Part shown: positions 1 to 57,370 of the stretch, piece by piece
Layout of the letters: each line of letters begins with the position of its first letter
How positions within the stretch are numbered: position 1 is the stretch's first letter
Assembly: GCA_017417025.1 (NCBI GenBank)
Contig: JAFPZY010000006.1
Location: 1 to 57,370 of the forward strand
Direction: 5' to 3'
Length of the DNA: 57,370 nucleotides
From: Paludibacteraceae bacterium
Lineage (GTDB): Bacteria; Bacteroidota; Bacteroidia; Bacteroidales; Paludibacteraceae
Translations under genes and position numbers: made by a program
Notes under the pieces: generated by a model
Databases searched by the model: none
Told to the model about the DNA's origin: nothing
The model's input: only the letters and a program-made list of their open reading frames with translations

Positions 1-2507
1 AGATGGTAGCCGGCGGCACTTACTCAGTAATAGAGAAAGGCGAAGGCGGCGGTACTGTCACTCCTGTTGAGCCGGAAGGTGACGAGGTGACAGTTGCACA
101 GGCACTGGAGGTTATTGCGGCACTGGCAGAGAACGGCAAGACCGAGTCTGTTTACACCGTGACGGGCTATGTGACCAATATCAAGACCGCTTACAGCAGC
201 CAGTATAACAACATCACATTGGAGATAGCCGACACGAAGGGGGGCACTCCTATACTGACCCTGTTCAGGGTTAAGCCCAATGCCGACAGCGACCAGGCAG
301 TTGTAGCCGGCGACAAGGTACAGGCAGTAGGTCAGTTGCAGCGCTATGTTGCCAACGGCAATGAGACTCCTGAGATGGTAGCCGGCGGCACTTACTCTGT
401 AATAGAGAAAGGCGAAGGCGGTGGTACTACCCCCGTGCAGCCTACAGGTGACGAGATTTCTGTTTCAGACGCTCTGACCCTTATCAACGGTCTGACCGAG
501 AACGGCAAAACCGATGTGACTTACACAATAATGGGTTATGTGGTTGCCATCACAACCGAATACAGCGACCAGTACAACAACATCACCTTCACTATCGCCG
601 ACACTAAGGGCGGCACAGTTACTGTCACTGTCTTCCGCGTTAAGCCGACTTCTGACTCTGACAAGGCTGTCGCCGTAGGTGACAAGATTGTCGTTACAGG
701 TCAGTTGCAGCGTTATGTAGCCAACGGCAAGGAGACTCCCGAGACAGTTGCAGGCGCAACCTTCTATATAATAGAGAAGGGCGAAGGCGGCGGTTCGGTT
801 ACTCCTGCCAACCCCAACTACTACCAGAAAGTGACAACTCCGATTGCCAACTGGGCAGGACGCTATCTCATTGTTTATGAGCCCAAGGGACTCGCCTTCA
901 ACGGCGGACTTGACCAGCTTGACGCTGCAGGCAACTCCATTGAAGTTGAGATTGAGAACGACCGCATAGCCGTTACCGACGAGACCAAAGCCGCCGAGTT
1001 CACCATTGCTGCTTACGGCAAAGGCTACTCGATAAAGAGCGCTTCGGGACGCTATATAGGTCAGGAGGACAACAAGAACGGACTGAAAGCTTACAAGAGC
1101 GACGAAATACTCAACCTCATCGCCCTTGACGCAGACGGCGCTGTAATAAAGAGTGCGGGTGCTTACCTGCGCTACAATGCAGCTTCCAACAACCGCCGCT
1201 TCCGTTACTACCAGTCGTCCACCTATACACGCCAGAAGACCGTGCAGCTCTATCGTATCATGGACGGTTCAGAGACTCCTGTTACACCGCAGCCTACCGG
1301 CAACGAGATAACTGTAGCAAAGGCTCTTGAGGTCATCAACGGTCTTGCTTCGGGCGCAACCTCAACCGCCGATTACACTGTTACCGGCTATGTTACCAAC
1401 GTGAAGACCGCTTACAGCGCTGACTACAACAACGTGACTCTGGAAATTGCTGACACTAAGGGCGGCAGTCCGATACTGACTCTGTTCCGCGTCAAACCCA
1501 ATGCAGAGGCCGACAAGACTGTGGCAGTTGGCGACAAAGTGACCGCAACCGGCAAACTGCAGCGTTATGCAGCCAACGGCAACGAGACTCCCGAAATGGC
1601 AGCCGGCGGCACTTACTCCGTAATAGAGAAGGGTGAAGGCGGCGGCACCACTCCCACTCCGGTTAATCCTGAGGGCGAGGAAGTGAATGTTGCAAAGGCT
1701 CTCGAGATACTTGCAGGTCTTGCCTCCGGCGCGAAGACCGATGCCAAGTACACCGTAACAGGCTATGTTACCTCTATCAAGGACCAGTACAGCGACCAGT
1801 ACAATAACATCTCCATCTACATCGGCGACACGAAGAACGCCACTGACGTGCTATTGCTCTACCGCGTTAAGCCGAATGCCGATGCAGACAAGCAGGTGGC
1901 AGTAGGAGACAAAGTGACGGCTGTCGTGCAACTCTATCGCTACCAGCAGGCTTCAGGCGACCTTATGGAGACCGTAGCCGGAGGCACCTACTCCGTCATC
2001 GAGAAGAACGACGGTACAGACGGTCCTGATCCCGTAGATCCTGTAGATCCTGCAAAGGATGCTATCTCTGTGGCTGATGCTCTTGCCGCTATTGCTGGTC
2101 TGGCAGAGAACGGCAAGACCGAGTCTGTATGCAAGGTTGTCGGTTATGTAATAGCCGTTACTGATCCGTTCAACAGCCAGTATGGTAACATCACCTTCAC
2201 CATCGGCGACACTAAGGATGCCACCTCCACTCTCACGCTCTTCCGCGTCAAACCCAATGCCGATAGCGACAAGGAGGTTAAGTCTGGCGACCGTGTAGTG
2301 GCAGTCGGACAACTCCAGCGCTTTGTCAAGGACGGCAAGGAGACTCCTGAGATGGTAGCCGGCGGCACATACTCCGTAGTGCCCGAAACAGCACTTGAGG
2401 ATGCAGAGCTCAACAGCGGTGACGGCAAGTTCGTCATCGACGGACAGCTTGTCATCATCCGCGGCGGCATTTGGTACAACGCACAAGGACTTATCTTGCG
2501 CCGTTAA
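1..2507 (+). CDS. Secreted protein of repeated OB-like domains (5' end outside window)
   Basis: The frame is open at the left edge, so the N-terminus and export signal are not visible. The visible 834 residues hold the tail of one domain and five full copies of a domain of about 105 residues. Each copy starts near 'ALEVI.GLA', has a 'Y.V.GYV' strand, a central 'YNNIT..I.DTKGG' and 'LFRVKPNADSDK', and ends 'ETPEMVAGGTYSVIEKGEGG'. The pattern resembles the OB-like domains found repeated in Bacteroidota surface proteins; this is family resemblance, not proof of ligand. One unlike domain (about residues 277-425, rich in Tyr and Arg) sits between copies 2 and 3. Acidic or Pro/Thr linkers join the domains. 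The C-terminus 'GQLVIIRGGIWYNAQG' resembles that of the 40057-41358 protein and may be an export tail. Function unknown; an extracellular role is inferred. Confidence 0.8.
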   Translation, partial: MVAGGTYSVIEKGEGGGTVTPVEPEGDEVTVAQALEVIAALAENGKTESVYTVTGYVTNIKTAYSSQYNNITLEIADTKGGTPILTLFRVKPNADSDQAVVAGDKVQAVGQLQRYVANGNETPEMVAGGTYSVIEKGEGGGTTPVQPTGDEISVSDALTLINGLTENGKTDVTYTIMGYVVAITTEYSDQYNNITFTIADTKGGTVTVTVFRVKPTSDSDKAVAVGDKIVVTGQLQRYVANGKETPETVAGATFYIIEKGEGGGSVTPANPNYYQKVTTPIANWAGRYLIVYEPKGLAFNGGLDQLDAAGNSIEVEIENDRIAVTDETKAAEFTIAAYGKGYSIKSASGRYIGQEDNKNGLKAYKSDEILNLIALDADGAVIKSAGAYLRYNAASNNRRFRYYQSSTYTRQKTVQLYRIMDGSETPVTPQPTGNEITVAKALEVINGLASGATSTADYTVTGYVTNVKTAYSADYNNVTLEIADTKGGSPILTLFRVKPNAEADKTVAVGDKVTATGKLQRYAANGNETPEMAAGGTYSVIEKGEGGGTTPTPVNPEGEEVNVAKALEILAGLASGAKTDAKYTVTGYVTSIKDQYSDQYNNISIYIGDTKNATDVLLLYRVKPNADADKQVAVGDKVTAVVQLYRYQQASGDLMETVAGGTYSVIEKNDGTDGPDPVDPVDPAKDAISVADALAAIAGLAENGKTESVCKVVGYVIAVTDPFNSQYGNITFTIGDTKDATSTLTLFRVKPNADSDKEVKSGDRVVAVGQLQRFVKDGKETPEMVAGGTYSVVPETALEDAELNSGDGKFVIDGQLVIIRGGIWYNAQGLILRR

Positions 2508-2538
2508 GTACCACAACAGACAGAGCACAGGCTCTGAA

Positions 2539-2577
2539 ATAACAAAGAAGCGGCATGAAAAGCCGCTTCTTTGTTAT
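2539..2577 (+). terminator. Strong hairpin terminator after the OB-repeat gene
   Basis: A perfect 16-bp stem (2539-2554 with 2562-2577) closes a 7-nt loop 31 bases after the stop codon. The A-rich left arm and T-rich right arm mean it could stop transcription in both directions. Confidence 0.85.
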
Positions 2578-2694
2578 CGCTCCGCAGGTGATGCCGGAGC
2601 AAGGGCGCAAAGGCGGAAAACCTGCAAGGAATAACCTGAATGCCCTCTTGAAAACGGCAAAAGACAAGAGGAAATACAAAAAATGCAAGATTTA

Positions 2695-2726
2695 TTTGCA
2701 TATATGCACAAAAAGCCGTATCTTTG
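2695..2726 (+). promoter_or_regulatory. secG promoter, -33 box inside a palindrome
   Basis: TTTG (2695-2698) and TATCTTTG (2719-2726) are separated by 20 bp, the Bacteroidota vegetative promoter pattern. The -33 box is the left end of TTTGCATATATGCACA, one base away from the perfect palindrome at 10485-10500. The inferred transcription start is near 2733, leaving a leader of about 80 bases before secG. Confidence 0.75.
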
Positions 2727-2811
2727 CACGCTCAACTATAGTGGGTTAGACTGCAATAAGTAAGAGCAACACTGATACAACCAACTGAAAACAATCTAAA
2801 TACAAGAGAAT

Positions 2812-3141
2812 ATGTATATTGCATTAACTGTTTTTATCGTATTTGTAGCCATCCTGCTCATCCTTTTGGTGCTCGTACAGAATAGCAAGGGAGGCGGTTT
2901 GGCAGCAGGTTTCGCAAGCGGCAACCAGGTGATGGGTGCCCCGCGTACGGCAGACTTCCTTGAGAAAGCAAGCTGGACCCTTGCGGCCGTGATAGTGTTC
3001 GCAAGCGTTATCGCCGTCGGTATCAGCAAAGGTCAGAACGAGCGTAATGCCGAAGGCAGTGCTATTACAGAGCAGGTAGAAGAAGCTGCTTCCACTCTGC
3101 CGCAGATGGCAGCAGAAGAGGCTCCGGCCGGCGAGGAATAA
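2812..3141 (+). CDS. secG: SecG, preprotein translocase subunit
   Basis: This 109-residue protein is the small membrane subunit of the SecYEG channel and helps SecA-driven export. It has the expected two membrane segments (about residues 2-22 and 56-73), with the family signature 'LVLVQNSKGGGLA' after the first, then 'QVMGAPRTADFLEK' leading into the second. The C-terminal tail after residue 80 is acidic and Ala/Glu rich, common in Bacteroidota SecG. It is a single-gene unit with its own promoter, and a terminator hairpin (3247-3276) lies inside the convergent glycosyltransferase gene. Confidence 0.95.
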   Translation: MYIALTVFIVFVAILLILLVLVQNSKGGGLAAGFASGNQVMGAPRTADFLEKASWTLAAVIVFASVIAVGISKGQNERNAEGSAITEQVEEAASTLPQMAAEEAPAGEE

Positions 3142-3151
3142 CCTACCGCCG

Positions 3152-3952
3152 TCAGAAGCGCGTGCCGGACTGCCGTGACCGCCGCAAACCGCCTGCCAGA
3201 CAGAGCAGCATGTAAAGCGGATAGAGCAGTTCGAGCAAAATGGCTGAAAAGAGGGATGCAGAGTTGTCCCTCTTTTTTATTAGTGCATACTCGCAGGGAA
3301 ACTTGATGAGGATAACAGGCGGGCAGAGCACCTGCATTATGTTGGCGGCTACAATTGCCGCCCCGCACAGGCGTATGTCCCTGTCGGTGTAATGTCCGCT
3401 TTTGCCGGCCCAGCGCATGCGCTGCTTGAGCAAGGAGTGCACATCGGGGCAGGGAGTGACCTCTGCCGTCAGTTCCTCGCTGTCGGCCACAGCTATGCGC
3501 AGGCCGCGCCGCTTGAAAGACTGCAGGAGGAACATGTCGTCGCCGCTTGGCAGCTCGGGGTGCAGGTCGCTGTAGCTTTCGAGCCAGCGCTCGCGGCGCA
3601 CCACCAGATTGGCCCCGCTGCACATCACAGCCCTGCCGCGGCGGGCGGACTCTATCGTAAGCTGCTGTATGGCTGCATATTCGGTTTGCTGCAGCCGCTC
3701 AATAAGGCTCCCCATGCCGCTGTTCATCTTTAGAGGGAGTATCAGCATGTCGGGACAGCCGAGTTGCTGCAGCAAGCGGCCCATACCGCTCTCAGTGACG
3801 GCAGGCGGCACTACATCGTCGTCCATCATCCATATATAGTCGGTGTCTGCAACTCCGGCAAGACGCAGGAGTGCATACTTCTTCCCGCGATTGTCGTCGT
3901 TGATACCACGGCGCGGAACAATCACCTTGACTGAAGGCGGGGCGGAACTCAT
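3152..3952 (-). CDS. Glycosyltransferase, family 2-like, membrane-associated
   Basis: The protein (266 residues from this start) has a family-2 fold: an N-terminal 'VKVIVPRRG' strand, a metal/nucleotide-binding 'MMDDDVVP' (DxD-type), a mid-domain 'CSGANLVVRRERW' and the 'GDDMFLL' plus 'KQRMRWAGK' motif (ED and QxxRW equivalents) of processive or GlcNAc-type transferases. The C-terminal third is hydrophobic with one or two membrane segments, so it probably works at the inner membrane face. The ATG at 3952 overlaps the aroA stop as ATGA; a longer open frame to 4027 lies inside aroA and is not needed. Substrate unknown. Its N-terminus is shorter than in most relatives. It carries the secG terminator hairpin near its 3' end. 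Confidence 0.75.
   Translation of the reverse strand: MSSAPPSVKVIVPRRGINDDNRGKKYALLRLAGVADTDYIWMMDDDVVPPAVTESGMGRLLQQLGCPDMLILPLKMNSGMGSLIERLQQTEYAAIQQLTIESARRGRAVMCSGANLVVRRERWLESYSDLHPELPSGDDMFLLQSFKRRGLRIAVADSEELTAEVTPCPDVHSLLKQRMRWAGKSGHYTDRDIRLCGAAIVAANIMQVLCPPVILIKFPCEYALIKKRDNSASLFSAILLELLYPLYMLLCLAGGLRRSRQSGTRF
3247..3279 (+). terminator. secG terminator embedded in the opposing gene
   Basis: A perfect 10-bp stem (3247-3256 with 3267-3276) is followed by a T run on the plus strand. It lies about 105 bases past the secG stop and inside the 3' end of the leftward glycosyltransferase gene, where it encodes residues around 'KKRDNSASLF'. Confidence 0.7.
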
Positions 3953-4995
3953 CTGTTTTTTTTCATTAGTGCACGTGTGGCAATGCCCAGTTGCGGAACG
4001 AACTTGGGGTAGGATTTCCTGATGCACTTCATGTCGTCGGTAGGCAGGTCGGCGGCCATAAGAGCCATGGCTATACGGTGGTCGTGGCGTGCAGACAGTT
4101 TCCCTGCACAGATGTCGTTTATGGCGGCAAGCCGGTCGCTCTCTTTAAGGCGGAGCGACAGCGTACCTGATGCCTGCAGTTCCACGTTAAGCCTGTGGCA
4201 TGTGACAGCCACTGCGGGATAGAGGTCGGGTATGTCCTCAAAGTCCACCTGCAGACAGGCGGCGTGCTTCCCGCCTCCGCAAATTACCACTCCTTCTTCG
4301 TTTTCGGTTGTTTCTACTCCCAGAGAGGCGAATATCTCTGCAGCGCGGCGGTCCCCCTGCATTGAATCGAGGTGCAGGCCCGGCATGCAGATAGCGTCAG
4401 AGTCAGGGTGCAGAGCCGCCCACTCGTACCAGAAAGCGGCTGCCGACCAGTCTTTCCCGACAGGCCTGTTGCGCATCAGCTCATAGTCTTCTATACACGC
4501 GCGCGTGATATCTATATAAGGTGAGCGGCTGTCGGTAGTCACTTCCTGCCCAATCAGCATCAGGGCAGAGACGAACTGCGAGGAGAGCGGTGTGCCCAGT
4601 GTGCACACCGTCCCCTTCAGTTGCTTGCCGGTTATGTGCAACGGCGGGTATTCGTCTTTGTCGAGATACTCAATCTCTGCGCCTAATCTGCAAAGCGCCT
4701 CAACGAGTTGTCCTATAGGGCGCTGCCTCATCCTCGGTTCGCCTGTGAGGGTAACGTCGCAGCCCTGTGTGGCTGCACAATAGGCGGTCAGGAAGCGCAT
4801 CGCTGTCCCGCAATTGTGCAGGTTGAGGGTTAAAGGCATTGGCGAATAGCGCAACTTGTAGAGCGCGTCGTGCATCAGCTTCACATCTTCAGGCGCGTCA
4901 GGCATTACCTCCATCATGGGGTCTCTGTGCAAAGCCTGGAGCACCAGCAGCCTGTTGGCAATGCTCTTTGATATGGGCAGATTTATGGTCAGCAC
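3949..4995 (-). CDS. aroA: 3-phosphoshikimate 1-carboxyvinyltransferase (EPSP synthase), compact form
   Basis: AroA joins shikimate-3-phosphate and PEP in the sixth step of the shikimate pathway, in the cytoplasm. Family motifs are visible in order: 'PISKSIANR' (residues 7-15), 'NCGTAMRFLTAY' (about 61-72), 'RMRQRPIGQLVEAL', 'SSQFVSALML', 'LRLKESDRLAAI' and 'ARHDHRIAMAL'. At 348 residues it is clearly shorter than the usual 410-430, with loops trimmed rather than a domain lost. It ends in an ATGA overlap with the glycosyltransferase and starts 11 bases after the M49 peptidase stop, so the three are probably co-transcribed. aroC, the next pathway step, is also short and lies about 6 kb away. 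Confidence 0.93.
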   Translation of the reverse strand: MLTINLPISKSIANRLLVLQALHRDPMMEVMPDAPEDVKLMHDALYKLRYSPMPLTLNLHNCGTAMRFLTAYCAATQGCDVTLTGEPRMRQRPIGQLVEALCRLGAEIEYLDKDEYPPLHITGKQLKGTVCTLGTPLSSQFVSALMLIGQEVTTDSRSPYIDITRACIEDYELMRNRPVGKDWSAAAFWYEWAALHPDSDAICMPGLHLDSMQGDRRAAEIFASLGVETTENEEGVVICGGGKHAACLQVDFEDIPDLYPAVAVTCHRLNVELQASGTLSLRLKESDRLAAINDICAGKLSARHDHRIAMALMAADLPTDDMKCIRKSYPKFVPQLGIATRALMKKNR

Positions 4996-5006
4996 AATGT
5001 TGAAGT

Positions 5007-6989
5007 TCAGTTGATGTCAGGCAGGTCGGAGTAGTCGCGGCTGTAGCGCAGGTGCTGTGCCACATAGCCCTCCGAGTAGTCAATGCGCACATCGGTGATG
5101 TTGCCGTCCTTGTCCTTCACGGGAGTGTAAACAGGATTGACGAAGCCCTTGTAGGGAGCAAGGTCAAGACGTGCATAGCGCTCCAGTATCTCTTTGTGAA
5201 GTTCCTGATTCACCTTCACTGCGTAGGTCTCCACCATCTGCTTGGCGGCTGCATAGTCGCCTTCGGAGGTGATGCGCTGTATTTCGCGGAGCAACTCGCC
5301 ATACAAGCGGCGGAGCCCCTCATAGTCGTTCACCTGCAGGTAGTGCTTGCCGTCGCGCTCTATTATCTCCACTTCCTTGTCTGCCGCATGTTCATACACC
5401 CAGTTGGCTATCAGCTGGCGGTTGCGCATGTGTGCCTCCTCAATGTCTTTGCCGGGCTCAATGCGCACCAGCTGTGTCATAAGGCCGTTCATCATCTGCT
5501 GGTAATAGCCGGCTTTGTAGGCATCGGGGTCAGGGAGCAGTCCCAGTTCGACGAGCTTGTTGTCGGCCAGATAGTAGAGCCCGAAGAGGTCGGCGCGTGC
5601 TTCCTCTATGGTGGACGCATGCTCTTTAAGCGCATCTTTGGTTACGCCCGGCATCAGTTTGCCTGAACCGTGCCCCACACACTCGTGCAGGTCGGTATGG
5701 AGGTCACTGCACAGCACTCCGTATTCCTCATACAGGCGGCGTATATCGTCGTCCACCATGAACTCTTCGTTGAAGCCGTTGCCTTTGGCCGCCTCGTTGT
5801 AAGCGTGGGCGAGGTTGTCTATTGTCACCGACTTGCTGCCGTACTCTTTGCGGATCCAGTTGGCGTTGGGCAGGTTGATGCCTATTGGCGTGGCGGGATA
5901 GCAGTCGCCGCCGAGCATAGCTGCCGTAATTACTTTGGCGCTTACGCCCTTCACCTCCTCTTTCTTGTACTGGGGGTCGGTGGTGGAGTGGTCTTCAAAC
6001 CACTGGGCGTTGGCAGAAATGGTCTGTGTGCGCTTGGTTGCTTCAAGGTCTTTGAAGTTCACCATCGACTCCCATGTGCCTGTTATGCCGAGCGGGTCGG
6101 AGTAGGTCTCCGTAAAGCCGTTTACATAGTCCACGCGGCTTTCAAGGTCCTTCACCCATGCAATGCAGTATTCGTTGAAGGTCTTGAGGTCACCGGTCTT
6201 GTTGAAGTCAATCATCTTGCTTATAGCGGTGCGCTGCTCGTTGGTCTCGGCATACTGCAGAGCTTTTTCAAGGTTCTCCACCACCTTTGCCAGAGCCTCG
6301 GAGTAGAGTCCGCCTACCTTATATACGCGCTCTTTGATTACGCCGTCCTCTTTCACCAATTGCGAGTTGAGTCCTATCCACAGCGGCTCAGCGGAGTTGT
6401 CTTTGTGCTCCGCATACCATTGTTCGGCCTCTGCCTGGGTCACTCCTTCGCCGTAGTAGTTGCCGGCGGAAGCTGCTATAAGGTCTTCGCCGTCAGCCTG
6501 CGACATGCGTTTTGCCATAATGCCGGGCACGAACATGACATCTTTCACTTCTTCGTCAAGCTGTGTGCCTGTGGCGGCAAGTGCTGCATCAAACCACTCG
6601 CGTGTGAACTCCGGCAGGAACTTGTCTTCGGAGTAGTGGTGGTGTATGCCGTTGGAGAACCACACGCGCTTGAGGTATTTCTCCAGCAGTGCGAACTGCG
6701 GGTCCTGTTTGTCGGCATAGTTAATATATACCTGCTCCAGAGCGCGTCGTATGCGCAGGTTGTAGCGGCAGTTCTGGTCATACAAGATGTCGCGTCCGTG
6801 CAATGCAGCCTCGGAGAGATAATACAGCAGAGTCTTCTGCTGCACGTTGAGCGACTCAAAGTCGGGCACTTTGTAGCGCAGGACTTCCAAATCATAGAAT
6901 TTGTCCACGTTGTAGTTGAATGTCGGTTGTTGTTTTGTGCAGCCCGCTATGAGTATCAGTGCGGGGAGCATGAGGAGTGATTTTTTCAT
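5007..6989 (-). CDS. Dipeptidyl peptidase III-like lipoprotein (peptidase M49)
   Basis: This 660-residue zinc metallopeptidase belongs to family M49, which removes dipeptides from peptide N-termini. The catalytic pair of motifs is present: HECVGH at residues 435-440 (Bacteroidota M49 enzymes have this HEXXGH form with one residue fewer than the classical HEXXXGH) and 'EEARAD' at 462-467 with the third zinc ligand E463. The N-terminus 'LIAGC' (Cys17) is a lipobox, so the enzyme should be lipid-anchored in the periplasm or at the cell surface; human and yeast relatives are cytosolic. It sits 13 bases after the nucleoside phosphorylase gene and 11 before aroA on the same strand. Confidence 0.92.
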   Translation of the reverse strand: MKKSLLMLPALILIAGCTKQQPTFNYNVDKFYDLEVLRYKVPDFESLNVQQKTLLYYLSEAALHGRDILYDQNCRYNLRIRRALEQVYINYADKQDPQFALLEKYLKRVWFSNGIHHHYSEDKFLPEFTREWFDAALAATGTQLDEEVKDVMFVPGIMAKRMSQADGEDLIAASAGNYYGEGVTQAEAEQWYAEHKDNSAEPLWIGLNSQLVKEDGVIKERVYKVGGLYSEALAKVVENLEKALQYAETNEQRTAISKMIDFNKTGDLKTFNEYCIAWVKDLESRVDYVNGFTETYSDPLGITGTWESMVNFKDLEATKRTQTISANAQWFEDHSTTDPQYKKEEVKGVSAKVITAAMLGGDCYPATPIGINLPNANWIRKEYGSKSVTIDNLAHAYNEAAKGNGFNEEFMVDDDIRRLYEEYGVLCSDLHTDLHECVGHGSGKLMPGVTKDALKEHASTIEEARADLFGLYYLADNKLVELGLLPDPDAYKAGYYQQMMNGLMTQLVRIEPGKDIEEAHMRNRQLIANWVYEHAADKEVEIIERDGKHYLQVNDYEGLRRLYGELLREIQRITSEGDYAAAKQMVETYAVKVNQELHKEILERYARLDLAPYKGFVNPVYTPVKDKDGNITDVRIDYSEGYVAQHLRYSRDYSDLPDIN

Positions 6990-7002
6990 AAGTTATAGAG
7001 GT

Positions 7003-7875
7003 TTATATTCTGTCCAGGACGGTCTTTACCAGTTCGCGTATGCGGGGCTTGTAGTCGGTGTTGGCAGCTTCTGCTTTGCGCTGTGCGATAACGCAGCAGA
7101 CAGTCATGGCTTTGTGACCCATGTGAAGTGCGAGTCCGGCAATGCAGCTGCCCTCCATCTCGTAGTTAGTGATGCGCTGACCCTGATAGCGGAAGGCAGT
7201 GATGCGCTCGTTGATATCCTCAACGGCAATGGGTACGCGCAGCACGCGTCCTTGCGGTCCGTAGAAGCCGTTGGCGGCTATGGTGCAGCCCTGCATCATG
7301 TCTTTGCCTATGCGCCCGACAAGTTCTTCGTCAGCGCTGACCACATAGGGGACGGCCGCTTTGGCGGGGTAGTGGATAAAGTCCACGAGGGCTTTCTCGA
7401 ATCCGAGGTCCGATAGCTTGTCGCGGTCGTGGTAGAACGCCAGCACTCCGTCGAAGCCGATGCTTTTTCTGCTTACGAGGAATGTGCCGAGGGGAATGTC
7501 CTCTTGCATACCGCCGCACGTGCCGACGCGCACAATCTCAAGTTGGCGGTGCTGTTCTTTCTCCGTGCGGGTGTTGAAGTCGATGTTGGCAAGTGCGTCC
7601 AGTTCGTTCATTACGATGTCGCAGTTGTCGGTGCCGATGCCGGTTGAAACGCAGGTGATGCGTTTGCCGTTGTAGCGTCCGGTGATGGTGTGGAACTCGC
7701 GGCTCTGTATGTCGCACTCAATGCTCCCTTCGTCGAAGAAGGAAGCCACCATGTTCACCCTGTCCTGGTCGCCGACCAGAATGATTTTGCCGGCAAGGAA
7801 CTCGGGTTTGAGGTGCAGATGGAAAGCGGAGCCGTCATCGTTGATTATCAGCTGGCTTGCAGGAAAGTGTCGCAT
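7003..7875 (-). CDS. Nucleoside phosphorylase (uridine phosphorylase-like)
   Basis: The 290-residue protein belongs to the PNP/UDP phosphorylase superfamily, which splits nucleosides with phosphate into base and ribose-1-phosphate. It shows 'ILVGDQDRV' near the N-terminus (phosphate site, GDP.R in relatives), 'VSTGIGTDN', 'VRVGTCGGMQ' and the sugar/base site 'NYEMEGSCIAGLA'. Length and motifs fit Bacteroidota proteins annotated as uridine phosphorylase, but substrate choice cannot be read from sequence. It is first of a leftward run with the M49 lipoprotein and aroA, 13 bases upstream of the peptidase gene. Confidence 0.85.
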   Translation of the reverse strand: MRHFPASQLIINDDGSAFHLHLKPEFLAGKIILVGDQDRVNMVASFFDEGSIECDIQSREFHTITGRYNGKRITCVSTGIGTDNCDIVMNELDALANIDFNTRTEKEQHRQLEIVRVGTCGGMQEDIPLGTFLVSRKSIGFDGVLAFYHDRDKLSDLGFEKALVDFIHYPAKAAVPYVVSADEELVGRIGKDMMQGCTIAANGFYGPQGRVLRVPIAVEDINERITAFRYQGQRITNYEMEGSCIAGLALHMGHKAMTVCCVIAQRKAEAANTDYKPRIRELVKTVLDRI

Positions 7876-7942
7876 AATATATATAGTGTTTTCTTCTTTT
7901 TATAATGTGAATAATATTGCGTGATATGTTACTCCGCTTGGC

Positions 7943-8248
7943 TTAGGCTTCCCCTCCTCCGAAAGACATGGGTATGGTGGAGCCCGGTGCGGGTTGCCCC
8001 GGCAGTGTTATTTTGCCGAACTGTTGCTCGTATTTGCTTATGTTGTCCTGGAGAGCGAAGAGGAGCCGCTTGGCATGCTCGGGAGCCATAACAATACGCG
8101 AGCGTACAGCCGCCTGCTGTATTCCCGGCATCATCTGCGCGAAGTCGATGACGAACTCTGAAGAGGAGTGTGATATTACTGCGAGGTTGGCGTAGGTGCC
8201 CTGCGCCATCTCGGGAGTGAGGTTGATATTCAGTTTCTTTTCTTCCAT
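7943..8248 (-). CDS. DUF3467 family small protein
   Basis: The 101-residue protein has the DUF3467 pattern: 'GTYANLAVISHSSSEFVIDF', 'ARVRSRIVMAPEHAKRLL'-like helix region (seen here as 'RSRIVMAPEHAKRLLFAL') and a C-terminal helix 'DNISKYEQQFG' before a Pro/Gly tail. There is no signal peptide or membrane segment, so it is cytoplasmic. Members are widespread in Bacteroidota and their function is unknown. It is separated by about 65 bases on each side from leftward neighbours. Confidence 0.85.
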   Translation of the reverse strand: MEEKKLNINLTPEMAQGTYANLAVISHSSSEFVIDFAQMMPGIQQAAVRSRIVMAPEHAKRLLFALQDNISKYEQQFGKITLPGQPAPGSTIPMSFGGGEA

Positions 8249-8314
8249 AATAGAGGTTGTTTTTACTTTTTTTATGTCAATATGATGTTTGTTGTTGTTT
8301 TGTCAGCAAGGTGT

Positions 8315-9481
8315 TTACCAATAGACGTGTTTGCTCTTTGGCAGCATCAGTATCCAGAGAGTGAGCAGCGGGAAGGCGATGTCCCAGAAAGCCGTTTCGA
8401 GTCCGGGCTTGGGCACTCCCATGCGTCCGGCGCTCACCCGCATGACGGTCAGCTGCATAAGCAGCCTTGCCACATACAACCCCGCCGCCGCGCACTGAAG
8501 TTGCCAACTGCCGATGCACAGCATGGTGATGAGGAGTCCGTACCACGCAGCGCGGCTCAAAGGCTCTATGCAAAGTCTGATTTTGCTGCCTGTTTTGTAG
8601 AGGCCGGACACGCTCAAGTGCCTTTTCCGCTGCTGATACCACTCCGCCCACGTATGTTTGGGCACCGACCATGTGATGCTTTCTTCAGTCCGGACCACCG
8701 CCGTGTTTTTCTTTCCGGCGAAGCGGTTGACGAGCAGGTCGTCGTCACCGGCACGGGCTACAGGCAGATGTGCAAAGCCCTGCCGCTCCATAAACAGCGA
8801 TTTGCGGTAGGACAGGTTGCGTCCGACTCCCATATAGGGATGGCTGGCTGCCGCCATGCCGAGATACTGCAGAGCAGTGAACAGCGTCTCATACTGTATG
8901 AGCCTGTTGAGGGCACTTTTCTCCTTGAAGTAGGCCCCGAGCCCGAGCACCACTTCCGTCCTGTCGGACCGTCTGTATGGCTCCGTCATTTCGCGTATCC
9001 AGTCGGGCGAAGCGGGGCAGCAGTCAGCATCAGTGAAGAGAAGGTACTCGTATCGGGCGGCTTTTACCCCCAGCGTGAGTGCCAGTTTCTTGCTGCTCAG
9101 TATGCGTGCCTGCCGCGGGACAAAGGTCGTTTTCAGTCTCGGATAGCGCGCCGCATATTCGTCAAGCACCTCCTGCGTCCCGTCCTCCGAGCCGTCGTTC
9201 ACCACAATGACCTCGAATTCGGGATAGTCCTGCTCAAGCAGCTGATGGAGATAGTTGCGCAGGTTGTTTTCTTCGTTGCGTGCAGCCACAATGACCGACA
9301 CCCCTGTTTCTTTCTGCGGGTTGTCTTCTTCTTTTTTAGTGTCAGGTGGCAGCACGAGAAGGCTCTTTCTGCGCACGAGCATGTAACGGAGCCAGAACCA
9401 CATCTGGTACAGCATAACAGCCGCTGCACCGGCAAGCAGATAGAGCCAAAGGCGGGGTATGTAGTCAATCAGTTCAGTCAT
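8315..9481 (-). CDS. Glycosyltransferase family 2, membrane-bound
   Basis: The 388-residue protein starts with a membrane segment (about residues 10-32), followed by a GT-A domain: 'VSVIVAARNEENNL' (about 61-74), 'VIVVNDGSEDGT', 'LLFTDADCCP' (DxD), 'GDDDLLVNRF' and 'QQRKRHLS' (QxxRW-type). Two or three more membrane segments form the C-terminus. This is the plan of inner-membrane GT2 enzymes that make cell-surface glycans or lipid-linked sugars. It overlaps the upstream PCMD gene by ATGA, so translation is coupled. Acceptor unknown. Confidence 0.88.
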   Translation of the reverse strand: MTELIDYIPRLWLYLLAGAAAVMLYQMWFWLRYMLVRRKSLLVLPPDTKKEEDNPQKETGVSVIVAARNEENNLRNYLHQLLEQDYPEFEVIVVNDGSEDGTQEVLDEYAARYPRLKTTFVPRQARILSSKKLALTLGVKAARYEYLLFTDADCCPASPDWIREMTEPYRRSDRTEVVLGLGAYFKEKSALNRLIQYETLFTALQYLGMAAASHPYMGVGRNLSYRKSLFMERQGFAHLPVARAGDDDLLVNRFAGKKNTAVVRTEESITWSVPKHTWAEWYQQRKRHLSVSGLYKTGSKIRLCIEPLSRAAWYGLLITMLCIGSWQLQCAAAGLYVARLLMQLTVMRVSAGRMGVPKPGLETAFWDIAFPLLTLWILMLPKSKHVYW

Positions 9482-10449
9482 TTGTCATAGACGAGGCGTA
9501 TGTTATCCACCCAGAGGGTGTTGCCGTCATGCCCCACGAACGCTTCGTAATATCCTGAGGCAATGTTTATTATCATGTGTGTAGGAGTTGTGCCTTCCGC
9601 AGCCCATCCGCTTTCTTCTATGGGGACGATACTGCCTTTGCTGTTCATGGCGCGGCGCATGTCGGAAAGGCCGAGTTCGGCGGGGTATTTCCTGTACAAG
9701 GGTGTGTCAGTGATGTCGCCGTAGTGGAGTGGGACTTTGTGGTTGTTGACCCATGCGGTCTGGTCCTTAGAGAAGCGCTCGTAGCCTGTAGCCACCCGCT
9801 CTGCGTGTATTCTGCCTTCTGCATCTTCCCACCGGCGCTGCAGGACGATGTAAGCCTGTGCTTCGTCGTGGCCTTCAAGAGTCTTGGGCTTGGAGAGGCC
9901 TTTGGCGTGGACTATGGTGTTTTCGGGTGAGACTTTCGCTTTGTAGTCGAACATGAGGGCGGCGGGGAATTTTGTGAAAGGGACTCCGAAGTCGATGTTC
10001 TGGTACGGGTCTTTCTGTGTTTTGATAGGCTCAATGGTGCGTCCGGTGAACAATGTTCCTGCGACAAGGACACGTATGTCGAAAATGCCGAGTGCGCGTA
10101 CTACTTCAAGCTTGCTGTCCATGCGGCAGCAGTATCCGTGCTCTGCATCTCTGTACTCGGGGCGGAGCGTTCCGCTGCCTTTCTCTACGCCCAGGACTTT
10201 GGCGTAGGCGTTGCTCGGACTCCAGATGTTCCCTTTTTTGCCATACTCAAACGGTGCATTGATGCGTATGGTGTCAGCGGGAGCAACGGCATAGAGAACG
10301 GCTGTTTTCCCGCCCAATATGGCTGACTCTTTGATGTATCTTACCGCCCACTGCTCGAAGTCGGCATAAGGCAGGAGTTCGGTGCGCTCGGCCGAAACAA
10401 GCGGGCAAAGGGCAACAAGGAGGATGGTTATTATGCTCTTTTTTGTCAT
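9478..10449 (-). CDS. Exported PCMD (putative carbohydrate metabolism domain) protein
   Basis: A signal peptide (residues 1-20, 'LLVALCPLVSA') precedes a 300-residue PCMD-type domain. Features are 'YADFEQWAVRYIKESAILGG', 'SPSNAYAK', 'FPAALMFDYKAK' and the typical ending 'GYYEAFVGHDGNTLWVDNIRLVY', a jelly-roll-like edge seen in Bacteroidota glycan-related surface proteins. No lipobox is visible. It is coupled to the downstream glycosyltransferase by a 4-base overlap, which suggests a joint role in a surface glycan; this is inferred. Its promoter (10469-10500) is back to back with that of aroC. Confidence 0.8.
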   Translation of the reverse strand: MTKKSIITILLVALCPLVSAERTELLPYADFEQWAVRYIKESAILGGKTAVLYAVAPADTIRINAPFEYGKKGNIWSPSNAYAKVLGVEKGSGTLRPEYRDAEHGYCCRMDSKLEVVRALGIFDIRVLVAGTLFTGRTIEPIKTQKDPYQNIDFGVPFTKFPAALMFDYKAKVSPENTIVHAKGLSKPKTLEGHDEAQAYIVLQRRWEDAEGRIHAERVATGYERFSKDQTAWVNNHKVPLHYGDITDTPLYRKYPAELGLSDMRRAMNSKGSIVPIEESGWAAEGTTPTHMIINIASGYYEAFVGHDGNTLWVDNIRLVYDK

Positions 10450-10468
10450 ACAAGTGCTAATTATTTTG

Positions 10469-10500
10469 CAAAGTTAAGCTTTTTTTTGCATATATGCAAA
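10469..10500 (-). promoter_or_regulatory. Promoter of the PCMD-glycosyltransferase unit
   Basis: On the minus strand, TTTG (10500-10497) and TAACTTTG (10476-10469) are 20 bp apart. The -33 box is the right end of the 16-bp palindrome TTTGCATATATGCAAA at 10485-10500. Confidence 0.75.
10485..10500. promoter_or_regulatory. Perfect 16-bp palindrome shared by two divergent promoters (possible operator)
   Basis: TTTGCATATATGCAAA equals its own reverse complement. Each end supplies the -33 TTTG box of one of the two divergent promoters (aroC rightward, PCMD gene leftward). The secG promoter has the same element with one mismatch in the same register, which suggests binding of a dimeric regulator; no regulator is identified. 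Confidence 0.6.
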
Positions 10501-10516
10501 TTTATTTGTACTTTTG
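10485..10516 (+). promoter_or_regulatory. aroC promoter
   Basis: TTTG (10485-10488), 20 bp, TACTTTTG (10509-10516). It places transcription start near 10523, which excludes the ATG codons at 10494 and 10518 as aroC starts. Confidence 0.75.
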
Positions 10517-10538
10517 CATGAAAAAATACGCCAATGAC

Positions 10539-11474
10539 ATGAATTCATTAGGAGATAAGCTGGTTTTCACCTCTTTCGGTGAGTCGCATGGAGCCGCAGT
10601 GGGCGGTGTGCTTGACGGAGTGCCTTCGGGCGTGGCGATAGACATGCCGCTTGTCCGGCATGAACTTGTCCGGCGCAGCGGCAGGGGTGCAGAAGGCGTG
10701 TCCGCCCGCGCGTCAAGAGAGCCCGATGAGGTGGAGTGGCTGAGCGGCGTGACAGAGAAGGACGGCGTGTTGGTAACGCTGGGCACGCCTGTGGCTTTCA
10801 TTATCCGCAACGCCGATGCGCGTCCGGAGGACTACGAAGTGCTGCGTCACACTTTCCGTCCCGGGCATGCGGACTTTGTGTATGAAGCCAAATACGGCAT
10901 CAGGGACTGGCGCGGCGGTGGGCGTGCTTCGGCTCGCGAGACGGCGGCACGTGTGGTGGCCGGCTCTGTAGTAAGGCCTCTGCTTGCAGAGAAGGGTATA
11001 GAGATAAGTGCGGAACTTGTGCAGGTAGGCGAAGAGAGAGACAAGGCGCGCTTTGAGGCATTGCTCAGGGAGATAAAGGGGGACGGAGACTCTGTGGGGG
11101 GCATTGTTTCGTGCACCGTAACGGGGTTGGCAGCCGGCGCAGGAGAGCCCGTTTTTGACAAACTGCAGGCGCGTCTTGCCTACGCCGTTATGAGCATCAA
11201 CGGCTGCAAGGGTTTTGAGTACGGCACAGGCTTTGAGGGAGTTGCACTGCGCGGGTCAGAGATATGGCATCCGGGGGAAGCGCCTTCGCCTGCTTCGGGA
11301 GGTATAGAGGGGGGCATATCAAACGGGCTTCCGCTCAGTTTCCGCTGCGTGTTCAAGCCTGCAGCGACAATAGGCAAACTCTACAAGGGACGGCACGATG
11401 CGTGCATTGCCGTGAGAGCGGTGCCCGTGGTGGAGGCGATGACGGCACTTACGATTGCCGATTTCGTGCTATAA
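10539..11474 (+). CDS. aroC: Chorismate synthase, short form
   Basis: AroC converts EPSP to chorismate with reduced FMN, the last shikimate step. The N-terminal signature 'FTSFGESHGAAVGGVLDG' is intact, as are 'RPGHADFVYEAKYGIRDWRGGGRASARETA', read here as separate motifs RPGHAD, YGIRDWRGGGR and SARETA, and 'GRHDACIAVRAVPVVEAM' near the end. From ATG 10539 the product is 311 residues; typical enzymes have 350-390, and the C-terminus stops soon after the last motif. The start was chosen because the promoter -7 box ends at 10516, and because family members begin close to 'NSLG..F'. The gene stands alone. Confidence 0.92.
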   Translation: MNSLGDKLVFTSFGESHGAAVGGVLDGVPSGVAIDMPLVRHELVRRSGRGAEGVSARASREPDEVEWLSGVTEKDGVLVTLGTPVAFIIRNADARPEDYEVLRHTFRPGHADFVYEAKYGIRDWRGGGRASARETAARVVAGSVVRPLLAEKGIEISAELVQVGEERDKARFEALLREIKGDGDSVGGIVSCTVTGLAAGAGEPVFDKLQARLAYAVMSINGCKGFEYGTGFEGVALRGSEIWHPGEAPSPASGGIEGGISNGLPLSFRCVFKPAATIGKLYKGRHDACIAVRAVPVVEAMTALTIADFVL

Positions 11475-11510
11475 GCGGCATGCGGGCGTAATGTCCTGTG
11501 CGGCAGAGAG

Positions 11511-12191
11511 TCAGCGCAGGTCGTTGATGAAAGCGGAAGGAAAATCGTCGGCGGATAGGACAAACGGCGAAGAGACAGAGGCTGCGGAACTATTGACCGA
11601 AGCCGAGGCGGCAGCGTCAGCGGGAGAGGAGAGCCAACGCGGAGCTTTGAAGGTGAGAAGTGTGGTGGTTTTTGTTTCGCGCAGTTCGACTGAGAGCGGC
11701 ATGAGGTCGGCGTTGCGGACGCGTAGAGTGATAGTGCGGACCCCGTCGAGCAGTGAGGCGGGAGAATAGTCTTGTGCGACAGAAGCCGGCATTCCGCCTG
11801 CAGGAGCAGTGGAGGCGGAAGAGTTCTTCGGGGACAGGGTAATGACTGTCTCCGAATTGTTTTTTGCTGCGCGCTCAGCGGCATTGCAGAGAGGAACGAG
11901 AGCCTTAACAAAGAGAAGGGGATTGGTCTGCCGCAGGTCCTCGGCGGAAGGGTTGGATATTGTGAGTTCGTCGGCTTCGGGCTGGTAGATAAAGAGCGCA
12001 CTGCCGTCGTAAGCGGCAGTGATACCGAGCATCTCCGCGCGGAAGAGTTCGCCCTGCATGAGCAGCGAGCCGGAGTAGGTGATGGGCTGCGAGTCGGGAG
12101 CAGTGACGGAGAGAGAGACATCGGACTTCAGAGTCTGCTGCGAGAGTGCCGAAAGCAGCGAGGTGAGTATGGAGAGGAGCAGGGTTTTCAT
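11511..12191 (-). CDS. LolA-like outer-membrane lipoprotein chaperone
   Basis: A 226-residue exported protein with a signal peptide (residues 1-17). The N-terminal half has the LolA-type pattern of short beta strands: 'YSGSLLMQGELFRAEMLGITAAYDGSALFIYQPEADELTIS', i.e. the 'FR.....YDG..L..Y....NE.T' layout, followed by 'TNPLLFVKAL'. LolA carries lipoproteins across the periplasm; Bacteroidota often carry such a gene next to ftsK, as here. The middle (about residues 108-135) and the C-terminus (180-215) are Ser/Ala-rich low complexity, unusual for a chaperone. It lies downstream of ftsK on the same strand, 131 bases away. Confidence 0.75.
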   Translation of the reverse strand: MKTLLLSILTSLLSALSQQTLKSDVSLSVTAPDSQPITYSGSLLMQGELFRAEMLGITAAYDGSALFIYQPEADELTISNPSAEDLRQTNPLLFVKALVPLCNAAERAAKNNSETVITLSPKNSSASTAPAGGMPASVAQDYSPASLLDGVRTITLRVRNADLMPLSVELRETKTTTLLTFKAPRWLSSPADAAASASVNSSAASVSSPFVLSADDFPSAFINDLR

Positions 12192-12230
12192 ATCGGTTGT
12201 GTGGTATTTAAGGCAGGTTTTTGAAGGCTT

Positions 12231-12285
12231 TATCTATCGTGTATCTATCGTATATCTATCGTGTATCTATCGTATATCTGTCGTG
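12231..12285. repeat. 11-bp tandem repeat, five units
   Basis: Five units of TATCTATCGTR run without gaps; the last base alternates G, A, G, A, G and the final unit has one change. It occupies the gap between ftsK and the LolA-like gene. The period is about one helical turn. Confidence 0.9.
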
Positions 12286-12322
12286 ACAGACAGCGGAAAG
12301 GCAGCGGGAGGGCGGCGGTGGG

Positions 12323-14890
12323 CTACAGATTGAGGTCTTTCAGAATACGGTCGAGTGAGTCGAGGTCCTGAATAAGGACATCGCGACCTTTTGGGCCTTT
12401 GTTTGGACCTACAATGCCTGCCGCCTCCAGTTGGTCGGAGAGTTTTCCTGCGCGGTTGTAACCGATTTCGAAAGCACGCTGGAGTCGTGAGGTGGAGCCT
12501 TCCTGCTTTGTGACTACGTATCGCGCCACGTCAGCGAACATGGGGTCAAGCCGTTTCATGTCCACAGAACCTGGGGCAAGAGCTTCGCCTTCAGCGCCTT
12601 CGGGCACATACTCAGGCAGCTGGTAAGGCTGGAAGTAATGCTGCTGCGCGGATATGTGCTCAACAATCTTGTCCACTTCGGGTGTATCGACAAAAGCGCA
12701 CTGGATACGCGTGACAGTGGCGTTGCCGGCATAGAGTGAGTCTCCTCGTCCGATAAGTTGTTCCGCTCCTTTGGCATCGAGGACGGTGCGCGAGTCAATG
12801 ACAGACTGCGTGCGGAGTGCGATGCGGGTGGGGATGTTGGCTTTGATGACACCTGTGACGATATTGACGGATGGGCGCTGTGTGGCGAGAATCATGTGCA
12901 TGCCCACGGCGCGCGCTTTCTGTGTTATACGCGCGATAGGTGTCTCGACCTGTTTGCCCGCCTGCATGATGAAGTCGCCGTACTCGTCGATGATGATGAC
13001 GATGTAAGGGAGGAAGCAGTGGTGGAGCGAGTCGGCAACAAGTTTCTCCGGGTTGAGGCGGCGGTTGATGAACTTGTCGTTGTAGTCCTCGAGGTTGCGA
13101 ACGCCTGCATCCATAAGGAGTTTGTAGCGGTTCTCCATCTCAATGACGAGGGAGTTGAGTGTGTTGATGACGCGGTCGCACTCAGTGATGACAATCTGCT
13201 CGGGGTCAGTGTCCGGCATGGCGGCGAGGTAGTGGCGTATGAGCGGTTTGTATGGTGCGAATTCGACCATTTTGGGGTCCACCATGACAAGCTTGAGCTC
13301 TGCCGGGTGCTTTTTGTAGAGCAGGGACGTGATGATGGCGTTGATGGCGACTGACTTACCCGTGCCGGTTGCTCCTGCGACGAGGAGGTGCGGCGTTTTG
13401 GCGAGGTCGAACATGAAAACCTCGTTGGTAATTGTTCTGCCGTAGGCAATAGGCAGGCGCATCTTGTGCTCTTCCTGGAAGCGCTTGGAGGCAATGACGG
13501 AGTGCATTGAGACGACCTGCGGCTTCTCGTTGGGGACTTCAATGCCGATGGTTCCTTTGCCCGGCATAGGTGCGATGATACGTATGCCTGTGGCGGAGAG
13601 AGACATCATTATGTCGTTCTCAAGCGCCTGTATTTTGGCGACGCGGATACCTGCTTTTGGGACAATCTCGTAGAGGGTGACGGTGGGGCCGACTGTGGCT
13701 TTGATGGACTCTATTTCGATGCCATAGTTGCGCAGAGTGGTGACTATGCGGTTGGCGTTAGCCTGCTGCTCTTCCTGGTTGATGACGGGTGCAGTCTCGT
13801 TGTCATATACTTTGAGCAGGTCGAGCGAGGGAAAGACGTAGGTCTCGAGGTCTTTGCGCGGGTCGTATGGGCCGAGTGTGCGAAGGAGGTATTCGGGGTC
13901 CTGCTCGGAGAGTTCGACCTCTTTCACTTCGTTGAAGCCGAGTTGCGCGGCAGGGTCGTGTTCTTCCTGTTCTTCCGGCTTTTCTGGTGTTTCTGGGCCT
14001 TCAGGCGTATCGGTAGTGTCGTTGTTGTCAGGGTCGTCGATGCCGACAGGGGGCTCGATGGTAACAATGATGTCGCCGGTGTCAGTCTGCGTGAGCGGCT
14101 GCGTGTTGGCGGGGTCGAGAATGATGTCGATGGTGGTTGGGGCATCGGGCGAGTCGGGCTCGTCGGGAGTATCGGGAGTGTCTGGAGAGTCTGGAGTATC
14201 GGGGGTGATGACCTCAACCGGCTTGGGCTTGGGTGTAAAGAGCTGCTTTAGCCATGCTCCGAACTGCTGCATGCGGGGGATAAAACTGCGGTCGGTGATG
14301 ATGAGGAAGATGACGAGAAGCAGGGCAAGGAGAATAATCATGCCGAGCGTGTGCACATAGGAGAAGAGCAGATTCCCCCAATATGAGCCGAAAGCTCCTC
14401 CGAGGCGGAAGAAGCCGTTCCAGCCGCTGACAATCTGCACAAACCCGAGTAGTACTGCCCCCCAGACAAGCCAGAAAAGCGAGCAGAAGAAGAATCGGAA
14501 GCCGGCTTTGCCGACATTTAGCAGGCGCAGGCCATAGAGCGCCAGCATGACGACAAAGCAGAAAGAGAGAAGCCCGAAGCCGTTGTCAATGAATGCGCGC
14601 GCCACATAAGCCCCAGGGAGACCGAGTGTGTTGCTGATGTCAAGCCTTGTTTCCGCTCCGCCTCCTTTTTCAAGGACAGAGAAGTCGCTTTTGCCTGTGA
14701 AGAAGAAGCTGACAAAAGCGATTGTGAGTATGAGCGCTACGGCACAGAGGAGCACTCCGCAGACGGCTCGAGTGCGCGAGTCGGCGAAAAAAGACTTCAG
14801 TTTCTCCAAGAAAGAAGGGGATGAGGCTGTTATTTTTATGGCGGAGCCGTCCTGCTCCACAGCGGCATTTTTGGTTGAACGACGCGGCAT
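12323..14890 (-). CDS. ftsK: DNA translocase FtsK/SpoIIIE family
   Basis: This 855-residue protein pumps chromosome ends apart at the division septum. Four membrane segments lie between residues 40 and 205. A Pro/Asp/Thr linker (about 225-315, repeats of 'TPDSPD') follows. The motor begins near 370, with Walker A GATGTGKS at 506-513, 'MVDPKMVEFAPY', Walker B 'VIIIDEYGDF' near 630 and 'ILATQRPSVNIVTG'. The C-terminal gamma winged helix, which reads polarity sequences, is present ('LQRAFEIGYNRAGKLSDQL', 'GPNKGPKGRDVL'). It is complete, of usual length for Bacteroidota, and is followed by the LolA-like gene on the same strand. Confidence 0.96.
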   Translation of the reverse strand: MPRRSTKNAAVEQDGSAIKITASSPSFLEKLKSFFADSRTRAVCGVLLCAVALILTIAFVSFFFTGKSDFSVLEKGGGAETRLDISNTLGLPGAYVARAFIDNGFGLLSFCFVVMLALYGLRLLNVGKAGFRFFFCSLFWLVWGAVLLGFVQIVSGWNGFFRLGGAFGSYWGNLLFSYVHTLGMIILLALLLVIFLIITDRSFIPRMQQFGAWLKQLFTPKPKPVEVITPDTPDSPDTPDTPDEPDSPDAPTTIDIILDPANTQPLTQTDTGDIIVTIEPPVGIDDPDNNDTTDTPEGPETPEKPEEQEEHDPAAQLGFNEVKEVELSEQDPEYLLRTLGPYDPRKDLETYVFPSLDLLKVYDNETAPVINQEEQQANANRIVTTLRNYGIEIESIKATVGPTVTLYEIVPKAGIRVAKIQALENDIMMSLSATGIRIIAPMPGKGTIGIEVPNEKPQVVSMHSVIASKRFQEEHKMRLPIAYGRTITNEVFMFDLAKTPHLLVAGATGTGKSVAINAIITSLLYKKHPAELKLVMVDPKMVEFAPYKPLIRHYLAAMPDTDPEQIVITECDRVINTLNSLVIEMENRYKLLMDAGVRNLEDYNDKFINRRLNPEKLVADSLHHCFLPYIVIIIDEYGDFIMQAGKQVETPIARITQKARAVGMHMILATQRPSVNIVTGVIKANIPTRIALRTQSVIDSRTVLDAKGAEQLIGRGDSLYAGNATVTRIQCAFVDTPEVDKIVEHISAQQHYFQPYQLPEYVPEGAEGEALAPGSVDMKRLDPMFADVARYVVTKQEGSTSRLQRAFEIGYNRAGKLSDQLEAAGIVGPNKGPKGRDVLIQDLDSLDRILKDLNL

Positions 14891-15036
14891 ATTTCTGCAA
14901 AAAAAGTGTTATACGTGATACAAGTGTGCAAAAAGCATGCAAAGATACAAAAGAAAGTCGGAAAAATAAAAAAAAGAGGAGAAAAAAACGTTTTTCGGCA
15001 AAAAGAAGCGTTTTTGCAAAGAAAAGCGAAAAAAGA

Positions 15037-15068
15037 TTTGCCCATATCGGAAATAATGCTTAATTTTG
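15037..15068 (+). promoter_or_regulatory. Promoter of rseC-rnf operon
   Basis: TTTG (15037-15040), 20 bp, TAATTTTG (15061-15068), 25 bases before the rseC ATG. It is the only strong promoter seen before the seven-gene run. Confidence 0.75.
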
Positions 15069-15093
15069 CGGGCTTTTTTGTGTAACCGCAATA

Positions 15094-15519
15094 ATGTCAG
15101 GAACTATAAGCCATGATGGTATAGCAGAAAGCGTGCGCGACGGTTTAGTGAGCGTGCGCATAATGCAGTCGGGCTCGTGTGCCGCGTGCGAGGCGCGCCA
15201 GATGTGCGTGTCCGCGGACAACAGGGAGAAAGTGATAGAGGCGGTATGTACTGATGCAGGAATAAAGGCAGGGGATCGCGTGAGAGTGCATGTTCGCGAG
15301 CGGTTGGCGTGGCGTGCGGTGCTGCTGGCCTATGTGCTGCCTTTTGTGGTTCTTGCCGGTGTGCTTGCTGGCTTGCAGTTGTCAGGCAAAGGCGAGGCTG
15401 CGGCCGGAGCGGGTGCATTGTGTGCCGTGGGCGTTTATTACATAGTGCTGAGCCTTTTCAAGGGGCGGCTGAAGAAGAGTTTCACGTTCACGGCGGAGAA
15501 GGTAGAGGAAAATAACTAA
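15094..15519 (+). CDS. rseC: RseC/MucC-type SoxR-reducing protein
   Basis: The 141-residue protein matches the RseC family: an N-terminal soluble part with the Cys motif 'SCAACEARQMC' (about residues 28-38), then two membrane segments (about 70-92 and 98-118) and a basic tail. RseC is linked to reduction of the SoxR iron-sulphur cluster with the Rsx/Rnf complex in Proteobacteria; in Bacteroidota it is commonly the first gene of the rnf operon, as here. It is 15 bases from rnfB. Confidence 0.88.
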   Translation: MSGTISHDGIAESVRDGLVSVRIMQSGSCAACEARQMCVSADNREKVIEAVCTDAGIKAGDRVRVHVRERLAWRAVLLAYVLPFVVLAGVLAGLQLSGKGEAAAGAGALCAVGVYYIVLSLFKGRLKKSFTFTAEKVEENN

Positions 15520-15534
15520 AACAAAATAAACAAC

Positions 15535-16482
15535 ATGAACCTGATTGTGATTTCTTTGCTTGTTCTGGGTATCACGGGTCTTGCAGCGGCATTGCTGCTT
15601 TACCTGACCGCCCGGAAATTCAAGGTGGAGGAAGACCCCCGCATCGATGAGGTGCAGGAAGTTCTGCCTGGCGCCAACTGCGGCGGCTGCGGTTTTGCCG
15701 GTTGCCGTGCTTTGGCCGAAGCCTGCGTCAAGGCTGACAGTCTGGACGGTCTGCTCTGCCCTGTAGGCGGTGCTCCGGTAATGGAGAAAATCGGGGCAAT
15801 CCTCGGCATGGAGGCAGCTGCGAGCGAGCCTAAGATAGCCGTGGTGCGCTGCAACGGAGTATGCGAGGCCCGTCCCCGCACGAGTGAGTACAACGGTGTG
15901 AAGAGCTGCCGGATACAGCACAACCTGTATGTCGGCGAGACTGCCTGTCCGTTTGGCTGTCTTGGCTGCGGCGACTGCGCAGCCGCCTGCCAGTTTGACG
16001 CTCTTCATATCAATCCGCAGACGGGTCTGCCGGAAGTGGATGAGGAGAAGTGCGTAGCCTGCGGCAAGTGCGTGAGTGCCTGCCCGCGCAACATCATCGA
16101 GTTGCGCAAGAAAGGTCCGAAAGGACGCAGGATGGTGGTCAAGTGCGTGAACAAAGACAAAGGTGCAGTGGCGCGCAAGGCATGTCTAAACGCGTGCATC
16201 GGCTGCGGCAAGTGCCAGAAAGAGTGCCCGTTTGAGGCGATAGTGATAGAGAACAACGTGGCTTACATAGACTGGGAAAAGTGCCGTTTGTGCCGCAAGT
16301 GTGAGTCTGTGTGCCCGACAGGAGCGATACATGCAGTGAACTTCCCGCCGCGCAAGCCTGCCGGTGAAGCGGAAGGTCAAAAGCCGGTAGTCGAAGGTCA
16401 AAAGTCGAAAGTCGAAAGCACGGAGGCGAAAGCGGAAAGCGGAGTACAGGCAGAACCTAAAAAAGAGGAGGCAAAGGCATGA
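15535..16482 (+). CDS. rnfB: Rnf complex subunit B, polyferredoxin
   Basis: RnfB takes electrons from ferredoxin and passes them through the ion-pumping Rnf complex to NAD+. The N-terminal membrane helix (residues 3-24) is followed by a 4Fe-4S domain '[12 protein letters not shown]' with a later Cys, then ferredoxin motifs '[11 protein letters not shown]', '[12 protein letters not shown]', '[12 protein letters not shown]' and '[12 protein letters not shown]'. The core ends near residue 272. The last 40 residues are a charged tail containing '[10 protein letters not shown]' (286-295), encoded by a short word repeat that also occurs in the flavodoxin at 28612. The stop overlaps rnfC by ATGA. 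Confidence 0.95.
16388..16419 (+). repeat. In-frame GTCGAAAG-type word repeat inside rnfB
   Basis: A 32-base patch built from GTCGAAGGTCAAAAG and GTCGAAA units encodes [10 protein letters not shown]. It matches 28928-28959 in the flavodoxin gene at 31 of 32 positions by eye and in the same reading frame. A looser unit lies just upstream (16373-16387). Confidence 0.85.
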
Positions 16483-17816
16483 AAACATTCAGAATAGGCG
16501 GCGTACACCCGCATGACAACAAAATCTACAGCGCGCACCAGCCGATTCGCGAATGCGCATTGCCAGAGAAGGCCATTATTCCCCTTGTGCAGCACATAGG
16601 TGCTCCGGCACAGCCTGTTGTGGAGAAAGGCCAGAAAGTGAAAGTGGGCGAACTGATAGCCAAAGCCGGCGGTTTTGTGAGTGCCAACATCCACTCTCCG
16701 GTGAGCGGCACAGTGACCAAGATAGACAGCACCACTGATGCTTGGGGCATGAAGATGCCTGCTATTTTCATAGACGTAGAGGGCGACGAGTGGGTTGAGA
16801 CCATTGACCGCTCGACGGACGTGATACGCGAGTGCACACTGGAGCCGAAAGAGATAATAGACCGCATAACGGAGGCCGGCATAGTGGGTCTGGGCGGAGC
16901 CTGCTTCCCCACACACGTGAAGCTGCTTCCTCCTCCAGGCAAGAAGGCCGAAGTGCTGATAGTGAACGGAGTAGAGTGCGAGCCATACCTGACCTGCGAC
17001 CACCAGCTGATGCTGGAGCACGGTGAGGAGATAATGACCGGCATACAGATACTTATGCGGGCGTTGGGAATCCAGAAGGCCGTGATAGGCATAGAGAAGA
17101 ACAAGCCCGATGCTATAGCCCGCATGCAGGAACTGGCATCGCGGACTCTTGGCGTGAAAGTGCAGCCGCTGAAACTCAAATACCCGCAGGGCGGTGAGAA
17201 ACAGCTGATAGACGCATGTATCCGCCGTCAGGTGCCGAGCGGCGCTCTGCCTATAGAGGTTGGTGCAGTGGTGGACAACGTGGCTACCATTTATGCCGTG
17301 TATGAGGCAGTGCAGAAGCACAAACCCCTGATAAGCCGTGTGATGACAGTGACGGGCAAGAGTCTTGAGCGCCCCGGAAACTACAGTGTGCGTTTCGGCA
17401 CCCCGCTGACACAGGTTGTGGCGGAAGCCGGCGGCGTACCTGAGGACACAGGCAAGATAATAGGCGGCGGCCCGATGATGGGACGCGCAATGAACAACAT
17501 CGACATGCCTGCCAACAAGCGCGTGAGCGGTCTGCTCTTCCTGCCCGAGGCCGAAAGCCGCCGCACGGAGCCTGAGAACTGCATCCGCTGCGGCAAGTGC
17601 GTGAGTGCCTGCCCGATGGGACTTGAGCCGTATCTGCTCAGCAAACAGGCAGAGATGCAGATGTGGGACGAGATGGAGAAGCACGATGTAATGGACTGCA
17701 TAGACTGCGGCTGCTGTCTCTTCACCTGCCCGAGCCACCGTCCGCTGCTGGACTACATACGCATGGGCAAAGCCACCGTGGGAGGCATCATCCGCGCCCG
17801 CGCACAAAAGAAATAA
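16479..17816 (+). CDS. rnfC: Rnf complex subunit C
   Basis: RnfC is the peripheral NAD(H)-binding subunit of the Rnf ion pump. The 445-residue protein has the N-terminal barrel-sandwich ('[20 protein letters not shown]'), the FMN/NADH region '[16 protein letters not shown]' and '[15 protein letters not shown]', an SLBB-type section, and two 4Fe-4S motifs '[12 protein letters not shown]' and '[12 protein letters not shown]' near the end. It lacks the long Ala/Lys-rich C-terminal extension of enterobacterial RnfC. Its start overlaps rnfB by 4 bases. Confidence 0.96.
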
Positions 17817-17848
17817 CGTAAAGAACAGGACCTTGTAAAGACAACAAT

Positions 17849-18868
17849 ATGAAACCATTGATTGTAGCTCCGGCTCCGCACGTCCACAGCGGCGACAGCG
17901 TCCGGAAAAACATGCTCCTTGTGATAGCCGCGCTGATACCCGCATACGCGGTCAGCGTAGTGTCTTTCGGCTGGGGGGCGTTGATAACCATGTTGATAAG
18001 CGTGGCAGCCTGTGTGCTGACTGAATGGCTTATTGCCAAATACCTGCTGAAAGAGCAGCCGACTATAGGTGACTGCTCCGCCATACTGACGGGCATGCTG
18101 CTGGCGTTCAACCTGCCGAGCAACCTGCCGTGGTGGCTGATTATAATCGGCGCAGTGGTGGCAATAGGCGTAGGAAAGATGACCTTCGGCGGTCTTGGTC
18201 AGAACCCGTTCAACCCCGCGTTGGTAGGGCGTGTGTTCCTGCTTATCTCTTTCCCCGTGCAGATGACCACATGGCCTCTGCCTCAGGGTTTCAAAGGTTC
18301 ATACGTGGACGCAGAGACCGGTGCAACCCCGTTGTACTACCTGAAGCACCTTGTGAAAGAGCATGACGGAAGCGTTGTAAGCGACCTTGTTCCTCTGAAA
18401 GACGCTCTGTTTGGCTTCATGGGCGGTTCGCTTGGCGAAGTGTGTGCATTGGCACTGCTTGCCGGCGGCATATTCCTTATATGCACGCGCGTGATAACCT
18501 GGCATATACCGGTGAGCATTCTGGCTACAGCGGCGTTGTTTGCAGCCGTGACCGGTTGGTGCGGCGCGTTGCCCGAAGGCATGTGCACAAGCCAGTATGT
18601 GGCATACACTCTGCTCACGGGCGGCATGATGCTCGGTGCATTCTTTATGGCGACCGACTATGTGACCAGCCCGATGACGGCTTGGGGAAAGATTGTATTC
18701 GGTGCGGGCATCGGCTTGATAGTGATGATAATCCGCACATGGGGGGCATACCCCGAGGGCATGTCCTTCGCCATACTGATTATGAACGCCTGCGTGCCTC
18801 TGCTTGACAAGATACGCCCCCAGCGCTTCGGCGAGAAAGTGAAGAAACAACAGCCCGCAACCAAATAA
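17849..18868 (+). CDS. rnfD: Rnf complex subunit D
   Basis: RnfD is a polytopic inner-membrane subunit (NqrB relative) that carries covalent FMN. Of 339 residues most lie in about nine membrane segments. The flavin attachment motif 'TGATPL' is present with Thr160 as the expected linkage site, and 'TDYVTSPMT' and 'GQNPFNPALVGRVF' are typical. It starts 32 bases after rnfC and ends 12 bases before rnfG. Confidence 0.95.
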   Translation: MKPLIVAPAPHVHSGDSVRKNMLLVIAALIPAYAVSVVSFGWGALITMLISVAACVLTEWLIAKYLLKEQPTIGDCSAILTGMLLAFNLPSNLPWWLIIIGAVVAIGVGKMTFGGLGQNPFNPALVGRVFLLISFPVQMTTWPLPQGFKGSYVDAETGATPLYYLKHLVKEHDGSVVSDLVPLKDALFGFMGGSLGEVCALALLAGGIFLICTRVITWHIPVSILATAALFAAVTGWCGALPEGMCTSQYVAYTLLTGGMMLGAFFMATDYVTSPMTAWGKIVFGAGIGLIVMIIRTWGAYPEGMSFAILIMNACVPLLDKIRPQRFGEKVKKQQPATK

Positions 18869-18873
18869 GGAGG
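18867..18873 (+). promoter_or_regulatory. Unusually strong Shine-Dalgarno site before rnfG
   Basis: AAGGAGG lies 7 bases before the rnfG ATG. Such complete sites are rare in this window, where most starts have none. Confidence 0.7.
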
Positions 18874-18880
18874 TCAGACT

Positions 18881-19558
18881 ATGAAACGATTGGAAAGCAA
18901 CTTGACAAACATGGTGCTGTCGCTGACAGTGGTGGCACTTGCAGCAGCGGCTCTTCTTGGCGGTCTGTATGTAGTGACGGCCGAGCCGATAGCCAAGCAG
19001 AAACAGGAGAAACAGCAGGCGGCAATAATTTCGGTGCTGCCGGCAGTGGAAGGGCTGACCATAGGCGAGCCTGAAACACTGGACGGCATGACCCTCTACA
19101 AGGCTTTTGCCGGCGAGACGTGGGAAGGAACAGCAGTGGAAGTGGCGGAGAACGGCTTCGGCGGCACCTTCAAAGTAATGGTAGGTTTTGACAAAGAAGG
19201 CAATGTGGTGAACTACGAAGTGCTTGAGCACCAGGAAACCCCCGGGCTTGGCGACCACATGACAAGCTGGTTCAAGACCGACAAGAACCGTCAGTCGGTG
19301 ATAGGTAAAAGCCCGGAGACGACCAAGTTCGTAGTATCGAAAGACGGCGGCGACGTGGATGCCATAACAGCCGCAACAATATCTTCACGCGCCTTTCTCC
19401 GTGCAGTGGAGAAAGCATACGCCGCATACAAGAGCGGGGAAGTGCAGGCCGTATCAGGAGCCAGCATACTGCAACAGGAAGCACCTGCCGCAGGGAGCGG
19501 GACGGAGGCTGACACAGAAGGCGCAGAACAACAACCTATAAATGACACACAACTATGA
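18881..19558 (+). CDS. rnfG: Rnf complex subunit G
   Basis: RnfG is the periplasmic flavoprotein subunit with one N-terminal anchor (residues 11-33). The FMN-binding domain ends in 'VDAITAATISSRAF', with Thr166 at the covalent flavin position; the common SGAT is ITAAT here, a form seen in Bacteroidota. 'EHQETPGLGD' is also conserved. The C-terminal 40 residues are a variable Ala/Gln tail. The stop overlaps rnfE by ATGA. Confidence 0.94.
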   Translation: MKRLESNLTNMVLSLTVVALAAAALLGGLYVVTAEPIAKQKQEKQQAAIISVLPAVEGLTIGEPETLDGMTLYKAFAGETWEGTAVEVAENGFGGTFKVMVGFDKEGNVVNYEVLEHQETPGLGDHMTSWFKTDKNRQSVIGKSPETTKFVVSKDGGDVDAITAATISSRAFLRAVEKAYAAYKSGEVQAVSGASILQQEAPAAGSGTEADTEGAEQQPINDTQL

Positions 19559-20142
19559 GCAAAGCATTGAATACATTCACCAACGGACTTCTCCGTGAGA
19601 ACCCGACCTTCGGCCTGGTTCTGGGCATGTGTCCCACTCTTGCCACCACCACATCCGCAATCAACGGCATGTCGATGGGGCTTGCCACACTGTTTGTGCT
19701 GGTGTGCTCCAACGTGGTAATCTCTCTGCTGCGCAACCTTATTCCGGACAAGGTGCATATCCCTGCATATATAGTAGTGATAGCGTCGTTTGTGACTATG
19801 GTGCAGCTTCTGATGCAGGCCTATCTGCCCGCTATTTATGAGACTCTCGGTTTGTTTATTCCGCTTATAGTTGTGAACTGCATAGTTCTCGGCCGTGCTG
19901 AGGCCTTCGCAGCGAAGAACAACGCCGGTCTGTCGGCTCTTGACGGTCTGGGCATGGGCTTGGGCTTCACGCTTTCGCTTACTGTGCTTGGCGCAGTTCG
20001 CGAACTGCTCGGTTCAGGCATGTGCTTCAACATGCCAGTTTTCCCCGAGAACTACGGCATGCTGATTTTCGTTCTCGCGCCCGGGGCTTTCATTGCGCTG
20101 GCTTATCTGATGGCGCTGATACAGAAACTGATGAAGAAATAA
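19555..20142 (+). CDS. rnfE: Rnf complex subunit E
   Basis: A 195-residue membrane protein with six predicted helices, homologous to RnfA and NqrD. 'NGLLRENPTFGLVLGMCPTLA' at the N-terminus and 'VVNCIVLGRAEAFA' mid-protein are the two half-repeats that hold the membrane-embedded 2Fe-2S Cys residues (C26 and C109 area) with RnfA. It overlaps rnfG and is followed by rnfA after 21 bases. Confidence 0.94.
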   Translation: MSKALNTFTNGLLRENPTFGLVLGMCPTLATTTSAINGMSMGLATLFVLVCSNVVISLLRNLIPDKVHIPAYIVVIASFVTMVQLLMQAYLPAIYETLGLFIPLIVVNCIVLGRAEAFAAKNNAGLSALDGLGMGLGFTLSLTVLGAVRELLGSGMCFNMPVFPENYGMLIFVLAPGAFIALAYLMALIQKLMKK

Positions 20143-20163
20143 CAGATTAACACTTGACACACT

Positions 20164-20763
20164 ATGGTTTATCTTCTGATTATAATATCCGCGATATTTG
20201 TCAATAATATCGTTTTCAGCCAGTTCCTCGGCATCTGCCCGTTCCTCGGAGTGAGCAAGAAGATTGACACGGCAGCCGGCATGGGTGCCGCAGTGACTTT
20301 TGTGCTGACACTGGCAACAGTGGTGACGTATCTGCTGCAGCACTTTGTGCTTATACCTTTCCATGTAGAGTTTCTGCAGACAATACTGTTCATCCTCGTC
20401 ATAGCGGCACTTGTGCAGATGATTGAGATAGTGCTGAAGAAAATCAGTCCGAGCCTTTATCAGGCCCTCGGCGTGTTCCTTCCTCTGATAACCACCAACT
20501 GCTGCATTCTGGGTGTGGCTATACTGGTAGGCGACGGAACATGGGCAGGGAAAGTACCTGGTGCAGAAGCCAACCTGCTTCAGGGCACGATATACGCCTT
20601 TGCCACAGCAGTGGGTTTTGCAGTTGCTCTGATTCTGTTTGCGGGCATACGCGAACAGTTGGCTATGAACAAAATACCCAAAGCGATGCAGGGTACGCCT
20701 ATAGCACTGCTTACCGCCGGACTGCTTGCCATGGCTTTCATGGGCTTCAGCGGCGTGGTATAA
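20164..20763 (+). CDS. rnfA: Rnf complex subunit A
   Basis: RnfA pairs with RnfE to form the core of the ion channel. The 199-residue protein has six membrane helices; 'NNIVFSQFLGICPFLGVSKK' and 'LITTNCCILGVAIL' provide the conserved Cys positions for the shared cluster. Gene order B-C-D-G-E-A is the usual one in Bacteroidota. It is last of the rnf run, 9 bases before the DHH phosphoesterase. Confidence 0.95.
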   Translation: MVYLLIIISAIFVNNIVFSQFLGICPFLGVSKKIDTAAGMGAAVTFVLTLATVVTYLLQHFVLIPFHVEFLQTILFILVIAALVQMIEIVLKKISPSLYQALGVFLPLITTNCCILGVAILVGDGTWAGKVPGAEANLLQGTIYAFATAVGFAVALILFAGIREQLAMNKIPKAMQGTPIALLTAGLLAMAFMGFSGVV

Positions 20764-20772
20764 GACTAAGCA

Positions 20773-21834
20773 ATGATAAGCAACTTGATTGACAACGAAT
20801 CGGTTACGGCAGCGGGCAGGTTCTTGAGAGGCTGCTCGCAAGCCGTGATTGTGACCCACATGTCGCCCGACGGCGATGCAATGGGGTCAGCACTTGCCGT
20901 GAGGCACTACCTTGAGCAGCTCGGCAAGAAGGCCGTTGTGGTCATTCCTAACAACTATCCCGCTTTTCTTGCATGGATGCCGGGCGCACAGGAAGTGCTC
21001 AACTACGAGCAGAACAAGGATGCTGCCAACGAGGCGATGGAGAAAGCCGACCTTGTGGTCTGCACCGACTTCAACACGCCGAAGCGGATAGGTATTCTCG
21101 GCGAGAAGTTGCTGTCGCTAAGGTGCTGCAAGGTGATGATAGACCACCACCTCTATCCGGACAAGTTTGCGGACACCATAATATCTTTTCCGAGCATGCC
21201 TTCGTCGTGCGAACTGGTTTACAGACTTATATGGCAGCTGCACGAGGGGAAGATGCCGGACTTGCCTGTCGAGTTCCACACATGCATCTACACGGGCATG
21301 ATGACCGACACGGGCAACTTCTCCTTCAACTCCAACTATCCGGAGATGTATGAGATAGTGGGGAACCTTGTGCGCGCAGGAGTGGACAAGGATGCTGTTT
21401 ACAACAGCGTTTTCAACTCCTACAAGGCGGACCGTATGCGTCTGCTCGGCTATTGTCTTTACCGGAAAATGGAGATTTTCCCCGAGCATCATGCGGCTTT
21501 CTTCTGCCTGAACCGCAAAGAGCTGTACAAGTTCAATTTCTCGGGAGGCGATGCAGAGGGGCTTGTCAATCTGCCGTTGCAGATAAAGGGCGTTCATTAC
21601 TCCTGTTTTATGCGCGAGGACAAGGTGTATGAGTCGGAGCAGCATCTTGCCAACGGCAGCAAGACAAAGATAAAGATATCGATGCGCAGCCAGGGGGACC
21701 ACCCTGTGAACACCTTCTGCGCCGACATCTTCCACGGAGGCGGGCACAAGAACGCTTCAGGCGGCGAGTACTACGGCCCGCTGGAAGAAGCGGTGAACCT
21801 CTTCATGCAGAACTACAAGAAGTATTTCAACTAA
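20773..21834 (+). CDS. DHH/DHHA1 phosphoesterase, NrnA-like
   Basis: A 353-residue cytoplasmic enzyme with the DHH-family metal motifs: 'VTHMSPDGDAMGS' (residues 27-39), 'VVCTDFNTP', 'MIDHHLYPD' with D124-H125-H126, and the DHHA1 domain ending 'GGGHKNASGG'. NrnA-type members degrade short oligoribonucleotides, pAp or cyclic-dinucleotide breakdown products; the exact substrate is open. It starts 9 bases after rnfA, so it is likely co-transcribed with the rnf genes, and a terminator follows it. Confidence 0.9.
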   Translation: MISNLIDNESVTAAGRFLRGCSQAVIVTHMSPDGDAMGSALAVRHYLEQLGKKAVVVIPNNYPAFLAWMPGAQEVLNYEQNKDAANEAMEKADLVVCTDFNTPKRIGILGEKLLSLRCCKVMIDHHLYPDKFADTIISFPSMPSSCELVYRLIWQLHEGKMPDLPVEFHTCIYTGMMTDTGNFSFNSNYPEMYEIVGNLVRAGVDKDAVYNSVFNSYKADRMRLLGYCLYRKMEIFPEHHAAFFCLNRKELYKFNFSGGDAEGLVNLPLQIKGVHYSCFMREDKVYESEQHLANGSKTKIKISMRSQGDHPVNTFCADIFHGGGHKNASGGEYYGPLEEAVNLFMQNYKKYFN

Positions 21835-21893
21835 CTTCCACTGCATAGTCTGCAGGCTATCGGACTTTTCAACCTTACACTTTTGCTTGGTAT

Positions 21894-21931
21894 AAAAAAT
21901 GCGGAGTATTGATATATTCCGCATCTTTTTT
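21894..21931. terminator. Bidirectional terminator between convergent genes
   Basis: A hairpin with GCGGA/TCCGC core and A/T-rich outer arms (about 21894-21906 with 21918-21931) sits between the DHH gene and the convergent outer-membrane protein gene. Confidence 0.75.
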
Positions 21932-21932
21932 A

Positions 21933-24458
21933 CTATTTTCCTGCGCTGATGCCGTCTCCGCCGCCGAGGCGGTTGAGTTCGTCCATATTACCAACTTTGC
22001 GGTTCTTATGCTGCTGGTGCCGGCCGAACATCCATGTGGCAGAGAGCATGACACGTTGCTGGCGGAAGGTGTTCTGTGCCCACGAGGCATAGCCATCGGG
22101 TTGGCCGAGGTCGTCGCTGCGGAAGCGCATTGAGCGCAGCAGGTCCTGCACGTTGAGGTTGAAGACAAGCCCTTTCTTCATCCACATTTTGCGCATGCCG
22201 AAAGACAGGTAGCAGGTGCTCTGCTGGCGGTCGTATCCTGTGGTCATCGGGGAGGACCAGTTGCCGTCCAGAGTAAGCGTCCAGTCCTTCGGCAGATAGG
22301 CAGAGAGCGTGCCACCGATATAGCCATAGTGGCTGCGGTTGTTGTATAAGGGGGCCTCTCCTCCGCCTTCTTCCAGTGGGAGGGTGACGGTTTCATAGGA
22401 GCGGTTGATATGGTGATACCAACCGGCATTGACGGTTAGTGCCAAGTAGGCACCGACTACTTTACGATTAGGACATTTGCCATTTACCATTTGGTTTTCG
22501 TCGCATTCTCCGTATTTGGGGACGAGTGGCAGTTCGGTGAGGGAGATGTTTCCTCCATGCGTGGTACAAGTACCGAAATTGACCCATTTCATCTGCGCAG
22601 TGCCATCGGGAAAGACAAAGATGCGCTGGTTGAACATATCCTGCGTGTGTGCGAAGTTGAAGGTGAGGTTGAGGTATTGTGTCCACGAGAAGTGCAGTTC
22701 CACATCGTTGTTGAACTCGGGTGTAAGCGCGGTGTTACCGACTTGCGAGGAATAGGCGTCGTAGTTGGTGACGAAAGGATTGAGCATGTAGTAGTCAGGG
22801 CGTTTGATGCGCCGGCTGTAACTCATGCTGACAGCAACCGGCTGTTGCAACCTGCCAACGGGGGATGAGGTGTAGCCCACAAACGCAGTGGGGAAGGGGT
22901 TGAAATAGGATTTCTTTGTCAGAGAGCCGGCGCTCATCCAGTCTCCGCGCGACCAGGTATATTCTCCGCGCATGCCGAGCTTGACAGACCAGTGGTCGCC
23001 GAACTGTTTTCCGGCTGTGATGTACGCGGCAGCCACATGCTCGCGATAGAGGAAGTCGGAGGCGGCTTGCGGCAAGGGGAGGGCATTGAGCAGGGAGTCG
23101 GTGGTCATGTGGTTGTCGGTGGAGGAGAGTGCATACTTGACCCCACATTCCAACATTCCTGTTTGCCAGAACTTGGTCTGGAAATCCATCTTGGCTGAGC
23201 AGATGTCCACTTTCTGTCGGGAGTTGATATCCAAGTCCAAAGTGCGGTCTGTATAAGAGGTTTGCTGGAGGTTAGAGTTTGCTGTTTCGTAGCGGTTATA
23301 ATCCACGTTTACAGTCAGTTCGCGTTCCAGCTGTTCGCTGAAAGTGTGTGTGTAGTTGAGGTTGGCCGTATATTGCGGCATGGCCGTCCGTGTGCGTGTG
23401 GAGGTTGTACTCATCTCTGTCGTGTCGTTTCCTTGAACCGTGTAGCCGATATTGTTTTCGGGCTTGAGGTCCAAGTTGATGCGCATATAGGGGACTTGCA
23501 AGATAAAACCGAGCGTGTTGAGCGAGTCGATATACCAGTCGTTGCCCACTTTGGCCATATAATAGCGGAAATTGCCACTGTAGTCAGAGCGTGAATAGTT
23601 GTGAAGCAAAGGCGTAGTGCGGTTTGTTTCGAGTGTCCGGCTAATGTCGGTATAGACTTGTGTGAGCTGTCCGAAGGTGTAGGTTTTTGCACTGCGGTAG
23701 TTGAGGTTGAGGGAGAGCATATCCATGTTCAGCCAGCGCCTGACATCGGCGAAATACATGCCTCCATAGCCTGCAGAGAGCATGCCGTTAAGGCCTTTTG
23801 ACATATTGCGTTTGGTTTTGATATTGATGATTCCGCCTTGCCCCGAAGCGTCGTATTTGGCAGAGGGATTGGAGATTATCTCTATTTTCTCGATGGTGTT
23901 TCCGTCGGTGCCGTCGAGCATGGCTTTGAGTTGCTGCCCGCTGAGGTAAGAGGGCTTGCCGTCGATGTATATTTCCACGGATTTGCCATTGACAGTGATG
24001 TTGCCGTCCTTGTCGATGCGCACCCCCGGTGAGCGGCGGAGAATATCGTTGCCGTTAGAGCCTGCGGCAAGAGGGGATGCCGAGACATTCACAACCAGTT
24101 TGTCCATGCGGCGCTCGATGAGCGGTTTTTTGGCTTTGACCTCCACTTCCGCCAACTGTCCGGTCTCTTCGTGCAGGACGAAGTCAGGTCCGCCAAAAGC
24201 AGTATGGTAACCTACATACGAAGCCTGGAGAAGGACATCGGTTATACTTCTGCCCTGCAGTTCGACCAGATACCCGCCTTTGTCGTCGGTGATGGCACCC
24301 GTGAGAAGTGTGGAGTCGTGCGTGAGGACAGAGATGGTGACAAAAGGCATTGCGCGGCCTTGCGAGTCAGTGACTGAGCCGTGAATCGTTTCAGCAGAAC
24401 AATGTGCTGTCAGGATAAAAGTGAATAGCACACATAGTATAGCATCCTTTGCTTTCAT
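21933..24458 (-). CDS. TonB-dependent outer-membrane beta-barrel protein
   Basis: The 841-residue protein has a signal peptide (residues 1-22), a carboxypeptidase-regulatory-like beta-sandwich (about 24-110, 'GSVTDSQGRAMPFVTISVL'), a plug domain (120-215, 'LRRSPGVRIDKDGNITVNGKSVEIYIDGKP' region) and a long barrel of the outer-membrane beta-barrel type-3 group. It lacks a classic SusC signature, and no SusD partner is adjacent, so it is probably not a polysaccharide-uptake pair. Residues about 653-664 ('ENQMVNGKCPNR') are encoded by an AT-rich patch that looks like an inserted word repeat. The AraC regulator lies upstream on the same strand. Substrate unknown. Confidence 0.88.
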   Translation of the reverse strand: MKAKDAILCVLFTFILTAHCSAETIHGSVTDSQGRAMPFVTISVLTHDSTLLTGAITDDKGGYLVELQGRSITDVLLQASYVGYHTAFGGPDFVLHEETGQLAEVEVKAKKPLIERRMDKLVVNVSASPLAAGSNGNDILRRSPGVRIDKDGNITVNGKSVEIYIDGKPSYLSGQQLKAMLDGTDGNTIEKIEIISNPSAKYDASGQGGIINIKTKRNMSKGLNGMLSAGYGGMYFADVRRWLNMDMLSLNLNYRSAKTYTFGQLTQVYTDISRTLETNRTTPLLHNYSRSDYSGNFRYYMAKVGNDWYIDSLNTLGFILQVPYMRINLDLKPENNIGYTVQGNDTTEMSTTSTRTRTAMPQYTANLNYTHTFSEQLERELTVNVDYNRYETANSNLQQTSYTDRTLDLDINSRQKVDICSAKMDFQTKFWQTGMLECGVKYALSSTDNHMTTDSLLNALPLPQAASDFLYREHVAAAYITAGKQFGDHWSVKLGMRGEYTWSRGDWMSAGSLTKKSYFNPFPTAFVGYTSSPVGRLQQPVAVSMSYSRRIKRPDYYMLNPFVTNYDAYSSQVGNTALTPEFNNDVELHFSWTQYLNLTFNFAHTQDMFNQRIFVFPDGTAQMKWVNFGTCTTHGGNISLTELPLVPKYGECDENQMVNGKCPNRKVVGAYLALTVNAGWYHHINRSYETVTLPLEEGGGEAPLYNNRSHYGYIGGTLSAYLPKDWTLTLDGNWSSPMTTGYDRQQSTCYLSFGMRKMWMKKGLVFNLNVQDLLRSMRFRSDDLGQPDGYASWAQNTFRQQRVMLSATWMFGRHQQHKNRKVGNMDELNRLGGGDGISAGK

Positions 24459-24484
24459 GGTTGTTGTGATTTAGAAATCCGGTG

Positions 24485-24492
24485 CAAAGGTA
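24485..24492 (-). promoter_or_regulatory. -7 box of the outer-membrane protein gene
   Basis: TACCTTTG on the minus strand, 27 bases before the ATG. No matching -33 box at the usual distance, which could mean activator dependence. Confidence 0.45.
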
Positions 24493-24540
24493 CAGCCTTT
24501 TGCGGAGGTGAGATATGAAAAAACGGACATTTGCCGTTAG

Positions 24541-25401
24541 CTATGCAAAAAAGACGGAGAAGTCGTCGCTAAGCGGAATGCCCAACATGCGGAACTGCCC
24601 CGGTGAGACACAGCCCATCTGCTGAAACTCGAGTGCGGCATGGCTAAGGTCGTAGTAGCCGTGGCGCAAGACAGTGGCGAGCAGGTCGATAGGCTTGCCT
24701 TTCGCAGCCTGCTGCTGCATGTCCTGAAGAGTGCGATGGAAGCGTCTCAGGCGGATAAACTGCTTTGGGGGTATGCCCACATACCGGCGGAAGATGCGTA
24801 GGAACTGCCTCTCGCCCAGGCATGCCGCATCGGCCATCTTAGCGGCGGAGAGGGCTCCTTCGGCCCTGTCGCAGGCGGCAATGGCATGCCGGATGCAGGT
24901 GTAGTGAGGGGCCTCTTTCTCGGGCAGGCGGCTCAGGAAGAAGTTGTCCAGCAATGGGGCTGTGTCTTCGTGGCGCGAGGTTGATTTGAAGATTCGGTCG
25001 CAAGTTTCCAGTCCGCGGCCGGCGCAGTCGCTGACCGTCAGGACCTGTTCCGCCAACTGCTGCAGATTGATGCCTAAGAGCGCGTGCATTCCTCCCGGCC
25101 GGAAGTCCATCATCATCCCCTCGAACCAGCCGCTGACAGTGGTGAGGGCGAGTGTGGTCCGGTTGGGACCGAGGAGCATCATTTCGGCGGTTTGTGTGCC
25201 TGCGACTTCTGCGGTGACGTTTTTCAGGAAGATGAACGAGCCGTAGTTGGGCAAGAGCGGCTGCACGTGCTTGCCGTTGATGAAACGTGGGTCGTCCGCT
25301 GGCGGTGGCATGGTGTCGGTGGAGCCTTCCGCGCGGACAAAGACATAGCGGCAGATATATCGGCGCAGTGGTTCGGCAGGGGGAATGATAAGGTGTTGCA
25401 T
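24541..25401 (-). CDS. AraC family transcriptional regulator
   Basis: The 286-residue protein has an N-terminal sensor domain (residues 1-150) of the type seen in small Bacteroidota AraC proteins ('LLPNYGSFIFLKN', 'LLGPNRTTLALTT') and a C-terminal double helix-turn-helix: 'KMADAACLGERQFLRIFRRYVGIPPKQFIRLRRF' and 'ATVLRHGYYDLSHAALEFQQMG'. The protein lies just upstream of and on the same strand as the TonB-type gene, whose promoter lacks a -33 box, so it is a plausible activator of it; that is inference. Confidence 0.88.
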   Translation of the reverse strand: MQHLIIPPAEPLRRYICRYVFVRAEGSTDTMPPPADDPRFINGKHVQPLLPNYGSFIFLKNVTAEVAGTQTAEMMLLGPNRTTLALTTVSGWFEGMMMDFRPGGMHALLGINLQQLAEQVLTVSDCAGRGLETCDRIFKSTSRHEDTAPLLDNFFLSRLPEKEAPHYTCIRHAIAACDRAEGALSAAKMADAACLGERQFLRIFRRYVGIPPKQFIRLRRFHRTLQDMQQQAAKGKPIDLLATVLRHGYYDLSHAALEFQQMGCVSPGQFRMLGIPLSDDFSVFFA

Positions 25402-25860
25402 TTTTTTCCTGAGGTTGGGGGTTGGTGTGTTGCCGGTGTGCTATTAGTGTGCTGCCGGTTGGCGGTTGGATGGGGCTATACTGGCTGTCGGATGGGGCGA
25501 GAGCAGCAAGAGACAAGCGCCCGATAGTGTCCCGTTAGTGTCTCGTCAGTCTGTTTTGCGTTATATGGGAGCGTGGCTTACCGGTTTTTCTTTTTAAGGA
25601 AATAGTAGGTTGCTGCGTATTTGCCAGACAGTTGTTTTTTGACTCTATTTTTGAAAATTCTTTGCAAAAATCATCAATAATACAGAAAATTCCCGTAATT
25701 TTGCACTCGTTTTCGACTTGCATAGTGTTGGATTTTTTAGAGTTAATCTTGTTTTCTTTTCAACTACAAAGATACTCAAAAAAATGCACCTGTGCAAGTT
25801 TTTTCTATATTATTTTACTGTATTTCACCATGTTGCTTATATCGAACTCACGTTATTCTA
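25402..25860. other. Intergenic region, nothing recognised as a gene
   Basis: The first 130 bases are GT-rich and contain imperfect repeats around GTGTGCTGCCGG. An isolated TAATTTTG (25696-25703, plus strand) has no -33 partner and no gene after it. The rest is A+T-rich. Confidence 0.5.
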
Positions 25861-26471
25861 TTATTTCCCGGTGACCGGTTTAGTACGGTCAGACACGGCG
25901 GAGGGTTTTGTCCTATATTGCTGATTAGGATGATTGGGGTTATTGGGGTATTTCATCTCTAAATGTTCCTTTATTAACGGCATAATCCTCCCCCTGATAT
26001 GCCGTTTGCTTCTTTGTACAGCCTCTGCGATTTGCTCTATAGTATGCCAATCCTCTGTACAAAAATTTAGAATTTCTTCGATAAGAACATCAGAACTTGT
26101 ACACCATCAGAGGTTGTAAGGTTGTAAGGTTGTAAGGTCGTAAGGTTGTACCAGTTGTACCGCTTGTGCCATTACTATCTGTCGTTTGCGGTAGCCCTGC
26201 ACGGAAGAAGCGGACGGAAATACCACCCATCTCGGCTTGTATAGACGGCATAGATGGGTATTGACCGTACAAACGATACCGAGATTTTGGACAATCTTAT
26301 TGGGAATGTCCTCTTGCCACTTGTGGATGTTATCCAATCCGACTCTTGTCCGTCGTCATCAATCCCAATATACATCACTCCGCCTTGCGAGTTGGCAAAG
26401 GCGCAGACGGACTTTATATTATCATCCTGCCATATACGTTTGTACTCTATGTTCTGACTCTCGTTATTCAT
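25861..26471 (-). pseudogene. Decayed AlbA_2/winged-helix regulator with internal deletion
   Basis: The 5' part (26471 leftward) encodes 'NIEYKRIWQDDNIKSVCAF' and 'GGVMYIGIDDDG', the start of an AlbA_2 (Schlafen-like) putative DNA-binding protein. The frame is then lost; homologous text continues in a second frame as 'DNIHKWQEDIPNKIVQNLGI' and in a third near 26220. After a GGTTGTAA repeat (26112-26151) a further frame encodes the family's C-terminal winged helix, 'LIEEILNFCTEDWHTIEQIA' followed by 'RGRIMPLIKEHLEMKYP', ending at a stop at 25861. Intact relatives have 400-500 residues, so most of the middle is gone. A promoter (TAACTTTG, 26497-26490) is still there. Confidence 0.8.
26112..26151. 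repeat. 8-bp tandem repeat at the pseudogene deletion junction
   Basis: Five units of GGTTGTAA (one with T to C, last unit ending in C) sit where the two ends of the decayed gene meet. Confidence 0.85.
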
Positions 26472-26608
26472 CTGCTTCCAAAAAACGCGCAAAGTTACGG
26501 ATTTTTTTCTGAATTATGCAAGATTTTTAGGGGAAAATCGTTTCGGCAGGTGCATTTTGCCGGTTCAGGTATGGCCGGGGGGCACATCAACCTGTTTGCC
26601 CCGTGGTC

Positions 26609-27766
26609 TTACAGATTGGAATTGAAGAACCGGGCCAGTTTGTCCCATGGGATGAGGTTTTTGGGTCCGCCGTGCCCCGCGGGTCCGGTAAATCCGCCGT
26701 CGTAGAGGTCACAGTGGGTAGCGCCGGGAATGATGAGCAGCTCTTTGTTCCCGGGAACGGGATTCGGGGCTACGACCGCCTTGTATCCTTCCGCTTTGCC
26801 TTCCAGCATGTAGTGGTATGCCGCTTCTCCGAAATAGCGGCTGTGCGCTTTTTCTCCGTGGACGATCAGGACTGCGGAGCGGATCTCGTTGATGTAATAA
26901 AGGAAGCGGCTGTTGGCGTAAGCCTGCGTACCGATGACGCGCCAGCCGTCGGTGGAGTTGCCGCTGCGGGGATGATAGCCGCGGGCGGTTTTGTAGTAAT
27001 CGTAGTAATCCTTGACGAACTGCGGTGCATCGTCGGGCAGCGGGTCGATGACACCTCCTGCCATGGCTGCGGGGTCTGCAAGGCGCTGTTCAGCCAACGC
27101 TTCGCGGGCTGCATGTCGGCTTTCTTCGTTGTCGGCGGAGTCGAAATACCCGTTTCCGGCGACACGTGTCATGTCGTACATGGTGGCAGCGACGGTTGCT
27201 TTGATACGCGTGTCAGCGGCAGCGGCATTGAGTGCTATTCCGCCCCAGCCGCAGATACCGATGATGCCGATACGGTTTGCATCCACTTCCGGCTGTTTGG
27301 ACAGAAAATCGACCGCCGCCATGAAATCCTCGGTATTGATATCCGGCGAAGCCGTACGATGCGGGCGGAGAGCCTCCGCAGGCGAACTGCCATTCGTGTC
27401 ATAAAACGGGCCGCTCTCGCCGGTGAAGGACGGGTCGAAAGCAAGCGCAATAAACCCGCGCTCCGCCATCTTCATGGCATATAGACCTGACGACTGCTCT
27501 TTGGTGGCACCGAAAGGTCCGGAGACGGCTATAGCAGCGTATTTGTGATTTGACATTTGAGAATTGTCATTTACCTCCGGCGCGTATAGATCGGCGGCCA
27601 ACGTGATGCCGTATTGGTTCTCAAACGTCACTTTCCTGTGGTTCACTTGTCCGGAAAGAGGGAACACTTTGTCCCATTCCTGAGTTAATTGCATAGTCTG
27701 TTCGTTTTTTTTGTTGCACGCCGCAAGACTCAAAGTTGCAAGTGCAAGGATGATTAGTTTTTTCAT
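26609..27766 (-). CDS. Alpha/beta hydrolase lipoprotein with Cys nucleophile
   Basis: The 385-residue protein has a lipobox ('SLAAC', Cys17), so it is anchored in the envelope. The hydrolase fold shows the oxyanion-type 'AVSGPFG', a 'DFLSKQPEVDANRIGIIGICGWGG' nucleophile elbow with Cys172 where Ser is usual, 'VHGEKAHS' and the His turn 'GATHCDLYDGG'. A Cys elbow is known from dienelactone hydrolases. Substrate unknown. Residues 66-75 ('NDNSQMSNHK') are encoded by an ATTTG-rich patch that resembles an inserted word repeat. The gene overlaps the upstream flavin reductase by ATGA. Confidence 0.82.
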   Translation of the reverse strand: MKKLIILALATLSLAACNKKNEQTMQLTQEWDKVFPLSGQVNHRKVTFENQYGITLAADLYAPEVNDNSQMSNHKYAAIAVSGPFGATKEQSSGLYAMKMAERGFIALAFDPSFTGESGPFYDTNGSSPAEALRPHRTASPDINTEDFMAAVDFLSKQPEVDANRIGIIGICGWGGIALNAAAADTRIKATVAATMYDMTRVAGNGYFDSADNEESRHAAREALAEQRLADPAAMAGGVIDPLPDDAPQFVKDYYDYYKTARGYHPRSGNSTDGWRVIGTQAYANSRFLYYINEIRSAVLIVHGEKAHSRYFGEAAYHYMLEGKAEGYKAVVAPNPVPGNKELLIIPGATHCDLYDGGFTGPAGHGGPKNLIPWDKLARFFNSNL

Positions 27767-28299
27767 ATATTTTTACCTAAGTTGTATGCCTCTTGCAGTT
27801 TTGGGTTGCCGCTAATCTCGTGCGGGGCGTTGACTCCTCCGCAGAAGAGGTGTGCTTTGAGTGTGCATTTTTCATAGCAGTCGATCCATCCCTGCAGGCC
27901 GTTTTCCGCCTGCCGCGGGGTGAAGTCCCCGTCTTCGGCTGCGGTGGTGAGCAGGTAGATGTCGCGGAAGCGGTAGTCCTTGGGGTACATGGCGTTCATG
28001 CGGTCGATGAGAGTTTTCATCTGCCCGGACATCTCGTAGTAATAAACGGGTGTCGCCCAGCAGACGACATCGGCGTTGAGTACGCTGTGCATGATGGGGG
28101 GCACGTCGTCCTTGAAGACGCATGCGCCCGTTTCCTGGCATTTGAGGCACCCGATACAGAATTTGATTTCTTTGCCACGGAGCGAGATGAGTTCCACTTC
28201 GTGTCCTGCGTCTTTTGCCCCTTCGGCAAACCGCTCCGCCATTGCATGGCTGTTTGAGCCCGGGCGGAGGGATGTGGATATGACCACTACTTTTTTCAT
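27763..28299 (-). CDS. NADPH-dependent FMN reductase / flavodoxin-fold protein
   Basis: About 178 residues from ATG 28299: 'VVVISTSLRPGSNSHAMAERF' (FMN phosphate loop), 'GCLKCQETGACVFKDDVPPI' with Cys residues typical of iron-sulphur flavoprotein relatives, and 'DVVCWATPVYYYEMSGQMKTLIDR'. It should bind FMN and reduce small electron acceptors in the cytoplasm. A longer frame to 28404 is excluded because the promoter -7 box (28359-28352) lies inside it. It is coupled to the hydrolase gene by a 4-base overlap. Confidence 0.87.
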   Translation of the reverse strand: MKKVVVISTSLRPGSNSHAMAERFAEGAKDAGHEVELISLRGKEIKFCIGCLKCQETGACVFKDDVPPIMHSVLNADVVCWATPVYYYEMSGQMKTLIDRMNAMYPKDYRFRDIYLLTTAAEDGDFTPRQAENGLQGWIDCYEKCTLKAHLFCGGVNAPHEISGNPKLQEAYNLGKNI

Positions 28300-28351
28300 A
28301 TTGTGTGTATTGTTGTTTTTTGCGATTGTGTCACCGGCGTGTATGGGGCTG

Positions 28352-28383
28352 CAAAGGTACTGTTTTTTCCTGACATGGGCAAG
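28352..28383 (-). promoter_or_regulatory. Promoter of the flavin reductase-hydrolase unit
   Basis: Minus strand CTTG (28383-28380), 20 bp, TACCTTTG (28359-28352). Leader of about 45 bases. Confidence 0.7.
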
Positions 28384-28560
28384 GATTTTATGGTATTTGG
28401 GCAATTTTTCTTATCTCGCTCATCTCTCGGTCTTGTCTCGGTCATCTCCCGGTCGAGAGGATGGCTCGTGGAGGCGGAAACAATGAAGGGGAAAAGAATT
28501 TTCGGCGAATTGTGCAAGAAATGCCGTAAATTGTATAACAGCTATGCAGGGAAAATGTTG

Positions 28561-28568
28561 TACTTTTG
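28561..28568 (+). promoter_or_regulatory. -7 box of the flavodoxin gene
   Basis: TACTTTTG, 43 bases before the ATG at 28612; the -33 position reads AACA, so the promoter may be weak or regulated. Confidence 0.5.
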
Positions 28569-28611
28569 CACCCGCTTACGTTAAGGCCCGTCATTTATTA
28601 AAACTACGATT

Positions 28612-29247
28612 ATGAAAAAGTTCTTTTTAACTATTATTGCGTGCGTTGCGGCCATGACGGTATGCAATGCGCAGACAACAAAAAACAAAACGAATATGAG
28701 CAAGAAAGCATTGGTAGTGTTTTTCTCCCATGCGGGAGAGAACTACTCTGTGGGAAACATCAAAGTGGGCAACACCAAGATTGTTGCGGATTACATCAGC
28801 GAACTGACAGGCGCGGACCAGTTTGAGATTGTCACCCACAAGTACGACGGGATGTCATACAAGCCTCTGTGCGACCTTGCGCAGGAGGAGCAGTATGCCG
28901 ATGCCCGTCCTGAGTTCGAGGGAGTAATAGTCGAAGGTCAAAAGTCGAAGGTCGAAAGCCCGAAGCAGTCTGATTTTGAGCAGTATGATGTCATCTTTGT
29001 CGGCGGTCCTGTCTGGTGGGGGACATGGCCTCAGGTGATGTTCACGTTCTTCGACACCTACGACCTGAACGGCAAGACCCTTTATCCGTTCACGACTCAC
29101 GAAGGAAGCGGGCTGGGGAGTTGTGTGAGCGACCTAAAAAAGGCGTACCCCCATGCAGACGTGAAGAAAGGCTTCAGCATGTACGGGCACGAAGTGCGCA
29201 GCAACAGGGCCAAAGTGGAGAATTGGATTAAGGGTCTGGGGCTCTAA
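28612..29247 (+). CDS. Secreted flavodoxin
   Basis: The 211-residue protein has a signal peptide (residues 1-21, 'MTVCNAQ') and then a flavodoxin domain: 'ALVVFFSHAGENYSVG' (FMN phosphate loop), 'YDVIFVGGPVWWGTWPQVMF' and 'FTTHEGSGLGSCVSDLKK'. Exported flavodoxins are common in Bacteroidota, and their partners are unknown. An extra stretch '[17 protein letters not shown]' (about 105-120), encoded by a word repeat shared with rnfB, sits just before the 'YDVIFVG' strand. The following ferredoxin operon has its own promoter, but the two are adjacent and co-oriented, so electron exchange in the periplasm is plausible. Confidence 0.88.
   Translation: MKKFFLTIIACVAAMTVCNAQTTKNKTNMSKKALVVFFSHAGENYSVGNIKVGNTKIVADYISELTGADQFEIVTHKYDGMSYKPLCDLAQEEQYADARPEFEGVIVEGQKSKVESPKQSDFEQYDVIFVGGPVWWGTWPQVMFTFFDTYDLNGKTLYPFTTHEGSGLGSCVSDLKKAYPHADVKKGFSMYGHEVRSNRAKVENWIKGLGL
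28928..28959 (+). repeat. In-frame word repeat inside the flavodoxin gene
   Basis: Thirty-two bases made of GTCGAAGGTCAAAAG and GTCGAAG/A units, one base different from 16388-16419 in rnfB, in the same frame ([10 protein letters not shown]). Confidence 0.85.
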
Positions 29248-29253
29248 AAGAGC

Positions 29254-29293
29254 AAAAAAATCCTGCAACACTTGCGTATGTGGGATTTTTTTT
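29254..29293 (+). terminator. Flavodoxin terminator overlapping the next promoter
   Basis: AAAAAATCC and GGATTTTTTT arms close a loop of about 18 bases shortly after the flavodoxin stop. The -33 box of the next promoter (29271) is in its loop. Confidence 0.65.
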
Positions 29294-29302
29294 GTAATTT
29301 TG
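29271..29302 (+). promoter_or_regulatory. Promoter of the polyferredoxin-Tat operon
   Basis: CTTG (29271-29274), 20 bp, TAATTTTG (29295-29302), with a leader of about 15 bases. Confidence 0.7.
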
Positions 29303-29324
29303 CCCCGCAAATGTACTTAACTCT

Positions 29325-30848
29325 ATGCTACGCAAAATTCGAATAAGCCTTGCCGCGGTGTGCTTTGTGCTGATAACCCTGCTGTTCCTGGGGGTCAGTT
29401 GGGGTCTGAGCCGGCATATAGCGTGGGTGGCAAAGATTCAGTTCCTGCCGGCCTTGCTGGCGTTGGACTACGCGGTGTTAATCGTGCTGACAGGCGTTAC
29501 GCTGATTTTCGGGCGGATGTATTGCTCGGTTGTCTGCCCGCTGGGCGTGATGCAGGATGTTTTCGGCCGGATGGGGAAGAAAGCGAAGAAGAACCGCTAC
29601 AGGAGAGGCTCCGGAGCCGAGATAAAGAGACAGAACCTGCTGCGCTACGGTATGCTGGCGGTGTTTGTGGTGAGCCTTATAGTCGGTTTTGCGCCTGTGA
29701 CGACGCTTCTTGCGCCGTACTCGGCTTACGGCAGGGTGGTCAATTCGCTGTTCCGTCCGCTGTATGACCTGCTCAACAACGGTCTGGCGGCTTTTGAGAG
29801 CCATTACGACAGTTATGTCTTCTCCGAAGTGCAGCTGTGGATGCGGAGCGTGACTACGTTTGTGGTGGCGCTGCTGACGTTGGGCGTGTTAGGTTTCCTG
29901 GCATGGCGCAACGGACGGACCTATTGCAACACGATTTGTCCGGTGGGGACGATTCTGAGTTTCTTCAGCCGCTTCTCGCTCCTGCGCGTGCAGATGGACA
30001 AGGGCAAATGCAAGGACTGCTCGTTGTGCGAGAAGAACTGCAAGGCTGCGGCGATTGATTTCAAGGCCGGCACGGTGGACGCGAGCCGTTGCGTAGTTTG
30101 CGGCGACTGCCTGGAAGTGTGCCGTTTCGATGCGCTGCACTATAGTCGAAGGCTTTTAGTCGAAAGACCGCTTAGCTCAAAGTCGGAAGTCGAAAGCAGA
30201 GAGTCGAAGGCCGGAAGCCCTGATATGAGCAAACGTGCGTTTGTTACGGGCGCAGTGCTGGCTACAGGTGCGGCTGCGATGGCGCAAGCGAAGATAAAGG
30301 TGGACGGCGGCATGGCAGTGGTGGAGGACAAGCAAGTGCCTAACCGCGAAACGGCTATTACTCCTCCGGGGGCGGTTTCGGCGTATAACATGAACCGTCA
30401 TTGCACCGCCTGCCAGTTGTGCGTCAGTGCGTGCCCGAACAATGTGTTGCGGCCATCGACTGACCCGCTGCGGTTCATGCAACCGGAGATGTCTTTCGAG
30501 CGCGGCTACTGCCGTCCGGAGTGCACGCGATGCAGCCAGGTGTGTCCCACGGGCGCTATCAGGCAAATAACCAAAGAGGAGAAGACCTCCATCCATATAG
30601 GCCACGCCGTGTGGATTGAGCAGAACTGCATTCCAGTGACCAACGGCGACCATTGCGGCGCTTGCGCGCGTCATTGTCCCGCGTGGGCGATTCAGATGGT
30701 GGAGAAAGAGATTAACGGTCGCACGGTGGAAGTGCCGGTGGTGGATACGGAGAAATGTATCGGCTGCGGCAAATGCGAGAACCTATGCCCGGCACGGCCG
30801 TTCAGCGCCATTTATGTAGAAGGAAACACCATGCACCGAATTGATTGA
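29325..30848 (+). CDS. Membrane polyferredoxin (NapH-NapG-like fusion)
   Basis: The 507-residue protein has a NapH/CcoG-like membrane half with four or five helices and the Cys pairs 'YCSVVCPLG' and 'YCNTICPVG', followed by 'CKDCSLCEKNC' and 'CVVCGDCLEVC'. A hinge (residues about 273-298) is encoded by GTCGAA word repeats. Then comes 'MSKRAFVTGAVLATGAAAMAQA', a signal-like segment, and a NapG-like periplasmic ferredoxin with 'CTACQLCVSACP', 'CRPECTRCSQVCP', 'CGACARHCP' and 'CIGCGKCENLCP'. It probably carries electrons from membrane quinol or cytosolic donors to periplasmic partners. The Tat-exported reductase starts 5 bases after its stop. Confidence 0.88.
   Translation: MLRKIRISLAAVCFVLITLLFLGVSWGLSRHIAWVAKIQFLPALLALDYAVLIVLTGVTLIFGRMYCSVVCPLGVMQDVFGRMGKKAKKNRYRRGSGAEIKRQNLLRYGMLAVFVVSLIVGFAPVTTLLAPYSAYGRVVNSLFRPLYDLLNNGLAAFESHYDSYVFSEVQLWMRSVTTFVVALLTLGVLGFLAWRNGRTYCNTICPVGTILSFFSRFSLLRVQMDKGKCKDCSLCEKNCKAAAIDFKAGTVDASRCVVCGDCLEVCRFDALHYSRRLLVERPLSSKSEVESRESKAGSPDMSKRAFVTGAVLATGAAAMAQAKIKVDGGMAVVEDKQVPNRETAITPPGAVSAYNMNRHCTACQLCVSACPNNVLRPSTDPLRFMQPEMSFERGYCRPECTRCSQVCPTGAIRQITKEEKTSIHIGHAVWIEQNCIPVTNGDHCGACARHCPAWAIQMVEKEINGRTVEVPVVDTEKCIGCGKCENLCPARPFSAIYVEGNTMHRID
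30141..30217 (+). repeat. GTCGAA word repeats in the hinge of the polyferredoxin
   Basis: Four GTCGAA words (as TAGTCGAAGG, TAGTCGAAAG, AAGTCGAAAGC, GAGTCGAAGG) lie within 77 bases and stay in frame. AGTCGAAAGACCGCT here recurs as its reverse complement in tatC. Confidence 0.8.
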
Positions 30849-30853
30849 CCATT

Positions 30854-32254
30854 ATGGACAGAAGAGAATTTATCAAGCATAGCGCAGCGGCCGTAGCAGC
30901 AACATCGGTTCTGGCAACCGCCTGCAAGAGAGGCGGCAGTAACCCGATGGCACAAGAGCGGACGGCAGAAGGAGAGATGACGTACCGCGTTAATCCCAAC
31001 ACGGGCGATAAGGTGTCGATACTGGGTTTCGGTATGATGCGCCTGCCCGTTGAGGCAGGCGGCACGGCGCGCGAGAACCCGGACAGCCCGATTGACCAAG
31101 CGGCGGTGAATGAGATGGTGGATTATGCTCTGGCGCACGGAGTCAATTATTTCGACACGTCGCCTGCCTACTGCCAGGGGCTGTCGGAGCAGAGCACCGG
31201 CATCGCCCTTGCGCGGCATCCGCGGAGCAGCTATTATATAGCTACCAAACTGTCTAATTTCTCGCCGGACACATGGAGCTGGAAGGAGTCGAAGGCGATG
31301 TTCGAGCGCTCGTTGGAGTACCTGCAGACGGACTACCTGGACTACCTGCTGTTGCACGGCATAGGCATGAGCGGCGGCGGCAGAGACGGTATGGGCGCGT
31401 TCTATGGGCGGTATATGGAGAACGGAATGCTCGACTGGCTGGTGGAGCAGAAAGCAAAGGGGCGTATCCGTAACCTCGGCTTCTCGTATCACGGCGATGT
31501 GAAGGTGTTTGACATGCTCCTTCAGTGGCACGACGAAGGCAAGTATCATTGGGATTTTGTGCAGATTGAGCTGAACTACCTCGACTGGAACTACGCCAAC
31601 GAAATCAACCCTCGCAACACCGATGCCGAGTACCTCTATGCGGAGCTGGAGAAACGCGGTATTCCGGCAGTGATTATGGAACCGCTGTTGGGCGGCCGTC
31701 TGGCTAAACAGCCGGACGCTATAGCCGCCAAGATGCGCGAGAAGGACAGCCGCTATTCGCCTGCCGCGTGGGCGTTCCGCTTTGCGGGCAATCCCGAAGG
31801 CGTGCTGACCGTTCTATCCGGCATGACTTATCTGGAGCACCTGAAAGAGAACGTGGCGACTTATTCGCCTTTGGTTTCTCTCACGGCGGAGGAAGAACGG
31901 TGGCTCCTGACGCTTGCCAGAGATATATACGAACTGAAAGCTGTCCCCTGCACCGCTTGCAACTACTGCATGCCGTGCCCTTACGGACTGAACATACCGG
32001 GTATCTTCGCGCATTATAACAAGTGCATAGCGGAAGGGATGATGCCGGCTGCGGACGGTCCGTCCAATGAGTTCCAACGCAACCGCCGTGCCTTCCTTGT
32101 GGGCTACGACCGCGCCGTGCCATCCGTCCGTCAGGCGGACCATTGTATAGGCTGCGACCATTGCGTTTCCCACTGCCCGCAACGTATCGATATCCCCAAG
32201 GAGATGCAGCGCATCGACCGTTTTGTAGATCAACTACGACAAGCCAATTCATAA
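30854..32254 (+). CDS. Tat-exported aldo/keto reductase with C-terminal ferredoxin domain
   Basis: The start is ATG 30854; an in-frame TTG at 30845 is less likely. The N-terminus 'DRREFIKHSAAAVAATSVLATAC' begins with a clear twin-arginine motif (RREFIK). The reductase barrel has the catalytic set: Asp and Tyr in 'FDTSPAYCQG', Lys in 'YIATKLSN' and His in 'LLLHGIG'. The C-terminal quarter has two 4Fe-4S motifs, 'CTACNYCMPCP' and 'CIGCDHCVSHCP'. Proteins of this type occur in many Bacteroidota; substrates are unknown. Because it carries iron-sulphur clusters, it must fold before export, which explains the tatA and tatC genes that follow at once. 466 residues. Confidence 0.9.
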   Translation: MDRREFIKHSAAAVAATSVLATACKRGGSNPMAQERTAEGEMTYRVNPNTGDKVSILGFGMMRLPVEAGGTARENPDSPIDQAAVNEMVDYALAHGVNYFDTSPAYCQGLSEQSTGIALARHPRSSYYIATKLSNFSPDTWSWKESKAMFERSLEYLQTDYLDYLLLHGIGMSGGGRDGMGAFYGRYMENGMLDWLVEQKAKGRIRNLGFSYHGDVKVFDMLLQWHDEGKYHWDFVQIELNYLDWNYANEINPRNTDAEYLYAELEKRGIPAVIMEPLLGGRLAKQPDAIAAKMREKDSRYSPAAWAFRFAGNPEGVLTVLSGMTYLEHLKENVATYSPLVSLTAEEERWLLTLARDIYELKAVPCTACNYCMPCPYGLNIPGIFAHYNKCIAEGMMPAADGPSNEFQRNRRAFLVGYDRAVPSVRQADHCIGCDHCVSHCPQRIDIPKEMQRIDRFVDQLRQANS

Positions 32255-32279
32255 TTTGTAATTTTTAATTCGTAATTAT

Positions 32280-32456
32280 ATGCATATCGGTATTACAGAA
32301 ATCATCATCATCGCCCTCATCGTTCTGCTGCTCTTCGGTGGCAAGAAAATCCCTGAACTGATGAAGGGTCTCGGCAAAGGAGTCAAGTCCTTCAAGGACG
32401 GCATGAAAGAAGGCGACGAGGAAGAGAAGAAAGACGAAACTAAAACTGAAAGCTGA
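32280..32456 (+). CDS. tatA: TatA, twin-arginine translocase pore subunit
   Basis: A 58-residue protein: periplasmic stub 'MHIGITE', one membrane helix '[20 protein letters not shown]', then an amphipathic helix '[17 protein letters not shown]' and a charged tail. The FGGKKIPEL hinge is the TatA/E signature. The ATG follows an ATAATTTGTAATTTTTAAT-type word repeat that also contains the stop of the preceding gene. The stop lies in a GCTGAAGGCTGATAGCTGAT word repeat that runs to the tatC start. It lies between its likely substrate and tatC. Confidence 0.92.
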
Positions 32457-32478
32457 AGGCTGATAGCTGATGGCTGAA
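32443..32478 (+). repeat. GCTGA word repeat spanning tatA stop and tatC start
   Basis: Near-repeats of AGCTGAAGGCTGATAGCTGA supply the last codons and stop of tatA, the 13-base spacer and the ATG and first codons of tatC. Confidence 0.75.
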
Positions 32479-33222
32479 TCGTTTTGGGATCATCTGGACG
32501 AACTGCGCAGCGTGCTGATACGCTGTGTGGCGGCGTGGGGTGTTTGTGCGGTGGCGGCGTTCTGCTTCCGCGATGCGCTCTTTGCCTTTCTCTTCGCGCC
32601 CTCCCATCCGGATTTTATCACGTATCGGTGGCTGAATTCTTTTGTCTTTGAGCATAGCGGTCTTTCGACTTTCGACTCGCAATTCATCAACACCCGATTA
32701 GCCGCCCAGTTCACCACCCACATACAGGTGGCGGCGCTGGCAGGTTTAGTAATAGCCTTCCCTTATTTGATATGGCAACTTTACGGCTTTCTCTCGCCTG
32801 CCCTCTATCCCAATGAGAAACGCGCTGCGGGTTCTATTATCGGCTTCGGCACGCTGCTTTTCCTTTGCGGCGTGGCGCTCAACTACCTGGTTATCTTTCC
32901 TTTCGCGTTCCGTTTCTTGGCTACGTACCAAGTGCAGCCGGAGGTGGTGAACCAGATTGCACTGGACTCGTATGTCTCTACACTGCTGATTCTCTCGCTG
33001 CTCATGGGAATCCTCTTTGAGATGCCGATGGTGGCATGGGCGTTTGGCAAAGCGGGACTCTTGGAAGCCGCATGGCTCAAGCAATACCGCCGACATGCCC
33101 TTGTGGCACTCATGATCCTCGCAGCCGTCATCACTCCTACTGGCGACGCGTTCACGCTCATGCTCGTCACTATTCCGCTGTACCTGTTATACGAACTTTC
33201 TATTATTGTAATGCCCAAATGA
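32470..33222 (+). CDS. tatC: TatC, twin-arginine translocase receptor subunit
   Basis: A 250-residue membrane protein with six helices and the family's N-terminal 'FWDHLDELRSVLIRC', 'FPYLIWQLYGFLSPALYPNEKR' and 'LLMGILFEMPMV' motifs, and 'TPTGDAFTLMLVTIPLYLLYE' near the end. TatC binds RR signal peptides. Residues 63-72 in the first periplasmic loop ('GLSTFDSQF') are encoded by GTCGAAAG words in reverse orientation. The stop overlaps the TonB receptor ATG as ATGA. Confidence 0.95.
   Translation: MAESFWDHLDELRSVLIRCVAAWGVCAVAAFCFRDALFAFLFAPSHPDFITYRWLNSFVFEHSGLSTFDSQFINTRLAAQFTTHIQVAALAGLVIAFPYLIWQLYGFLSPALYPNEKRAAGSIIGFGTLLFLCGVALNYLVIFPFAFRFLATYQVQPEVVNQIALDSYVSTLLILSLLMGILFEMPMVAWAFGKAGLLEAAWLKQYRRHALVALMILAAVITPTGDAFTLMLVTIPLYLLYELSIIVMPK
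32657..32680 (-). repeat. Inverted GTCGAAAG words inside tatC
   Basis: GCGAGTCGAAAGTCGAAAGA on the minus strand, followed by CCGC; the last 15 bases recur directly in the polyferredoxin gene near 30159-30173. Confidence 0.75.
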
Positions 33223-35105
33223 AACACAGTAAACTCTATATCTTCTTCCTGACTCTCTTTTCGCTGTCCCTTTGGGCGACGGAGGCACAAGACACGCTGC
33301 CGCCTATTCCGTTGCAGGAAGTAGTGGCTACAGGAACACGTACGACTACTGACCCGCGGTTGCTGCCGGTGACGGTTAATGTAGTCACCGAGGAAGTCCT
33401 GACGGAGAAACAGCAGCCGAATATCCTGCCGACTCTGACCGAACAGGTGCCGGGACTCTTTATCACCCAGCGCGGCGTGTTAGGCTACGGCGTGAGCACA
33501 GGCGGTTCGGGCGGTATCAAGGTGCGCGGCATCGGCGGACAGCCCAATACGGATGTCTTGGTGCTCATTGACGGTCTGCCGCAATACGCCGGTCTGTACG
33601 GTCACCCGATAGCCGATAACTACCAGACTTCGATGGCGGAGCGGGTAGAGGTCATCCGCGGTCCCGCGTCTCTCTATTGCGGCTCCAACGCCATGGGAGG
33701 TGTCATCAATATCGTTACCCACCGGCCCAAGACCGACACTGTCCTCACGCGTCTCCATGCGCAGGGCGGTTCGTACGGTTCGGTCGATGCAGGCATCACC
33801 AACCGGTTGCGGCGTGGCAAATGGACAGAGGCGGTGGGTTTCAACTATGTCCGCACAAGCGGTCACCGGGAGAATACTGCCTTCTCGCAATACAGCGGTT
33901 TTGCGCGGCTCGGCTACGACATCAACACCCATTGGATGCTGCAAGCCACGGGGAACATTGCCTATTTCAATACCGCTAATCCGGGTACGGTGACCGACCC
34001 AGTCTATGATAGCCGGCAGCATATCCTCCGCGGCATGGCAACCCTCTCGGCGGAGAATCATTATGAGCGGACGGAAGGAGCCATCCGCGCTTATTACTCC
34101 GGTGGCAGGCACCGCATCAACGACGGACACAAGGCTTCTGAACCGCTGCCAACCACTGAGTACAACCACACCGACCTCATGTTAGGCGTGAGCACCTACC
34201 AGACCGTCCGGCTCTTCCGCGGCAACCACACCACTTTCGGTTTCGACTATCAGCATTTCGGCGGACACGTGTGGAACTGCCTCCTGGCGAATAACACCAC
34301 CAAAGACATCATCCGCAAGACCCAATACGAGTTAGCCGGTTACGTCGATTTCCGGCAACAGGTGGTCTCTTGGTTCTCGCTTGACGCAGGCGCGCGCTTG
34401 GGCTGGCACTCTGCCGCAGGCTTTTACTATGCTCCGCAGGCGGGACTCTCGTTCCTGCTGCCGCATGACGCGCAACTCAAAGCCGTGGTCTCTCGCGGTT
34501 TCCGCAACCCGACTATCCGCGAACTCTATATGTACGCACCGGCAAACGACAGCCTGCAGGCGGTCAGTCTCTGGAACTACGAGCTCTCGTACAAGCAATA
34601 CCTCCTGGGCGGGCGCATACGCATAGGCGCAAACATCTTCTACCTGCACGCGAAGAACATGATTGAGACGCGCCCCATCGACGGCAGGCCGCGCAACATG
34701 AACACCGGCGAACTGAAGAATGCCGGCGCAGAGCTGGAGTTCTCCGCCCGCGTATGGCAGGGGCTCATGCTCGGTGCCAACTACAGCTACCTCTACATGG
34801 CGAACCCCGTTCTTGCCGCACCGGAGCACAAACTGAACATCTCCCTCGCCTACCACCACGACCGCTTCCGCATTGGCACCAACATCCAGTATATCCACGG
34901 GCTCTATACCCAACTGCCGGCGGCAGGCAATGATGGCAAGAAACAGAACTTCTGCCTCTGGTCCGCCCATGCGGCAGGGCGTATCTGGCGCGAATTGTGG
35001 GCGACCGTTACTGCCGATAATATCCTCGGCACGGAGTACGAAATCAATGCCGGTTTCCCCATGCCGCGTACCACCGTCATGGCGGGACTGCAATTTGCAT
35101 TTTAA
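33219..35105 (+). CDS. TonB-dependent receptor
   Basis: From ATG 33219 (overlapping the tatC stop) the protein has 628 residues: signal peptide (1-22), a short N-terminal segment, a plug domain ('ATGTRTTTDPRLLPVTVNVV', 'VPGLFITQRGVLGYG', 'VRGIGGQPNTDVLVLIDGLP', 'VIRGPASLYCGSNAMGGVINIVT') and a 22-strand-type barrel ending in Phe. It lacks the carboxypeptidase-like domain of SusC proteins and resembles BtuB/siderophore-type receptors in length. The ligand is unknown. Its place in a Tat/ferredoxin operon suggests that the imported compound is reduced in the periplasm. Confidence 0.88.
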   Translation: MKHSKLYIFFLTLFSLSLWATEAQDTLPPIPLQEVVATGTRTTTDPRLLPVTVNVVTEEVLTEKQQPNILPTLTEQVPGLFITQRGVLGYGVSTGGSGGIKVRGIGGQPNTDVLVLIDGLPQYAGLYGHPIADNYQTSMAERVEVIRGPASLYCGSNAMGGVINIVTHRPKTDTVLTRLHAQGGSYGSVDAGITNRLRRGKWTEAVGFNYVRTSGHRENTAFSQYSGFARLGYDINTHWMLQATGNIAYFNTANPGTVTDPVYDSRQHILRGMATLSAENHYERTEGAIRAYYSGGRHRINDGHKASEPLPTTEYNHTDLMLGVSTYQTVRLFRGNHTTFGFDYQHFGGHVWNCLLANNTTKDIIRKTQYELAGYVDFRQQVVSWFSLDAGARLGWHSAAGFYYAPQAGLSFLLPHDAQLKAVVSRGFRNPTIRELYMYAPANDSLQAVSLWNYELSYKQYLLGGRIRIGANIFYLHAKNMIETRPIDGRPRNMNTGELKNAGAELEFSARVWQGLMLGANYSYLYMANPVLAAPEHKLNISLAYHHDRFRIGTNIQYIHGLYTQLPAAGNDGKKQNFCLWSAHAAGRIWRELWATVTADNILGTEYEINAGFPMPRTTVMAGLQFAF

Positions 35106-35125
35106 CAACCTCAAAACATACCATT

Positions 35126-36499
35126 ATGAGAAAACAAGTAGCACTTATTCTGATGAGCCTTATCGCTCTAACCGGCTGTGCCAAGAAGGCAACTGCGGAG
35201 CCGCAGGTTGCCGGCAACGACAACCCGGTTGTGTACATGACGCAGGAGATTTCGCCTGCGGCTTTGGTCCGTATCTACGAGGCCCTTGGCCGTCCCGCCG
35301 AAGGGCGTGTGGCGGTCAAAATCTCCACCGGCGAAGCGGGCGGTCACAACTACCTCAAGCCCGAACTCATCCGCCAGTTGGTCAGTCAGGTCAATGGCAC
35401 CATCGTCGAGTGCAACACCGCGTATGCCGGCAAACGCAACTCCTTCGAGGCGCACTGGCAGACCATCAAGGACCATGGCTTCCTCGACATCGCCTCCGTG
35501 GACATCATGGACGAGGAAGGCAGCATGCGCATCCCTGTGCAGGACAGCACGTGGATCCGCTACGACCTCGTCGGCTCGCACCTCGCCAACTACGATTTCA
35601 TGATTAACCTCGCCCACTTCAAAGGCCATGCCATGGGCGGTTTCGGCGGAGTCCTCAAGAACCAGTCTATCGGTGTCGCTTCGGCTGCCGGCAAGGCGTA
35701 TATCCACTCGGCCGGCGTGACGGAGGACGTGAACGAGTGCTGGTCGCACACGGCTAACCAGGACGGCTTCCTGGAGTCTATGGCGGCGGCTGCGCAGGCC
35801 GTGCATAACTATTTCGGCGGCGAGCGGATACTCTATATCAACGTGGTCAATAACCTCTCCGTGGACTGCGACTGCGACAGCCATCCCGCGGCTCCGGAGA
35901 TGAACGACATCGGTATTCTCGCCTCCCTCGACCCCGTGGCGCTTGACCAGGCCTGCGTGGACCTCGTCTTCCATTACCCCTCCAAAGAAGGCGACAACGC
36001 GGCGGCACTCATCGAGCGCATCAACTCGCGTCACGGCATCCACATCCTTGAGCACGCCGCCAAAATAGGCTTCGGCTCGCGCGAATACCAACTCGTCTCC
36101 ATCGATGGCGAAGACATGCTCGCCAAACTCAACGAGCAGCACATCAGCCTTATTGTCCGCAATGCCGGACTGACGACCGAGTACCACCGGCACGGCGTGG
36201 ACGACCTGCTGCAGCTCCTTGATAATGAGCCCCAACGCCTGCAAGGAGCCGTGGTGGCGGACAAGATGATTGGCAAGGCGGCTGCGGCGCTCATGGTGGT
36301 CGGCGGTGTCAAGCAGGTCTATACCAACCTCATCTCCACGCCGGCGCGCCAGATGCTCGAGAAAGCAGGCGTGCAGGTCTCTGCCGCCGAGGAGGTGGAG
36401 ATGATTCTCAACCGCGACCGGACAGGCCAGTGCCCCATGGACCGTAGTCTCAACGACACAGACGACCCTGCGGAGTGCGTGGCTATTCTGAGAAACTAA
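35126..36499 (+). CDS. DUF362-DUF1893 fusion lipoprotein
   Basis: The 457-residue protein begins with a lipobox signal ('IALTGC', Cys18). Residues about 40-320 form a DUF362 domain ('VAVKISTGEAGGHNYLKPELI', 'HFKGHAMGGFGGVLKN', 'ILASLDPVALDQACVDLV'). The C-terminal 130 residues are a DUF1893 domain ('GAVVADKMIGKAAAALMVVGG', 'VYTNLISTPARQMLEKAG', 'CPMDRSLND'). DUF362 proteins often accompany ferredoxins, but no 4Fe-4S Cys motif is seen here. The two domains are usually separate proteins, so the fusion and the export are notable. It follows the TonB receptor by 20 bases and ends the operon at a terminator. Confidence 0.85.
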   Translation: MRKQVALILMSLIALTGCAKKATAEPQVAGNDNPVVYMTQEISPAALVRIYEALGRPAEGRVAVKISTGEAGGHNYLKPELIRQLVSQVNGTIVECNTAYAGKRNSFEAHWQTIKDHGFLDIASVDIMDEEGSMRIPVQDSTWIRYDLVGSHLANYDFMINLAHFKGHAMGGFGGVLKNQSIGVASAAGKAYIHSAGVTEDVNECWSHTANQDGFLESMAAAAQAVHNYFGGERILYINVVNNLSVDCDCDSHPAAPEMNDIGILASLDPVALDQACVDLVFHYPSKEGDNAAALIERINSRHGIHILEHAAKIGFGSREYQLVSIDGEDMLAKLNEQHISLIVRNAGLTTEYHRHGVDDLLQLLDNEPQRLQGAVVADKMIGKAAAALMVVGGVKQVYTNLISTPARQMLEKAGVQVSAAEEVEMILNRDRTGQCPMDRSLNDTDDPAECVAILRN

Positions 36500-36541
36500 A
36501 CAGTCTGGCGGCTCACAGCAATGTGGGCCGCTTTTCTGTTT
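36498..36541 (+). terminator. Terminator of the polyferredoxin-Tat-receptor operon
   Basis: AAACAG/CTGTTT outer and GCGGC/GCCGC inner arms form an interrupted hairpin that begins at the DUF362 stop and ends in a T-rich stretch. Confidence 0.7.
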
Positions 36542-36566
36542 AATTTGCTGAAAAATGCCCCTCCCT

Positions 36567-36598
36567 CTTGCATGTTTCCGGAAAAAGCAGTAATTTTG
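36567..36598 (+). promoter_or_regulatory. Promoter of the small exported protein gene
   Basis: CTTG (36567-36570), 20 bp, TAATTTTG (36591-36598). Only 9 bases separate it from the ATG at 36608, so the transcript would have almost no leader. Confidence 0.65.
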
Positions 36599-36607
36599 CC
36601 CCCGCAA

Positions 36608-36973
36608 ATGAAACGGCGCGTAGATGTCATATTGTTCTTGCTGACCGCGTTGCTGGCGGCTGTCGGCGGCGGTGTCTCCTCACGTCCGCAGACCGTGACG
36701 GAGAGCCGGGCGGCTGTTCCTGCTCCGCAGCAGATTATTTCTGTCCTCTCTGCTTCGGATTGCGCTATCCCTGTGCAGATTGCCAAGATTCAGCTCGTCG
36801 TCATTCATCTCTCTGCGCGTCAGCAACTCAAGCGCCTCTCGCAGTCCGTCTTCGGGCTGCCGGCAAATACAGCCGCCACCTGTTCTATCGCGCGGACTGT
36901 CTGTCGCTCGCACTGGCTTTTGAGAAGCCTCGAGACATACGACATCGGCTTTCCTTTTTCCGCTTTCTGGTAA
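36608..36973 (+). CDS. Small exported or membrane protein, unknown
   Basis: A 121-residue product with a hydrophobic N-terminus 'VDVILFLLTALLAAVGGGVSS' that could be a signal peptide or anchor. The rest has no motif I recognise; it contains two Cys pairs and ends 'ETYDIGFPFSAFW'. Support for it being real comes from the well-spaced promoter and balanced codon choice; the ATG is 9 bases after the -7 box. The antiporter gene follows after 94 bases. Confidence 0.55.
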   Translation: MKRRVDVILFLLTALLAAVGGGVSSRPQTVTESRAAVPAPQQIISVLSASDCAIPVQIAKIQLVVIHLSARQQLKRLSQSVFGLPANTAATCSIARTVCRSHWLLRSLETYDIGFPFSAFW

Positions 36974-37067
36974 TTTACAGTGGTTTTATGATTAGTTTTT
37001 CTCGGGTCTTTTGCCTTCCGGCATCAGGCCTGCAGACTCATCGCAAATCACTAAAAAGTAAATTATC

Positions 37068-38054
37068 ATGCAACAGATAATAGATTCACTATTGGCTAAT
37101 CCCCTTAGTCTGTCATTAGTCGTAGTCTTTGGATTCATATTCCTTTTGCTGGGGGCGGAAGGGCTGGTGGACGGTGCTTCAGCTTTGGCTAAACGCTTCG
37201 GTATCAGCAATCTCGTCATCGGCATGACCGTCGTGGCTTTCGGCACCTCCATGCCGGAGTTTGTGGTCAATATGTTCTCGGTGGCGGAGGGGCAGACGGA
37301 CCTCGCGCTGACCAATATTGTTGGCAGTAATATCATCAATATCTTCGTTATCCTGTGTCTGACGGCCCTGGTCTGTCCTATTGCCTCCGCACGCTCCGCG
37401 CGGGTCTTCGACATCCCGATGAACATCCTTGCCGGTCTTGTGGTGCTGGTGGCTGTGCTTGTCACGCTGCCTTTCGAGTCCGTGCAGGGCATGTCCCGTT
37501 TGAGCGGTGTCATCCTTCTGCTGATCTTCTGCCTCTTTATGTACCATAGTGTCAAAACGGCGGAAGCCGAGCCTGACAGCGCAGACAATATCAAGCCCAT
37601 GCCGCTTGCCAAGTCGCTGATATATATAGTTTTCGGGCTTGCAGGCTTGGTGCTTGGCGGAGAGATGATTGTCCGCGGCTCCGTCCGTGTGGCTGCCGGA
37701 TTGGGCGTTTCTGATGCCATCATCGGGCTCACCATTGTTGCGCTCGGAACCTCTCTGCCCGAACTGGCCACTTCGGTCGTCGCGGCTACAAAGCACAACT
37801 GCGACCTCGCATTGGGAAATATCGTGGGCAGCGTCTCCTTTAATGTGTTCTTCATTCTGGGCACATCCGCCACGCTCCGCCCGCTTCCCGCCTACGATGG
37901 CATCGTCTTGGACGGCATCATGGCCACCCTGGGAGCCGTGTTGGTCTGGCTGGGCTGCATCTCCGACCGCCAACACCGACTCCAACGCTGGCATGGTGCC
38001 ATCCTGCTAATCGTCTATGCGGCATACCTGACGTACAGACTGATAAATATATAA
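37068..38054 (+). CDS. Calcium/sodium antiporter (CaCA family, YrbG-like)
   Basis: The 328-residue inner-membrane exchanger has about ten helices in two inverted repeats. Both alpha-repeat motifs are present: 'GMTVVAFGTSMPEFVVN' and 'GLTIVALGTSLPELATSV', each with the ion-binding Glu, and each followed by 'IVGSN'/'IVGSV'. 'LLGAEGLVDGASALAKRF' at the start is typical. It trades Ca2+ (or another divalent ion) for Na+ or H+. It may be read with the small exported protein upstream and the hypothetical gene 22 bases downstream. Confidence 0.92.
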   Translation: MQQIIDSLLANPLSLSLVVVFGFIFLLLGAEGLVDGASALAKRFGISNLVIGMTVVAFGTSMPEFVVNMFSVAEGQTDLALTNIVGSNIINIFVILCLTALVCPIASARSARVFDIPMNILAGLVVLVAVLVTLPFESVQGMSRLSGVILLLIFCLFMYHSVKTAEAEPDSADNIKPMPLAKSLIYIVFGLAGLVLGGEMIVRGSVRVAAGLGVSDAIIGLTIVALGTSLPELATSVVAATKHNCDLALGNIVGSVSFNVFFILGTSATLRPLPAYDGIVLDGIMATLGAVLVWLGCISDRQHRLQRWHGAILLIVYAAYLTYRLINI

Positions 38055-38076
38055 ATGATAAAATAGAAATAACTTT

Positions 38077-38463
38077 ATGGAAACTGACAATAAAACATTG
38101 GAAGAGCAATCCTGCATTGCTCGCAAGAGTTCGTTCTTTGGGCTCTTTCATCATCTGGTTTACATGCCCACCGGCAGCCGTATAACCTCCTACAGCCGGT
38201 ATTATCCGCCTGAACTCCGCGAAGAGCTTAAGTCGTTGTTTGCGTTGGAGGACGATAAGTTTGCACAACGCTTGTCTGAACTTCCCCCTTATGGGGAGGC
38301 GGTCAACGGAAACGCGCTGGTCACAGGGCATATTTCCGCTGACAGACAGTTTGTCTCGCTGCGTTTATACATCTACGGGCAGATTGACTACCGCCCTGCA
38401 AGCAAGACCTATTTCCTGCAAGGCGGAGCCGCCCTGCAAGCCGCCGGAGTCTTCAGACTATAG
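38077..38463 (+). CDS. Hypothetical cytoplasmic protein
   Basis: A 128-residue protein with no signal or membrane segment and no family I recognise. A central segment 'YYPPELREELKSLFALEDDKFAQRL' is probably helical, and the C-terminal half 'FVSLRLYIYGQIDYRPASKTYFL' is probably strands. It starts 22 bases after the antiporter stop and may be in its transcript. Confidence 0.6.
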   Translation: METDNKTLEEQSCIARKSSFFGLFHHLVYMPTGSRITSYSRYYPPELREELKSLFALEDDKFAQRLSELPPYGEAVNGNALVTGHISADRQFVSLRLYIYGQIDYRPASKTYFLQGGAALQAAGVFRL

Positions 38464-38595
38464 CTCCCGGGGCTCCCTGCCCGCCAAGCGGCTCATATCC
38501 CTGTGAGTCGCCTTCAATATTACCGCCCTCTTGGTGCCGTTTTCCGGTACTGGTGGGCGGTAATGCCGATATGCGGTCGGAAACTGCTAAACTCC

Positions 38596-38640
38596 CGCTC
38601 TTCTTTCGTCCGTTGCGCAGCTATGATATAGCCGCCTCTT
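38596..38640. repeat. 45-bp dispersed hairpin element, copy A
   Basis: It starts CGCTCTTCTTTCGTC and contains GCAGCTATGATATAGCCGC, a near-perfect 8-bp inverted repeat around GAT. Copies B (38864-38908) and C (43855-43899) have the same length and few changes. Confidence 0.85.
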
Positions 38641-38737
38641 TCCATGCAGTCACGCCTCCTGCTGCAAGCCTCTTCCCCCGTCCCGTTTGCACAACTTTCG
38701 CACAACTTTTTCACCCTCTTTTCACTTTGCTGTCTTC

Positions 38738-38792
38738 AACACAGGATTAACACAGGATTAACACAGGATTAACACAGGATTAACACAGCATT
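38738..38792. repeat. 11-bp tandem repeat, five units
   Basis: AACACAGGATT repeated five times without gaps; only the last unit differs (one base). Confidence 0.95.
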
Positions 38793-38863
38793 GCAGGGCC
38801 TCCTGCCTGATACCGCCGCAGAATAATAATAACGGCTTAACCTTTTAGGCAAGTCAGGTTTGC

Positions 38864-38908
38864 CGCTCTTCTTTCGTCTGTTGCGCGGTTGTGATATAGC
38901 CGCCTCTT
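38864..38908. repeat. 45-bp dispersed hairpin element, copy B
   Basis: Same core as copy A; the hairpin left arm has decayed (GCGGTTGT against ATAGCCGC). It ends 5 bases before the AraC gene stop. Confidence 0.85.
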
Positions 38909-38912
38909 CTGA

Positions 38913-39791
38913 TTATTCGTGCTTTTTGCCTTCCTGCCTCTGTTCGCGGAACTGGCGTGGAGAGAGCCCCGTGGTACGTTTGAAAAAACGGCAGAAAGAC
39001 GACGGATCGGCATAGTTGAGATGGTTGCTGATTTGCTGCACGGACATGTCCGGTCGGGTGGAGAGAAGGTTCTTGGCCTGCGTGGCGAGGTATTGCTCTA
39101 TATAATCGCTGGCTGAAACCCCCGCCACAGCTTTGATAACAACCGAGAAATGGCGCGTTGTAAGATGTGCTTTTTCTGCATAGAAAGCCACTTCGTGCTG
39201 CTCGAGGTAATGTTCCGCCAACATGTCACAGAAAGCATTGAAAACAGCATATCTGCTATTCTCATCAAACATTTTTTCGTCTATATCGCGGCGAAAGGCA
39301 TTGTGCATCTCCGACATCACATTGGTTAGTTGAATAATCATCTCATGACGAAGCGGATAGCGTTGTGTAGATGTGTTGCATATATGCTCCAGCAGATTGA
39401 CTGCTTGCATATACTGCGTCATCTCTTCGTCGGTTAGCAGACAAGTCGGACTGCGATGATATTTATGATAGTCATGTGTCAGGCGCTTTGTTTTTAGCTC
39501 CTCGCATAGAGCAGGAGAATGGACCAGTAAGGTCACACTATAATCAGGAGTGCTTTCTAAAGGGCGCACAACATGATTCGGCATGACAACTGCTATCTCA
39601 TTCGGCCGGAATACCACTTCCTGCATGTCATACTGTGCCAGTGCGCTGCCGGAATGATTGATGCACACTATCATGCATGGCGAGATAATATCCCTGCCAT
39701 ACACGGGAAAACTGTTCACATTGCGCAATACCGCCATTTCAGTAGTATCGATTGTTCGATACATTTGTTCAAAAACACGTCCTTCGTCCAT
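38913..39791 (-). CDS. AraC family transcriptional regulator
   Basis: The 292-residue protein has an N-terminal cupin-like sensor half ('FRPNEIAVVMPNHVV') and a C-terminal AraC DNA-binding domain: 'FYAEKAHLTTRHFSVVIKAVAGVSASDYI' and 'VQQISNHLNYADPSSFCRFFKRTTGLSPRQFREQR'. The promoter lies at 39884-39915. It is divergent from the surface-protein operon that starts at 40057, whose -7 box lacks a proper -33 box, so it may control that operon; this is inferred from position. Confidence 0.9.
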   Translation of the reverse strand: MDEGRVFEQMYRTIDTTEMAVLRNVNSFPVYGRDIISPCMIVCINHSGSALAQYDMQEVVFRPNEIAVVMPNHVVRPLESTPDYSVTLLVHSPALCEELKTKRLTHDYHKYHRSPTCLLTDEEMTQYMQAVNLLEHICNTSTQRYPLRHEMIIQLTNVMSEMHNAFRRDIDEKMFDENSRYAVFNAFCDMLAEHYLEQHEVAFYAEKAHLTTRHFSVVIKAVAGVSASDYIEQYLATQAKNLLSTRPDMSVQQISNHLNYADPSSFCRFFKRTTGLSPRQFREQRQEGKKHE

Positions 39792-39883
39792 AAAAGTATT
39801 TGCATATTTTCTTGTTGTTCTCCTAATCCGGAATCCATTCGCCGCAACCCGATGAAATAGGTTATATCTTTATATTCAGACGA

Positions 39884-39915
39884 CAAAAGTACTGCTTTTT
39901 TTTGATATTTGCAAG
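39884..39915 (-). promoter_or_regulatory. AraC gene promoter
   Basis: Minus strand CTTG (39915-39912), 20 bp, TACTTTTG (39891-39884). A plus-strand TAATTTTG for the divergent operon lies at 39990-39997. Confidence 0.65.
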
Positions 39916-39989
39916 CTTTTTTTATAAAAATATTACTTTTGGTATATATTCCACCGTAAGCGGATAACATGTTTGTGCGGAAAAGGCAG

Positions 39990-39997
39990 TAATTTTG
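39990..39997 (+). promoter_or_regulatory. -7 box of the surface-protein operon
   Basis: TAATTTTG, 59 bases before the ATG at 40057. The -33 position reads AACA, so activator help is possible. Confidence 0.5.
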
Positions 39998-40056
39998 CAA
40001 CGGTTTTTAGTTTGTCGAATTATTTACTTATTACAAACCAATAAAAAATAACGCTT

Positions 40057-41358
40057 ATGAAAAAGATTTTCTTCTTTGCAGCAGCCGTCCTGACGGCGCT
40101 TAACATGCAGGCGCAACCGCCCGCAGACAGTACTCCCACTTATCCGCAGGGCGCTACATACACCCACAGCAGCGGCACTGCCACTATCACGGATAACTAT
40201 TCTTCTTCCACCCAGTACTACAATGTAATCCAATGTACGGGCGGAACGCTGACGATGAACGGTTGTACTGTCACCAAATCAGGCGACGGTTCGAAAGGCG
40301 ACAACTCGTCATTCTATGGCAACAACTCCTCTATCTATGCCGGTGCAGCCAGTTCGTCCAGTTATCAGAGCACAACCGCAGCCGGCGGCGCGAAGATTGT
40401 AATCAAGAACGTTACTGTAAACGGAACGGCACAAGGTGCAAACGCAGTAATAGCCACAAATGGCGCCACTGTAGAGATAGATGGCATCACTATTGTCAAT
40501 TCAAATAGCGTCAGCCGTGGTCTGCACGCCACCTACGGCGGTATCATCACCGCTTCCAATGTGGACATCACCACCAACGAAGCCACCTCATCCACTATCG
40601 CAACCGACCGTGGCGGCGGAACCGTGACTGTCAACGGCGGTACAGCTACCGCCAACGGCAGCAAATCGGCTGTGATATATTCCACCGGAACAATGAGTGC
40701 GACCGACCTCGTAGGCAAATCCGCCAAAGGTGAGATAGCAGTAATAGAGGGCGACAACAGCATCACTATGACCAATTGTACGATGACCAGCGGTTCGTCC
40801 GAGCGCGGTTTGCTGATGATGCAATCCGGCAGCGGCGATGCATCGGGTGTGAACCCCGTAATGACCATCACCGGCACTTCGCTCACCATGACGGACAGCA
40901 GTGCTCCGCTGCTGGAGGTGGCTACCTGCGTAACGGCTACTTGCACGCTGGATAACTGTACGGTGACTGTCCCGAGCGGTGTTTTGATGTATGTAATGGC
41001 AGACAGCCAGTGGTCCACTTCCGGTGCTGTGGGAAACCTGATTTTGGCTAATGGCACTTACACTGGAACGGTCAAATACGACTCCGGCTACACGGCAAAT
41101 GTAACCGTTAACAGCGGTGCTACATGGGTATTGAGTGCCAACACCTCTATCTGCAAGCTTGTGAACAATGGTACCATCATTACCAATGGTTACACCCTGA
41201 CCACCACTTCTTCCAGCGGCAGCGGCACTGTTTCTGAAGAGGCTTCTGCAGTGGAAAATACGGTTGTTGAGAGCAAGGCTTCCAAATCTTTCCGTAGCGG
41301 ACAACTCGTTATTGAGAAAAACGGCAAGTCCTACAATGTATTGGGTGTAGATTTCTAA
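40057..41358 (+). CDS. Secreted Ser/Thr-rich beta-helix protein with C-terminal tail
   Basis: The 433-residue protein has a signal peptide (1-19, 'LNMQAQ') and a long series of short beta strands of right-handed beta-helix type ('VIQCTGGTLTMNGCTVTKSG', 'NAVIATNGATVEIDGITIVNS', 'TITGTSLTMTDSSAPLLEV'). The C-terminus 'FRSGQLVIEKNGKSYNVLGVDF' resembles the end of the first protein in this window and could be an export or anchoring tail. No catalytic motif is seen; an adhesin or glycan-binding role is a guess. First gene of a three-gene unit. Confidence 0.75.
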   Translation: MKKIFFFAAAVLTALNMQAQPPADSTPTYPQGATYTHSSGTATITDNYSSSTQYYNVIQCTGGTLTMNGCTVTKSGDGSKGDNSSFYGNNSSIYAGAASSSSYQSTTAAGGAKIVIKNVTVNGTAQGANAVIATNGATVEIDGITIVNSNSVSRGLHATYGGIITASNVDITTNEATSSTIATDRGGGTVTVNGGTATANGSKSAVIYSTGTMSATDLVGKSAKGEIAVIEGDNSITMTNCTMTSGSSERGLLMMQSGSGDASGVNPVMTITGTSLTMTDSSAPLLEVATCVTATCTLDNCTVTVPSGVLMYVMADSQWSTSGAVGNLILANGTYTGTVKYDSGYTANVTVNSGATWVLSANTSICKLVNNGTIITNGYTLTTTSSSGSGTVSEEASAVENTVVESKASKSFRSGQLVIEKNGKSYNVLGVDF

Positions 41359-41370
41359 ATAATATAAAGT

Positions 41371-41772
41371 ATGAGAAAAATTTGTTTATTTGCGGCAGCG
41401 GCATTATGCTCACTTCTGTTGCAGGCTGCCGATTACCCCTATCTGGTGTTCACAAACACCGCAGGTACTACCACCGTAATGAACGTTTCGTCTCTGACGA
41501 TAACTGTCAGCGGCAATACATTGCAAGTGACAAACTCCGAAGGGACAGAGACGTTCACGCTGACAGACCTTGCCTCTATGCAGTTCTCTGTGGACGGCTC
41601 GACCACCGCTCTTGACAATGTGCTTGACGCGGACAAAGCCGTAGAACTCTTCTCCGCAACCGGCGTTCAGCTCGGCTCTTTCGGCTCCCTCGTGGAGGCT
41701 GTGCAAGGCCTCAACACCGGTGTCTATGTCATTAAACAAGGTGATAGCACGCAAACCGTTGTTGTAAAATGA
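41371..41772 (+). CDS. Small secreted protein with T9SS-type sorting domain
   Basis: A 133-residue protein with a signal peptide (1-19), a short strand-rich middle and a C-terminal segment 'VELFSATGVQLGSFGSLVEAVQGLNTGVYVIKQGDSTQTVVVK', read as the VxLFxxxG, GLNTGVYVI and QTVVVK motifs. This is the pattern of type A C-terminal sorting domains used by the type IX secretion system. It starts 12 bases after the beta-helix gene and overlaps the next gene by ATGA. Confidence 0.75.
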   Translation: MRKICLFAAAALCSLLLQAADYPYLVFTNTAGTTTVMNVSSLTITVSGNTLQVTNSEGTETFTLTDLASMQFSVDGSTTALDNVLDADKAVELFSATGVQLGSFGSLVEAVQGLNTGVYVIKQGDSTQTVVVK

Positions 41773-43808
41773 AAAGGATTTTTTCTCTTCTGACTGCGGC
41801 AATAGTTGTCGGCAGTCTGGCTGCGCAGACACTCAATGTGCAGGTCGGGAATGTCATCTACAGGTTCCCTGCTGCACAGGCGGGCGTAATGTCTTTCTCT
41901 GGCGGCACTACGCTGACGGTGATGAACAAGGTTTTTGCGCTGAGTGAAGTAAGCAATATGTATGTGGACGAAACGGCTGTTACCAATAGTGCTGTGAATA
42001 TTGTATATAACTCTTCCTCCGCTGCTGTTACAGTGGCCGGAAACATCGCACAGTACCTTACTGTCGCGCAATCGGGCGCGCACGTCTCCATCGTCCAGAG
42101 CAGCGACCTTGCCGAGGAAATAACCTATAGCCTCTCCGGCAGTTCAAGCGACGGCGGCTTCTACATGGAGGGGTCGTATAAGGCGACCGTCGAGTTGAAC
42201 GGCCTGACGCTGACTAATAGTTCGGCTGTTTATTCGGGCGCTGCCGTGCATATACAGAACGGCAAACGAATAAAAGTGAAGGTCGTCACCGGCACCACCA
42301 ACACCCTCGCCGACGCTTCATCCGGCTCGCAGAAAGGCTGCCTGTACATCAAAGGTCATGCCGAGTTCGCACAGAAGGGCACGCTTAACGTGTATGGCAA
42401 TGTCAAGCATGCTATTAAGGCGGGGGAATACATTTCCGTTAAAAACGCTACTATCAACGTCCTGTCTTCTGTCGGCGACGGCATCAACTGCGAGCAGTAT
42501 TTCCTCATGGAGAGCGGAACATTGACGCTCAACGGGGTAGGGGACGACGGTATCCAATGTGATATAGAGGACACCACTACCGGTTCCACGGGACAAACCA
42601 CAGACCATGAAGATGAGGACAGCGGAAATATCTACATCTCCGGCGGAACTCTGACGGTCACTGCCACAGCTACGGCCGCTAAAGGTGTCAAGGCGGAAGG
42701 TGACATCTTCATCACCGATGGCACCATCAATGTCACTACCTCCGGCTCGGGCGAATGGGACACGGATGACTTGGAGACCAAGGCGGCTGCGTGTATCAGT
42801 GGTGATGCCAATATCACCATCTCCGGCGGTACGCTCACACTCACATCCACAGGCTCAGGAGGCAAGGGCTTGAAGTGCGACAGCCTGCTGACAATCAGCG
42901 GCTCACCTGTTATTACCGTCACCACTTCCGGAGGACTTTACTACAACAACGGCTCAACGGAAAACACCAACTACACCGGCGATACGGATAAGATTGACAG
43001 CGATTACTATTCATCGCCAAAAGGCATCAAGGCCGGCACCAAAACCGAAACGAAATCAGGAAATAAAACAACTTACACTTATGCCGGCGGTGTCCTCATC
43101 AGTGGCGGCACTGTCGCAGTGACCACTTCCGGCCACAATGCAGAAGGCATTGAGAGCAAGAGCACGCTGGATATCACGGGCGGCGAAATTATCGTCAATT
43201 CCTACGACGATGCGCTAAACTCTGCTTCCACCCTCACCATCAGCGGCGGATATATCTACGCACGTGCTGCCAATAACGATGGTATCGATGCCAACGGCAA
43301 CTGCTATATCAAGGGCGGGCTTGTCTATGCCGTTGGTGCATCAGGTGCAGAAGTGGCAATCGATGCCAACACCGAGGACGGCTACAAACTCTATGTTCAG
43401 GGCGGCACTATTGTGGCTATCGGAGGTCTGGAAAACAATGCCTCCCTTAGTCAGAGTTGCTATACTGTCAAGTCTGGTGGCAGCGGACCGCAGTTTGCTC
43501 CGGCTGCAGGTCCCGGCGGCAATCAAGGAGGTCAAGGTGGCGACCAAGGAAGTTCTTGGACTGCCGACACTTGGTATGCACTTACCGCTGGTAGCACTAC
43601 ATTCGCCTTTAAGACACCGGGCAGCGGCGGAACTTCCATGGTCGTTTCTGCCGCCTCCACGCCAACTCTCACATCCGGTGTAACTGCCTCCGGCACAAGT
43701 ATCTTTGATGGTGTAGGTTATTATCCCGCCACTGTTTCCGGCGGCTCGTCCGTTACTCTCTCCGCCTATTCGGGAGGAAGCAGCGGTGGCGGCCCGGGCG
43801 GACATTGA
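41769..43808 (+). CDS. Carbohydrate-binding (Cthe_2159-type) beta-helix surface protein
   Basis: The 679-residue protein has a signal peptide (1-19), a short domain similar to that of the 133-residue neighbour ('LNVQVGNVIYRFPAAQAGVMSF'), then a long right-handed beta-helix with repeats such as 'ISGGTLTVTATATAAKGVKAEGDIFITDG' and 'DGINCEQYFLMESGTLTLNG', typical of Cthe_2159-like pectin-binding proteins. The C-terminal 150 residues are Gly/Ser-rich ('GGNQGGQGGDQG', ending 'GGSSGGGPGGH'). Acid-sugar polymer binding is known for the namesake; here it is inferred. A terminator follows. Confidence 0.82.
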   Translation: MKRIFSLLTAAIVVGSLAAQTLNVQVGNVIYRFPAAQAGVMSFSGGTTLTVMNKVFALSEVSNMYVDETAVTNSAVNIVYNSSSAAVTVAGNIAQYLTVAQSGAHVSIVQSSDLAEEITYSLSGSSSDGGFYMEGSYKATVELNGLTLTNSSAVYSGAAVHIQNGKRIKVKVVTGTTNTLADASSGSQKGCLYIKGHAEFAQKGTLNVYGNVKHAIKAGEYISVKNATINVLSSVGDGINCEQYFLMESGTLTLNGVGDDGIQCDIEDTTTGSTGQTTDHEDEDSGNIYISGGTLTVTATATAAKGVKAEGDIFITDGTINVTTSGSGEWDTDDLETKAAACISGDANITISGGTLTLTSTGSGGKGLKCDSLLTISGSPVITVTTSGGLYYNNGSTENTNYTGDTDKIDSDYYSSPKGIKAGTKTETKSGNKTTYTYAGGVLISGGTVAVTTSGHNAEGIESKSTLDITGGEIIVNSYDDALNSASTLTISGGYIYARAANNDGIDANGNCYIKGGLVYAVGASGAEVAIDANTEDGYKLYVQGGTIVAIGGLENNASLSQSCYTVKSGGSGPQFAPAAGPGGNQGGQGGDQGSSWTADTWYALTAGSTTFAFKTPGSGGTSMVVSAASTPTLTSGVTASGTSIFDGVGYYPATVSGGSSVTLSAYSGGSSGGGPGGH

Positions 43809-43830
43809 TTGTAATGTTGGTCTTTTTGCA

Positions 43831-43866
43831 AGAGCGGCTCGCATCCCTGTGAGCCGCTCTTTTTTC
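43831..43866 (+). terminator. Terminator of the surface-protein operon
   Basis: Perfect 10-bp stem AGAGCGGCTC/GAGCCGCTCT (43831-43840 with 43851-43860) followed by a T run. Its right arm merges into copy C of the 45-bp element. Confidence 0.85.
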
Positions 43867-43899
43867 GTCTGTTGCGCGGCTATGATATAGCCGCCCTTT
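43855..43899. repeat. 45-bp dispersed hairpin element, copy C
   Basis: It contains the intact GCGGCTATGATATAGCCGC hairpin (8-bp arms, GAT loop). It starts within the operon terminator. Confidence 0.85.
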
Positions 43900-43980
43900 G
43901 CGCCTCCTGCTTAACGCCGCCTCTTTCTCAGTCCTTTGCGCCGCCTGCTTGCGGAACAATGAAAAAAATCCGCCTCTTTA

Positions 43981-44012
43981 TTTGTGTATGTGGGATATTT
44001 TCCTTACCTTTG
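43981..44012 (+). promoter_or_regulatory. Promoter of the efflux pair
   Basis: TTTG (43981-43984), 20 bp, TACCTTTG (44005-44012). The leader to the ATG at 44164 is about 145 bases. Confidence 0.75.
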
Positions 44013-44019
44013 CAGCCGA

Positions 44020-44160
44020 TTTCCCGTAAGGGGCGGCGTGCGTCCGTGCAAGTGCTCTTGCTGATTCAGGGCACTTGGCAGAGGCTTGTCGCGAGGCCTT
44101 GGTAAAGGCAAGGGGTGACCCGAGAATATTCCACTTAGAGTATCAATCATAGGGTTACTT
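44020..44160 (+). promoter_or_regulatory. Structured leader before the HlyD-MFS genes
   Basis: The leader can fold into CAAGTGCTC/GGGCACTTG (44049-44057 with 44069-44077), GCCTT-GGTA-AAGGC (44096-44109) and GGG-GTGA-CCC with a GNRA loop (44112-44121). No known riboswitch class was recognised. It could regulate the efflux genes. Confidence 0.4.
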
Positions 44161-44163
44161 TTT

Positions 44164-45198
44164 ATGCAAAAATCCCAAGTCTTAACCTACATTTACAACA
44201 CAATCATCGTGTTGCTCCTCTTGGCAGGTGTCACCTATGTTGTCCTGCAGTTCACTCATTTCGGGCATATCGAGTACACTGACAATGCCCGCGTTTGTCA
44301 GTACATCGCTCCGCAGAACACGCGCGTGCAGGGTTTCATTAAGCAGATTCGCTTCGAGGCCTATCAGCACGTGCGCGAAGGCGACACGCTCGTCATCATC
44401 GAGGACTCCGAGTTCCGCCTGCGTCTGGCACAAGCGCGTTCCGACCTTGCCAGGGCGCGTCAGCAGAGCAAGCAGGCAGGCACTTCCATCCGTACTACAC
44501 ACACCAACATCAGTGCCATCGAAGCCTCAAAAGCCGAAGCCAAAGCCAACATGGACAACCTCCTCAAAGAGGACAAACGCTGCGAGCAGCTGCTCAAATC
44601 CGGCTCTGTCTCACAGCAGATAGCCGACCAGACGCACACCGCATATCTGGCGGCGCAGGCGCGCTACGAGCAGATCTGCCGCACCATCGACATGCAGCAT
44701 AGCGTGGCGGACGAGCAGGGCCATAACCTCTCGGCGGCTGAAGCGGCTGTCGAACTGGCGCAGGCGGCCGTCGAACTGGCGGAACTGAATCTGTCCTATT
44801 GCTACATCATCGCCTCCCACAGCGGCGTGGTGGGCAGCCGCGATATCAATATCGGCGAACTGGTCAACCCCGGGCAGACGCTCGTCAGCATCGTCGATGA
44901 GCAGCAGAAATGGGTGGAGGCCAACTACCGCGAGTCCCAGCTCCCCAACATCCGCGAAGGCTCCGAAGTCTCAATCCGCGTGGACGCTGTGCCTGACGTG
45001 CCCTACAAAGGCCGTGTGCAAAGCCTCTCGGACGCTACCGGCAGCGCCTTCTCGCTCATCCCAATTGACAATGCCACAGGCAATTTCGTCAAGGTGGAGC
45101 AGCGCCTGACCGTCCGCATATCGCTGGACGAAAACAGTGCCGCCGACTTGGAGAAACTCAAAGCAGGTTATAGCGTGGAGTGTGAGGTAAAATACTGA
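44164..45198 (+). CDS. HlyD/EmrA-type membrane fusion protein
   Basis: The 344-residue periplasmic adaptor has an N-terminal membrane helix (about residues 9-30), 'DNARVCQYIAPQNTRVQGFI' (first lipoyl half), a coiled coil (about 75-190, 'QARSDLARARQQSKQAG' and 'AVELAQAAVELAELNLSY'), the second half 'HSGVVGSRDINIGELVNPGQTLVSIVD' and 'WVEANYRESQLPNIREGSEVSIRVDA'. Such proteins bridge an inner-membrane MFS pump to the outer membrane. The MFS gene follows after 4 bases. No outer-membrane factor gene is adjacent. Confidence 0.9.
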   Translation: MQKSQVLTYIYNTIIVLLLLAGVTYVVLQFTHFGHIEYTDNARVCQYIAPQNTRVQGFIKQIRFEAYQHVREGDTLVIIEDSEFRLRLAQARSDLARARQQSKQAGTSIRTTHTNISAIEASKAEAKANMDNLLKEDKRCEQLLKSGSVSQQIADQTHTAYLAAQARYEQICRTIDMQHSVADEQGHNLSAAEAAVELAQAAVELAELNLSYCYIIASHSGVVGSRDINIGELVNPGQTLVSIVDEQQKWVEANYRESQLPNIREGSEVSIRVDAVPDVPYKGRVQSLSDATGSAFSLIPIDNATGNFVKVEQRLTVRISLDENSAADLEKLKAGYSVECEVKY

Positions 45199-45202
45199 TA
45201 TT

Positions 45203-46831
45203 ATGCAACTCCCTCCTTCACCTCCTGCGGCGGGAAAAATGCCGTTCTCTATGCCCATGTTCCGCGACTGGGTCCCCAAACCCCTGCAGCCCTGGATTTA
45301 TATCCTGCAGGTCCTCTGCATACAGTTCTCCGGCGGCGTGTATCTCGGCGCGCTTGAGGCCGTCCGCGGAACGACTGCCTTGCAGCTCGAAGACCTCCTC
45401 ATGCTCCTTTACGCGGGCCTTGCCGGCATGGCGGTGTGGTTCCCGATGTTGTTCCGGATGAAGTTCCGCTTCACCAACCAACAGCTGCTTATCGGCTCGG
45501 CCGTCGTCATCGCCGTCTGCAACCTCATCACGATGCGGACGACTAACATGGCGCTTCTCCTGCCTGTCTGCTTCCTGGCCGGCATTGCCAAGATACAGGG
45601 CACGTTTGAGAACATGTCCAATATCCAGCTCTGGATGACACCCGAGCGCGATTTCGGGGTGTTCTTCCCTATTCTGCATATCATCCTTCTTACCGCCATC
45701 ACAGGCAGTGCCTGGCTGGCGGCGGTTGTCGCTTTTCACCTTAGCTGGCAGATGATGCACGTGCTCACTGTCGGCACTATGGCTTTTGTCGTCCTGGTCC
45801 AGTTGCTGCTTTGCCGTCCCTGGTGCCCGATGCCGCAGCGGATGCCACTCAAGGGCATCGACATATCCACGGGGCTCCTCATTAGCCTGCTGATGCTCAT
45901 GATAAGCTATATCCTCGTCTATGGCGACCGCCTGATGTGGTTCTTCTCGCCCGTGCTCCGCTGGGTCCTGGCGCTCAGCCTTATCCTTCTTGCCTTTGTC
46001 ATGTACCGCCTCAAGACCGCGGAGCAGCCCTATATCTCCCTCGACATCTTCAAGTACAGGAACGTCCTTTCCATACTTCTTGTCACTGCCGTTGCCGAGC
46101 TGCTTCTTGGGGCAGAGCACACGCTCGAGGAGATTTATTGGACCGAAGTCCGCGGCCTGGAGGAGCACACCAAGACTGCGCTGTGCCTGTGGTCGCTGCC
46201 CGGTGTCTATGTCGGCGTGCTGGTTACTCTTTTCTGGCTCGGCCATAAGCGATGGAAGGTCTGGAAACTCTTTGCCGTCGGCTTCGGCTGCATCTTGGTC
46301 TATTCGATGTGGATGTATTTCTATTTAGATGTGAATGTGCCGATTGAGCAATACCGCCTCGGCTTGGCTTTCCGCGGCTGTGCCTATGCCATTCTTGCCG
46401 CCTCCCTCATGTGGTCGCTCCATGAGTCTGTCCACGACCTGCAGCATTTCTTCATGGCGCTCTTCATCTTCAATGTCATACACATGTACCTCGCCGGCGC
46501 GTCGGGCTACGGCCTCTACACCACGCTCTTCAAGCACTTCATGGCTGACAACATGTCCCGCTACGGCTCCTGTCTTACGCTCACCTCTCTGACCCCCGAT
46601 GCCCTTCCTGCCTTCAACTCCCGGCTCGCGACTCTGAGCGTAAGCGTCATGTCCGTCACCCTGAAGCAGATCTTCGGCTGGATTGTCTGGGTGTCCGCCT
46701 TTATGACTTCGGCTTTCCTCTTGCTCGACATACCGCGTGTCAGGACGGGCATAGAGAAAATCCCCTACTGGCCTGTTTACGGCATAAAAATGCTTGCACG
46801 GATGGGGCAGGGGCGCGGAAATATCAAATAA
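45203..46831 (+). CDS. MFS multidrug transporter, EmrB-like partner
   Basis: The 542-residue inner-membrane protein has 14 or so hydrophobic segments and pairs with the adaptor upstream. It shows few of the standard MFS motifs; it resembles the divergent Bacteroidota MFS proteins found with EmrA-like adaptors ('ALEAVRGTTALQLEDLLMLLY', 'SNIQLWMTPERDFGVFFPILH'). Substrate unknown; export of drugs, bile compounds or fatty acids is possible. The thioesterase gene downstream has its own promoter. Confidence 0.82.
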   Translation: MQLPPSPPAAGKMPFSMPMFRDWVPKPLQPWIYILQVLCIQFSGGVYLGALEAVRGTTALQLEDLLMLLYAGLAGMAVWFPMLFRMKFRFTNQQLLIGSAVVIAVCNLITMRTTNMALLLPVCFLAGIAKIQGTFENMSNIQLWMTPERDFGVFFPILHIILLTAITGSAWLAAVVAFHLSWQMMHVLTVGTMAFVVLVQLLLCRPWCPMPQRMPLKGIDISTGLLISLLMLMISYILVYGDRLMWFFSPVLRWVLALSLILLAFVMYRLKTAEQPYISLDIFKYRNVLSILLVTAVAELLLGAEHTLEEIYWTEVRGLEEHTKTALCLWSLPGVYVGVLVTLFWLGHKRWKVWKLFAVGFGCILVYSMWMYFYLDVNVPIEQYRLGLAFRGCAYAILAASLMWSLHESVHDLQHFFMALFIFNVIHMYLAGASGYGLYTTLFKHFMADNMSRYGSCLTLTSLTPDALPAFNSRLATLSVSVMSVTLKQIFGWIVWVSAFMTSAFLLLDIPRVRTGIEKIPYWPVYGIKMLARMGQGRGNIK

Positions 46832-46844
46832 AAACTCCTCTGCG

Positions 46845-46876
46845 CTTGCACATGTCCGAATTTCGTTGTATCTTTG
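46845..46876 (+). promoter_or_regulatory. Promoter of the thioesterase gene
   Basis: CTTG (46845-46848), 20 bp, TATCTTTG (46869-46876). Eight bases separate it from the ATG at 46885, so the mRNA is nearly leaderless. Confidence 0.7.
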
Positions 46877-46884
46877 CACTCGCT

Positions 46885-47688
46885 ATGGAAAATATCAGTA
46901 TTTACTCCCATCGTTATTCGCTTACGGCGGCGGATATTGACACACGCTATCGCATGACCCCCGCTGCCGTATTGCTTTATTATCAGGATAGTTGGGCGCG
47001 CTTCATGTCGTGCCTGCACTTGGCGGCGTTTGATGTGGTCAAGATTCAGCGTATATGGGTCATCACGGAGTTCAACGCCTGGTTCACTCCGCATGCTGTC
47101 CTCTGGTCCGACGACATCGAAGTGTCGGTCTGGAACAGCGAGGTAGGTTCCCTGCGCCTCTACTCCGAGTTCCGCATGCGCCGCTCCGACGGCGTTGAGG
47201 TGGCGCATGGCTACGGCTGTTGGACGCTCCTCGACACCGAGGCGCATCGCCTCGCGGCCCTCGAGCCTGTCGCGCCGCAGTTGCCCCTGTTGCCCGAAAC
47301 AACTTCCGACACCCACCGCAAGCTCCGCATTCCAGCCGACGGCAAACCGCTCCGGCAGGTCGAGCACCGCGTCAATCCTATCAACCTCGACTTCAACGGC
47401 CATGTCAATAACCGCACCTACCTCAGCATAGCCATGCAGTCGGCTGACGAGGCGTTTATGGACGCGCACTCTATTCGCCGGCTCGCTATACACTGGCTCA
47501 AAGAGACTTTCCTCGGCGACACGCTCCTGTGCCGCTCCTTCGTCCTGCCTGACGCAGAGGACGGACAGCTCTGCCGCTATCTCAACACCGTCACACGAGG
47601 CGACGGACAAGTCGCGGCGCAAGTCTATTCCGAGTGGGCTCACGGAGCAGAGAGCATCGATGTCGCCGCCCGAGCAAAAAGAGACTGA
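46885..47688 (+). CDS. Acyl-ACP thioesterase
   Basis: A 267-residue double hotdog protein that releases fatty acids from acyl carrier protein. The first hotdog has 'SHRYSLTAADIDTRYRMTPAAVLLYYQD' and 'WVITEFNAWF'; the second has 'VNPINLDFNGHVNNRTYLSIA', the catalytic Asn/His motif. The longer frame from 46846 covers the promoter, so ATG 46885 is chosen. The last codons form part of a 24-base direct repeat (47678-47701) that recurs just before the next gene. Confidence 0.88.
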   Translation: MENISIYSHRYSLTAADIDTRYRMTPAAVLLYYQDSWARFMSCLHLAAFDVVKIQRIWVITEFNAWFTPHAVLWSDDIEVSVWNSEVGSLRLYSEFRMRRSDGVEVAHGYGCWTLLDTEAHRLAALEPVAPQLPLLPETTSDTHRKLRIPADGKPLRQVEHRVNPINLDFNGHVNNRTYLSIAMQSADEAFMDAHSIRRLAIHWLKETFLGDTLLCRSFVLPDAEDGQLCRYLNTVTRGDGQVAAQVYSEWAHGAESIDVAARAKRD

Positions 47689-47785
47689 CCCCATACCCCC
47701 GCCCCCCCTCAAGAAACAGCATAATCTCCCCCTCAAGAGACAGCGTATCCCCACATCTCACAAAGAGTCTGACCCCATACCCCCG
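47678..47785. repeat. Direct repeat pair flanking the thioesterase-DUF1294 gap
   Basis: A 24-base segment containing CTGACCCCATACCCCCG occurs at 47678-47701 and 47762-47785 with one difference. Between them CCCTCAAGARACAGC also occurs twice. The first copy covers the thioesterase stop and the second ends two bases before the DUF1294 ATG. Confidence 0.85.
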
Positions 47786-47787
47786 TT

Positions 47788-48072
47788 ATGCCGCAACTTA
47801 ACTGGCTTCATATCCTCATAGCCTTCCTTGCCGCGCTTAATGTGCTGACTTTCTTCCTCTTCGGCATCGACAAGTACAAGGCGAAGCGCTCCCGTTGGCG
47901 CATCTCTGAGGCGACGCTTCTCCGGCTCTCTGTCCTGGGCGGGAGTATAGGTGCATGGCTTGGCATGAAGGTCTGGCACCACAAGACGCTCCATGCCAGG
48001 TTCAAGTACGGCCTTCCTCTTGTCCTTGCCGCGCAGATAGCCCTCCTTCTCCTCCTCCTTTACCTTACCTGA
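47788..48072 (+). CDS. DUF1294 membrane protein
   Basis: The 94-residue protein has two or three membrane helices and the DUF1294 signature 'FGIDKYKAKRSRWRISEATLLRLSVLGGSIGAWLGM' (seen as DKYKAKRSRWRI and GGSIGAWLGM), followed by 'HHKTLHARFKYGLP'. The function of the family is unknown. It is the last core gene before the accessory region. Confidence 0.88.
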   Translation: MPQLNWLHILIAFLAALNVLTFFLFGIDKYKAKRSRWRISEATLLRLSVLGGSIGAWLGMKVWHHKTLHARFKYGLPLVLAAQIALLLLLLYLT

Positions 48073-48215
48073 CGCACAATCCCCTCTCTGCCTTTCTGCC
48101 TTGACTCGATAAAGCCATGTTTTTTAGGTTTATGTCTGCGAGTGCTTTGTACTTGCAGAGTTTGTGGGTATTTGTTTTTTTTCAGTGGGCAGTAGTGATA
48201 AAAAATCACAATAAA

Positions 48216-48247
48216 TTTGCACACTCCATAAAAAAGCAGTACTTTTG
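48216..48247 (+). promoter_or_regulatory. Promoter of the truncated RhuM gene
   Basis: TTTG (48216-48219), 20 bp, TACTTTTG (48240-48247). Leader of about 85 bases. Confidence 0.7.
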
Positions 48248-48338
48248 TCCCCGCAAAGGCATTTCTGCCGTTGCCGCCGCCCACCGGCGTTAAACAGAAG
48301 GACACAGATGCAGACAATGTAACACACACAAATTGCCG

Positions 48339-48770
48339 ATGAAGGACGAGATAGTTCTATATCAACCGGATGCGACGGTGAAACTTGAGGTGCGCCTGCA
48401 GGACGACACCGTATGGCTCAACCAACAGCAAATGGGGGAGTTGTTTGGTGTTAACAGGCAGGCTATTACGAAGCATTTAAGAAACATCTACGAGACCCAC
48501 GAGTTGGAAGAGCCGGCAACTTGTTCCATTTTGGAACTACTTCAAGTCGAAGGCAAACGCCGGGTACGCCGTGAGGTGGCGTTCTATAATCTTGATGCCA
48601 TTATTTCTGTCGGTTTCCGCGTGAACACTCATCGCGGCATCCAGTTCCGCCGTTGGGCGCCCTTTGCCACAAAAAAGCGACCGTGTATGCGGTCGCTTTC
48701 TGTTTGCCGTGTATGCGGGGCGTTTAGTCGTCCCAGACAACGGTTTGTGTCGAGTCGTCGTAGTTTCTGA
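48339..48770 (+). pseudogene. RhuM family protein, truncated at the phage-like block
   Basis: From ATG 48339 the product matches the RhuM N-terminus: 'VRLQDDTVWLNQQQMGELFGVNRQAITKHLRNIYE', read as the motifs VWLNQQQM and FGVNRQAITKHL, then 'REVAFYNLDAIISVGFRVN' and 'RGIQFRRWA'. After codon 107 (48659) the match stops; the frame runs on through a terminator and the antisense of the next gene to 48770. Full RhuM proteins have about 330 residues, so two thirds are missing. RhuM genes often lie in islands. Confidence 0.85.
48674..48699 (-). terminator. Terminator of the leftward phage-like unit
   Basis: Perfect 10-bp stem AAAGCGACCG/CGGTCGCTTT around TGTATG; the A run on the plus strand's left side gives the U tract for leftward transcripts. 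It lies only 15 bases from the RhuM break point. Confidence 0.8.
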
Positions 48771-49068
48771 AGGCTCGTGCGGCGAGGTAGCCGCGAAGCG
48801 TGGTGTACTTTTCCTGCGCTTTGAATTTGGCGATGTCGCCGGACATCTTTGTGGGGTCTTGCAGGCGCGTTGCGGCGGCCTGTACGCAGACTTTGAACTT
48901 GTTGCGCTGTGCCAGCTCGTCTGCGGAGGGGGCGGTTGAGCGTCCTTCGCGGAGCTGTGTGTAGCAGCGGCCGGAAGCTTTGCGCTTGCAGAAGATGGTT
49001 TTACCGTGCTTCTTGGAGATTTTGCCGTGCAGGCACTGCACGACATCGATGTAATGGGTAAGTGCCAT
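48724..49068 (-). CDS. Phage-like basic protein, unknown
   Basis: A 114-residue basic protein with 'HGKISKKHGKTIFCKRKASGRCY', then 'ADELAQRNKFKVCVQAAATRLQDP' and a C-terminal helical part ending 'DDSTQTVVWDD'. The 'GK....KTI..KRK....P...E..QR.KF' layout recalls small proteins common in Bacteroidota phages and mobile elements, but no function is assigned. Last gene of the leftward unit, 6 bases after the lysozyme-like gene. Confidence 0.65.
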   Translation of the reverse strand: MALTHYIDVVQCLHGKISKKHGKTIFCKRKASGRCYTQLREGRSTAPSADELAQRNKFKVCVQAAATRLQDPTKMSGDIAKFKAQEKYTTLRGYLAARAFRNYDDSTQTVVWDD

Positions 49069-49074
49069 AGTGTG

Positions 49075-49557
49075 TTAAGGTTTTAGGTTAGTGAAAAGTT
49101 GTTTGTACATGCGGACTTGCGGTCCGCTTTCGATGAGCGCCATTGCGTACAGTATTTGCGGCAGTTCGGAGCGTCGCAGTGTTTCGTTGCCGCCTTTGCC
49201 GGTGAGCCTGATGAGCGTGGCGATGTAGTTGGCGGTGTTGTTTTCCGACGGCGGTGCGAAGCGTGCGACGATGGAATTGATGGTGTGCAGCCCGTGGCGG
49301 TCGTAGTAGTTAAGGATGAGTTTCCAGGCCGCTCTCACTCCGTGCTGCATGGTGCGGAACTGCTCGAAGGAGCCGTCGGTGTTGGGTGTCACTTTGCCGA
49401 GCCACTTGTTGTCGGGGCTGATGCGGATGTTGAGGGGGTTATTGTTCCTTATCCCGCGTGTCGGCGTTGGGGGTGTTGCCGTGGCCGGATGCTTTTCCGA
49501 AGATGGCTGCAAGCACCCGGAAGACGAGTGCGATAATGGAGAAAGTTCTGCGTGCAT
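49075..49557 (-). CDS. Lysozyme/P5-like phage protein
   Basis: The core from residue about 34 reads 'TRGIRNNNPLNIRISPDNKW', 'FEQFRTMQHGVRAAWKLILNYYDRHGLHTINSIVARFAPPSENNT' (motifs FRTMQHGVRA and RFAPPSENNT) and 'YIATLIRLTGK', the pattern of phage structural protein P5/lysozyme-like proteins. The first 33 residues are low complexity and overlap, in another frame, a 41-residue membrane ORF, so the true start is uncertain: no other ATG lies near the core. Translation may restart from the overlapping ORF. Confidence 0.75.
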   Translation of the reverse strand: MHAELSPLSHSSSGCLQPSSEKHPATATPPTPTRGIRNNNPLNIRISPDNKWLGKVTPNTDGSFEQFRTMQHGVRAAWKLILNYYDRHGLHTINSIVARFAPPSENNTANYIATLIRLTGKGGNETLRRSELPQILYAMALIESGPQVRMYKQLFTNLKP

Positions 49558-49564
49558 TTTTCAT
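49439..49564 (-). CDS. Tiny membrane protein (smalltalk-like)
   Basis: A 41-residue ORF with one hydrophobic helix 'FSIIALVFRVLAAIFG'. Its ATG overlaps the stop of the holin-like gene (ATGA), and its stop lies inside the lysozyme-like frame. Similar tiny membrane proteins often sit beside lysis enzymes in Bacteroidota elements. Too short for family proof. Confidence 0.5.
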   Translation of the reverse strand: MKNARRTFSIIALVFRVLAAIFGKASGHGNTPNADTRDKEQ

Positions 49565-49749
49565 GGTTTTGTGTTTTTGTGTTTGTATCTGTAGTCGATG
49601 CCGATGACGGCACCGGCGAAGGTGAGCGTCTCCCCGTATGCGACGAGGACGGAGGGGTCTATTATGCCTTTCGGGGGCATGCAGAGCGCGGTGATGACGA
49701 GCGCTATGCCGGCAAGCGTGACAACGAAGGCGAGGAGGAACTGTTTCAT
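49561..49749 (-). CDS. Holin-like small membrane protein
   Basis: A 62-residue protein with two membrane helices: 'FLLAFVVTLAGIALVITALCM' and 'VAYGETLTFAGAVIGIDY', joined by 'PPKGIIDPSVL', a turn common in small Bacteroidota phage membrane proteins. It is placed just upstream of the lysozyme-like gene, fitting a holin. Start at ATG 49749. Confidence 0.6.
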   Translation of the reverse strand: MKQFLLAFVVTLAGIALVITALCMPPKGIIDPSVLVAYGETLTFAGAVIGIDYRYKHKNTKP

Positions 49750-49846
49750 GGCGGTGTAGGGCGGGGCGGGTGCGCAAATCAGGAAATCCGCTGCAAAGAT
49801 ACAACGGACAGTAACGGAAGTCAAATAAAATTTTGCAAGTGCGTGA

Positions 49847-49951
49847 TTACAAGCCGAATATATATTTTACGGCCTTTGCAGCCAGATAGACGGCCGCGTA
49901 TATGGAGCCGAGCAGGAGTGCATATGGGAGTTCGCGCCAGAAGTTCCTCAT
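49847..49951 (-). CDS. Tiny membrane protein
   Basis: A 34-residue ORF, 'MRNFWRELPYALLLGSIYAA' followed by a basic helix and 'KYIFGL'. One membrane span is likely. It starts 6 bases after the alternative end (49958) of the upstream gene, as expected for a compact unit. Confidence 0.4.
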   Translation of the reverse strand: MRNFWRELPYALLLGSIYAAVYLAAKAVKYIFGL

Positions 49952-50012
49952 AGCGTTTCAGGCGTATACGACGCGCTCCATTTCGCGGATTGCGTGCTGG
50001 ACGAAGTTTTTG

Positions 50013-50237
50013 TCAATGGCGCAGTACCCCCCCTATTAGGCTGGTTATCAACGACTTAGAAGAACAGGTGCGTTGTATATAGCCGTAGGAGCGGTCAGGT
50101 TCGTGCTGGAGGATGTGCCTATAGACGAGGAACTGGCAGTGTTTGGTTTCGGCCCAGTCGGAAGCAGCACGCAGGTAGTCCCACTGCCCTGCGGCGATGA
50201 GTTCGGCGACGAGGTCATATACGGTTTTGCCGTTCAC
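50013..50237 (-). CDS. Phage-like small protein, possible frameshift at a G7 tract
   Basis: With GTG 50237 as start the product has 74 residues ('KTVYDLVAELIAAGQWDYLRA', 'HCQFLVYRHILQHEPDRSYG'). The GTG is 4 bases after the -7 box, so the mRNA may be leaderless. The frame ends soon after a run of seven G (minus strand; 50026-50032). Removing one G would extend the protein by 'YCAIDKNFVQHAIREMERVV' to a stop at 49958, which meets the next gene neatly. Function unknown. Confidence 0.5.
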   Translation of the reverse strand: MNGKTVYDLVAELIAAGQWDYLRAASDWAETKHCQFLVYRHILQHEPDRSYGYIQRTCSSKSLITSLIGGVLRH

Positions 50238-50241
50238 GCCG

Positions 50242-50273
50242 CAAAGGTACAGCGAAAAATCCGGTTGTGCAAA
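50242..50273 (-). promoter_or_regulatory. Promoter of the leftward lysis-like unit
   Basis: Minus strand TTTG (50273-50270), 20 bp, TACCTTTG (50249-50242). Confidence 0.7.
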
Positions 50274-50374
50274 TTTTTTTGCGAAAAAAAAACTCTGCCG
50301 TCTGACAAATACCGTGCCAAACCCTGCTCCCAAACGGCTGATTAGCCGTCAGCCGTTTCCGGCGCGGAAAGCCG

Positions 50375-50382
50375 TACCTTTG
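50375..50382 (+). promoter_or_regulatory. -7 box of the rightward replication-like unit
   Basis: TACCTTTG, 33 bases before the ATG at 50416; no clear -33 box. Confidence 0.5.
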
Positions 50383-50415
50383 CACCGCCGAAGAAAAAAA
50401 ACGGCATAAACGATT

Positions 50416-50775
50416 ATGAAAGAAGAGATGTTAAGAAGACGGACTTTTACGAGTCCGGAGGAGGCGGAGCGCCTCCTGAAACTGGGTCTGCCGAGCAGCA
50501 CGGCGGACATGTTTTTCACCACGAACAAGTTGTTGGGGGGCTGGCACCCCCAGCCCGACGTGCTGCAGCAGCCTTTCGACGAGGAGCAGGAGGAGTTTCC
50601 GTCCATCCCGATACTGCCGTGCTGGAGCGGCCTGCGCCTCATAGAGATGGCGGCGGAGAACATGCGCACCGCAATGCGCGTCGTTCCGGACAAGAAGCAA
50701 CTGTGTGTAACAAGCGCGGTGGAGATGTTTGAAACGAAGCTGCGCGGCGAGGATTTCAGCAAATGGAAAGTATGA
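50416..50775 (+). CDS. Phage-type small protein, unknown
   Basis: A 119-residue cytoplasmic protein. It has 'PEEAERLLKLGLPSSTADMFF' at the N-terminus and 'SIPILPCWSGLRLIEMAAEN' in the middle. The 'LL.LGL...TADM' and 'P.LPCWS...L.EL' layout is common in small Bacteroidota phage and prophage proteins. No function known. It overlaps the HNH gene by ATGA. Confidence 0.7.
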   Translation: MKEEMLRRRTFTSPEEAERLLKLGLPSSTADMFFTTNKLLGGWHPQPDVLQQPFDEEQEEFPSIPILPCWSGLRLIEMAAENMRTAMRVVPDKKQLCVTSAVEMFETKLRGEDFSKWKV

Positions 50776-51191
50776 ACAGGCCCGACAACTTAACCGTGTG
50801 GCGCAGCATCAACGGCCTTCTGGTGAGCCAGTACGGAGCCGTAATAGGCAAAAAAGGCAGACTTGTGAACCAAATTCCGAACAATGGAAGGAAAAGGAGG
50901 TATTTAGCCATTGGTATCTGGATTCCGAAAGGTGTCGCTGCTGACCTTACTCCGAAACATGGAAGAGTAAAGAAGATTGCCGTTCACCGCCTCGTCGCCG
51001 AATGTTTCATAAGCCGCAAACGACGCTTCTGCGGATATAGCTGCGACCATATCGACAACAACCCCAATGACAACAGCATATTCAACCTCCAGGCTGTCAG
51101 CCGAAGCTACAACAGCCGGAAGGGAAACAGAACAATAATACAAACAAAATTACACTACTATGTCAGAAACAACGATTCTGCCCTGGGCTGA
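50772..51191 (+). CDS. HNH endonuclease-like protein
   Basis: About 139 residues from ATG 50772 (overlapping the previous stop; an ATG at 50763 is possible). 'KIAVHRLVAECFI' and 'CDHIDNNPNDNSIFNLQAVS' with 'NSRKGN' form the HNH_3-type core as in many phage homing or nicking enzymes. The N-terminal half resembles the NUMOD4-like reading head ('WRSINGLLVSQYGAVIG'). Its end overlaps the next gene by 32 bases. Confidence 0.82.
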   Translation: MNRPDNLTVWRSINGLLVSQYGAVIGKKGRLVNQIPNNGRKRRYLAIGIWIPKGVAADLTPKHGRVKKIAVHRLVAECFISRKRRFCGYSCDHIDNNPNDNSIFNLQAVSRSYNSRKGNRTIIQTKLHYYVRNNDSALG

Positions 51192-51672
51192 AGGGGTACA
51201 AATCAGCACGGAAGGCGAAATGAAAGTAGCCGAAGCGGTCATCAAGAGTCTCAACACCCCCAACCTTACGCCTCTGCAGCGCTATGCCGTCGCGCGGTTC
51301 CTGCTCAACGCACTGCAGCGAGCAACGGAGTACGAAGGGGCGGCGGCGGTGCAGTTCTGCCACCAGACCGAAACGGGGCTCGACGGAAAACAGTTCCGGC
51401 ACAACGCCCTCGACTTCCGACTGCACATCGTCAGCGACTACAACTACCAGGACAACGACGACACCGGCGAGTTTGCCATGATAACACGCAAACTCCGGCT
51501 CAACAGGAGCGAGAACACTATTCTCAACAACCAGCTCAAAAACATCAAAACCAACATCCGCATGCAGCACCCGCAGATGAAGGCGAAACTGGTAAAAGAA
51601 ACGATAATGCTAATACTACCCGAATATGACGACGGAAAAATACGCCTTCAGGTGCCGGCACTCGACCTATAA
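51160..51672 (+). CDS. Phage-type protein, unknown
   Basis: A 170-residue acidic-to-neutral protein with no signal or membrane helix. It has a helical N-terminal half ('LTPLQRYAVARFLLNALQRAT') and a strand-rich centre ('LDFRLHIVSDYNYQDND'). Not recognised. It is embedded between the HNH gene (32-base overlap) and the zinc-ribbon-like ORF (47-base overlap), so it belongs to the same unit. Confidence 0.65.
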   Translation: MSETTILPWAEGVQISTEGEMKVAEAVIKSLNTPNLTPLQRYAVARFLLNALQRATEYEGAAAVQFCHQTETGLDGKQFRHNALDFRLHIVSDYNYQDNDDTGEFAMITRKLRLNRSENTILNNQLKNIKTNIRMQHPQMKAKLVKETIMLILPEYDDGKIRLQVPALDL

Positions 51673-51790
51673 GCACACCGACCTGCTGGGGCTCCACCTC
51701 TACTGCAGGCTCCGCAGGCGGGCACTGCGCAAAGATGCCATTTGCACCCTGTGCAGAGACTTCGACCCGCACCGCAAAGATGCAACGTAA
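51626..51790 (+). CDS. Small Cys/His-rich protein, zinc-binding candidate
   Basis: A 54-residue ORF with 'FRCRHSTYKHTD' and 'CTLCRDFDPHRKD'; the C..H and CxxC pairs could hold one zinc. It overlaps both neighbours (47 and 11 bases), as usual in dense phage operons. Basic, so nucleic acid binding is possible. Confidence 0.5.
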   Translation: MTTEKYAFRCRHSTYKHTDLLGLHLYCRLRRRALRKDAICTLCRDFDPHRKDAT

Positions 51791-52628
51791 CTACCGCTAC
51801 ATGATCGACTCTTCGGAGCTGCACAGACTCGGACTGTGCGGCTCCGACGCGCTCGTCTATTCAGCTCTCGCCTCACTCTGCCACAAAAACGGCAGATGGC
51901 AAGTCAATTATTCCTTCCTCGCCGGGTTCTCCTGCGTCGGTGATAAAACCACTGCCTGGCGGATTGTGAAGAAGCTTGCAGGGCAGGGATTGCTTGCTGT
52001 TGAAACAAAAGACGGAAACAGCTATGTCTCTATTATCCGAAAGCCGTTGCAAAATGCAACGGAGTCATTGCAAAATGCAACGGAGCCATTGCAAAATGCA
52101 ACGGAGCCATTGCAAAATGCAACAAACACTCCTTATATAAAAAAAATATCCAGTAATATTAATAATATCCAAAAAGGTGGTGGTGTAAAAGGTTCCACCA
52201 CCACCGGCACCACCACCTCTTTTTCTGAAAATCCTGCTTCCGGCCTTCAACCTCCTGCTTTCGGTCAGTGGTGGCAGCTCTACGCCGGAGAAACACTCTG
52301 GCACGGACTCAAGATCCAAACCGAAAAAGAATGGAACACTCTCACGCCCGACGAGCAGAGGCAGGTCTTCAGCCATTCGCAGCTCTTTGCCCCCGCCAAC
52401 CGCAAACGCAAGTCGCCCAAACTGCCTAACTGGTATCTCATCGACCGCACCTGGCTCCAACCACTCGACAACATGTACACACCCGTCTTCCTCTCAGGAA
52501 TCGAACAGGACGAATGTCGCAAACTCGCTGTCCCCCTCGTGCAGGTACGCGCTCCCGACGGCACATACAGAATAATGCGCAAATCCGACGCAGAGCAATG
52601 CCGCATGCAAATAACCAGAGACTGGTGA
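51780..52628 (+). CDS. Replication-initiator-like winged-helix protein containing origin-like iterons
   Basis: From ATG 51780 the product has 282 residues. The N-terminal 85 residues form a winged helix ('LGLCGSDALVYSALASLCHK', 'GFSCVGDKTTAWRIVKKLAG'), like the DNA-binding domain of phage replication organisers. Residues about 90-118 are four LQNATE repeats, encoded by 21-bp units that each contain the palindrome TTGCAAAATGCAA. A linker follows, and then a C-terminal domain ('FGQWWQLYAGETLWHGLKI', 'LPNWYLIDRTWLQPLD') probably for protein contacts. Lambda O is built this way, with the origin in its own gene. A role in element replication is inferred. Confidence 0.7.
   Translation: MQRNYRYMIDSSELHRLGLCGSDALVYSALASLCHKNGRWQVNYSFLAGFSCVGDKTTAWRIVKKLAGQGLLAVETKDGNSYVSIIRKPLQNATESLQNATEPLQNATEPLQNATNTPYIKKISSNINNIQKGGGVKGSTTTGTTTSFSENPASGLQPPAFGQWWQLYAGETLWHGLKIQTEKEWNTLTPDEQRQVFSHSQLFAPANRKRKSPKLPNWYLIDRTWLQPLDNMYTPVFLSGIEQDECRKLAVPLVQVRAPDGTYRIMRKSDAEQCRMQITRDW
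52047..52122 (+). repeat. Four palindromic iterons, candidate replication origin
   Basis: TTGCAAAATGCAA is found at 52047, 52068, 52089 and 52110, exactly 21 bp (two helical turns) apart. Each is TTGCA, three A, TGCAA, a perfect inverted repeat. From 52131 to 52172 follows an A+T-rich stretch that could melt. Confidence 0.9.
52131..52172. other. A+T-rich tract next to the iterons (possible unwinding element)
   Basis: TTATATAAAAAAAATATC followed by TAATATTAATAATATCC, the most A+T-rich stretch in this gene, lies 9 bases after the last iteron. Confidence 0.5.
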
Positions 52629-52773
52629 GAAAAATGAAAAATGAAAAATGAGGAATATCAATTATCAATTATCAATTTCCCGTCAGCGGTTAAGTAGCGG
52701 TTAAGTAGCGGTAAAGTAGCGGTAATAAGTTAGGAATGAGAAATGAGGAATATCAATTATCAAGAATGAAGAT

Positions 52774-52896
52774 TTTTGAGCAAACACGTGCAAAATTGAT
52801 TGCCGATGTGCGCTCGTTGATGACGGATGGCGACAAACAATCCCTATTATCGGCAAGAAATGAAGGAATTTAGCATTTTTTTGAGGAAAAACTTGC
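52774..52896 (+). repeat. 123-bp direct repeat, copy 1 (before the ATPase gene)
   Basis: It aligns without gaps to 54656-54778 with about 7 differences. Both copies keep an open frame reading 'LIADVRS', 'MTDGDKQ' and 'LLSARNEGI' then TAG, suggesting the 3' end of an ancestral gene. Homology ends at the -33 CTTGC of the following promoter. Confidence 0.9.
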
Positions 52897-52923
52897 ACAT
52901 ATCAGTTTCTTTTGATAATTTTG
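52892..52923 (+). promoter_or_regulatory. ATPase gene promoter
   Basis: CTTG (52892-52895), 20 bp, TAATTTTG (52916-52923). The -33 box is the last part of the 123-bp repeat. Confidence 0.7.
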
Positions 52924-52924
52924 C

Positions 52925-53005
52925 ACCCTGTAACGGACAGAAACATACTATTTTTGACCCTCATAACGGACAAACGTAAGTGTAATTTGACCTTTACAAC
53001 GGACA
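52925..53005 (+). repeat. Three spaced AACGGACA repeats in the ATPase leader
   Basis: ACCCTGTAACGGACA (52925), ACCCTCATAACGGACA (52957) and ACCTTTACAACGGACA (52990) are 32-33 bp apart, about three helical turns. They lie between the promoter and the ATG and could be regulator sites. Confidence 0.8.
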
Positions 53006-53043
53006 AAATGCGCAAATGACATGAAAATGTAACGATTAGAAAT

Positions 53044-54243
53044 ATGGATACATTGATTAAGAAGCATGACAGGTTGTGGGAGATAACACCGCTGAATATT
53101 GTGCGGCAATGGGCACATAGTATCAACTGGGACGCTCGGCTGATGGCTATACGCGGGCCAAAAGGTGTTGGGAAAACCACCATGATGCGGCAGTTCATCA
53201 AGCAGCATTATGCGTATATGGACAGACAAGTGCTGTACGTGTCGTGCGATGACGCGTACTTTGCAACGCATAGACTTCTTGATTTGGCAGAACAATTCTA
53301 TCTGACCGGGGGCAAACACTTGTTCATCGATGAGATACACAAGTATGAGAACTGGAGCAGAGAAATCAAAGAGATATACGACAGTTATCCGACGATGAAG
53401 ATGGTGATTAGTGGTAGTAGTCTGCTGAGTATGACCGAAGGAGATGCTGATCTAAGCAGGAGATGTATCAACCATGACATCCAGGGATTGAGTTTTAGGG
53501 AGTTCCTACATTTCTACAAAGGGATAGAGATGCCGGTATATCCGCTGGAGGAAGTACTGACTAATCCGGCTCCGTTGATTCAAGAGATGAACAGCAAGGG
53601 CAGACCTGTGGCTATGTTCCATGAGTATCTGCGGTACGGGTATTATCCGTATTATCTGGACAACGAGACGGATTACTACATCGCCGTTCAGCAAGTAGTG
53701 AACCACACAATTGATGATGAACTGACAAAGATATGCAAGGTAGATGTGGGCAACACACGGAAGATAAAGGCTCTGATGACAATGCTGTGTGCAAGTGAAC
53801 CGTATCAGCTGGATATATCGAAACTGTCTGTTCAGAGCGGACTGAAACGGGAAACGGTTGTGGCTTATCTGAATTATATGGACAAAGCTAAGTTGTTGCA
53901 CCTGTTATACTGCGACCTCGTGAATGCAAAACGAATGCAAAAGCCTGATAAGATATATATCGACAACCCCAATATGCTATATGCGTGGGCAACCACGCCG
54001 GTGCGGATTGGGACAGCAAGAGAGACGTTTGTCGCAAACCAGTTGTCAGCCAAACATCAGGTGGAGTTCGGTAAAAAACATGGCGATTTCAAGATAGACG
54101 GGACATACACGATAGAGGTAGGCGGCGAAGACAAGAGCTTCAGCCAGATAGCCAATCTGCCTAACTCGTATGTGCTGGCAGACAATATGGAGACAGCTAT
54201 CGGGCATAAGTTGCCGATTTGGATTGTGGGATTCTTGTATTAA
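53044..54243 (+). CDS. AAA ATPase with DUF4143 domain
   Basis: The 399-residue protein has Walker A 'GPKGVGKTT' (residues 38-46), Walker B 'HLFIDEIHKY' (D96, E97), sensor 'MVISGSSLLS' and the arrangement 'LSRRCINHDIQGLSFREFL'. The C-terminal DUF4143 part has a winged helix ('DISKLSVQSGLKRETVVAYLNYMDKAKLL') and a nuclease-like fold ('RETFVANQL', 'FKIDGTYTIEVGGEDKS'). Such ATPases are common and mobile in Bacteroidota; their role is unknown, with defence or conflict suggested. The 5' leader holds spaced repeats, and a repeat copy precedes it. Confidence 0.88.
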   Translation: MDTLIKKHDRLWEITPLNIVRQWAHSINWDARLMAIRGPKGVGKTTMMRQFIKQHYAYMDRQVLYVSCDDAYFATHRLLDLAEQFYLTGGKHLFIDEIHKYENWSREIKEIYDSYPTMKMVISGSSLLSMTEGDADLSRRCINHDIQGLSFREFLHFYKGIEMPVYPLEEVLTNPAPLIQEMNSKGRPVAMFHEYLRYGYYPYYLDNETDYYIAVQQVVNHTIDDELTKICKVDVGNTRKIKALMTMLCASEPYQLDISKLSVQSGLKRETVVAYLNYMDKAKLLHLLYCDLVNAKRMQKPDKIYIDNPNMLYAWATTPVRIGTARETFVANQLSAKHQVEFGKKHGDFKIDGTYTIEVGGEDKSFSQIANLPNSYVLADNMETAIGHKLPIWIVGFLY

Positions 54244-54510
54244 AAGCAGATTTCATATAACACTATAAATGAAACTTGAAGATATTCGGATTCCGATTAT
54301 ACGCAAACAAATACGGATATCACTTGCGTATATCGGACAGAAGCAGTACCATCGTACTCGCAAAAAATGCGTATATACGCAAAAATTACGAATAGGATGA
54401 AATATCAGTCGGACGGTTTATCTGCACTTATACCCGATGACGGCTGTCCCTTATCCGACCTGATTTGCAATGCAGAGATGGCATTTTTAAGAAAAAAGAC
54501 ATTTTTTTGC

Positions 54511-54560
54511 AAAAAAGGTGATAGATTTACCCCTTTTTTTGACTTATATATGGAGGGGTA
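54511..54560. repeat. GGTGATAGAT element, copy 1
   Basis: AAAAAAGGTGATAGATTT ... TTTTTTTGACTTATATATGG followed by AGGGG. Copy 2 at 55807-55886 has the same ends and a longer middle. Confidence 0.75.
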
Positions 54561-54655
54561 TTATTATAAATTGGAAAGTGAGAGGAGAAAAGAGAAGGGC
54601 AGAAAATATAAAACGTAAAAATGACAAAACACTTGTATGTATAAAAAAAACTGTA

Positions 54656-54778
54656 TTTTGAGCAAACACGTGCAATATTGATTGCCGATGTGCGCTCGGT
54701 GATGACGGATGGCGACAAACAATTCCTATTATCGGCAAGAAATGAAGGAATTTAGCATTTTCTTGCCGGAAAACTTGC
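54656..54778 (+). repeat. 123-bp direct repeat, copy 2 (before the Fic gene)
   Basis: Gapless match to 52774-52896. It again ends at the -33 CTTGC of the next gene's promoter. Confidence 0.9.
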
Positions 54779-54805
54779 CGGTGTCGGCAAAAATAAGTAT
54801 CTTTG
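54774..54805 (+). promoter_or_regulatory. Fic gene promoter
   Basis: CTTG (54774-54777), 20 bp, TATCTTTG (54798-54805). Confidence 0.7.
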
Positions 54806-54856
54806 CAGCGGTTTTTGAATTAAACTTGCCGGCGCTTAAACTATAACAGAGTTATT

Positions 54857-55741
54857 ATGAAAGAATATATATCCGTCACGCAGTTTGCCGAAAAGTACGG
54901 CATTAGTGAGCGTACTGCACGTAATTATTGCGCGGCAGGGAAGATTGACGGTGCCTTTCTGACAGGCAAGACATGGAACATCCCTGCGGATGCGGACCTG
55001 CCCAAGAAAGGCAAGAAGAAACTCTCTCCGCTGCTCACCCGTCTGCGCGAGGAGAAAGACTCCCACCTGAAGGGCGGTATCTACCATCGTACGCAGATTG
55101 ATCTGACCTACAATTCCAATCATATCGAAGGCAGCAAACTGACCAAAGAGCAGACACGCTTTATCTTCGAGACCAACACACTTGGTGTCACGGCCGAAAA
55201 CACGTCGGTCGATGATATCATGGAAACGGTGAACCACTTCCGTTGCATCGACTATATCATCGACCACGCGACGGATAAAATCACCGAGGCACATATCAAA
55301 ACTTTGCACGCCATCCTGAAAGCAAACACCTCCGACAGCCGCAAACCGTGGTTTGCCGTGGGCGGTTACAAACGCCTTGCCAACCAGGTAGGCGAACAAC
55401 AGACGGTCGCGCCCAAAGATGTTCACCGCCACATTAAAGCCTTGCTTTCCGACTATAACGCGCTCAGGCAAGCGACATTCGACGATATATTGGACTTCCA
55501 CGTGCATTTCGAGCGTATCCATCCTTTCCAGGACGGGAATGGTCGTGTGGGGCGCTTGTTGCTCTTCTGGCAATGTCTGCAAAGCGGTGTCGCGCCTTTC
55601 ATCATCACAGAAGACTTGCGGTTGTTCTACTATCGCGGCATTCAGAACTGGGGGCAGACCAACGGCTGTCTCCGCGACACCTGCCTCACCGCACAAGACC
55701 ATTACAAAGCGTTGTTGGACTACTTTAAGGTGAAATACTAA
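54857..55741 (+). CDS. Fic family protein with N-terminal helix-turn-helix
   Basis: The 294-residue protein begins with a MerR/excisionase-like helix-turn-helix ('TQFAEKYGISERTARNYCAAGKI'). The inhibitory helix motif 'SNHIEG' (S87...E91-G92) follows, and then the Fic core with the catalytic loop HPFQDGNGRVGR (residues 222-233). Fic enzymes transfer AMP (or related groups) to target proteins; the intact inhibitory motif places it in the class with intramolecular inhibition. Target unknown. It shares its upstream 123-bp segment with the ATPase gene. Confidence 0.92.
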   Translation: MKEYISVTQFAEKYGISERTARNYCAAGKIDGAFLTGKTWNIPADADLPKKGKKKLSPLLTRLREEKDSHLKGGIYHRTQIDLTYNSNHIEGSKLTKEQTRFIFETNTLGVTAENTSVDDIMETVNHFRCIDYIIDHATDKITEAHIKTLHAILKANTSDSRKPWFAVGGYKRLANQVGEQQTVAPKDVHRHIKALLSDYNALRQATFDDILDFHVHFERIHPFQDGNGRVGRLLLFWQCLQSGVAPFIITEDLRLFYYRGIQNWGQTNGCLRDTCLTAQDHYKALLDYFKVKY

Positions 55742-55806
55742 AACAAAACCCTCATACCCCCGCATCGTAATTTTGCACCCGGGTTGAAATAAAGCGGAAA
55801 AGTTGT

Positions 55807-55886
55807 AAAAAAGGTGATAGATGTCTTATCCCCAAGGGGAACGATTACTACGTGTGCGCCTCTTTTTTGACTATATATGGAGGGGC
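55807..55886. repeat. GGTGATAGAT element, copy 2
   Basis: AAAAAAGGTGATAGATGT, then about 37 different bases, then TTTTTTGACTATATATGG and AGGGG. Together with copy 1 it flanks the Fic gene. Confidence 0.7.
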
Positions 55887-55906
55887 ATGGATATTGAAGA
55901 GTAATA

Positions 55907-55933
55907 GTGGCGCGAGAGTGGCGCGAGAGTGGC
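55907..55933. repeat. Short tandem GGCGCGAGAGT repeat
   Basis: Two full 11-bp units and a partial third. Confidence 0.7.
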
Positions 55934-55969
55934 TGATTGACAGCTACGATTTAGCAAGGGGGAATGGGG

Positions 55970-56110
55970 TCCCCGCAAATTTCAATTTGTGCGGGTGAAG
56001 AAGTGCTTCGGATAGCACTTCGAGTGTTGCAAGCAACACATAGAACCTCGGAGGCAATGGTCGCACTTGCCAATTAGCAGAGCGGTTTGGCTCTTGCGAT
56101 CCATTTGCCG
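55970..56110. ncRNA. Multi-hairpin segment, candidate structured RNA or element end
   Basis: Four good hairpins stand in a row: CCCGC-AAAT/ATTT-GCGGG (55972-55995), a perfect GAAGTGCT/AGCACTTC with TCGGAT loop (56000-56021), GTGTTGC/GCAACAC (56024-56039), and a long stem 56053-56064 with 56096-56109 that holds an inner AGAGC/GCTCT stem. There is no open frame of note. It could be a structured RNA or a DNA structure of a mobile element; no known class is recognised. Confidence 0.45.
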
Positions 56111-56190
56111 AACGCGAATCTTAATAACCGGCAATAAATGTGCATTCAAAAAAGAGTTTGATTATACGTATAATAGCGTTTTAGGGAATA

Positions 56191-56215
56191 GAAAATACAC
56201 AAAAAATGTATTTTC
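56191..56215. promoter_or_regulatory. Inverted repeat, candidate AbiEi operator
   Basis: GAAAATACA, 7 bases, TGTATTTTC, 22 bases before the -33 box of the AbiE promoter. AbiEi antitoxins are known to bind inverted repeats at their promoter. A further palindrome ATTATACGTATAAT lies at 56161-56174. Confidence 0.5.
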
Positions 56216-56237
56216 TGTACGCAAAATACTGATTTTT

Positions 56238-56269
56238 CTTGTAGAATTCAAAAAAAAGTAGTACCTTTG
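56238..56269 (+). promoter_or_regulatory. AbiE operon promoter
   Basis: CTTG (56238-56241), 20 bp, TACCTTTG (56262-56269), only 4 bases before the GTG start. Confidence 0.7.
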
Positions 56270-56273
56270 CACC

Positions 56274-56906
56274 GTGATTTCGGAATTAGACATATTACGC
56301 CCCTTGGGAAATATCCCTGTTTCCACGGATGTGCTGAAGTCCTTGCTGCGCGAGTATAGTAATCCCAACGCAAAAATCGCGTTGTGGATGAGGCAAGGTT
56401 ATCTGATTCCTTTAAAGCGGGGCTTATATATTGTCTCACCACAACTGACACAAACAAAACCATGCATAGGACTTGTGGCTAATCACTTGTATTCACCCAG
56501 TTATGTGTCGCTTCAATTCGCTTTGCGCGAATACGGACTCATCCCCGAATTTGTTCACATGGTAACCAGTGTCACCACTTGTCACGCACGTAAGTTTGAG
56601 AATGAGCTGGGGCTCTTTTCGTACCATACCGTCAACCGTGCATATTTTGCGTTAGGCATTACTGCGCGCACAGAAAATACTAGTTCCTATTTGATTGCTA
56701 CCCCTGAAAAGGCTTTGGTGGATACTATTCTTTTTACGCCGCAAGTACCTGCTTCGCTCATTGGCTTGAAGCAATTCTTGGAGGAAGATCTGCGTTTTGA
56801 CATGGATGCACTTCCGCAGATGAAGATACCTCTCATGCAGGCTTGTGCAGAAACAGCCCCAAAGCGAACCATCCTGCAAAATCTAATCAAACTATGCCAA
56901 CGATGA
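56274..56906 (+). CDS. AbiEi-type antitoxin/regulator (type IV toxin-antitoxin)
   Basis: A 210-residue protein starting at GTG 56274. An N-terminal winged helix ('LLREYSNPNAKIALWMRQGYLIPLKRGLYIVS') is followed by the AbiEi antitoxin domain ('ANHLYSPSYVSLQFALREYGLIPE', 'ATPEKALVDTILF'). AbiEi proteins repress their operon and counter the AbiEii nucleotidyltransferase encoded next. The start lies 4 bases after the -7 box, so the mRNA may be leaderless. The stop overlaps the toxin ATG as ATGA. Confidence 0.88.
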   Translation: MISELDILRPLGNIPVSTDVLKSLLREYSNPNAKIALWMRQGYLIPLKRGLYIVSPQLTQTKPCIGLVANHLYSPSYVSLQFALREYGLIPEFVHMVTSVTTCHARKFENELGLFSYHTVNRAYFALGITARTENTSSYLIATPEKALVDTILFTPQVPASLIGLKQFLEEDLRFDMDALPQMKIPLMQACAETAPKRTILQNLIKLCQR

Positions 56907-57370
56907 CCATCTTTGATGAAATGGTAGCGGAGTACAATCCGCAAAATGCCACACAAAAAACAAACGCGCAACACCAAGTGATGCAGCAGATTGTTCTTGC
57001 CGGCTTGCAAAAAGGAGGGTTCTTTGAGCATGCTGCATTCTATGGAGGTACATGTTTGCGTATCTTTCATGGGCTACCGCGTTTCTCCGAGGATATGGAT
57101 TTTACGTTAGTGGAGAAGAATCTTGCTATTCATTTGGAGAATTATTTTCAGCCCATACGCGAGGTGTTTGCGCTTACCGGCAAGGATGTTGTGATAACCA
57201 AGAAAGAGAAACTGCATTTCGGTCGGGTGGAATCGGCTTTTCTCAAAGAAGATACAGCTGCTTATGACATCGCTTTTCAAACAGAAAAAACTATCAAAGT
57301 GAAGATAGAGTTGGACACGAATCCGCCTTTGCTTTTTGACACGGAGCAGAAACTGATGATGCAACCCTAC
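56903..57370 (+). CDS. AbiEii-type nucleotidyltransferase toxin (3' end outside window)
   Basis: The first 156 residues are visible, from ATG 56903 (overlapping the antitoxin stop; an in-frame ATG at 56894 is the alternative). 'VLAGLQKGGFFEHAAFYGGTCLRIFHGLPRFSEDMDFTLV' contains the nucleotidyltransferase GGT...R and FSEDMDF motifs with the metal-binding Asp pair; 'VKIELDTNPP' is the third strand. AbiEii toxins modify tRNA ends and cause reversible growth arrest; that is family knowledge. Confidence 0.88.
   Translation, partial: MTIFDEMVAEYNPQNATQKTNAQHQVMQQIVLAGLQKGGFFEHAAFYGGTCLRIFHGLPRFSEDMDFTLVEKNLAIHLENYFQPIREVFALTGKDVVITKKEKLHFGRVESAFLKEDTAAYDIAFQTEKTIKVKIELDTNPPLLFDTEQKLMMQPY

Follow-up and report, generated by a model that had tools for sequence, protein, structure and literature searches.

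Replication origins made of repeats inside the initiator gene are already known from lambda, SPP1, TP901-1 and pSK41. In lambda, four iterons in the middle of gene O are bound by dimers and adjoin an A+T-rich tract of about 40 bp (PMC5043065, PMC7466680). The RepA_N gene rep of pSK41 is described as carrying four Rep boxes in its centre and encoding a winged-helix (wHTH) N-domain, and in pSK41 and pPR9 semi-palindromic direct repeats converge on a poly-A tract (PMC5703833, PMC7145576). pPR9 is reported to be pSK41-like, with the block of N-domain and origin swapped for one of the phage-type HTH_36 (pfam13730), and it replicates (PMC5703833). SPP1 gene 38 (oriL), TP901-1 ORF13 and Tuc2009 ORF16 encode origin-binding proteins that bind direct repeats in their own genes, and SPP1 oriL and the organizer-gene repeats of TP901-1 and Tuc2009 are described as origins (PMC6316719, PMC8965321). 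In the PLE satellites of Vibrio cholerae, the DNA-binding domain of RepA and the origin covary, and only cognate pairs are reported to replicate (PMC8263062).

Here we analysed 57,370 nucleotides from a Paludibacteraceae bacterium (this whole stretch is called the window), in which an original prediction had placed a lambda-like origin inside a replication-initiator-like gene. What is new is the Bacteroidales setting, the fixed 21-bp geometry and a rule that links one residue of the initiator to one base of the iteron. The coupled diversification of helix and iteron, together with this rule, is the most interesting part.

Iteron array and predicted protein in the window

The palindrome TTGCAAAATGCAA was found in four exact copies with start-to-start distances of 21, 21 and 21 bp inside the gene (Table 1), just as had been predicted, and no fifth copy was found in the window even at one mismatch. 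Shuffled windows were expected to hold 0.11 copies, and four copies were reached in 0 of 100 shuffles. In the 2.18-Mb genome that contains the window, exact copies were limited to these four, and the reversed control pattern gave 0. The iteron is a 5 + 3 + 5 palindrome (TTGCA-AAA-TGCAA) with symmetry confined to the arms, and the array read in frame encodes LQNATES-LQNATEP-LQNATEP-LQNATN, which confirmed the translated LQNATE repeat linker. The A+T-rich tract expected after the array was also present, and 40-mers as A+T-rich as that at 52133 make up 0.017% of the window 40-mers, but it begins about 10 bp past the last copy and thus not quite at once as had been stated. An inverted repeat (GGTGGTGGTG/CACCACCACC) abuts the tract; its single strand folds with -14 kcal/mol, and it could be a priming or loading hairpin. 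We also saw 11-bp tandem repeats at 12231-12285, 38738-38792 and 52685-52723 of the window, and one of these, AGCGGTTAAGT, lies shortly 3' of the initiator gene.

Table 1 Features of the initiator locus (positions in the window)
Feature	Position	Strand	Basis or remark
Endolysin-like gene	49075..49557	-	phrog_873, 1.2e-39
HNH endonuclease gene	50763..51191	+	Pfam/PHROG; frequent upstream neighbour of initiator
Replication-initiator-like gene (282 aa, 849 bp)	51780..52628	+	ORF and profile matches
N-terminal winged-helix domain, aa 1-88	51780..52043	+	AlphaFold2, alignment A1, PDB wHTH matches
Recognition helix, aa 56-68 (K56 T57 T58 A59 W60 R61 ...)	51945..51983	+	AlphaFold2 and covariation
Iteron 1, TTGCAAAATGCAA	52047..52059	+	exact match
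Iteron 2, TTGCAAAATGCAA	52068..52080	+	exact match
Iteron 3, TTGCAAAATGCAA	52089..52101	+	exact match
Iteron 4, TTGCAAAATGCAA	52110..52122	+	exact match
A+T-rich tract, 87.5% A+T	52133..52172	.	presumed unwinding element
Inverted repeat, stable ssDNA hairpin	52171..52222	.	folding, z -4.0
C-terminal region	52287..52625	+	AlphaFold2 model; role inferred

The likely start of the gene is the ATG listed in Table 1, and a further in-frame ATG lies upstream at 51735. The AlphaFold2 model bore out the predicted winged-helix N-domain on one side of the repeats and a separate C-part on the other: pLDDT blocks were about 59-82 across aa 11-85, the C-terminal region was confident over aa ~240-282 alone, and a low-confidence linker separated the winged helix from the C-part, which presumably recruits replication proteins. 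The best PDB alignments of the wHTH domain were the transcription factors RbkR and CRP. In the PHROG scan, the window protein matched phrog_270 “replication initiation protein” (E 2.6e-8).

Relation to lambda O and other initiators

The lambda ori (J02459) and the window both have four iterons inside the initiator gene and an A+T tract of about 40 bp; the iterons lie between the domains of the initiator, as in the lambda type, and the adjoining tract is also found at the genus loci described below. The lambda core is similar (CCTCAAAACGAGG, CCTCAAATTGGGG), but the lambda iterons start 20, 24 and 23 bp apart, the C-terminal region is another one, and a P-like gene, present in lambda, was not recognised among the neighbouring ORFs scanned.

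By sequence, the protein does not fall into the Pfam family of lambda O. The window protein had no match to PF04492 (Phage_rep_O) in the Pfam scan, whereas lambda O itself matched at 5.7e-36, and hhalign of profile A1 (nine N-domains, see below) against lambda O gave a probability of 0.2%, hence N-domain homology with lambda O by sequence is not claimed. The O-like profile phrog_678 matched lambda O (1.7e-35) and, among the relatives of the window protein, L078 (4e-9), L339, L341, L177 and others, but not L111, and it is not listed for the window protein. The best Pfam family of the window protein was HTH_36 (PF13730, E 0.007), under the curated cut-off of 25 bits (16.6 for the whole protein, 19.9 for the N-domain); 6 of 9 A1 members matched it at E up to 0.1, and a distant relative, L153, exceeded the cut-off (32.8). 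At E up to 0.1, RepA_N (PF06970) was absent from the families of the window protein and, for the other A1 members, from the best 25 of 27 families. The window shares with pSK41 and pPR9 the central repeats in the initiator gene and, by prediction, a wHTH N-domain, and the Firmicutes phages SPP1, TP901-1 and Tuc2009 are likened to it by their descriptions, not by alignment. It seems more apt to place the protein in a separate subfamily of intragenic-iteron initiators than in Phage_rep_O.

Array geometry in the host genus

When 61 relatives were searched for the window protein, 9 genomes had matches, its own included. There were 11 places besides the window; 8 of them were genes with the N-domain, and all 8 had in-phase iterons. 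At the remaining three, L012, L013 and L014 (the last in the own genome, C54), a separate ORF of about 113-151 aa matched just the C-terminal region. Profile A1 was then used; all of its nine seeds have iterons and three (L038, L055, L078) came from a pattern scan, which makes this step biased. At E up to 1e-3, the profile matched 62 of 178 genus genomes, and in the order sample 4 of 393 genomes, three of these in the genus. At E up to 1.1e-9, there were 50 places in 37 genus genomes including the own one, so the N-domain family is common in the genus.

We merged 67 domain rows (E up to 1e-10) by identical domain plus iterons into 46 combinations, and 42 of these had at least two in-phase CAAAWYG iterons directly 3' of the domain, with the pattern NNN-CA-AAW-YG-NNN at the same place in the gene. 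The 21-bp spacing, for which a comparison of homologues had been proposed, was kept in 105 of 119 adjacent spacings, and three or four core copies were present in 39 of the 46 loci. The exceptions without two in-phase iterons were L295 and L286 (core at other spacings), L303 (contig end) and L304 (diverged sites); the fragment L305 was too short to be analysed. The contigs of L006, L007, L008 and L015 stop no more than about 150 bp from the match, inside the gene or shortly past it, so the copies are probably under-counted.

In 41 of the 42 loci (L008 was left out as too short), the 50 bp after the last in-phase iteron had a mean A+T of 0.71 (0.54-0.86) and the next 50 bp 0.46; the first value was the higher one in 40 of 41, and all 41 had a 40-mer of at least 72.5% A+T beginning within 45 bp of the array. 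This bears on the reading that the sites are operators or copy-control (handcuffing/incompatibility) sites, bound by the wHTH protein so that its own gene is repressed or the copy number restricted, and that replication starts elsewhere or not at all. The alignment of the wHTH domain with transcription factors would fit such a role, and so would the neighbouring ORFs scanned, among which no helicase gene was recognised. However, the intragenic position beside an A+T-rich stretch at nearly all loci, the matches to replication-protein profiles and the precedents of like anatomy, which are origins, argue for an origin, and we regard operators as unlikely.

Several other observations were made on these loci. 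In many loci of the main clade (L010, L015, L016, L007 and others), two C-runs, as in CCCCCCTAATAACCCCCCTATTA, stand between the last iteron and the A+T tract; they resemble a direct repeat at the unwinding site and are absent in the window. The loci L259, L260 and L010 have identical N-parts; their frame closes within the A+T tract and, as seen in L259, an internal ATG opens the C-part in a different frame. The weaker matches L306-L326 and L258 were kept out of the residue-to-base counts; of 36 places weaker than E 1.1e-9, 20 were examined and 16 left out. L321 has the motif, nine small regulator-like ORFs (L307, L308, L310-L312, L314-L316, L318) have no such motif, and others bear different palindromes. 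In the distant genes L309, L313, L319, L320, L322-L326 and L306, these palindromes, seen by eye, are mostly about 21 bp apart, for example GAAC-AAAAAT-GTTC (L319), CCGTA-N8-TACGG (L324) and GCTGA-N5-TCAGC (L323). Are they other dimer geometries of the same design?

Covariation of the palindrome arms

For the analysis of the arms, the iteron was written as n1n2n3-CA-AAW-TG-n3'n2'n1', and consensus arms were scored over 32 helix types of the genus. The outer arms vary between loci yet remain complementary: n1, n2 and n3 were paired in 24, 31 and 25 of the 32 types (shuffled 11.7, 11.1 and 9.6), and the total agreement of 80 compares with a maximum of 52 in 20,000 shuffles. Thus, the arms of homologues change in a coupled fashion and keep the palindrome beyond the shuffled expectation. 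A protein-blind scan of viral contigs gave at least 120 stretches; among the matches listed, n2/n2' was constant over three repeats in 74, and 55 of these were complementary against 20.8 expected. The same scan of the genome collection gave at least 117 stretches, with n2 complementary in 22 of 64 against 17.1 expected among the matches listed. The palindrome signal is therefore strong in viral contigs and weak in genomes, and the stretches from the genome collection are taken to be mostly chance repeats. Four further viral scans, each specific for one base, gave 28 stretches for G, 11 for C, 9 for T and 13 for A.

An expansion of a heptapeptide linker, with the DNA palindromes as an incidental result, could also produce such repeats, and the motif is indeed read in one frame in 40 of 42 genus loci. 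Against this stand the arms, which covary as palindromes above chance, and the frames used outside the genus. Counted over 47 helix types whose arms were mostly paired, the sense frames were used 34, 1 and 3 times and two antisense frames 8 and 1 times, so that the motif occupies five of six reading frames; the iteron thus appears to be maintained as DNA, with translation free to change. In addition, agreement between adjacent repeats (106 pairs) was 0.34-0.65 in the spacers and 0.75-1.0 at the 13-mer positions, the core of which was in the search pattern. We consider a mere expansion of the peptide extremely improbable.

Helix residue x3 and the middle base of the arm

The recognition helix was aligned as x2-x3-T-x4-x5-R, where x3 is the residue preceding the conserved Thr (of the 42 loci, 39 have this Thr, two have Ser and one has Val). 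In the window protein, x3 is T57. Within the genus, x3 predicted the middle arm base n2 in 31 of 32 helix types: D/E went with C (5/5), K with G (4/4), H with G (1/1), M with C (7/8, the exception having A), and P, S, T, Q, V and Y with T (14/14). This grouping of residues was made post hoc, and the permutation tests were run with ungrouped residues. The mutual information of x3 and n2 was 1.49 bits against 0.63 shuffled (p 5e-5), and the coupling held with shuffles inside clades (p 6e-5) and in coarser strata (2e-4). The main clade, defined by single linkage at 70% identity outside the helix, contains 23 loci with 14 helix types. The identical iteron TTGCAAAATGCAA is common to the window and L302, in which x3 is Ser.

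To leave the genus, six genus or near-genus loci were set aside from 237 listed stretches, and 71 of the remaining 231 had the helix motif in an overlapping ORF. This gave 56 unique helices, of which viral contigs supplied 46 and genomes 10; they were located by a simple motif, so some may be misassigned. Among the stretches listed, G accompanied K/R in 18 of 22 helices and other residues in 4 of 34 (Fisher p 1.6e-7), and D went with C in 2 of 2; the exceptions were K with C in L123/L163, L244 and L249 and R with C in L167. Of the further single loci, L335 (D, C), L345 (R, G) and L366 (R, G) fit, and L333 (A, G) has G without a basic residue. As a general rule, “other residues go with T” had to be rejected: outside the genus, 32 such cases among the stretches listed had T in 12, A in 9, C in 7 and G in 4. 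Associations of x2 with n1 (p 0.0014) and of x3 with n3 (p 0.0006) also passed the threshold for 15 tests, but they were given no weight because x2-n1 mismatches CRP-like docking.

In CRP, base contacts are described for Arg180, Glu181 and Arg185 (PMC12531629), and Glu181 contacts the cytosine and Arg185 the guanine of the G4:C4 pair in the half-site TGTGA (PMC11253593). When R180-E-T-V-G-R185 of CRP is aligned with x2-x3-T-x4-x5-R, the contact of Glu181 with cytosine corresponds to x3-n2, together with the invariant Arg; this correspondence is one of motif alignment, not of structurally superposed residues. The arms of the E type (TCACA/GCACA) are similar to the CRP half-site TGTGA on the opposite strand. 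However, the half-sites are everted (TCACA-N3-TGTGA here, TGTGA-N6-TCACA in CRP), and the contact of Arg180 with G2 is not mirrored by the x2-n1 association, so that the CRP mode of docking does not simply apply; CRP is moreover a regulator and not an initiator.

On balance, the evidence tips somewhat in favour of the view that phage-type initiators in several bacterial phyla read intragenic iterons by this x3 rule (acidic to C, basic to G, and within the genus C for Met and T for most other residues), with the contact being that of CRP Glu181, and that at least 32 types have co-diversified in one genus, 14 of them in one clade whose domains are closely similar. With so many co-diversified pairs of helix and iteron, origin specificity could become predictable from sequence. 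Diversification may be driven by conflict between co-resident elements or by origin-cutting nucleases, an HNH gene being a frequent neighbour. We also asked if co-resident copies avoid a shared specificity; 0 of 14 pairs shared one against 0.95 expected, which was not significant (P 0.36) and is given no weight. Compared with the PLE satellites, where the origin is intergenic and two specificity groups are found among five PLEs, the genus has 32 helix types and a residue-to-base rule.

Named phages and wider distribution

The whole window protein had no close relative among viral contigs, phages and plasmids, and one genus relative searched against viral contigs had none either. A tblastn search with L184, a relative from a viral contig, gave 181 phage records, 16 of them Bacteroides phages. 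In the Bacteroides phages B124-14 and Barc2635, TTGCAAAATTGCAA and TTGCAAAATGCAA overlap each other within such a gene, and its linker contains a 22-bp repeat. We found no publication that calls an array of the B124-14 type an origin or gives a helix-to-base rule, among titles and abstract openings that covered few subscription papers. The original prediction knew of no described case in Bacteroidota; this has to be qualified, as these two named phages have the sites in such a gene.

Altogether, seven phage and plasmid records were examined. TTGCAAAATTGCAA and GTGCAGAAATGCAC occur in the initiator gene of a Flavobacterium phage, the product of which matches lambda O (2e-8) over a C-terminal stretch of 54 aa. 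The CAAAWTG sites of a staphylococcal phage and a Levilactobacillus plasmid are irregularly spaced, and a clear array was absent in Pseudomonas phage AF and a Geobacillus phage. The named phages L341-L343 have a recognised neighbouring gene of the helicase, loader or primase type, unlike the window. The profile phrog_678 matched 85 of 395 genomes of the phylum, and three CAAAWTG palindromes, 21 and 42 bp apart, were present in one (L366) of 30 “O-like” loci examined. The intragenic-iteron class, as judged from these repeats, is therefore widespread yet far from universal.

Surroundings of the gene

Upstream of the initiator gene on the same strand are a 119-aa ORF of no assigned family, the HNH gene and a 170-aa ORF; the opposite strand carries the endolysin-like gene and a weak holin candidate (E 0.057). 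An AAA_14/DUF4143 ATPase gene lies at a distance of about 400 bp downstream. No helicase, helicase loader or primase was recognised in 9 neighbouring ORFs with Pfam and 5 with PHROGs, scans in which small or divergent loaders can be missed, and no integrase or capsid gene was found among the neighbouring ORFs scanned. The stretch beside the element is rich in mobile genes: a RhuM-like ORF, apparently truncated (48333-48770), the ATPase (53044-54243) and a Fic protein (54857-55741).

In the genus, a gene of the HNH family lies upstream on the same strand at 39 of 57 loci, a count in which some places appear twice and many contigs end nearby. The annotated order is HNH, initiator, primase/helicase in Pseudomonas phage AF (L342) and HNH, replication protein, ATP-binding protein in the Levilactobacillus plasmid (L344). 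Two PHROG scans, covering 20 ORFs near two relatives from the genus, showed that HNH and phrog_1086 adjoin the initiator, with no phage structural genes except a weak tail-fibre match (E 7e-4). This gene order, the phage-like neighbours and the lack of a recognised helicase, primase or loader make the locus look like a phage-derived replication module, perhaps a remnant.

The window copy may even be a dead remnant of a prophage or satellite, with a former origin, as would suit the scanned neighbours devoid of helicase, primase, integrase and capsid genes, the RhuM-like ORF that looks truncated and the lysis genes adjoining in opposite orientation. The intact ORF with its four identical iterons and the frequency of the N-domain family in the genus speak against this. 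A dead copy seems possible to us, though on the less probable side, and it would be compatible with the origin reading.

Proposed mechanism and meaning

The unique exact repeats, the phrog_270 match, the genus arrays, the covariation of the arms and of helix with base, the link of K/R with G outside the genus, the correspondence with the CRP contact, the A+T tract and the known precedents all point to a phage-type initiator with the origin inside its own coding sequence, which we consider highly probable. The lambda-like intragenic origin of the original prediction is in this way supported by the spacing, copy number and coupled arms in the genus. What counts against it is that no helicase, loader, primase, integrase or capsid gene was recognised among the neighbouring ORFs scanned, that one of 30 “O-like” loci had the palindromes, that two of the seven named relatives have no clear array and two have irregular ones, and that palindromes were hardly enriched in the scan of the genome collection.

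In the mechanism that we propose, the N-terminal winged helix would bind each 13-bp palindrome as a dimer, with one recognition helix per half-site TTGCA and the AAA centre between them, as the statistical coupling of helix and half-site suggests. By analogy with lambda, the 21-bp phasing, about two helical turns, would place four dimers on one face of the DNA in a bent nucleoprotein complex, which may melt the adjoining 40-bp A+T tract. The C-terminal domain, on its flexible, iteron-encoded linker, would recruit a helicase or primase. As the same gene holds the lock and, some 100 bp away, the key, both would stay together when specificity changes. The element would be phage-derived, with HNH and endolysin-like genes near, and may be a remnant.

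The published intragenic origins that we found are single cases, whereas one genus here offers a natural series in which helix and target change together. Some members of this series differ little in scaffold, and the rule extends in part to other phages. The specificity of phage and satellite initiators can thereby be predicted, and natural proteins and sites are at hand to test it. A reason for the location of origins inside initiator genes is suggested as well: matched specificity would be inherited as one block.
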